From: a virus | DNA length: 24,193 nucleotides | Strand: one strand, 5' to 3' | IMG/VR virus record: IMGVR_UViG_3300048104_000233 | Coordinates: 1 to 24,193 of that record | Shown here: positions 1 through 24,193 of the stretch, piece by piece | Position numbering within the stretch: the stretch's first letter is position 1 | Layout: every line of letters starts with the position of its first letter | The notes under the pieces: generated by a model | What the model saw: only the letters and a program-made list of their open reading frames with translations | Told to the model about the DNA's origin: nothing | The model's database searches: none | Translations under genes and position numbers: made by a program

Positions 1-2379
1 TATGCCAGAGACTTCGTAGGTAACTATAGTAGAACATCTGTGCTCAACTCTATTGCAACATTTGTAGGTACAACAGGAACTCGTTACAGTGATGAGTCCA
101 ACCAGTTATGGCATGGCAATAACTCTGGATTCCCAGAGTGGACAACGGGTACTGGATCTGCCACAGGTTATGGACAGAACGGTGATGGTAACTCACGTTT
201 TGTGGGGGAATCACCAAAGGGACAAGATGTCATATGGGACGTTACAAACCAAGACGCAGACTCAAACGCAGATGGTGGTTGGAACTCATCATTTTTCCCA
301 GTAGATAAAACTAAGAAGTATCGTTTCTCTGTATGGATTAAGAGACCAGTGACTGGTTATGTAGGTGGAAGTGATTCAACTTCTGGTTATACTTACCTTG
401 GTGTTAATGGTTTCAATAGTAGTGGATCTAACATTGGTGTTCGTTATACTGGTAGTACTGGTACTACAACAAACCCATACTTTTATGCCACCCGTTGGGG
501 ATCCCTTGTAGGTACTTCTGAAGCAAATTTCTGGGGTGGGTATGGTGATTTGTTTGGTGGAGAAGGTGACTTCAGTAATGGTACTGGTATGTCACAAGAG
601 TCTGGAAGTAATGCAACAAACACAGTTATCACTAAGTTAAACCCAGGCCATTCTCAATACGTACTTGAACAATCAATGGGTGTTGCCTCTACAGAGTATC
701 AACTTAATCTAAGTAATTTATTACCAAGTAAAACATATGTAATGTCTGGTTGGTATGCAGAATCATCTGACTATAATGCAAGTGAACGTATGTTCCATGC
801 TCGTACGTATAGTTCAAGTGGTGCACATATTGCAACAGGTTCTGGTATTGGTACTGTTTTAGAAACAAAAGTAGTTGATGGTGTTACTTGGAGATTTGTT
901 TATCAAACAATTAATTCACCTGCCGATGCCAGTGGATCATTCAATTGGTATGTTGGTTATGCGGGTGACACATATTCTGGTAAGAGATACTATACAGATT
1001 TAAGAATAGAAGAGGGAACATTCCCTAAAAGAGCAAACTGGTATCTATTGGTTGGTCACGTACATCCATATACATCTGCGGTTGGAATCAGTACAGATCC
1101 AGAAACTGGTGTCTACAACCACGCAGGAGAAAAGATTTTAGGTGGTACTGACTATGTTTGGGTAGATGGTACAACACAATCACGTCATAGATCATATCTC
1201 TATTATGCCACAAACACCGCAACACGTCAACAGTTCTGGGAACCACGTGTGGATGATACTACTCATTCATCATTCCCAACAGTCGCAGAGATGATTGCTA
1301 ACTCTGGATCTTACACTCGACAGTTTGCAGGTAACTACACAGGCAACTATTCTCGTACATTCGTAGGTAACTACTCTCGTGCATTTGCAGGTGAGTATAC
1401 AAGAACACGTGTTACCGATTACGTAGGAGATTACATAGGAAACTTTGCCAGAGGATTTGTGGGTGACTATGCCAGAGGATTCGCAGGAGATTACATAGGT
1501 AATTATTCCCGTGGATTTGTGGGAGAGTATACAAGAAACTCTACCCGTACCAGAGTATCAAGTTATGCAGGTGAATTTACTGGAAACTACACACGCACAT
1601 TTGTGGGTAACTATACCAGAACTTCATTAAGAACTCGTGTATCCAATTATGCAGGTAACTTCACTGGTGATTACACTCGTGGATTCCTTGGAGAATATAC
1701 ACGTACATCAACTCGTGTACGTAACTCAAACTTCTTAGGTAACTTTATTGGTAACTACACAAGAGATTTTGCAGGAGAGTATACAAGGGTATCAACACGT
1801 ACCAGAGTATCTTCGTACGTTGGTAACTATACTCGTGGATTCCTTGGGGAGTATACCAGAACATCATTACGTACTCGTGTGTCGGCATTCATTGGTGACT
1901 TCACAGGTAATTACTCTCGTGAATTTGCGGGAGAATATACACGAATATCAACACGTACCAGAGTATCTTCCTATTTGGGTAATTACTCAAGAACGTTTGT
2001 AGGTAATTATTCTCGTAACTCGACCCGTGTATCTACCCGTACCCGTTTGTCTATATACTCACGTACAAGAGTTTCTGCATACTCTGATAACTATACAAGA
2101 AACAGAGAGACAGATTTTGTAGGAGATTTTATTGGTAACTATGCAAGAGGATTTGTAGGTAATTACTCTCGTGACTTTGCGGGTGATTATACAAGAAACT
2201 TTGCGGGTGAATACGTTGGAGACTTTACTGGAAACTACACCAGAACATTTGCAGGTAACTATGCAAGAGACTTTGTGGGTAATTACTCCAGAGACTTTGT
2301 GGGTAACTATGTGGGGACAACCCTAAATTCGGGTACCGAAGTAATCGATACCTATACATTATATGTAAGAGTAGCATAA
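1..2379 (+). CDS. tail-fibre-like structural protein, 5'-truncated by window edge
   Basis: This is the C-terminal part of a large fibre-like virion protein. The first in-frame start is a GTG at 40, but codons 1-39 already encode the repeat motif YARDFVGNYSRTS in the same frame, so the gene begins upstream of the window. About 40-1311 encodes Gly/Ser/Thr/aromatic-rich sequence resembling carbohydrate-binding modules: KYRFSVWIKR near 310-350, NPYFYAT near 470-492, WYLLVGHVHPY near 1040-1071 and FWEPRVDD near 1238-1260. About 1312-2316 is a long tetrapeptide-type repeat. The protein ends in TYTLYVRVA, an ending I associate with marine T4-like virion proteins. No catalytic motif is seen. A host-contact or fibre role is inferred from composition and from the position just before the fibre/neck block. 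The sequon-rich repeat and the nearby glycosyltransferase raise the possibility of glycosylation. Confidence 0.85.
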   Translation, partial: YARDFVGNYSRTSVLNSIATFVGTTGTRYSDESNQLWHGNNSGFPEWTTGTGSATGYGQNGDGNSRFVGESPKGQDVIWDVTNQDADSNADGGWNSSFFPVDKTKKYRFSVWIKRPVTGYVGGSDSTSGYTYLGVNGFNSSGSNIGVRYTGSTGTTTNPYFYATRWGSLVGTSEANFWGGYGDLFGGEGDFSNGTGMSQESGSNATNTVITKLNPGHSQYVLEQSMGVASTEYQLNLSNLLPSKTYVMSGWYAESSDYNASERMFHARTYSSSGAHIATGSGIGTVLETKVVDGVTWRFVYQTINSPADASGSFNWYVGYAGDTYSGKRYYTDLRIEEGTFPKRANWYLLVGHVHPYTSAVGISTDPETGVYNHAGEKILGGTDYVWVDGTTQSRHRSYLYYATNTATRQQFWEPRVDDTTHSSFPTVAEMIANSGSYTRQFAGNYTGNYSRTFVGNYSRAFAGEYTRTRVTDYVGDYIGNFARGFVGDYARGFAGDYIGNYSRGFVGEYTRNSTRTRVSSYAGEFTGNYTRTFVGNYTRTSLRTRVSNYAGNFTGDYTRGFLGEYTRTSTRVRNSNFLGNFIGNYTRDFAGEYTRVSTRTRVSSYVGNYTRGFLGEYTRTSLRTRVSAFIGDFTGNYSREFAGEYTRISTRTRVSSYLGNYSRTFVGNYSRNSTRVSTRTRLSIYSRTRVSAYSDNYTRNRETDFVGDFIGNYARGFVGNYSRDFAGDYTRNFAGEYVGDFTGNYTRTFAGNYARDFVGNYSRDFVGNYVGTTLNSGTEVIDTYTLYVRVA
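1312..2316 (+). repeat. degenerate aromatic/Gly/Arg tetrapeptide repeat array inside the fibre gene
   Basis: About 335 codons repeat the pattern (F/Y)-(V/A/I/L/T)-G-(N/D/E)-(Y/F)-(S/T/A)-R-x, so an aromatic residue falls roughly every fourth position. This alternates with S/T-R-T-R-V-S segments. About eighteen N-x-S/T sequons (mostly NYT or NYS, also NST and NFT) occur in it. Copies differ widely at synonymous positions, for example GGT/GGA and TAC/TAT, and Arg as CGT or AGA. The repeat is therefore conserved at the peptide level rather than as recent DNA duplications. Confidence 0.9.
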
Positions 2380-2383
2380 ACGC

Positions 2384-2412
2384 TTGACATATTTAATTAA
2401 ATACTATATAAT
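2384..2412 (+). promoter_or_regulatory. sigma70-type (early-type) promoter
   Basis: A perfect -35 TTGACA (2384-2389) and a perfect -10 TATAAT (2407-2412) are separated by 17 bp, in the 59-bp gap after the fibre gene. A ribosome-binding site, AGGAG, lies between it and the ATG at 2439. It would drive the 2439-4352 cassette using unmodified host polymerase. It differs clearly from the TATAAATA late promoters elsewhere in the window. Confidence 0.85.
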
Positions 2413-2438
2413 ATAGATGATAACAGGAGAACTTAATC

Positions 2439-2927
2439 ATGGCATTTAAACGATGGATGGATAATGCTTTTTGGGAGACCGAAGAGAAAGAAAAACTGAA
2501 TTGTATACTTGAGATGGAAGATGATGTAAATCGTCAAACACGACAGGTGATGTTACTCAGTAAATTAGATAAGGACGGCAAAGAGAATGAACTCTTTAAT
2601 GAAGTTATCGAAGCACTTGGTACGGAATCAATTGATAAAAATACCGAAGAACGTAAGGTTCGTAAGAAAGCAGAAAAGGAAGAAGACAAGCAACGTGATA
2701 CAGAACACGCACGTGCACGTAAGTTAGAAGATCTTTTCAATTACAAACTTGAAGTCTTTGAAACAGAGCAAATCAAAAACTCTAAGAATAGAGCACTGAA
2801 AGCAAAACTAAGACGTGCTAAATCTAAGGTGGAAGTTAACTTATATGCAATCATGTTGTTTCAGTATGAGTTAGATCTTGCAGAAGAAGCAAAAGCAGAA
2901 CCGATTGGAGATGATTCGAGTGAGTGA
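2439..2927 (+). CDS. hypothetical charged, helical/coiled-coil protein
   Basis: A 162-residue protein I do not recognise by function. It is dominated by Glu, Lys and Arg and looks almost wholly helical, with likely coiled-coil stretches around residues 65-105 (EERKVRKKAEKEEDKQRD) and 110-155. No signal peptide or membrane segment is seen. It has a good ribosome-binding site (AGGAGA, about 10 bases before the ATG) and is the first gene after the sigma70-type promoter. Its 3' end overlaps the start of the glycosyltransferase gene, which suggests translational coupling. It could be an accessory or scaffold protein of the modification cassette or a fibre-associated chaperone; both are guesses from context. 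Confidence 0.8.
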   Translation: MAFKRWMDNAFWETEEKEKLNCILEMEDDVNRQTRQVMLLSKLDKDGKENELFNEVIEALGTESIDKNTEERKVRKKAEKEEDKQRDTEHARARKLEDLFNYKLEVFETEQIKNSKNRALKAKLRRAKSKVEVNLYAIMLFQYELDLAEEAKAEPIGDDSSE

Positions 2928-3657
2928 AAAGAGTAGAGGATATGTATTAGTTGCATCCAACAAGATTAACTTCTACAAATATGCTATTAATCTGGCAGAA
3001 TCTATTATTGATTATTATGAGGATGCTAAGATTACATTGTTTTGTGAACCTTGGATGTTGGAAGAACAGGATAAAGATCTCTTTGATGAGATCCATGATT
3101 GTTCTTCGCATTACCGTGCTAAACTGGAAGGTATGTGGAAGTCACCATATGACTTGACGATGTACCTCGATGTGGACATGGAATGTGAACATGAAGATAT
3201 TAAGGTTTGTTTTGATGAGTTAGAAAAAAGTGAACATGATATTCTCTTCTCTGAACTTACAGATGATAGATCGTATGTTTATGCAGAACGAGAGTTTGAT
3301 ACACCCGAAGGACGAAAAAAGTTTGTGCTGTGTGGTGGGATCTGTTTGTACGACAACACAGTTCCTCTTGTTCAAGAATTTATGAAAGACTGGGATACGT
3401 TAACAAAAGATCAGATGGATGGTCGGTGGTGGCCCGAAGGATACAATAAATCCTTGCAGTCGTGGGATCAGTTCTCATTGTGGTGGTTAACAGAAAAAGA
3501 CGAAAAATATAAAGACCTCAAGTATGGGATCATAGACGATGATCTTAGGTGGAATTATTATAACGCACTGAACTGGGCAAGAGGCCCACGTCCAAAAGGT
3601 GCTATAGTTATTCGACACTATTCTTGTGGTTTGGATAAGGACGGGCATATAATATGA
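2911..3657 (+). CDS. GT-A-fold glycosyltransferase-like protein
   Basis: A predicted nucleotide-sugar-dependent glycosyltransferase of 248 residues. The key feature is SPYDLTMYLDVDME, with a DxD metal/nucleotide-sugar motif at D87-V88-D89, as in GT-A-fold (GT8-like) enzymes. It follows an N-terminal beta-alpha start (GYVLVASNK at residues 10-18). Later features are LCGGICLYD (about 130-138), SWDQFSLWWL (about 174-183) and a C-terminal IRHYS. I chose ATG 2911; an in-frame TTG at 2878 would add 11 Lys/Gln-rich residues that look like read-back into the upstream gene. GTG 2920 is better spaced from GGAG (2907-2910) and remains possible. It overlaps the upstream gene, and its stop overlaps the next start as ATGA. 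The acceptor is unknown; virion proteins, host glycans and DNA are all open. Confidence 0.75.
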   Translation: MIRVSEKSRGYVLVASNKINFYKYAINLAESIIDYYEDAKITLFCEPWMLEEQDKDLFDEIHDCSSHYRAKLEGMWKSPYDLTMYLDVDMECEHEDIKVCFDELEKSEHDILFSELTDDRSYVYAEREFDTPEGRKKFVLCGGICLYDNTVPLVQEFMKDWDTLTKDQMDGRWWPEGYNKSLQSWDQFSLWWLTEKDEKYKDLKYGIIDDDLRWNYYNALNWARGPRPKGAIVIRHYSCGLDKDGHII

Positions 3658-4352
3658 GCAAACACATGATAGACGTAGAAGTCAAGAACAAGGAATTGTT
3701 GAATATACTGAATAGGTATACTCGTTTTCTAACAGAAGATAAAGAATCGTTTCAAAACGATTTTCATCGTACCTGTCAAGACTATAAAGATCAGAGGCAT
3801 TTCCTTGCAGGAGAAGGTCACTTAAATGAGATCGTAGAACAAGGAGACAGGCACGAAGGATTCCCAGATCAAATGTATGGTTATGAGTTAACTGTTAGTA
3901 GAAAGGAACATCAATTCTTTAGTGAAGATTGTCACCCAACACAACGATTAGAAAGAACTTCTGAGTTAGGTGTGATGCAAACAGAAATTATGGAATGGTT
4001 AGGTGTAAGGACGTGTGCATTGACTGCATACTACCCACCAGGCGGTTTCATATCATGGCATAACAATGCTAATGCAGCGGCATACAATTTAATATTTACA
4101 TGGTCAGAAGAAGGTACTGGGCAGTTTAACTATCTGGATCCCATAACTAAAGAAATAGTTGAAATGCCAGATAAGAAAGGGTGGCAATGTAAGGCGGCAT
4201 ATTTCGGACACTATGGTGAACCAGAAAGATTAATGTACCATACTGCCAAGACAGACTGTTGGAGATGCACCGTGTCATTTACATTTGATACTCAAGACCT
4301 ATCTGAAGTATTGCGTCACGATTTAATAGAAGAAATAAGTTCAGAAGAATAG
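3654..4352 (+). CDS. 2OG-Fe(II)-oxygenase-like protein (copy 1)
   Basis: A 232-residue protein resembling the viral 2-oxoglutarate/Fe(II) dioxygenase (prolyl-hydroxylase-like) double-stranded beta-helix. The putative site is WHNN with H136 and N138, followed by a distal H196 (MYHTAK) and R204 as the likely 2OG-binding Arg. The canonical HxD aspartate is Asn here. It is paralogous to the protein at 22636-23253: both contain a YPP.GFI.WH.N.NA segment, NLIFTWSE.G.G.F.YLD, KKGW/KVGW.CK..YFG and YH.A.T.C.R. It starts inside the stop of the glycosyltransferase gene (ATGA), so the two are probably translated together. Hydroxylation followed by glycosylation of a virion protein is a plausible joint role but is inferred. 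The Asn could also mean altered metal binding or a non-catalytic protein. Confidence 0.72.
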   Translation: MSKHMIDVEVKNKELLNILNRYTRFLTEDKESFQNDFHRTCQDYKDQRHFLAGEGHLNEIVEQGDRHEGFPDQMYGYELTVSRKEHQFFSEDCHPTQRLERTSELGVMQTEIMEWLGVRTCALTAYYPPGGFISWHNNANAAAYNLIFTWSEEGTGQFNYLDPITKEIVEMPDKKGWQCKAAYFGHYGEPERLMYHTAKTDCWRCTVSFTFDTQDLSEVLRHDLIEEISSEE

Positions 4353-4365
4353 AGATATTCCTCAG

Positions 4366-4427
4366 TTCCAGTTTCTAAAACATATAAATAAAACCATAGA
4401 CAACAACTTTGGTTTGAGAAACTGGAA
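4366..4427 (+). promoter_or_regulatory. inverted repeat that can sequester the start of the 4427 gene
   Basis: Two perfect 11-nt arms, TTCCAGTTTCT (4366-4376) and AGAAACTGGAA (4417-4427), are exact reverse complements. After one mismatch the stem continues with AAAC (4378-4381) pairing GTTT (4412-4415). The right arm covers the GAG Shine-Dalgarno-like bases and the first base of the ATG at 4427. The TATAAATA late promoter (4383-4390) lies in the loop. RNA reading through from upstream can fold; RNA starting at the late promoter lacks the left arm. This matches the arrangement known for T4 genes e, soc and 49. Confidence 0.75.
4383..4390 (+). promoter_or_regulatory. T4-type late promoter
   Basis: An exact TATAAATA lies 37 bases before the ATG of the 4427 gene. 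Transcription would start a few bases downstream, around 4396-4398 (inferred), inside the loop of the surrounding inverted repeat. It probably serves the structural block from 4427. Confidence 0.8.
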
Positions 4428-4786
4428 TGGCAGATTACGAAGATTTTACAATTGATCAAGGGGCAGACGTAGCAATAGAGTTACATCTGCAAGAGCAGGA
4501 TGGTTCTAAAAAGAACTTGACTGGTCATAGTGCCCTTGCTAAAATGAAACGCAGTTACAACTCTACAGATAGTGATGAAATTGTTTCATTCACTACTATA
4601 GTTTCATCACCTGCCACCGATGGTATTCTTACCCTCGCACTAACCAACTCTCAGACTGATTCACTCAATCCAAGATTGAGGTATGTCTATGACGTAGAAC
4701 TATCTTATCAAGATAGTAATAGTCAAACAATAATTGAAAGGATATTAGAAGGGAAGGTTAAAGTCTCTCCTTCTGTGACAAGGTAA
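4427..4786 (+). CDS. BppU-N-like virion protein
   Basis: A 119-residue beta-rich protein with the layout of the phage baseplate upper-protein N-terminal domain (BppU-like). It has an early F.IDQGAD..IELHLQEQDG segment, then KKNLTGHSALAKMKRSY and a closing ILEGKVKVSPSVTR strand. Such small proteins are common next to fibre genes in marine T4-like phages and probably act as fibre or baseplate adaptors. Four bases separate it from the next gene. No strong Shine-Dalgarno is seen; the weak GAG at 4416-4418 and the first base of the start codon lie in a hairpin arm, so translation is probably controlled by which promoter made the RNA. The exact virion position is unknown. Confidence 0.7.
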   Translation: MADYEDFTIDQGADVAIELHLQEQDGSKKNLTGHSALAKMKRSYNSTDSDEIVSFTTIVSSPATDGILTLALTNSQTDSLNPRLRYVYDVELSYQDSNSQTIIERILEGKVKVSPSVTR

Positions 4787-4790
4787 ACTT

Positions 4791-5015
4791 ATGGCAACTA
4801 CAGTATCTCTTAGAGGAAAGACAAGGGTCAAACGAGTAATCGTTGGAAAACCTATAAGAAGGATTACACAATCAAGTGGTTCTGTGGGTGCTCTGGCAGA
4901 TGTTAACATCGAAGGATTAGTTAATGGTGCAGTGCTTGTATATAATGAATCTACCGAAAGGTGGGAAGCAACGGCAGAATTAAATCAACAAGAAGTTAAC
5001 GGAGGCCAATACTGA
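4791..5015 (+). CDS. small fibre-associated structural protein
   Basis: A 74-residue protein with a basic N-terminus (SLRGKTRVKRVIVGKPIRR) and the motif ALADVNIEGLVNGAVLVYNE followed by RWEAT. That D-x-x-x-G-x-x-L-x-Y-(N/D)-x-x-x-x-x-W pattern is common in phage tail-fibre and appendage proteins. Its C-terminus, NGGQY, resembles the DGGTY end of the next protein. It sits between the BppU-like gene (4-base gap) and the long fibre gene, whose start overlaps its stop as TGATG. A ribosome-binding site GGAGG for the next gene (5001-5005) lies inside it. Its role is unknown, probably an appendage adaptor. Confidence 0.65.
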   Translation: MATTVSLRGKTRVKRVIVGKPIRRITQSSGSVGALADVNIEGLVNGAVLVYNESTERWEATAELNQQEVNGGQY

Positions 5016-7039
5016 TGGCATCAATATTAAGAATTAAAAGATCGGGGACTGCGGGTGACCCGACAACACTGGGGCAGGGTGAATTAGCATATTCATCTCT
5101 TGCCGATAACGGTTCCAATGGTGGTGATCGTCTATATATCGGTACTGGCACCGAAGTAGCAGGAAATGCTGTAAACCACGAAGTAATTGGTGGTAAGTAC
5201 TTCACATCTAAACTGGATCATGCATTAGGAACACTGACCCCGAACAGTGCAATCCTTGTAGATGCAAACAGTAAGATTGATGTACTGAATGTAGATAATG
5301 TAACCTTAAATGGTAACACTATTTCTACTACAGATACAAACGGTGGACTAATACTTGCACCTAACGGTACAGGTACTACTACAGTCAACTCTGTTGTTTT
5401 CGGAACAACTGTTGACGTAGTTGGCAAACGTATTACACAAGTTGCCACACCTACAGCAGACTCAGATGCCGCCACTAAGGCATACGTAGATGCAGTGACC
5501 GCAGGTCAGACATTTACTATCGGTGACGGATCTGCTACAGATACATTTAATGCCGCCTCTGGAACATTGTTGTTTAATGGTCTTACTGGTATTACAACTG
5601 CGGTAACTAATGACGCAGTATCCATTGACCTTGACGATACATCTGTAACAGCAGGAGACTATGGATCTGCTACTGCTATTCCAACATTCACAGTTGATGG
5701 ACAGGGTAGGTTAACTGCCGCTGGTACAGCATCAATCAGTACTTCCCTAAATGTACAGGGAGATACAATACCACTTGCATCACAAAGTTTACTCTTCGCA
5801 TCTTCGGGTGACGGAATATCTTTTGCGTATGATAGTGGTACAAATACTGCAACTTACTCTATGGCAACTGCCACAACATCTGCCAAAGGTGTTGCAAGTT
5901 TTGCTACGGCAGACTTCGGAGTTTCAAGTGGTGCAGTAAGTCTTAACGATGCAGTCGTTAAAGGTGTAGGTGCAAACTCTGGTAGCACAACACCAACAGG
6001 TCATTCGTTTAGTATTATAGGTGATAGTTCACAAGGTATCACAACAAGTGGTTCTGGTGCTAATGTCACGGTGACAATAGCAGACGCAACCGTAAGTGCA
6101 AAGGGTGTTGCCTCATTCGCAACCGCAGACTTCGGAGTATCCTCTGGAGCAGTTTCTCTTAATGACGCAGTACTAAAAACTATAACAACTGACACAGGTG
6201 CAGGACTAACACCATCAAGTCATGGGATCTCTATCGTTGGTGGAGAAGGTGTCGATGTAACTCACGCAGGGGCAGTTATTACTGTCACAGGTGAAGATGC
6301 AACATATACCAATAAAGGTATAGCATCATTCGACACCAATGACTTTACAGTAACCTCTGGTGCTGTAAGTCTTAAATCTGGATCTGTTGCTAACGCAGAC
6401 CTTGCCAATGATGGCATTGTTATTGGTAGCACAGACGTATCACTTGGTGGTACAATCACCAGTCTGGTAGGACTAACAAACGTAACAGTAGATGATATTA
6501 CTCTTAACGGTAATGTAATATCTACACCGTCTTCTGTAAACGACATTATACTTGATCCAAAAGGTGGAGATAGTGCAGGTGGTCGTGTCATAATTCAAGG
6601 TGACCTCTTAGTACAAGGTACTGAGACAATAGTCAACTCGACTACTATGACTATCAATGACAAGAACCTCGTTCTTGCTGATAGTGCCGCTGATGCAACT
6701 GCCGCTAACGGTGCAGGTATTACAATTAACGGTGCCGCTGCTACTTTACAATATCTTGTAAGTGGTGATAAGTGGGAAGTAAACAAAGACTTCAATACAA
6801 CTGGTGAGTTGTACAGAAACGGAACTGCCATTGGTGAGTACATCCAAGATGTTATGGGTACAGCAATTGCAGTCGGTGAAGGTCTTGACTTTGCATATAA
6901 CGATGGCGCTGGTACTCATACATTCTCAGCAGAGTTGGCAACAATAACGAATAAAGGTGTCGCATCATATGATAGTGACCAATTCACAGTAACCTCTGGT
7001 GCTGTAACTGTATCCACACTGGACGGTGGTACGTATTAA
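5015..7039 (+). CDS. long repeat-containing fibre/whisker-like structural protein A
   Basis: A 674-residue fibrous virion protein. The N-terminus carries ILRIKRSGTAGDPTTLGQGE, followed by a LYIGTG motif, the usual start of phage appendage proteins. RITQVATP.ADSDAATKAYVDA (about residues 130-152) is a classic tail-fibre shaft motif. Four copies of K-G-(V/I)-A-S-(F/Y)-x-x-x-x-F-x-V-(T/S)-S-G-A-V follow, roughly 71-72 residues apart. A DKNLVLADSA module (about 547-556) is shared with the next gene. The protein ends DGGTY. GGAGG lies about 9 bases before the start and the start overlaps the previous stop (TGATG), so the choice is firm. In T4 this position, just before gp13, holds gp12 and the fibritin gene wac. 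A whisker or short-fibre role is inferred from position, not from close sequence similarity. Confidence 0.8.
   Translation: MASILRIKRSGTAGDPTTLGQGELAYSSLADNGSNGGDRLYIGTGTEVAGNAVNHEVIGGKYFTSKLDHALGTLTPNSAILVDANSKIDVLNVDNVTLNGNTISTTDTNGGLILAPNGTGTTTVNSVVFGTTVDVVGKRITQVATPTADSDAATKAYVDAVTAGQTFTIGDGSATDTFNAASGTLLFNGLTGITTAVTNDAVSIDLDDTSVTAGDYGSATAIPTFTVDGQGRLTAAGTASISTSLNVQGDTIPLASQSLLFASSGDGISFAYDSGTNTATYSMATATTSAKGVASFATADFGVSSGAVSLNDAVVKGVGANSGSTTPTGHSFSIIGDSSQGITTSGSGANVTVTIADATVSAKGVASFATADFGVSSGAVSLNDAVLKTITTDTGAGLTPSSHGISIVGGEGVDVTHAGAVITVTGEDATYTNKGIASFDTNDFTVTSGAVSLKSGSVANADLANDGIVIGSTDVSLGGTITSLVGLTNVTVDDITLNGNVISTPSSVNDIILDPKGGDSAGGRVIIQGDLLVQGTETIVNSTTMTINDKNLVLADSAADATAANGAGITINGAAATLQYLVSGDKWEVNKDFNTTGELYRNGTAIGEYIQDVMGTAIAVGEGLDFAYNDGAGTHTFSAELATITNKGVASYDSDQFTVTSGAVTVSTLDGGTY
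5879..7015 (+). repeat. four K-G-(V/I)-A-S modules in fibre protein A
   Basis: The motif beginning AKGVASFATADFGVSSGAVS recurs with its Lys codon at 5885, 6101, 6314 and 6953. The gaps are 216, 213 and 639 (three times 213) bases, so one repeat unit is about 71-72 residues. The last gap is an exact multiple of the unit but holds a different module. Copies 1 and 2 are the most alike. Confidence 0.8.
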
Positions 7040-7048
7040 TTAATAATC

Positions 7049-7066
7049 CCCCTGTATATACAGGGG
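7049..7066 (+). promoter_or_regulatory. 18-bp perfect palindrome between the two fibre genes
   Basis: CCCCTGTATATACAGGGG reads the same on both strands and lies in the 43-base gap before the ATG at 7083. It is not followed by a T-run, so it is not a standard terminator. It could be an mRNA hairpin just upstream of the ribosome-binding site (CGAGG, 7071-7075), a processing site or a dimeric protein-binding site. Confidence 0.6.
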
Positions 7067-7082
7067 TTAACGAGGTTGACAT

Positions 7083-8936
7083 ATGTCGAACACACTTCTA
7101 AAGATTAAAAGAAGTGCGGTAAAGGGTAAGTCCCCTACCACATCAAATATTTCATTAGGTGAGTTAGCACTCAATACTAATGATGGAAGAGTCTTTTTCA
7201 AAACAACAGACTCTTCTGGCACTTCTGCTATTGCGACACTGAGAGAGATCTCTGGTGGGACGGGTATTACCGCAACGGATGGTGTTCTTAATCTTGACAA
7301 CCAAGTAACTGCACAGACAGTAGGTAATGCTACAACTGTGCCTCGATTAACAATCAACGCACAAGGTCAAGTAACAGGTATTGCTACTGCAACAGTTGCA
7401 GGTGTATCTGGGGTTGACTTTGATAGTTCAAATGGTACACTACAGGTTGCCACAAGTGCGGGTAACTTCTCGGATGTTATTACACTTGATCCATATACTA
7501 CAGCAGATCTAACAGAGAATACAAATCTCTATCATACAACTGCTCGTGTAAATACGGCATTTGATACAAGACTTGGTACCAAAACAACAGACAACTTAAC
7601 AGAAGGTTCAAGCAACCTCTATCATACCACTGGAAGAGCACGTAGTTCTATTAGTGTTTCTGGTGATTTAGCATATAACAGTACAACTGGTGTAATATCA
7701 TTCTCACAGGCAGCGGCACCAGTACTAAGTGTTAATGGTAATACTGGTTCAGTATCATTACAAACTAATGATATTGCAGAACATGCAGATAATCTATATT
7801 ACACAACTGCAAGATTCGATTCAGACTTTGGTGATAACTCAACATCCGATTTATCAGAAGGGACTAACCTCTATCATACCACTGGAAGAGCACGTAGTGC
7901 AATAAGTGCATCAAATAGTGGTACAGGATATGGTTCTATCGGGTATACATCTGGTACAGGTGTATTACAGTATACTAAAGTAACAAACGCAAATATCAGA
8001 TCTGCTATTAGTGCAAGTACTGGTATTAATATATCCAATGGTGCAATCAGTACAACCATTACTCAATACACAGATGCAATGGCAGATAGTTCTGCTAAAA
8101 ATGCAATCTCAGTTACAGATGCAGGTGGTGATGGATCACTTGCATACAATAACTCTACTGGTGTAATCACTTATACAGGGCCAAGTGCTTCTGAAGTTCG
8201 TGCACATTTAAGTGCAGGTACTGGTGTTTCATACAGTAATGGTCAGTTCAGTATTGGACAGGCAGTAGGAACTACAAATGATGTAACATTTAATGACGTA
8301 GTTGTATCTGGTGACTTAACCGTCTCTGGTGATCAAACAACTCTAAGTGTTGGTACGTTGACGGTTGGTGATAAGAACATTGTCATCGCAGACAGTGCGA
8401 CAACATCCGCACTTACAGACGGGGCAGGATTAACATTCGGTGCATGGTCATCTGGTACTATTCCAGTATTGAAATGGGATCATGGTAACACTCGTTTTGA
8501 TTTCAACAAACCAGTAAAGGCATCGAGTTTTGTTGGTAATATCACAGGTAACGTAACTGGTACAGTATCAAGCATATCTAACCACGACACAGATGCTCTC
8601 AGTGAGGGATCCAGTAATCTGTATCACACTACTGCTCGTGCAAGAGGTGCAATAAGTGCATCTTCTGGTGTTAACTATAATAGTGGAACAGGTGCGATAA
8701 CAGCAGATCAAGGTGAGGTTAGAGGATTCTTTTCCGCAGGTGGTGATCTTGCATACAATGCAACAACTGGTGCATTCTCATTTAGTGAGACATACTCAAC
8801 ACCTGCCGAACTATTAACAGCAATTAAAACAGTTGACACAAACACAAGTGGTCTGAACGCAGATACACTTGATGGTCAAGAAGGAACACATTATAGAATT
8901 AACGTGTACAATTCAAGTGGTACACTACTAAACTAA
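7083..8936 (+). CDS. long repeat-containing fibre/whisker-like structural protein B
   Basis: A 617-residue fibrous virion protein that starts like its neighbour: LLKIKRSAVKGKSPTTSNIS, then LGELALNTNDGRVFFKT. It carries repeated L-(S/T)-E-G-(S/T)-(S)-N-L-Y-H-T-T-(G/A)-R-A-R-(S/G)-(A/S)-I-S motifs, a known tail-fibre repeat. It also has two G-(D/S)-(L/I)-(A/G)-Y-(N/T)-S-x-T-G-V segments and a GDKNIVIADSATTSALTDGA module near residues 434-453 shared with protein A. The C-terminal stretch ADTLDGQEGTHYR is typical of phage fibres. It ends 10 bases before gp13 with AAGG between. T4 has the whisker gene wac directly before gp13, so a neck/whisker or fibre role is likely but not proved. Confidence 0.8.
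   Translation: MSNTLLKIKRSAVKGKSPTTSNISLGELALNTNDGRVFFKTTDSSGTSAIATLREISGGTGITATDGVLNLDNQVTAQTVGNATTVPRLTINAQGQVTGIATATVAGVSGVDFDSSNGTLQVATSAGNFSDVITLDPYTTADLTENTNLYHTTARVNTAFDTRLGTKTTDNLTEGSSNLYHTTGRARSSISVSGDLAYNSTTGVISFSQAAAPVLSVNGNTGSVSLQTNDIAEHADNLYYTTARFDSDFGDNSTSDLSEGTNLYHTTGRARSAISASNSGTGYGSIGYTSGTGVLQYTKVTNANIRSAISASTGINISNGAISTTITQYTDAMADSSAKNAISVTDAGGDGSLAYNNSTGVITYTGPSASEVRAHLSAGTGVSYSNGQFSIGQAVGTTNDVTFNDVVVSGDLTVSGDQTTLSVGTLTVGDKNIVIADSATTSALTDGAGLTFGAWSSGTIPVLKWDHGNTRFDFNKPVKASSFVGNITGNVTGTVSSISNHDTDALSEGSSNLYHTTARARGAISASSGVNYNSGTGAITADQGEVRGFFSAGGDLAYNATTGAFSFSETYSTPAELLTAIKTVDTNTSGLNADTLDGQEGTHYRINVYNSSGTLLN
7614..7898 (+). repeat. 33-bp exact direct repeats (7614-7646 and 7866-7898)
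   Basis: Two identical 33-base copies encode NLYHTTGRARS and lie 252 bases (84 codons) apart, in frame. More diverged copies encode NLYHTTARVN (near 7520) and NLYHTTARARG (near 8616). The exact identity contrasts with the diverged copies and suggests recent duplication or conversion. Recombination between the two copies would delete exactly 84 codons and keep the frame. Confidence 0.8.
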
Positions 8937-8946
8937 GGTAAGAAAT

Positions 8947-9708
8947 ATGGCAACTCCAGACACAAGAGACGAACTAATTGACTATTGCTTGAGAGCACTG
9001 GGATCACCTGTACTGGAGATCAACGTGGCAGATGAGCAGATAGAAGATCGTGTAGACGAAGGTTTACAATGGTTCCGTGAATATCATCCAGATGGAAAGA
9101 GACGTTTCTATATTAAACACCAGATCACCCAAGCAGACATCGATAACAAATATATTGATCTTGGGCAGGATCTTCTTACCGTAGTTCGTATGTTCCGTGT
9201 GGATATGGCATCCGCATCTACCAACTTCTTTGATATTAAGTATCAGATGAGATTGAATGATATCGCAGACCTAAATAGATTTAGTGGTGATATGGCATAC
9301 TACGAACAGATGCAACAACATCTATCATTACTTGATATGAAATTAAGTGGTGAACCATTGATAACGTTCGAAAGACAAAAAGACCGTGTTCATTTCTATC
9401 ATGACGGAAAAGATTTTGTCATAGGCAACTATGTAATCTTTGAAGTATATGGGGATCTGGATCCAGATGTAGCAACGAACTCACCATTGAATTCATTGTG
9501 GAATCATAAGTTCTTGAAGTCTTATACTACTGCACTTATCAAGAAGCAGTGGGGACAGAACATGTCTAAGTTTGAGGGTATGCAATTGCCAGGCGGTGTT
9601 ACTATTTCGGGAAGGCAGATCTATGATGATGCCAAAGAAGAGATAGAACAGATAATGACTAAGTTTAGAGAAGAAGAAGATGTCGGCCCGATGTTCTTCA
9701 TAGGATAA
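8947..9708 (+). CDS. gp13: neck protein gp13 (head completion)
   Basis: A 253-residue homologue of T4 gp13 (309 residues), which with gp14 closes the filled head and forms the site for tail joining. Recognisable features are the opening DTRDELIDYCLRALGSPVLE, then VADEQIEDRVDEGLQWFREYH, and the C-terminal SLWNHKFLKSYTTALIKKQW with the QLPGGVTISGRQIYDDAKEE helix. It lies 10 bases after fibre protein B and 3 bases before gp14, the T4 order. The shorter length is usual for marine relatives as I know them. No unusual feature is seen. Confidence 0.93.
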   Translation: MATPDTRDELIDYCLRALGSPVLEINVADEQIEDRVDEGLQWFREYHPDGKRRFYIKHQITQADIDNKYIDLGQDLLTVVRMFRVDMASASTNFFDIKYQMRLNDIADLNRFSGDMAYYEQMQQHLSLLDMKLSGEPLITFERQKDRVHFYHDGKDFVIGNYVIFEVYGDLDPDVATNSPLNSLWNHKFLKSYTTALIKKQWGQNMSKFEGMQLPGGVTISGRQIYDDAKEEIEQIMTKFREEEDVGPMFFIG

Positions 9709-9711
9709 AAG

Positions 9712-11466
9712 ATGGCAACAAACCCATGGATTTCAAAGGAAGTACGTACCGAACAGAACCTGTATGAAGACCTCGTAATAGAGTCCTTACAGTTTTATGG
9801 TCAAGACGTATATTACCTTCCACGAGAACTTGTCAGCGTTGACAAAGTATTTCTTGATGACATACCATCACATTTTAGTGATGCGTATAAGATCGAGACT
9901 TATATTGAAAACGTGGATGGTTTCGGTGGAGAAGGTGATCTGTTTTCTAAGTTCGGTGTAGAACTAAGAGATCAAGCAACCTTTGTTGTTGCACGTAGAC
10001 GTTGGAAGAAACTAATCGGTGATAAACTTGATTCGTATAACTTCCGTCCACGTGAGGGTGATGTTATATACATCCCATTCTCTAAGTCACTATTTGAGAT
10101 ATTTAAAGTAGAGACAGAGACTCCATTCTATCAATTAAATAATCTACCCACATTCAGACTTCAGTGTGAGTTGTTTGAATACAACGATGAAGACTTCGAT
10201 ACAGACATCGAAGGTATCGATGATATAGAGGTAGAGGGTGCGTATCAGTATAGACTGACTATGGACTCCATTGCAAATGCAACTGCCACCGCAGTCCCAT
10301 CTATTAACGTTGAAGGTCAACTAACTGGATTCACTACCACCAACCGTGGTAGAGGTTATACTTCAGCACCGACAGTAACTATTGCTCCACCCGCAGGTAA
10401 CAATGCTAAGTTTGGCACATCTTCTCTTGATATTATTAGGGGACGTGGTGTTGAAACAACATACAATAAAACAGGGGCAAGTGGTGTAGTCGAAGCATGG
10501 GTCTATGTATCGGATCTAATAGACAATAGCATTATATTCATGACTGGTGGTAATGGTAATGATGACCAAACATATCTCTGGGGTATTGACAGTGTAGGTA
10601 GATTGGTGTATAGTAGAGGTAATAACAATGGGGGTGGACTAAACACTCTCACTGGTAACGACATACTATTCACAGAAGGCAACTGGCATCATATATTGAT
10701 TGCTACTGTGGACACCAACAACATTTTAATCTATTTCGATTTTGATCTCAAACTGGATACTACTCTTGCGGGTGTAACATTCGACACAGTAACATCTAAT
10801 GGGTTTGCTGTTGGTACAACTGCCGCTCGTGAACTTGATGGTGTGCAGTGGAGAACCTTAGAAGGATTCGTTGATGAGTTCCGTGTACAGGTAGGAACTA
10901 AAGCAGAACTTATTGTACCAAGATATGCTACAGTAGGAGATGACCAAACACTAACTACTGTTACTACGTCATATGCTCCTAATAGTACATACGATGCTAC
11001 ACTACAACACTTCGAACCAGTAACTGCCACTGCGAATGCTCTTATTGATGGTAGTGGTGAGTTGAGTGGTATTGAACTTACTAACATAGGTCTCTACTAT
11101 AATACTCCTCCTGCTGTTACATTATCCGCACCGTTTGCGGGTGGTAACTATAAACGTAATGAACAAGTTACACAGGTCAACAGTGAGTATACCATAACAG
11201 GAGAAGTTGTCAAGTGGTCTGATTCAGATAATGGATTATATCTTGCACACGTTGGAGCAACAGACGGCAAGTTTCATACATTCTCTACGACTGGACAGGT
11301 AGTTGGTGCAGAGTCAAATGCAGTATACAGTCCAAGTCTTGTAGGAGAATTACAAGAAATACAACAGACTATAATTGCTGAAACACCACAAGCAAACTTC
11401 TTTGATAATTTTGAAGGTGACTTCTTAGACTTCTCAGAAAACAACCCATTTGGAGATGTGTCGTAA
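9712..11466 (+). CDS. gp14: neck protein gp14 with inserted LamG-like domain
   Basis: A 584-residue protein against 256 in T4 gp14. Residues 1 to about 185 form the gp14 core (NPWISKEVRTEQNLYEDLV, YGQDVYYLPREL, RRRWKK, FRPREGDVIYIPFSKSLFEI). Module A (about 190-229: GQLTGFTTTNRGRGYTSAP, then TVTIAPPAG) is followed by a concanavalin/LamG-like domain (about 233-404: EAWVYVS, TEGNWHHILIATVD, NILIYFDFDL, DEFRVQVGT). Module B (about 438-478: GELSGIELTNIGLYYNTPP, then AVTLSAPFAG) repeats module A, and a C-terminal part (479-584) returns to neck sequence with a FFDNFEGDFLDFSENNPFG tail. It makes the neck with gp13. The insertion probably projects a glycan- or surface-binding domain from the neck; this is inferred. 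The stop overlaps the gp15 start (TAATG). Confidence 0.9.
   Translation: MATNPWISKEVRTEQNLYEDLVIESLQFYGQDVYYLPRELVSVDKVFLDDIPSHFSDAYKIETYIENVDGFGGEGDLFSKFGVELRDQATFVVARRRWKKLIGDKLDSYNFRPREGDVIYIPFSKSLFEIFKVETETPFYQLNNLPTFRLQCELFEYNDEDFDTDIEGIDDIEVEGAYQYRLTMDSIANATATAVPSINVEGQLTGFTTTNRGRGYTSAPTVTIAPPAGNNAKFGTSSLDIIRGRGVETTYNKTGASGVVEAWVYVSDLIDNSIIFMTGGNGNDDQTYLWGIDSVGRLVYSRGNNNGGGLNTLTGNDILFTEGNWHHILIATVDTNNILIYFDFDLKLDTTLAGVTFDTVTSNGFAVGTTAARELDGVQWRTLEGFVDEFRVQVGTKAELIVPRYATVGDDQTLTTVTTSYAPNSTYDATLQHFEPVTATANALIDGSGELSGIELTNIGLYYNTPPAVTLSAPFAGGNYKRNEQVTQVNSEYTITGEVVKWSDSDNGLYLAHVGATDGKFHTFSTTGQVVGAESNAVYSPSLVGELQEIQQTIIAETPQANFFDNFEGDFLDFSENNPFGDVS
10408..10923 (+). other. LamG/concanavalin-like domain region within gp14
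   Basis: About residues 233-404 of gp14 show the alternating strand pattern of LamG-like (Laminin_G_3-type) domains: SGVVEAWVYV, a Gly/Asn-rich turn, YLWGIDSVGRLVYSR, GNWHHILIATVDTNNILIYF and LEGFVDEFRV. The call rests on pattern recognition, not on an alignment. It is flanked by two related beta modules, one on each side. Confidence 0.7.
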
Positions 11467-12239
11467 TGCTCGGTTCATGGTTCTATCATAAGAGAGTTCG
11501 TACTGCCGTATCGGTATTCGGATCTCTATTCAATAACATTTACGTTTTGCGACAAAACAATGCGGGTGAAACTATCTCCCAAGTTAAGGTGCCTCTATCA
11601 TATGCACCTAAGAGATCCTTTGTTGAAAGATTAAGTGAGATGCGTAACGGAGAAGAATCCGAACGTAGAGTTGCAATTAAATTACCACGTATGTCATTTG
11701 AAATTACATCTATGACATATGATCCTGCAAGGCAGTTACCCAAAACAAATAACTTCTCTACAGCAGTTACAGGTAATAGTAACAAACGCAATTTATTCTA
11801 TACGTCAGTACCGTACGACATATCATTTGATGTAAACATATATGCCAAGTCTCAAGACGATGCATTACAGATGGTAGAACAGATACTACCATATTTCAAT
11901 CCACAGTACACGGTGGCAGTTAAACCTTTCGGTTTGACTCATCCAGAGATAAAAGAAGATGTTCCTATATCCTTACAGGGAGTTTCATTCTCGGATGACT
12001 TCGAAGGATCCGTAGGAGATCGTAGAACGATTATATACACATTATCGTTTGTAATGAAAATTGCATTCTACGGCCCAGATAGAACACAGGGTGTTATCCG
12101 AACAGTTAACAATAACATATATACAATTGGTGATAGTGATACTTTCCAACTCGCAATGCAGACAACATTGACTCCATCTGGGGTGAGTGCTGATAGTGAT
12201 TATGGATTTAACCTTGCGTATTTAGATAGTGCTCAGTAA
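11466..12239 (+). CDS. gp15: tail completion / sheath-stabilising protein gp15
   Basis: A 257-residue homologue of T4 gp15 (272 residues), the hexameric tail terminator that caps the tail and docks to gp13/gp14. The start MLGSWFYHKRVRTAVSVFGS, followed by LFNNIYVLR, matches the T4 pattern (MFGYFYN...LMGDLFSNI...). It is followed by VPLSYAPKRSFVERL, LPRMSFEITSMTYDPARQLP and the VPYDISFDVNIYAKSQDDAL strand-helix. The start overlaps the gp14 stop (TAATG). A 72-base gap to gp16 follows. Confidence 0.93.
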   Translation: MLGSWFYHKRVRTAVSVFGSLFNNIYVLRQNNAGETISQVKVPLSYAPKRSFVERLSEMRNGEESERRVAIKLPRMSFEITSMTYDPARQLPKTNNFSTAVTGNSNKRNLFYTSVPYDISFDVNIYAKSQDDALQMVEQILPYFNPQYTVAVKPFGLTHPEIKEDVPISLQGVSFSDDFEGSVGDRRTIIYTLSFVMKIAFYGPDRTQGVIRTVNNNIYTIGDSDTFQLAMQTTLTPSGVSADSDYGFNLAYLDSAQ

Positions 12240-12311
12240 CTACTCTTGGTATATAAAACGTAAGTACGGTTACTCTCTATATAAGAAAGGTAGAATAGTA
12301 GATATATTAGT
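12240..12311 (+). promoter_or_regulatory. gp15-gp16 intergenic gap, possible weak late promoter
   Basis: This 72-base gap has two TATATAA strings (12250-12256 context TATATAAAAC; another near 12279). They only partly match the TATAAATA late consensus. No clear Shine-Dalgarno precedes the gp16 ATG at 12312. No ORF, hairpin or terminator of note is visible. Confidence 0.25.
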
Positions 12312-12653
12312 ATGACAGAAAAAAACATTGATAAAGATTATGAAACTTCGAGGGATACCTATAACGATTTGATCGAGAAGGGTAGAGAATCTCTTGAGTT
12401 AATGATAGAGGTGGCACGTGAAAGTGAACACCCCCGTGCATTCGAAGTTCTTTCGGGCATGATCAAAAACATTTCAGATGTCAATGACAAACTTATGGAT
12501 CTTAATAAGAAGTATAAGGATGTCACCAAGGAAGACGATCCCAAGAAACTCGAAGGAACTACCAATAACAATCTATTCATTGGATCTACTACCGACTTAC
12601 AAAGACTATTACAGGATGATGCCAAAGTGATTAACCATGACGATTCAGACTAA
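12312..12653 (+). CDS. gp16: terminase small subunit gp16
   Basis: A 113-residue homologue of T4 gp16 (164 residues), which forms a ring that regulates the packaging motor and recognises DNA. The central helical pair is visible (SRDTYNDLIEKGRESLELMI, then EVARESEHPRAFEVLSGMIKN), followed by ISDVNDKLMDLNKKYKDV. The C-terminal tail has NNNLFIGSTTDLQRLL, a conserved end motif in this family. The protein is shorter than in T4 at the C-terminus. It overlaps the gp17 start by 17 bases, so the two terminase subunits are probably translationally coupled. The ribosome-binding site is poor. Confidence 0.88.
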   Translation: MTEKNIDKDYETSRDTYNDLIEKGRESLELMIEVARESEHPRAFEVLSGMIKNISDVNDKLMDLNKKYKDVTKEDDPKKLEGTTNNNLFIGSTTDLQRLLQDDAKVINHDDSD

Positions 12654-14244
12654 AGAGTCCTACTTAGGCAATCCAAACGTAAAAAGAGACGGGATAGCAG
12701 AAGAGTGGACAAAACAAGATATATTAGAATACCAAAAATGCATGAAGGATCCTGCATACTTTTGTCGTACCTATGTAAAGGTGGTGCATCTTGACAAGGG
12801 ACTGGTATCATTTGACCTTTACGACTATCAAGAAAAAATGTTCGAACACTTTGATAAGAATAGGTTTGCTATTGTACTTGCTTGTAGACAGAGTGGTAAG
12901 TCGATATCAAGTGTCGGATACTTACTCTGGTACGCATTATTCCACCCCGAAAAAACAATTGCTATCCTTGCAAACAAAGGTGCCACTGCACGTGAGATGT
13001 TATCAAGGGTTACTCTCATGCTTGAGAATCTCCCCTTCTTCCTACAGCCTGGTACAAAGGCACTTAACAAAGGTAGCATTGAGTTTAGTAATAATTCTCG
13101 AATTATTGCCAGTGCTACTTCTGGTTCCTCTATTCGTGGTATGTCTGTTAATTTACTTTTTCTCGATGAGTTTGCTTTTGTTGAAAACGCAACTGAGTTC
13201 TATACTTCAACCTATCCAGTTGTATCTTCGGGTAAGGATACAAAAGTTATCATCACGTCCACAGCAAATGGAATCGGAAACCAGTTCGAAAAGATCTGGA
13301 CAGGGGCAATACAAGGAGTAAACGAATACAAAGCATTTAGAGTAGATTGGTGGGATGTTCCTGGCCGTGATGAGAAATGGAAATCAGAAACAATATCTAA
13401 TACATCTCAGTTACAGTTTGACCAAGAGTTTGGTAATACCTTCTTTGGAACTGGGGACACACTAATAAACGCAGAGACTTTAATGGGTCTACGTGGTCGT
13501 AATCCTCACAGAATACTTGAATCTGGGGATGCTTTATGTTATAGTGAACCTGTTAAGGATCACGAATACATCATGACAGTTGACGTATCGAAGGGAAGAG
13601 GACAGGATTATTCCACGTTTAACGTGATCGATATTACGGAACGACCATTCAAGCAGGTGTTGACGTATCGCAACAATACTATTTCTCCCTTGCTCTTTCC
13701 TAATATTATATATAAGTATGCGAATCTCTACAACGAGGCATGGGTTGTTGTTGAGGCAAATGATCAAGGAACTGTAGTTTGTAATGGTCTGTATTATGAT
13801 TTGGAGTATGAAAACCTTCACACATCTTCCGCAGTAAAAGCAAACTCACTTGGTATCGAGATAAACCGCAAGACTAAAAGACTTGGGTGTTCGTCTATTA
13901 AAGATATACTTGAGAGTAATAAATTAGAAATATACGATGAGAATACTATACTTGAGATCTCTACCTTTGTAGGTAAGGGACAATCATATCAAGCATCTGA
14001 CGGCAACCATGATGACCTAATGATGAACTTGGTTATGTTTGGATACTTTGTATCTACTCAATTCTTTGCTGATATGACAGACATCAATCTAAAACAGATG
14101 ATGTTTGAAGAAAAGATGCAAGCGATTAAGGACGATGTGCTACCCTTCGGTGTTATTGACGATGGGATAGATGATGGATTAATAACAGAAGGTGAGTTCA
14201 AAGGGTGGCATTCGATAGACACTCTGGGTGACCGTGAATTCTAA
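12637..14244 (+). CDS. gp17: terminase large subunit gp17 (packaging ATPase-nuclease)
   Basis: A 535-residue DNA-packaging motor. The ATPase domain has Walker A ACRQSGKS (residues 82-89, K88), Walker B LLFLDE (173-178, D177/E178) and the coupling motif TSTAN (207-211). The RNase-H-like nuclease domain has the acidic triad D316 (TVDVSKGRGQDY), E373 (VVEAND) and D459/D460 (GNHDDLMM). All key residues are present, so the enzyme should be active. T4 gp17 has 610 residues; the missing part is an N-terminal extension, since YLGNPNVKRDGI at residues 9-20 aligns with an internal T4 segment (YMGLPNLKRANI). That supports the start at 12637 despite the lack of a strong ribosome-binding site. Its 5' end overlaps gp16. 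Confidence 0.98.
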   Translation: MTIQTKESYLGNPNVKRDGIAEEWTKQDILEYQKCMKDPAYFCRTYVKVVHLDKGLVSFDLYDYQEKMFEHFDKNRFAIVLACRQSGKSISSVGYLLWYALFHPEKTIAILANKGATAREMLSRVTLMLENLPFFLQPGTKALNKGSIEFSNNSRIIASATSGSSIRGMSVNLLFLDEFAFVENATEFYTSTYPVVSSGKDTKVIITSTANGIGNQFEKIWTGAIQGVNEYKAFRVDWWDVPGRDEKWKSETISNTSQLQFDQEFGNTFFGTGDTLINAETLMGLRGRNPHRILESGDALCYSEPVKDHEYIMTVDVSKGRGQDYSTFNVIDITERPFKQVLTYRNNTISPLLFPNIIYKYANLYNEAWVVVEANDQGTVVCNGLYYDLEYENLHTSSAVKANSLGIEINRKTKRLGCSSIKDILESNKLEIYDENTILEISTFVGKGQSYQASDGNHDDLMMNLVMFGYFVSTQFFADMTDINLKQMMFEEKMQAIKDDVLPFGVIDDGIDDGLITEGEFKGWHSIDTLGDREF

Positions 14245-14257
14245 AGATAATGATTGT

Positions 14258-14265
14258 TATAAATA
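14258..14265 (+). promoter_or_regulatory. T4-type late promoter before gp18
   Basis: An exact TATAAATA lies in the 91-base gap between gp17 and gp18, 70 bases before the gp18 ATG. AAAAGGAAA precedes the start as the ribosome-binding site. It gives the highly expressed sheath and tube genes their own late promoter. Confidence 0.8.
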
Positions 14266-14335
14266 TAAGTATTGAGATTATCCGTATTATGCTTAACTTA
14301 TAATTCGACAACGAATAAAACAAAAGGAAAATGCT

Positions 14336-16153
14336 ATGGCTGTTAAACCTGCTTCTCCTCGGATCAATATCAGTGAGATTGACAAAACGGCAATAGTGCC
14401 CGCTGTTGGTTCTTCTGGTGGTGGTTTCGTAGGAAACTTCCGTTGGGGCCCTGTGCACGAAAGAACTTTGATCAGTGATGAAACTGGTTTGGTTACTACG
14501 TTCGCAAGTCCAAACGACACGAACTCAGTGGATTTTCATTCCGCTGCGTATTTTTTAAAATACTCACAAACACTACAAGTAGCACGTGAAGTAGGCGCAG
14601 GGGCACAAAATGCTCACAGTGCAACTACTACACTTGCGGACTCCGCAGGGGGCACTCAACTACTTGTAAATAACCTCGCACATTGGGAAGATACTGTTTC
14701 TTCTGCTGTAGGTGAAGGTGCTTCTAAACTCTCATCTGGTACTTGGATTGCAAAATATCCAGGCGTACTTGGAGATGCTTTAAGTGTATCTTTCTGTCCT
14801 GCTTCTGATTCTGCTGGCGCAGAACACTTCACTGGTTGGGCATATGCCTCAAACTTTGATGGGAAGCCTGGAACATCATCTTATGCAAATACAAACGGTG
14901 CATCAAACGATGAAGTACACTTAGTGGTCTTAGACCGTACTGGTGCTATCACTGGAACGCCTGGCGCTGTTCTTGAAAAGTTTGCTTATCTTTCTGTTGC
15001 TAAAGGTGCTCTTACTCCAGATAACTCACCTAACTATATCGCAGATGTAGTGAATTCAAATTCACAATACATTTGGACTGGTTACTTTGGTGACGATACT
15101 GCATTCGGTGGTTCTGCATTGAACCTCGACAGTGACGCTGGATGGGGAACTATACCAACTTTAGACACTGCTGTAAACTACGGTTTAGGTAGTGGTCTTA
15201 CAGATGCAGCGATGACTTCTGACTTAGGTGGTGGACATGACGGTGCAACTCTTGGTAATTCTGATTTCTTAGCAGGTTACGACCTCTTCGAAGACAAACT
15301 TACTACAGAGATTGACTTCCTAATTGCTCCTTCTTATGGTACAGCATCAAATGGTGCAACAATTGTAAATGACCTAACGTCAATTGCAACTGCACGTAAA
15401 GATTGTATCGTAGTAGCATCTGTGGACAAGAGTGGTGTTGTGGGTAAAACTAACAGTCAACAATCAGCAAACGCAGTAACTTTCGTTGACGGATTAACAA
15501 AGTCTTCTTACTTGGTTGTAGATAACAACTACTTAAAAGTCTTTGATAAGTATAACGACAAATACATCAATATACCTGCATGTTCAAGTACAGCAGGATT
15601 GATGGCGGCAAGTGATATTATCGCAGATCCATGGTATTCACCTGCGGGTCAGAGACGTGGTAACTATCGTGGTGTTACTGACATCATTGCCAACCCAAAC
15701 CAAACCCAACGTGATCAACTGTACAAAGCAGGTGTTAACCCAATTGCCAATATTCCTGGCTCTGGTTTAATCTTGTTTGGTGACAAGACGTTGGAAAGCA
15801 GACCTTCTGCATTTGACCGTATTAACGTACGTAGATTGTTCATAGCAATCGAGAAGTCAATTGGTGAAGCTGCTAAAAATGTAATGTTTGAATTCAATGA
15901 CGAGTTTACTCGTGCAGAGTTTACAAACATTGTAGAACCTTTCCTCAGACGAGTAAAAGGTCGAAGAGGTATTACTGACTTTAGAGTTGTATGTGATGAC
16001 ACAAACAACAATCAAGAAGTAATTGACAATAATCAATTCGTGGCAAACATCTTTGTGAAACCTGCACGTTCTATCAACTTCGTTCAATTGAACTTTGTTG
16101 CTGTTAGAACTGGTGTAGACTTCGAAGAAGTTGTTGGCACGGTTGGCGCATAA
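14336..16153 (+). CDS. gp18: contractile tail sheath protein gp18
   Basis: A 605-residue homologue of T4 gp18 (659 residues), the sheath subunit that contracts around the gp19 tube. The N-terminus (KPASPRINISEIDKT, then GFVGNFRWGPVHERTLI) and the C-terminal core (QRDQLYKAGVNPIANIPGSG, FGDKTLESRPSAFDRINVRR, LFIAIEKSIGEAAKNVMFEF, FVKPARSINFVQLNFVAVRT) are the conserved parts. The middle (about residues 130-320) is Gly/Ser/Thr/Asp-rich and variable, as expected for the surface-exposed protrusion. A late promoter lies upstream, and gp19 follows after 11 bases with an AAGGAG ribosome-binding site. Confidence 0.96.
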   Translation: MAVKPASPRINISEIDKTAIVPAVGSSGGGFVGNFRWGPVHERTLISDETGLVTTFASPNDTNSVDFHSAAYFLKYSQTLQVAREVGAGAQNAHSATTTLADSAGGTQLLVNNLAHWEDTVSSAVGEGASKLSSGTWIAKYPGVLGDALSVSFCPASDSAGAEHFTGWAYASNFDGKPGTSSYANTNGASNDEVHLVVLDRTGAITGTPGAVLEKFAYLSVAKGALTPDNSPNYIADVVNSNSQYIWTGYFGDDTAFGGSALNLDSDAGWGTIPTLDTAVNYGLGSGLTDAAMTSDLGGGHDGATLGNSDFLAGYDLFEDKLTTEIDFLIAPSYGTASNGATIVNDLTSIATARKDCIVVASVDKSGVVGKTNSQQSANAVTFVDGLTKSSYLVVDNNYLKVFDKYNDKYINIPACSSTAGLMAASDIIADPWYSPAGQRRGNYRGVTDIIANPNQTQRDQLYKAGVNPIANIPGSGLILFGDKTLESRPSAFDRINVRRLFIAIEKSIGEAAKNVMFEFNDEFTRAEFTNIVEPFLRRVKGRRGITDFRVVCDDTNNNQEVIDNNQFVANIFVKPARSINFVQLNFVAVRTGVDFEEVVGTVGA

Positions 16154-16164
16154 GGAGATTAGAC

Positions 16165-16692
16165 ATGGCAATTTTAGGTGTAGATGATTTTAAATCTAAA
16201 CTCAAAGGTGGTGGCGCACGTCCTAACCTCTTCAACTGTAAGGTAAACTTCCCTGCATATGCTCTGGGTGATGCTGAATTAACATCATTCATGGTAAAGG
16301 GTGCTCAACTTCCTGCTTCAACTGTTAGTCCAGTTATTGTACCATTCCGTGGTAGGCAATTGAAGATCGCTGGTGACAGAACATTCGAAGAGTGGACTGT
16401 AACAGTGATTAACGATACAGGTTTTGAGGTACGTGATGCAATGGAACGGTGGATGAACGGAATCAATTCTCATAACGAGAATACTGGTTTCAATGATCCT
16501 GCTGAATATCAGACCGACCTATCCGTTGATCAGTTAGACAAAGATGGACTCGTAATTAAAACTTACGCATTCCGTTCGTGCTTCCCAACCAACATTACTG
16601 CAATTGATCTTAACTACGACACTGTCGATACTATCGAAGAGTTCCAAGTTACGTTCCAAGTACAGTACTGGGAGTCAAGTACAACCAGTTAA
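16165..16692 (+). CDS. gp19: tail tube protein gp19
   Basis: A 175-residue homologue of T4 gp19 (163 residues), which stacks as hexamers to form the inner tail tube. Conserved features are ARPNLFNCKVNFP (about residues 18-30), the KGAQLPASTVSPVIVPFRGR loop, IAGDRTFEEWTVTVINDTGF, AEYQTDL and the closing strand FQVTFQVQYWES. The gene follows gp18 with a strong AAGGAG site and ends before a hairpin with a T-rich tail, matching an abundant two-gene sheath/tube transcript. A distant paralogue lies at 22145-22636. Confidence 0.96.
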   Translation: MAILGVDDFKSKLKGGGARPNLFNCKVNFPAYALGDAELTSFMVKGAQLPASTVSPVIVPFRGRQLKIAGDRTFEEWTVTVINDTGFEVRDAMERWMNGINSHNENTGFNDPAEYQTDLSVDQLDKDGLVIKTYAFRSCFPTNITAIDLNYDTVDTIEEFQVTFQVQYWESSTTS

Positions 16693-16699
16693 TGGTTGA

Positions 16700-16707
16700 C
16701 TAAATAT
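16700..16707 (+). promoter_or_regulatory. possible late promoter variant before gp20
   Basis: CTAAATAT lies just after the gp19 stop, 61 bases before the gp20 ATG. It differs from TATAAATA at several positions but fits the CTAAATA/NATAAATA type of late box known in cyanophages. Transcription would begin near the left arm of the hairpin that follows. Confidence 0.4.
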
Positions 16708-16710
16708 ATG

Positions 16711-16742
16711 CGTAGGGAGGATTTTCTCCCTACGTATTATTT
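16711..16742 (+). terminator. hairpin terminator after gp19
   Basis: Stem CGTAGGGAG (16711-16719), loop GATTTT, and stem CTCCCTACG (16726-16734) form nine perfect base pairs, followed by the T-rich TATTATTTT. It sits 19 bases after the gp19 stop and 27 bases before the gp20 start, so it could end the gp18-gp19 transcript. The T-run is interrupted, so termination may be partial. Confidence 0.7.
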
Positions 16743-16760
16743 TAATTTGAAGGTAAGGAT

Positions 16761-18275
16761 ATGGCAGACGACAACAATAGCATAATGAAACTCTTTGGTT
16801 TCGAACTTGTTCGTTCAAAGAACAAGGACGTGGGCAAAGACAATGAGAAACTCCCATCAATCGTTCCGAAGACGGATGACGATGGTGCGGGTTATGTTAC
16901 TGCGTCTGGTAGTCACTATGGTCAATACATTGACATAAATGGTGACAATGCTAAAGACAATGCTGAGATGATCATGAAGTATCGTGGTGTCGCAACTCAT
17001 CCAGAAGTTGATGCCGCTATCGAAGACATTGTAAATGAATCCATTAGTGGATCAGAGAACGAAGCACCTGTTCTCATAAATCTTGACGGTGTAGAAACTT
17101 CTGATAAGATCAAGAAGTTAATGACAGAAGAGTTCGACAACATTTGTGGTATGTTGAACTTCAACGAATTAGGTCACGACATATATAGATCGTGGTATGT
17201 GGATGGACGTTTGGTTCACCACCTTGTAGTAAACGAAGGTAATATGAAAGCAGGGATCCAAGAGATCCGACCTATTGATGCTACTAAGATACGTAAGGTA
17301 AAGGAAGTAAAGTATAAGAAGGATAACAAGACTGGTGCGAAGGTTGTAGACAAGACAGATGAGTTCTACGTATTCCAAGAAAAGAATCAAACCCAATCCG
17401 CAGTTAAGTTAACACCAGATTCAGTATCATATGTTACATCTGGTTTGACGGATCCTTCACGTAAGAGTGTAGTCTCTTACCTGCATAAAGCAATTAAACC
17501 CATCAACCAGTTGCGTATGATGGAAGACAGTCTGGTGATTTATCGTCTCGCACGTGCACCAGAACGTAGAATCTTTTATATAGATGTTGGTAACTTACCT
17601 GCAAACAAAGCAGAACAACATATGAAAGAGATCCAGACTCGTTATCGTAACAAGTTAGTATACGATGCAAGTACTGGTAATTTAAAAGATGACCGTAAGC
17701 ATATGAGTATGCTTGAAGATTTCTGGTTACCACGTAGAGAAGGTGGAAGAGGTACTGAGATTAGTACACTACCTGGCGGTGATAACCTTGGACAGATAGA
17801 CGATATTGTCTACTTCCAGAAGAGACTGTATCGTTCATTGAACGTACCTATTGCTCGTTTGGAGCAAGAGACACAGTTTAGTCTTGGTAGAAGTACTGAG
17901 ATTAGCAGGGACGAAGTGAAGTTCCAGAAGTTTATCGACAGATTACGTAAACGTTTCTCAACAATGTTTACTAATATTCTGAAGAAACAACTTATACTGA
18001 AGGGTATTATCACCCCCGAAGACTGGCAGTCATGGAGAAATGATATTCAGATTGATTTCATCCGTGACAATCACTTCACAGAATTAAAGGATTCTGAGTT
18101 ACTTAGAGAAAGACTAAGTACTCTTGATCAGTTAAGTCAATACGTTGGTGAATACTTCTCACGTGAGTGGGTTATGAAGAACGTAATGATGATGTCCGAA
18201 GAGGATATCGAAACAATGAAGGATCAAGTCGAGGCAGAAAATGCCAAGGGTGGATCCGATGAAGATGAATACTAA
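16761..18275 (+). CDS. gp20: portal vertex protein gp20
   Basis: A 504-residue homologue of T4 gp20 (524 residues), the dodecameric portal through which DNA enters and leaves. Conserved stretches include YRGVATHPEVDAAIEDIVNE (about residues 74-93), LNFNELGHDIYRSWYVDGRL (about 132-151), LARAPERRIFYIDVGNLPAN (about 262-281), MLEDFWLPRREGGRGTEIST followed by LPGGDNLGQI, the LNVPIARLEQE segment and the C-terminal ITPEDW..WRNDIQIDFIRDN. The tail is acidic (SDEDEY). AAGGTAAGGAT precedes the ATG. The stop overlaps the start of a 33-codon ORF as TAATG. Confidence 0.97.
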   Translation: MADDNNSIMKLFGFELVRSKNKDVGKDNEKLPSIVPKTDDDGAGYVTASGSHYGQYIDINGDNAKDNAEMIMKYRGVATHPEVDAAIEDIVNESISGSENEAPVLINLDGVETSDKIKKLMTEEFDNICGMLNFNELGHDIYRSWYVDGRLVHHLVVNEGNMKAGIQEIRPIDATKIRKVKEVKYKKDNKTGAKVVDKTDEFYVFQEKNQTQSAVKLTPDSVSYVTSGLTDPSRKSVVSYLHKAIKPINQLRMMEDSLVIYRLARAPERRIFYIDVGNLPANKAEQHMKEIQTRYRNKLVYDASTGNLKDDRKHMSMLEDFWLPRREGGRGTEISTLPGGDNLGQIDDIVYFQKRLYRSLNVPIARLEQETQFSLGRSTEISRDEVKFQKFIDRLRKRFSTMFTNILKKQLILKGIITPEDWQSWRNDIQIDFIRDNHFTELKDSELLRERLSTLDQLSQYVGEYFSREWVMKNVMMMSEEDIETMKDQVEAENAKGGSDEDEY

Positions 18276-18376
18276 TGAGTTACAGAGATTACGTAGCACA
18301 GCATAGTGATTTAAACTGGGACGGTCAAGAAGACCGTTTCGATGACTTTGAGAAAGTAGGAGAAAACGATGAGTGA
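18275..18376 (+). CDS. small 33-residue ORF between gp20 and the prohead core gene
   Basis: This ORF encodes MSYRDYVAQHSDLNWDGQED then RFDDFEKVGENDE. Its ATG shares the A of the gp20 stop (TAATG), and its stop lies 8 bases inside the next gene (ATGAGTGA). It therefore fills the gp20-core gap exactly, with overlaps at both ends. The gp67-like gene would otherwise start far from gp20, with its Shine-Dalgarno (GTAGGAGAA) inside this ORF. The product is acidic and I do not recognise it. It may be a tiny core protein, or act mainly as a coupling peptide that keeps ribosomes moving from gp20 into the core genes. Confidence 0.6.
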   Translation: MSYRDYVAQHSDLNWDGQEDRFDDFEKVGENDE

Positions 18377-18707
18377 AGTAGAAAATAACGAAGAAGTTGC
18401 AGTAGAAGCAGAAGCATCTAATGTAGGTAACATTGATAACTTTATCGATGCTATTGCACAACAGAACTTCAACCGTGCTAAAGAGCACTTTGATACTGTC
18501 TTAGGTGACAAGATGAATGATGCTTTAGAAGCAGAAAGGTTGTCTGTTGCTGACACTATCTTTAATGATGCACCAGAAGAACCAGAAATGGAACTTGGTG
18601 ATGCAGATGACGCATTTGAAGATGACGAGACTGAAGAGGTAGAACTCGAAGTAGTAGACGAAGTCGAAGAAGATGACGTTGTTGTAGACGAAGTTGAAGA
18701 GGATTAA
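18369..18707 (+). CDS. prohead core protein, gp67-like
   Basis: A 112-residue protein with two parts. Residues about 19-66 (NIDNFIDAIAQQNFNRAKEH and FDTVLGDKMNDALEAERLSV) form the helix typical of small T4-like internal head/core proteins, which often contain FIDAI...A...F...L..K...AL. Residues about 68-112 have no Lys or Arg and are mostly Glu, Asp and Val. T4 gp67 (80 residues) is likewise acidic and sits between gp20 and gp68. In T4 it shapes the prohead core and is cut to peptides by gp21. The number 67 is assigned by position and character, so the specific name is tentative. Confidence 0.7.
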   Translation: MSEVENNEEVAVEAEASNVGNIDNFIDAIAQQNFNRAKEHFDTVLGDKMNDALEAERLSVADTIFNDAPEEPEMELGDADDAFEDDETEEVELEVVDEVEEDDVVVDEVEED

Positions 18708-18735
18708 ATTAATTCTCTGTTAAGATATTTATTTG

Positions 18736-18743
18736 TATAAATA
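18736..18743 (+). promoter_or_regulatory. T4-type late promoter before gp68-like/gp21
   Basis: An exact TATAAATA lies in the 72-base AT-rich gap, 37 bases before the ATG at 18780. It would supply late RNA for the gp68-like, gp21, gp22 and gp23 genes. No clear Shine-Dalgarno stands before the ATG at 18780; the leader is nearly all A and T. Confidence 0.8.
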
Positions 18744-18779
18744 ACTGTATAACTTTTAATTAAAACAAGTAATTAATAT

Positions 18780-19007
18780 ATGCCGAGTTTCAAAGAGATA
18801 AGAGAGAAGTACTCACCAAAAGGTAAAGTTGTCTTCTCTGGTAAAGCAGGTGGCAAGATTGCCAAGGTTGCTGTATCTATTGTTAAGGAAATAAAGGGAT
18901 TCACTGTTATTATTGACGGTGATAAACTTGATACTTACAAGACTGAAGCAGAGGCAAAGAAGAATTTAAAAATTACTGTAAACGAACTTGGCGGTAAAAT
19001 GAAATGA
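18780..19007 (+). CDS. prohead core protein, gp68-like
   Basis: A 75-residue Lys-rich protein (MPSFKEIREKYSPKGKVVFS...GFTVIIDGDKLDTYKTEAEA...) directly before the protease gene, where T4 has gp68 (141 residues). Its stop overlaps the gp21 start as ATGA. It is basic, opposite in charge to the acidic gp67-like protein upstream, which would suit a packed core. Sequence similarity to T4 gp68 is not evident by eye, so the assignment is by position. It has no membrane segment or signal peptide. Confidence 0.65.
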   Translation: MPSFKEIREKYSPKGKVVFSGKAGGKIAKVAVSIVKEIKGFTVIIDGDKLDTYKTEAEAKKNLKITVNELGGKMK

Positions 19008-19663
19008 AACTAATCAGTGAATTTACAGAAACAAATTTAGAATGTCTGATTGAGAAGAAAGACAACGGTGATAAGAAATATGTCATCGAAGGTGTCTTTG
19101 CTCAAGCAGATCAAAAGAACAGGAATGGACGTGTTTACCCTAAACCAATTATGGAAAGGGCAGTAAACAAGTATGTTCAAACGCAAGTTAGCAAGAAACG
19201 TGCGGTCGGGGAACTAAATCATCCCGAAGGCCCTACGGTTAACTTGGACAAGGTTTCGCATCTCATCACAGACCTCAAGTTAGAGGGAAATGATGTGATC
19301 GGAAAGGCACAAATATTGGATACTCCAATGGGTAAGATCGTAAAAGGTTTGCTTGAAGGTGGTGTACAATTGGGTGTGTCAACTCGTGGTATGGGAAGCT
19401 TGGAGAACCGAAACGGTGTTGCGTACGTTAAAGATGATTTCATCTTGAGTACTGTGGACATTGTTCAAGACCCATCTGCACCAGATGCTTTTGTTAATGG
19501 TATTATGGAAGGTGTAGATTGGGTTTGGAATAACGGTATTTTGGAACCTCAAGTAATTGAAGATATGGAGACAGAAATCAAGAAGGCACCGAAGGCATAC
19601 AGTTCTGCTGTACAAATTCGAGAGTTCAAAAATTTCCTCTCGTTAATCAAATCTAATATGTAA
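19004..19663 (+). CDS. gp21: prohead core protease gp21
   Basis: A 219-residue homologue of T4 gp21 (212 residues), the serine protease (family S80) that matures the prohead by cutting core and capsid proteins after (I/L)-x-E. The likely catalytic residues are H73 in VGELNHPEGPTVNLD and S126 in LGVSTRGMGS, with D152 or D156 in STVDIVQDPSAPDAF as the acidic member. RNGRVYPKPIM (about 40-50) is another family signature. It overlaps the gp68-like gene by four bases and precedes gp22 by 10 bases with an AAGGAG site. Self-cleavage near the C-terminus is known for T4 gp21; I cannot place the site here. Confidence 0.95.
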   Translation: MKLISEFTETNLECLIEKKDNGDKKYVIEGVFAQADQKNRNGRVYPKPIMERAVNKYVQTQVSKKRAVGELNHPEGPTVNLDKVSHLITDLKLEGNDVIGKAQILDTPMGKIVKGLLEGGVQLGVSTRGMGSLENRNGVAYVKDDFILSTVDIVQDPSAPDAFVNGIMEGVDWVWNNGILEPQVIEDMETEIKKAPKAYSSAVQIREFKNFLSLIKSNM

Positions 19664-19673
19664 GGAGTCAATT

Positions 19674-20714
19674 ATGACTGAAGAAAATAAAGTCGAAGTT
19701 GAACTTCACGATGAAGAAATTAACGACATTGTGGAGGAGAACCTCGAAGAAAAATCTGAACCAAAAGGATCCAGTGGTGCGGTTGATGCTCAACCTACCT
19801 CTGAAGTAGATTCTGTTGCTTCAGTAGATAAGGCAGCGGATGCAGTTAAGAAAGCACCTGTTCCTAAAACTAAGGCAGGTATGATTTCTGCTATGTACGG
19901 TAAACTTAATTCTATGAAGAAAGTAGACCTACAAGCATCATACGGTAAAGTCATGGGTGAAGATGTAGATTTTGAAGACGAAGCACTTGCTGAATCTCCA
20001 ATTGATACAACTGCTGAACTCGAAGGAATCATGGAATCAGAGGCAACTCTATCCGATGAATTCAAGAGCAAAACAGCAATCATCTTTGAAGCATCGTTGA
20101 AATCAAAGTTGTCTGAAGAAGTGTCTCGTATCGAAACACAATATAAAGAAGAACTTGCTGAAGAAGTAACGACTATTAAGTCTGAACTTGTTGAGAAAGT
20201 AGATTCTTATTTAAACTACGTAGTTGAATCTTGGATGGAAGATAATAAGGTTGCAGTACAGAACGGTCTTAGGACTGAGATTGCTGAGAACTTTATGACT
20301 AAGATGAAGGATCTATTCGTAGAATCCCACATCGAAGTACCAGAGTCCAAGGTAGATTTAGTTGATGAATTAGCAGAGCAAGTTGAGGAACTCGAAGAGT
20401 CTCTTAACAAGCAAACTGGTGAGTCTATTAAATTGTCAGAAGAACTCGAAGTGCTGAAACGTGATGCTATCATCGCAGAAGCAAGTCGTGGTTTGGCAGA
20501 CACCCAAATCGAGAAATTGAAAGGTCTATGTGAGAGCATTGATTTTTCCGATGATTTTGCCTCTAAGGTTGAGACCATCAAAGAACAATATTTCTCACAA
20601 ACCGTAGTGGAAGATGTACAAATTGTAGATGAGGAACCAGAGCAAATTCTGGAAACTTCAAGTGCAATGGACTCATATCTCACTGCAATTAGAAAAACAT
20701 CTAAAACACTATAA
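19674..20714 (+). CDS. gp22: major prohead scaffold protein gp22
   Basis: A 346-residue acidic, helical scaffold protein, larger than T4 gp22 (269 residues). It forms the internal core around which gp23 assembles and is then degraded by gp21. The central LSDEFKSKTAIIFEASLKSK (about residues 122-141), followed by the long coiled coil to about residue 270, is the family hallmark. A Ser/Ala/Pro-rich linker lies at about 28-70. Many (I/L)-x-E sites (LEE, LAE, LSE) fit its expected destruction by gp21. An AAGGAG site precedes it, and gp23 follows after 14 bases with AAGGA. Confidence 0.92.
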   Translation: MTEENKVEVELHDEEINDIVEENLEEKSEPKGSSGAVDAQPTSEVDSVASVDKAADAVKKAPVPKTKAGMISAMYGKLNSMKKVDLQASYGKVMGEDVDFEDEALAESPIDTTAELEGIMESEATLSDEFKSKTAIIFEASLKSKLSEEVSRIETQYKEELAEEVTTIKSELVEKVDSYLNYVVESWMEDNKVAVQNGLRTEIAENFMTKMKDLFVESHIEVPESKVDLVDELAEQVEELEESLNKQTGESIKLSEELEVLKRDAIIAEASRGLADTQIEKLKGLCESIDFSDDFASKVETIKEQYFSQTVVEDVQIVDEEPEQILETSSAMDSYLTAIRKTSKTL

Positions 20715-20728
20715 TTAAGGAAACAATT

Positions 20729-22051
20729 ATGAACTCTTACGATAAATTAATCGAAAAGTGGTCACCAGTACTGAACGAAAGTTCTGCTGGCGAGATTAAA
20801 GACCACCAACGTAAAGCTGTCACTGCCGCTATCTTGGAAAACCAAGAGATCGCAATGATGGAAGAACGCTCACAACACAACGGTTTCGGTGGGTTGAACG
20901 AAGCAGCGCCAGCAGGTGCTAATACTGGTTCAATCGGAACTTGGGATCCTGTGTTAATTTCACTTGTACGCCGTGCAATGCCTAATCTTATGGCATATGA
21001 CGTATGTGGTGTTCAACCTATGTCTGGCCCAACTGGTCTCATCTTTGCGATGAAGGCACGTTATGGTGCAGGTGCAACTGGATCTCGTGAAGCATTATTC
21101 AACGAAGCAGAGACTAACTTCTCTGGTGTTGGTACTCACGATTCAGATAACGTATCTGGTTTCAACGGAATCGCTCCAGCGGCAGATAGTGCAGATGCAC
21201 TACGTGCAGGTGGAACTGGTACTGGTGATACTACTGCCAATATGGAAGCATATGGTTCAAGTGGTGGCGCTGCTTTTGAAGAAATGGGTTTCACCATTGA
21301 AAAAGCAACTGTTACTGCTAAGAGTCGTGCTCTTAAAGCAGAGTACAGTTTAGAACTTGCTCAAGACCTTAAAGCAATTCATGGTCTGGATGCAGAAACT
21401 GAACTTGCTAACATTCTTAGTACTGAGATCCTTGCGGAAATTAACCGTGAAGTTATCCGTACTATCAATAGTCAAGCAAAAACTGGTGCTCTTCAAGCAA
21501 ACGTAACTAAGAACGGTATCTTTGATCTTTCTTCAGACGCTGACGGACGTTGGTCTGCTGAGAAATTCAAAGGTCTTGTAGTACAAATTGACCGTGAATG
21601 TAACGTGATCGCTAAAGAAACAAGACGTGGTAAAGGTAACGTAGTAATCTGTTCTTCAGATGTTGCTACTGCTCTTTCTGCTTCTGGTATGCTTGATTAC
21701 ACTCCTAACATGTCTACTACCCTACAGGTAGATGATACTGGCAATACTTTTGCAGGTACTCTGAACGGACGTATTAAAGTGTATATCGATCCATATGCTC
21801 AAGCAGATTACATCACTGTTGGTTACAAAGGTACTAACGCATATGACGCAGGTTTATTCTACTGCCCATACGTTCCTTTGCAAATGGTTAAAGCAGTTGG
21901 GGAAGATACTTTCCAACCAAAAATCGGATTTAAGACTCGTTACGGAATGGCATCAAACCCATTTGTCGGTGCGACTCCTTCATCTGGTCTTGCTACTGCT
22001 AAGACTAACCAGTACTACCGTATCTTCCGTGTGGACAACATCCTCACATAA
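20729..22051 (+). CDS. gp23: major capsid protein gp23
   Basis: A 440-residue homologue of T4 gp23 (521 residues), the hexamer-forming shell subunit with the HK97 fold. The N-terminal delta region ends with GGLNEAAPAG; E58|A59 fits the gp21 rule (L-x-E|A) and the T4 cut at E65|A66, so the mature form should begin AAPAGANTGSIGTWDPVLIS. Following segments are RRAMPNLMAYDVCGVQPMSG, PTGLIFAMKARYG, ALKAEYSLELAQDLKAIHGL and VVICSSDVATAL. An earlier L-N-E (residues 15-17) and I-L-E (35-37) are further possible cuts. A strong terminator follows 24 bases after the stop. No gp24-like vertex gene follows it in this window. Confidence 0.98.
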   Translation: MNSYDKLIEKWSPVLNESSAGEIKDHQRKAVTAAILENQEIAMMEERSQHNGFGGLNEAAPAGANTGSIGTWDPVLISLVRRAMPNLMAYDVCGVQPMSGPTGLIFAMKARYGAGATGSREALFNEAETNFSGVGTHDSDNVSGFNGIAPAADSADALRAGGTGTGDTTANMEAYGSSGGAAFEEMGFTIEKATVTAKSRALKAEYSLELAQDLKAIHGLDAETELANILSTEILAEINREVIRTINSQAKTGALQANVTKNGIFDLSSDADGRWSAEKFKGLVVQIDRECNVIAKETRRGKGNVVICSSDVATALSASGMLDYTPNMSTTLQVDDTGNTFAGTLNGRIKVYIDPYAQADYITVGYKGTNAYDAGLFYCPYVPLQMVKAVGEDTFQPKIGFKTRYGMASNPFVGATPSSGLATAKTNQYYRIFRVDNILT

Positions 22052-22075
22052 GAATACTTTAGTATTTGTTTTAAA

Positions 22076-22101
22076 GGGAGACTTCGGTCTCCCTTTTTTT
22101 T
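22076..22101 (+). terminator. UUCG-loop intrinsic terminator after gp23
   Basis: Stem GGGAGAC (22076-22082), loop TTCG (22083-22086) and stem GTCTCCC (22087-22093) are followed by eight Ts (22094-22101). Three As before the stem can also pair with the first Ts. This is a textbook strong Rho-independent terminator closing the capsid transcript. Confidence 0.95.
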
Positions 22102-22114
22102 GCTTTATAACTTG

Positions 22115-22122
22115 TATAAATA
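22115..22122 (+). promoter_or_regulatory. T4-type late promoter before the second tube-like gene
   Basis: An exact TATAAATA lies 14 bases after the gp23 terminator and 30 bases before the ATG at 22145. TAAGAGG precedes the start as the ribosome-binding site. The terminator/promoter pair separates this short transcript from the capsid unit. Confidence 0.8.
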
Positions 22123-22144
22123 GAGGTATAATTAAGAGGTTACT

Positions 22145-22636
22145 ATGGCACTTACAACTAACAAAAATTACTTACAACCTACAGGATTCAAGTTTATTGT
22201 ATCTGGGGAAGAATATCAGAACCTACAGTTCTTTGCTCAGTCGGTTACACATCCAGGCGCAAATGCCAACCCAGTAGAACTACCTGTAGCACGTGTTACA
22301 TCTGTACCACTCGCAGGTGATAAGATCACATACTCTGAACTATCACTTGAAGTTATTCTCGATGAGGACATGAAGTCATATAAAGAAATGCAAAGTTGGT
22401 TGGAACGTATCGTCAATGAAGGACAGAGTAATACAATAGGTGGTGCCAAGACACAAACGTATTCTGATATTACTCTTATTATTCTCACATCACATAATAA
22501 CAACAACGTAGAAATTAAATACTTTGATTGTTTACCTACCAATATCGGTCAGATAAATATGACATCAAACACGGGTGATGTAGTATACCCAACATTCACA
22601 GTAGGATTTAGATTTAGTTCATTCGAGATAAAATAA
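22145..22636 (+). CDS. second tail-tube-fold protein (gp19-like paralogue)
   Basis: A 163-residue protein with the gp19/tube pattern: YLQPTGFKFIVSG, then FFAQSVTHPGANANPVELPV, GDKITYSELSLEVILDEDMK, SWLERIVNEG and a last strand FTVGFRFSSFEI. In gp19 the matching parts are NLFNCKVNFP, the QLPAS loop, the GDRTFEEWTVTVINDTGF hairpin and the final FQVTFQVQYWES. T4 gp54 (tube initiator) also has a gp19-like fold, but it is twice as long. Marine T4-like genomes commonly annotate this post-gp23 position as gp3 (tube terminator), so a tube-end role is likely. It shares the late transcript and a TAATG overlap with the following oxygenase-like gene. Confidence 0.75.
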   Translation: MALTTNKNYLQPTGFKFIVSGEEYQNLQFFAQSVTHPGANANPVELPVARVTSVPLAGDKITYSELSLEVILDEDMKSYKEMQSWLERIVNEGQSNTIGGAKTQTYSDITLIILTSHNNNNVEIKYFDCLPTNIGQINMTSNTGDVVYPTFTVGFRFSSFEIK

Positions 22637-23253
22637 TGCAGAACGTTAATATTATGAATCCCCAAGTGCAATCGTTGCTTGAAGAGTTTGAAATCTTTTT
22701 TCTTAATCAACAGGTTGAGTTAACCAATAATTACATTAATGGTGACAACCCAGACTATTGGACTGGAGATGAATATCTTGAGAGTATCATGAAAGATCAT
22801 GACGGTAGTCCCAAGAATTCAAACTCATATTGTTTAAAACCACAGCACTATAATGGACTTGACTCTCAATACGAAATAGTGTATAATGATATTAACGACA
22901 GACTCTCTCTTGAACTTGGAGTAAGTCACAGTGCATTGTCTCAGATGTATCCACCCGATGGGTTTATCGCATGGCATACGAATGAGAATGCAATTGGTGC
23001 CAATCTGATATTTACTTGGTCAGAAACTGGTGACGGTTACTTCGAGTACCTCGACAAAGAAGGTAAGAAAGTACGTATGCAAGACAAGGTGGGTTGGTCG
23101 TGTAAATCGGGTTACTTTGGTGGACGTGAAGATAATCAACATGTGTACCATTGTGCGAGAACAAACTGCAAAAGAATTACTCTTAGTTATGTGTTTGAGG
23201 GTTGTCCTACTGAATGGTGGGATGATTGTTTGGAGCACGTACAACGAGGATAA
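22636..23253 (+). CDS. 2OG-Fe(II)-oxygenase-like protein (copy 2)
   Basis: A 205-residue paralogue of the 3654-4352 protein. The putative active site is WHTN with H114 and N116, then distal H172 (VYHCARTNC) and R180. As in copy 1, the usual HxD aspartate is Asn, so the change is shared and not a random lesion. It also shares YPPDGFIAWHTNENA, NLIFTWSETGDGYFEYLD and KVGWSCKSGYFGG. The start overlaps the tube-like gene stop (TAATG), so the two are probably co-translated from the late promoter at 22115. The substrate is unknown; modification of a tail or capsid protein is one possibility. Inactivity or a different metal ligand set cannot be excluded. Confidence 0.72.
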   Translation: MQNVNIMNPQVQSLLEEFEIFFLNQQVELTNNYINGDNPDYWTGDEYLESIMKDHDGSPKNSNSYCLKPQHYNGLDSQYEIVYNDINDRLSLELGVSHSALSQMYPPDGFIAWHTNENAIGANLIFTWSETGDGYFEYLDKEGKKVRMQDKVGWSCKSGYFGGREDNQHVYHCARTNCKRITLSYVFEGCPTEWWDDCLEHVQRG

Positions 23254-23261
23254 TTTCGTAA

Positions 23262-23274
23262 TATATAATATAGA
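23262..23274 (+). promoter_or_regulatory. putative early/middle promoter -10 region before uvsY
   Basis: TATAAT (23264-23269) lies in the 35-base gap before uvsY, within TATATAATATAGA. The same 13 bases form the -10 region of the cassette promoter (2405-2417). No TTGACA-like -35 and no T4 MotA box are visible, so it would be weak alone or need a phage activator. In T4, uvsY is transcribed at middle times. Confidence 0.4.
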
Positions 23275-23288
23275 ATGAGGAAAATATA

Positions 23289-23735
23289 ATGTTAGATCTT
23301 GAAAGCATATTGAAAGAGTGGAAAGAAGACTGTGTGATTGGACAGCACAAATTAGATGATGTGTCTATGAACACCCCCAACCTACATGCAAAATACTTGC
23401 AGTACCTATCACTAACTAAGTTGCAACACAAACGTGCAGAGAATGCACAGTTGACTTTGTTGAAACAGAAGTGGTTGTACTACAATGGTAAGATGTCTCA
23501 AGAAGAGATCCTTGCCAGTGGTTGGGAACCAGATCCATTTAATGGACTAAAGATACTTAAAGGTGAAATGGAATACTACTACAATGCAGATCCAGAGATA
23601 CAAAGATCTGTAGAGAAGATTGAGTACTATAAAACCATTATAAGTACATTGACAGATATAGTTGATAATCTCAAGTGGAGACATCAAACTATTGGTAATA
23701 TGATAAGGTGGAGACAGTTTGAAGCAGGTGGGTAA
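23289..23735 (+). CDS. uvsY: recombination mediator UvsY
   Basis: A 148-residue homologue of T4 UvsY (137 residues), which loads the UvsX recombinase onto gp32-coated single-stranded DNA. The N-terminal LDLESILKEWKEDCVIGQHK and the following Leu/Lys helices resemble the T4 layout. DPEIQRSVEKIEYYKTIIST followed by LTDIVDNLKWRHQTIGNMIR and the ending WRQFEAGG match the T4 end MRAFEAGK closely. Next to uvsW with a TAATG overlap, it fits the uvsY-uvsW order of marine T4-like phages. A GAGG site precedes the start. Confidence 0.9.
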   Translation: MLDLESILKEWKEDCVIGQHKLDDVSMNTPNLHAKYLQYLSLTKLQHKRAENAQLTLLKQKWLYYNGKMSQEEILASGWEPDPFNGLKILKGEMEYYYNADPEIQRSVEKIEYYKTIISTLTDIVDNLKWRHQTIGNMIRWRQFEAGG

Positions 23736-24193
23736 TGGGTATTGATAATACCATAAGAGTGAGATTATTAAACCACTCGTACATGGCAATAGAATCTAAC
23801 GCAGGTCAAGAACAAGAGTTGAGGGAACACTTCTCATTCTTCGTTCCAGGCCATCGTTATATGCCAGCGTTCAAACGTAAAGTTTGGGATGGTCGTGTTA
23901 AGTTATATAACATGGTCACCAAACAAATGAACGTGGGTCTGTATCATCACTTGAAAAAGTTTTGTGCTGATCGATTCTATCCACTACAGATTGTAGACAA
24001 TACCAAATACGGTATACCCTCACAGACTAATAACGTAGATCACCAGTCACTCATAAAGATTATGAAAGATTGGAAGATGCCGTTTGATCTAAGAGAGTAT
24101 CAGTACAAAGCAGTAACACATGGTATCGAACAGAAACGATGTTTACTACTATCTCCAACTGGCAGTGGCAAGAGTTTTATTATATACAATTTA
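23735..24193 (+). CDS. uvsW: helicase UvsW, 3'-truncated by window edge
   Basis: The first 153 codons of the UvsW DNA/RNA helicase, which acts in replication-fork and recombination processing and unwinds R-loops; T4 UvsW is about 500 residues. The N-terminal domain matches T4 in the order LREHFSFFVPGHRYMPAFKR, VWDGRVKLYN and VGLYHHLKKFC (T4: DFFSFEADGYRFNPRFRYGNWDGRIRL). The helicase Q-motif-like REYQYKAV is followed by Walker A SPTGSGKS (residues 140-147, K146). The start shares the A of the uvsY stop (TAATG). The DEAD-type box and helicase C-domain lie beyond the window. Confidence 0.92.
   Translation, partial: MGIDNTIRVRLLNHSYMAIESNAGQEQELREHFSFFVPGHRYMPAFKRKVWDGRVKLYNMVTKQMNVGLYHHLKKFCADRFYPLQIVDNTKYGIPSQTNNVDHQSLIKIMKDWKMPFDLREYQYKAVTHGIEQKRCLLLSPTGSGKSFIIYNL

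What the first reader, a model, noticed from the sequence alone, without database searches (positions are those of the whole stretch)
1312..2316. Long aromatic tetrapeptide repeat with about eighteen N-x-S/T sequons
The fibre's C-terminal third is built from (F/Y)-x-G-(N/D/E)-(Y/F)-(S/T)-R-x units with an aromatic residue every four positions. Sites such as GNYT and GNYS are N-glycosylation sequons by sequence, and the nearest downstream enzyme is a glycosyltransferase. Synonymous codons are scrambled between copies, so the peptide pattern is held by selection. A four-residue aromatic period is unusual and may define a distinct fibre fold. Sequons alone do not prove glycosylation in a bacterium.
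Basis: partly seen in the sequence, partly recalled or inferred. Interest (0 to 1): 0.62.

Follow-up and report, generated by a model that had tools for sequence, protein, structure and literature searches.

The report
Aromatic-repeat phage fibre with modifying enzymes
A phage tail-fibre gene carries a repeat with an aromatic residue every four positions; its many apparent N-glycosylation sites are a by-product of the repeat, but the fibre is always found beside the same three genes, two of which look like protein- or sugar-modifying enzymes, so it may be modified in a different way.

Summary
The repeat is real. In aa 438-772 of the 5'-truncated fibre ORF (nt 1312-2316) every aromatic falls on one 4-residue register, and there are 18 N-x-S/T motifs against 6.0 ± 2.1 in composition shuffles. 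The N-glycosylation reading fails. In 125 non-redundant repeat fibres, Ser/Thr follows Asn no more often than it follows Asp/Glu in the same slot (40.2% v 44.4%; stratified OR 0.79). Sequons are therefore slightly depleted and arise from two independently filled positions.

The tighter signal is genomic. All 47 informative repeat fibres are followed by the same three genes: a small charged protein, a likely GT-A glycosyltransferase (DxD) and an oxygenase-fold protein. The last is predicted at pLDDT 92 and is closest to prolyl hydroxylases (PHD2, Z 11.5), with Asn replacing Asp in the metal motif (H-x-N). In 50,697 phage records the three proteins occur in only one phage, C48C1, which also has the repeat fibre. 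The repeats lack Lys and almost lack Pro.

Best model: a β-rich fibre shaft, possibly modified by the oxygenase and glycosyltransferase on Asn/Asp, Arg, Tyr or Ser/Thr. That enzyme-substrate link is inferred, not shown. AlphaFold gave no confident fold for the repeat (pLDDT 34.5).

The parts
1312..2316 (+). aromatic tetrapeptide repeat (aa 438-772): aromatic at position 0, small/beta-branched at 1, Gly or Arg at 2, Asn/Asp/Glu/Thr at 3; 18 N-x-S/T motifs; no Lys, Pro, Cys, Met, His or Trp
1..36 (+). repeat units upstream of the insert (YARDFVGNYSRT), showing that the repeat continues beyond the window start
   Evidence: translation
37..1311 (+). non-repeat domain inserted within the fibre; aa 194-343 resemble a domain of gp35 (hinge connector) of KVP40-like Vibrio phages
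   Evidence: no solved-structure match
2317..2379 (+). conserved fibre C-terminus (...VIDTYTLYVRVA), shared with nearly all complete repeat fibres
2439..2927 (+). 162-aa charged protein, always directly upstream of the transferase; possible fibre-assembly or adaptor protein
   Evidence: only weak PHROG matches, including 'tail fiber protein' at E 0.03
2911..3657 (+). putative GT-A glycosyltransferase (ORF from TTG 2878; likely start ATG 2911), invariant D98-x-D100
3654..4352 (+). P4H-like double-stranded beta-helix protein of the 2OG-oxygenase fold, H136-x-N138, H196, R204 invariant
4427..4786 (+). LtfC-like / L-shaped tail fibre assembly-like protein, next gene of the late operon (context, not clearly part of the module)

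Best explanation
The repeat is the shaft of a phage tail fibre in a T4-like myovirus. It is built from an alphabet of about a dozen residues in strict four-residue register: in extended (beta) geometry the aromatic and Gly/Arg positions share one face, and the beta-branched/small and Asn/Asp/Thr positions share the other. N-x-S/T motifs appear because Asn at i and Ser/Thr at i+2 are two independently chosen polar slots on the same face; they are not maintained as sequons. The fibre belongs to a fixed four-gene module (fibre, 162-aa charged protein, GT-A-type transferase, P4H-like H-x-N oxygenase-fold protein). The most likely reason for the linkage is that the two enzymes act on the fibre, for example hydroxylation of a side chain followed by, or parallel to, addition of a sugar. 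Because the repeat has no Lys and almost no Pro, the collagen chemistry (hydroxylysine, hydroxyproline) is not available in the repeat, which leaves Asn/Asp, Arg, Tyr or Ser/Thr as candidates. Shown: repeat, register, independence of the slots, gene linkage, predicted oxygenase fold. Inferred: beta geometry, transferase activity, oxygenase activity, and the fibre as substrate.
For: Register and 12-letter alphabet over 47,152 in-register residues of 125 non-redundant fibres. Slot independence: N 1668/4148 v D/E 1043/2347 followed by S/T, MH OR 0.79; first set of 41 fibres, OR 0.93, p = 0.39 and MH OR 0.87. Linkage from the fibre side: 47 of 52 distinct repeat-ORF 3' ends with at least 2.5 kb downstream have all three genes, and in the other 5 the next gene is a second repeat ORF that runs off the contig. 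Linkage from the transferase side: 71 of 76 transferase loci with upstream DNA have the repeat ORF within 1.5 kb; in the 3 of the other 5 that were inspected, it lies 2-4 genes upstream. The module is in phage C48C1 and in no other of 50,697 phage records. Oxygenase model: pLDDT 92.4, best solved matches PHD2 Z 11.5 and P. putida P4H Z 11.2, invariant H/N/H/R. K 0.05% and P 0.36% in repeats v 1.8% and 2.8% elsewhere in the same ORFs.
Against: Linkage can also reflect one inherited operon rather than an enzyme-substrate relation. The oxygenase lacks the usual Asp metal ligand. A paralogue lies at nt 22636-23253, away from any repeat fibre, so the oxygenase family is not specific to repeats. The transferase has only sub-threshold Pfam support. 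No modification has been observed. The repeat fold could not be predicted.
Confidence: 0.5

Rival explanations
1. One reading: N-x-S/T motifs are true N-glycosylation sites used by the adjacent glycosyltransferase.
For: 18 sequons in 335 aa, three times the composition expectation, and a likely transferase two genes downstream.
Against: Ser/Thr at +2 does not favour Asn over Asp/Glu (OR 0.79-0.93). Sequon density ranges down to about 1 per 100 aa or less in some repeats, and fibres followed by the transferase can have very few (L036: 3 in 295 aa, L023: 8 in 701 aa). The enzyme has a DxD of GT-A type, whereas the known cytosolic sequon enzymes are GT41, GT-B fold (own knowledge).
Confidence: 0.04
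2. The transferase (and perhaps the oxygenase) modifies the host surface, for example lipopolysaccharide, to block superinfection, and is only encoded beside the fibres because both belong to a host-recognition island.
For: Proposed for glycosyltransferases in the host-recognition cluster of pelagimyophages (PMC7029224); weak GT8/GT2 matches, GT8 being a family typical of LPS enzymes.
Against: The cited cluster is hypervariable, whereas here order and presence of the three genes are fixed across proteins down to 32% identity. A protein-hydroxylase-like fold as constant partner is not expected for LPS modification.
Confidence: 0.25
3. The oxygenase-fold protein is catalytically dead and, like the 162-aa protein, serves as a folding or assembly factor for an aggregation-prone, aromatic-rich fibre; the transferase modifies something else.
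For: Asp to Asn in the metal motif, invariant in 24 of 24 sequences; the repeat is low-complexity and aromatic-rich, so chaperoning may be needed (inference).
Against: Both His, the Asn and the basic residue on the last strand are strictly conserved, which a mere scaffold would not need. AspH, a two-His enzyme without the acidic ligand, is active (own knowledge).
Confidence: 0.2

Closest known systems
Mycobacteriophage virion glycosylation (Che8, Rita; as reported in PMC11256854)
   Same: phage-encoded glycosyltransferases linked to virion proteins
   Different: there glycans are reported on the major capsid protein; no repeat fibre and no oxygenase partner is described there
Collagen hydroxylysine glycosylation, including mimivirus R699 (PMC9546862)
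   Same: repetitive fibrous protein with a 2OG hydroxylase and a glycosyltransferase as partners in a viral genome
   Different: collagen is Gly-X-Y with Pro/Lys substrates; here the period is four, Lys is absent, Pro nearly absent and the oxygenase has H-x-N
Pelagimyophage host-recognition cluster with glycosyltransferases (PMC7029224)
   Same: T4-like aquatic phages, tail fibres and GT8-like transferases between baseplate and neck genes
   Different: that region is described as hypervariable and the transferases are assigned to LPS; here the gene trio is fixed to one fibre type
HIF prolyl hydroxylase PHD2 and bacterial P4H (e.g. PDB 3oui, 4j25)
   Same: predicted fold of the oxygenase-like protein, Z 11.5 and 11.2
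   Different: 9-12% identity; Asn replaces the Asp metal ligand
Phage C48C1 (OQ984149, Kyanoviridae)
   Same: complete genome with the same module, including a 3,347-aa repeat fibre
   Different: annotated only as hypothetical proteins

Membership tests
N-glycosylated (N-x-S/T) proteins | Asn conserved together with Ser/Thr at +2 beyond positional composition | tested here: not met
   MH OR 0.79 over 6,495 units in 125 fibres; OR 0.93 in the first 41
N-glycosylated (N-x-S/T) proteins | sugar on Asn | not testable with these tools
   needs glycoproteomics
GT-A glycosyltransferases (GT8/GT2-like) | DxD metal/nucleotide-sugar motif | tested here: met
   D98 and D100 invariant; aligned with the DAD of WaaO/WaaJ by hhalign, but only over 20 columns at E 0.056
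GT-A glycosyltransferases (GT8/GT2-like) | family profile match above cut-off | tested here: inconclusive
   GT2 in 12 of 21 members, best E 8e-4; GT8 in one member, E 7e-4; none in the window protein itself
P4H/PHD-type 2OG-Fe(II) oxygenases | eight-stranded double-stranded beta-helix of P4H type | tested here: met
   pLDDT 92.4, strands I-VIII; PHD2 Z 11.5, P4H Z 11.2
P4H/PHD-type 2OG-Fe(II) oxygenases | H-x-D...H metal triad | tested here: not met
   H136-x-N138...H196 invariant in 24 of 24 sequences; placed by strand topology, coordinates not inspected
P4H/PHD-type 2OG-Fe(II) oxygenases | basic residue on the last strand for 2OG | tested here: met
   R204 invariant, at the start of strand 204-211
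P4H/PHD-type 2OG-Fe(II) oxygenases | hydroxylation of a protein side chain | not testable with these tools
   needs an enzyme assay
Collagen-like phage fibres | Gly-X-Y period of three with Pro | tested here: not met
   period four, Pro 0.36%
Pentapeptide-repeat proteins | five-residue period | tested here: not met
   aromatic distances only multiples of four
Solved trimeric phage fibre shafts | same fold as a known shaft | tested here: inconclusive
   AF2 pLDDT 34.5 for a single chain; no sequence match in the PDB; trimer not modelled

The most novel reading that the evidence does not exclude
A caudovirus carries a dedicated tail-fibre maturation cassette in which an H-x-N, prolyl-hydroxylase-like enzyme hydroxylates an unusual side chain (Asn/Asp, Arg or Tyr) of an aromatic tetrapeptide fibre and a GT-A transferase glycosylates it: a bacterial-virus counterpart of collagen maturation acting on a new fibre fold.
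Probability: 0.22. Interest if true: 0.85.

Novelty: new variant of a known kind. Interest (0 to 1): 0.55.

Why it matters
If the trio acts on the fibre, phages would use a hydroxylation/glycosylation maturation step for a receptor-binding organelle, which has not been described in the literature I could search, and the repeat would be a compact new fibre material. Even without that, the result gives a clean rule for reading such repeats (sequon counts in repeats must be tested slot by slot) and links three unannotated protein families to one fibre type in aquatic T4-like phages.

Tried and rejected
N-glycosylation as the selected feature: rejected by slot independence. AF2 of the repeat as a single chain with 32 homologues: pLDDT 34.5, no usable fold, so no fold search was made. 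Profile searches of both enzymes against solved-structure sequences found no relatives; hhalign of the oxygenase against E. coli YbiX and of the transferase against WaaO/WaaJ gave nothing significant, apart from the DxD stretch of the latter. Pfam and PHROG on fibre, 162-aa protein and oxygenase gave no significant family. Bacterial genomes: the only real hit to a repeat pattern is a phage-like contig binned in a MAG, again with the full module; the other three contigs hold short chance matches. A paper search for a tetrapeptide repeat in tail fibres found nothing. Short 'YxGN' matches in unrelated fibres (L053, L063, L097, L107, L134) were set aside as different repeat types.

Full report
Observation. 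The window is a 24,193-base IMG/VR virus record with T4-like late genes, such as a tail sheath at 14336-16153 and an ORF at 12637-14244 that reads as a large terminase. The finding lies in an ORF open at its 5' end (nt 1-2379). In aa 438-772 every aromatic falls on one four-residue register and there are 18 N-x-S/T motifs; composition shuffles give 6.0 ± 2.1. Identical peptides at different places use different codons at 45% of positions, close to the 58% expected for independent codons, so the peptide, not the DNA, is maintained. The ORF also begins with repeat units, so the stretch between aa 13 and 437 is an insert; part of it (aa 194-343) resembles gp35 of KVP40-like phages.

Relatives. 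A scan of viral contigs gave 47 loci, most with repeat ORFs and often two in tandem. A pattern scan and a transferase scan added 200 more, partly from the same contigs. The complete phage C48C1 (Kyanoviridae) has a 3,347-aa repeat fibre. From all of these I took 125 non-redundant repeat proteins.

Register. Over 47,152 in-register residues: position 0 is Tyr 52% / Phe 36%, position 1 Thr/Ala/Val/Ser/Ile, position 2 Gly 54% / Arg 28%, position 3 Asn 41% / Asp 19% / Thr 15% / Glu 5%. Phe is followed by Gly at +2 in 83% of cases, Tyr by Gly or Arg about equally. Lys, Cys, Met, His and Trp are practically absent and Pro is rare. In an extended chain, positions 0 and 2 face one side and 1 and 3 the other, so Asn (3) and Ser/Thr (1 of the next unit, i.e. 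+2) are neighbours on one face. This geometry is inference; AF2 on a single chain was uninformative (pLDDT 34.5).

Sequon test. If N-x-S/T were maintained, Ser/Thr should follow Asn more often than Asp or Glu in the same slot. It does not: first set of 41 proteins, 44.7% v 46.6%, OR 0.93, p 0.39, stratified OR 0.87; 125 proteins, 40.2% v 44.4%, stratified OR 0.79, z -4.4. Units are related by duplication, so the z-value overstates certainty, but its sign is opposite to the prediction. The window alone (15/7 v 11/12) is not significant (p 0.23). Sequon density in repeats ranges from 1.6 to 7.5 per 100 aa (5th-95th percentile), and fibres with few sequons still have the transferase (for example L023 and L036).

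Gene linkage. Downstream come a 162-aa charged protein, a putative transferase and an oxygenase-like protein. Of 52 distinct repeat-ORF ends with at least 2.5 kb downstream, 47 have all three; in the other five the next ORF is another repeat fibre that leaves the contig. Starting from the transferase, 71 of 76 loci with upstream DNA have the repeat ORF within 1.5 kb; three of the other five were inspected and have one 2-4 genes upstream, the last two were not resolved. Among 50,697 phage records the three proteins occur only in C48C1. The one real bacterial-genome hit is a phage-like contig with the same trio.

Enzymes. The oxygenase-like protein is predicted at pLDDT 92.4 and is closest to PHD2 and bacterial P4H (Z 11.5, 11.2). 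H136, N138, H196 and R204 are invariant in 24 of 24 sequences and sit where H-x-D, distal His and the 2OG-binding basic residue are expected by strand order; I did not inspect coordinates. Asp to Asn in the triad means that activity is open. The transferase has an invariant D-x-D and weak GT2/GT8 matches; its fold was not predicted.

Interpretation. I hold the by-product account of the sequons at about 0.9 and the fibre-modification account of the linkage at about 0.5. The main rival for the transferase is host-surface modification, as proposed for pelagimyophages (PMC7029224). Collagen-like chemistry is excluded within the repeat by the lack of Lys and near-lack of Pro, but hydroxylation of Asn/Asp or Arg, or glycosylation of Tyr/Ser/Thr, is not.

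A further constant is the fibre C-terminus (ETYTLYVRxA or VSTVKLWxRTA type; 107 of 125 by strict patterns, most of the rest being cut off or near-variants). Its constancy across tandem fibres suggests a shared docking or capping function (inference).

Noticed in passing
window 22636-23253 (+): A second P4H-like protein with the same H-x-N motif (33% identical to 3654-4352) lies among head/tail genes, away from any repeat fibre.
   Followed up: partly
window 580-1029 (+): The fibre insert contains a stretch resembling a domain of gp35 (hinge connector of the long tail fibre) of KVP40-like Vibrio phages, 29-33% identity, best E about 1e-13.
   Followed up: no
window 2317-2379 (+): Conserved fibre C-terminus ETYTLYVRxA (or VSTVKLWxRTA type) in almost all complete repeat fibres, shared by tandem fibres of one phage; not seen at the ends of the neighbouring fibres at 5015-7039 and 7083-8936.
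   Followed up: partly
L253 and L256 (JAAXIF010000028.1): A contig assigned to a Sphingobacteriales MAG carries two or more repeat fibres and the whole trio; probably a phage contig in the bin.
   Followed up: partly
L131: A distant member whose repeat is almost purely (F/Y)-T-G-x, 137 overlapping aromatic triplets in a 655-aa partial ORF, with few Arg, still followed by the trio.
   Followed up: no
L064, L086, L106, L143: Repeat ORFs that end in a different C-terminal domain and a Pro/Asp/Gly-rich tail, or are open.
   Followed up: no

Follow-up and report, generated by a model that had tools for sequence, protein, structure and literature searches.

A late promoter and the start codon of the gene behind it are enclosed by a single RNA hairpin in an uncultured marine phage, and we consider it highly likely that this hairpin is an RNA switch of timing and insulation, which would hide the start of the gene at 4427 in read-through RNA and leave it open in late RNA. 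The DNA analysed (hereafter the window) is a 24,193-base IMG/VR virus fragment carrying late structural genes of a T4-like phage; its distant DNA matches are cyanophages, and kinship with the Kyanoviridae is seen via phage C48C1. The masked gene codes for a protein related to those that assemble L-shaped tail fibres, and the hairpin probably keeps it silent when it is copied from upstream early genes. The hairpin, first noticed in a sequence-only reading of the window, is confirmed, and its interpretation as a switch is well supported by comparison with related phages. The features concerned are:

2384–2412, + strand: consensus sigma70 promoter, TTGACA-N17-TATAAT, proposed early promoter (12/12 match, best of the scanned region)
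2439–2927, + strand: cassette gene c1, 162 aa (open reading frame; directly upstream in relatives too)
2920–3657, + strand: cassette gene c2, predicted GT-A/GT8-like glycosyltransferase (AlphaFold pLDDT 89.6; Foldseek)
3654–4352, + strand: cassette gene c3, predicted 2-oxoglutarate/Fe(II) oxygenase of prolyl hydroxylase/AlkB-like fold (model pLDDT 94.5)
4366–4376, + strand: left (upstream) arm, TTCCAGTTTCT, in read-through RNA only; covariation
4378–4381, + strand: possible inner stem, left side, AAAC
4383–4390, + strand: late promoter TATAAATA in the hairpin loop, at the same position in nearly all homologous regions
4412–4415, + strand: possible inner stem, right side, GTTT, complementary to 4378–4381
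4417–4427, + strand: right arm, AGAAACTGGAA, spanning a weak Shine-Dalgarno region and the A of the ATG
4427–4786, + strand: masked late gene, LtfC-like/L-shaped tail fibre assembly protein, 119 aa (phrog_1084, E 3.5e-21; phrog_3304, E 7e-13)
4791–5015, + strand: next late-operon gene, starting 4 nt behind the 4427 gene
5015–7039, + strand: large structural gene, its ATG overlapping the preceding stop (TGATG)

The two perfect 11-nt arms, the late promoter between them and the ATG were all verified at the positions first assigned to them, and the right arm does cover, as had been claimed, both the Shine-Dalgarno-like bases, which are weak in the window, and the first base of the ATG: by folding and opening energy, the Shine-Dalgarno and/or AUG lie in a helix of the long RNA, the 4417–4427 helix including the start. 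The four-base inner stem of the same reading stood only in part, in that the complementary bases are present but go unused in the minimum-energy fold, where 4391–4396, paired with about 4410–4415, competes for the same bases; in this fold the outer stem is lengthened to 12 pairs (G4365–U4428). Apart from the hairpin, the window holds no inverted repeat of 11 perfect pairs whose loop is 60 nt or shorter. Shuffled windows hold a mean of 0.27 such repeats, and since 14 of 60 shuffles have at least one, a repeat of this kind somewhere in the window is unremarkable and weak evidence by itself; the case for the hairpin is carried by its conservation and by where it lies, over both a late promoter and the start of a gene.

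The RNA of 4366–4427 folds with −16.7 kcal/mol (z −4.9). Comparison of the two transcripts, as the sequence-only reading had proposed, agreed with its expectation: the read-through RNA (4360–4440) is structured (−19.5 kcal/mol, z −3.8), whereas the shortened late RNA (4396–4440) is unstructured (−3.0 kcal/mol, z 0.2). The predicted cost of opening the start region, bases −13 to +5 (opening energy), is 13.2 kcal/mol at 4427 in read-through RNA versus 5.4 kcal/mol in late RNA; at the other three late promoters of the window the corresponding values are 4.2 versus 5.7, 4.3 versus 2.0 and 6.6 versus 2.4. T4 genes e and 49, used as positive controls, gave 15.2 versus 4.2 and 16.8 versus 3.5, respectively, and T4 soc, also a published case, only 9.5 versus 7.2, so that opening energy is not a sharp classifier. 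For homologous genes, the mean opening energies (read-through, late) are 13.4 and 5.8 at hairpin loci and 7.1 and 5.3 at the remaining loci; in the clade of L135, L144 and L192 (eight loci) the stem sits farther upstream of the start, with a small predicted gain, 0 to 4.6 kcal/mol.

The copy of TATAAATA in the loop is a T4-type late promoter directly before the gene, 36 nt upstream of the ATG, from which RNA is predicted to start at about 4396. Four copies are found in the window, all on the + strand, intergenic and ahead of structural or other late-cluster genes, and a start-masking stem is present only at 4383 (stem z 4.8, versus −0.6 to 0.1 at the others). With copies of the focal gene set aside, stem z stays at or below 2.6 for every other late promoter of the fetched loci; the highest 'controls' in this survey proved to be copies of that gene read from another start (MTMATYEDF and similar). 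The promoter is of the same class as the cyanophage late promoter NATAAATA, reviewed in an article that does not describe hairpins or masking (PMC2984593).

The comparison drew on relatives of the 4427 protein, first 27 and then 80 with an alignment, plus phage C48C1. At hairpin loci the c1-c2-c3 cassette lies directly upstream, or as much of its end as a truncated contig shows; exceptions are L185 and two marginal cases, L172 and L024, which score for the hairpin with no cassette there. The sigma70-type promoter that had been placed at 2384 is a full consensus match and is conserved among hairpin-bearing relatives. In the complete C48C1 genome, exact TTGACA-N17-TATAAT has 12 copies on the + strand and one on the opposite strand, preceding the genes for late sigma, SbcD, the sliding clamp, DNA polymerase, a methyltransferase, the replicative helicase and others; judged by the replication genes that it precedes there, the motif is meaningful as a promoter, of a proposed early class. 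It had also been claimed that no terminator separates this promoter from the hairpin, and none that is convincing was found in 2412–4366, the sole match (3076–3093) being an intragenic 6-bp stem whose T tract is poor; RNA reading through from 2384 would therefore pass 4366.

The presence of the hairpin goes with that of the cassette promoter. On the tree, 40 cassette loci comprise 28 with the hairpin (L007 and L120 added after inspection of their folds) and 12 without, L019 being counted among the latter despite a perfect 11-bp stem that falls narrowly under the threshold. In 25 of the 28 hairpin loci the gap preceding c1 holds a sigma70 match scoring 9 or more, versus one of the 12 hairpin-less loci, namely L019 (Fisher 1.7e-6; 4e-5 at the strict threshold). 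Relatives that keep the promoter and lose the arms, named in the sequence-only reading as the finding that would speak against it, were looked for: all 26 loci with a sigma70-type cassette promoter keep the hairpin (23 pass the strict threshold, two were added after inspection and L019 lies just below the cut), and loci with lost arms are also without such a promoter. A hairpin without a good sigma70 match is seen in L022, L165 and L192 (TTGCAT-N17-TATAAC in L192). The gap before c1 in hairpin-less loci is mostly 14 to 48 nt long and promoterless, which suggests that the cassette there probably belongs to the late operon. Because the tree requires only three to four changes of either trait and an independent-pairs test, of low power, is not significant, the association is suggestive, not proven.

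A hairpin just behind the cassette, found mainly at loci whose cassette carries a promoter of its own, could also be expected to end or stabilise the 3' end of the cassette mRNA, as a terminator, an RNase III site or an exonuclease barrier, and to have no part in masking translation. We regard this role as unlikely, and rejected the terminator reading for lack of a T tract: the right arm is followed by TGGCAGATTACG and the GC-rich stem with a T tract of an intrinsic terminator is not found, nor does a terminator lie between cassette and gene in any of 36 hairpin loci. L150, with neither a cassette directly upstream nor a hairpin, has a terminator at that place and shows what a real one looks like there. 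Moreover, a 3'-end role leaves unexplained why the stem surrounds a late promoter and reaches the start codon.

The masking reading is further supported by the evolution of the arms. TATAAATA precedes the gene in nearly all relatives, and the arms around it change while remaining paired. Those of the window clade are CCAGTTTC/GAAACTGG, with CTAGTTTC/GAAACTAG in L006 and CCAGTTCC/GGAACTGG in L119; arms of unrelated letters, still paired, are found in L022 (ACCGTTTTC/GAAAACGGT), in L137 (CCTCAGATTG/CAATCTGAGG), in L142 (CCTTAAACTG/CAGTTTAAGG) and L152 (CCTTGAACTG/CAGTTCAGGG), and in L126 and L127, with a long stem of at least 30 pairs. L135 and C48C1 have CCCTAAG/CTTAGGG. In the window clade, 97% of the cells are standard pairs, with two-sided changes at 3 of 10 pairs; in a second, related clade, 97.5% are paired, two-sided changes occur at 6 of 9 pairs and the covariation score is 0.77, versus 0.33 in shuffles, of which 0 of 500 reach it. 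The covariation that the sequence-only reading had asked for is thus found as compensatory changes within clades and as wholly different arms between them, and by these two signs the pairing is conserved by selection. MAFFT had placed the right arms of L118, L120 and L121 off by one base, and arms were registered by hand before pairs were counted, a procedure that leans towards structure. A local stem score with shuffles replaced RNAduplex of every left against every right region, which is uninformative because long loops inflate unrelated pairs.

An inverted repeat acting in DNA, as an operator or cruciform that binds a regulator around the late promoter, would show paired changes too, and the arms do flank the promoter symmetrically. 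We nevertheless give this possibility little credence, and rejected it on account of the changed arms, which differ so wholly between clades that no recognition motif is shared. With G-U and A-C scored symmetrically, G-U outnumbers A-C by 59 to 22, an excess that amounts to a tendency, the sequences being related, and that is expected of sense-strand RNA but not of a DNA palindrome. In addition, the right arm stays with the start and the ribosome-binding region before it, and the repeat is missing at other late promoters. A chance repeat without function, for which the frequency of perfect repeats in shuffled windows might be cited, is very improbable, as this one falls on a late promoter, one of four, and on the start codon behind it, and covariation, the ground on which chance was rejected, already refutes it. 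Equally improbable, and likewise rejected, is a thermometer or ligand-sensing leader acting within one and the same RNA: a start-masking hairpin is the typical look of such elements, but an Rfam search gave no meaningful match, the promoter is the sole conserved unpaired core, and half of the element would be absent from late RNA.

We propose, then, that the hairpin masks the start in the following way. RNA from the early-type promoter at 2384 would run through the three-gene cassette and onward past 4366; pairing of the arms in this long RNA would make the start codon of the 4427 gene and its ribosome-binding region inaccessible, so that the gene would go untranslated early. Late in infection, the phage sigma factor would use TATAAATA in the loop and RNA would begin near 4396, and since the left arm sits upstream of the promoter, late RNA would lack it, stay open and be translated. 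The genes at 4791 and 5015 are probably coupled in translation to those preceding them, and from the 4-nt gap and the TGATG overlap we infer that silencing would spread to both. The assignment of the masked gene rests on its PHROG matches, the Pfam LtfC match of its protein being weak and below the cut-off.

The T4 switch is established for a few genes in cultured phages of enterobacteria and Aeromonas. In the uncultured marine phages compared here, a probable switch of this type is linked to a virion gene and shows strong covariation over divergent lineages, and the link between an early promoter ahead of the cassette and a hairpin following it offers a testable rule on how late operons accept early genes. 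The likeness to T4 genes e, soc and 49 drawn in the sequence-only reading holds, start-masking hairpins of all three having been reviewed: in these, too, the late promoter lies beside or inside the hairpin, and the upstream arm is missing from late RNA, as it would be here (PMC3014915). The Shine-Dalgarno or AUG is likewise in a helix, the gene lies behind early transcription, as proposed here, and for e and 49 the predicted energy difference is similar to that of the window hairpin. In the case of gene e, longer early transcripts form an inhibitory structure that lowers lysozyme synthesis 100-fold, and late transcripts are without the 5' part of this structure (PMC3014915). Homing endonuclease genes (I-TevI, I-TevII, I-TevIII, segB and Aeh1 mobE) have the start-masking mechanism that we propose here, being late genes within an early or middle unit whose ribosome-binding site is masked in the long RNA only (PMC2988022). 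Those, however, are mobile endonucleases, whereas the gene masked here serves virion assembly. It differs from T4 e, soc and 49 in its product, a tail-fibre assembly protein, in standing first in a structural operon of a marine phage that is uncultured, and in having had its arms replaced several times in evolution. The mechanism is therefore known already (T4 e, soc, 49 and I-TevI); what is new is the type of target gene, the repeated replacement of arms with pairing kept and the tie to an early promoter, and the evolutionary evidence, from sequence comparison, is unusually strong.

In C48C1, a second late promoter, at 80999 and upstream of an 89-aa gene, is enclosed in a strong stem that spans 80978–81034 (30978–31034 of L198), with relatives in L246–L283. 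The stem is mostly kept in the relatives with changed arms (CTCTCC, CTCTCTC and CCTTCC versus GGAGAG forms), and a few copies (L254, L260) score near zero. The putative masking module stands at two unrelated genes of one phage group, which probably uses the start-masking design at least twice. A general insulation module, repeatedly rebuilt in marine T4-like phages whenever an early unit comes to lie before a late gene without a terminator and a new hairpin forms around the late promoter, is an extension that we offer tentatively, with somewhat more doubt than belief; in other lineages the LtfC-like gene has a terminator or a separate conserved leader RNA instead.

That leader is found in cassette-less lineages, within the late RNA of the LtfC-like gene (L146, 3957–4003; also L139, L143, L164, L168, L170 and L189), with 35 distinct copies in L200–L245. 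It reads GGCAGGG-(small hairpin)-CCGACAAAGAAAUC...GGAG-UAUUUC-AUG, and a further stem may form between GAAAU and AUUUC (in a variant, between GAACU and AGUUC), with the Shine-Dalgarno in the loop. A pattern search found it before the LtfC-like gene only and Rfam gave no match; it is possibly a new cis-regulatory RNA.

As for the cassette, c1 has no PHROG and no Pfam match above the cut-off. The model of c2 matches glycogenin and LgtC in Foldseek (E about 1e-7 to 1e-6) and that of c3 matches prolyl-4-hydroxylases and AlkB, H136, N138, H196 and R204 being invariant in c3. The predicted glycosyltransferase and oxygenase (2920–4352) sit right behind a repetitive tail-fibre-like gene (1–2379), and the two enzymes may hydroxylate and glycosylate the tail fibre, which would fit early enzyme synthesis. 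A paralogue of the oxygenase lies at 22636–23253 (33% identity, E 5e-33), in the late cluster behind the capsid region. In L118, L120, L121 and L006, the −35 box TTGACA upstream of c1 overlaps the TGA stop of the tail-fibre gene. In L137, L138, L145, L149, L154, L155, L158, L136, L126 and L127, a terminator-like hairpin lies soon after the sigma70 promoter, which follows the tail-fibre stop, and before c1; it may act as an attenuator or as a 5' stabiliser, or represent a short RNA, and because it follows the cassette promoter, early read-through may be attenuated in L137, L145, L158 and others.

Elsewhere in the window, hairpins also lie between genes: a terminator with a T run (22073–22105), which comes after the capsid gene and ahead of the late promoter at 22115; a stem, GTAGGGAG/CTCCCTAC (16701–16744), between the gp19- and gp20-like genes; and a perfect palindrome, CCCCTGTATATACAGGGG (7050–7067), preceding 7083.
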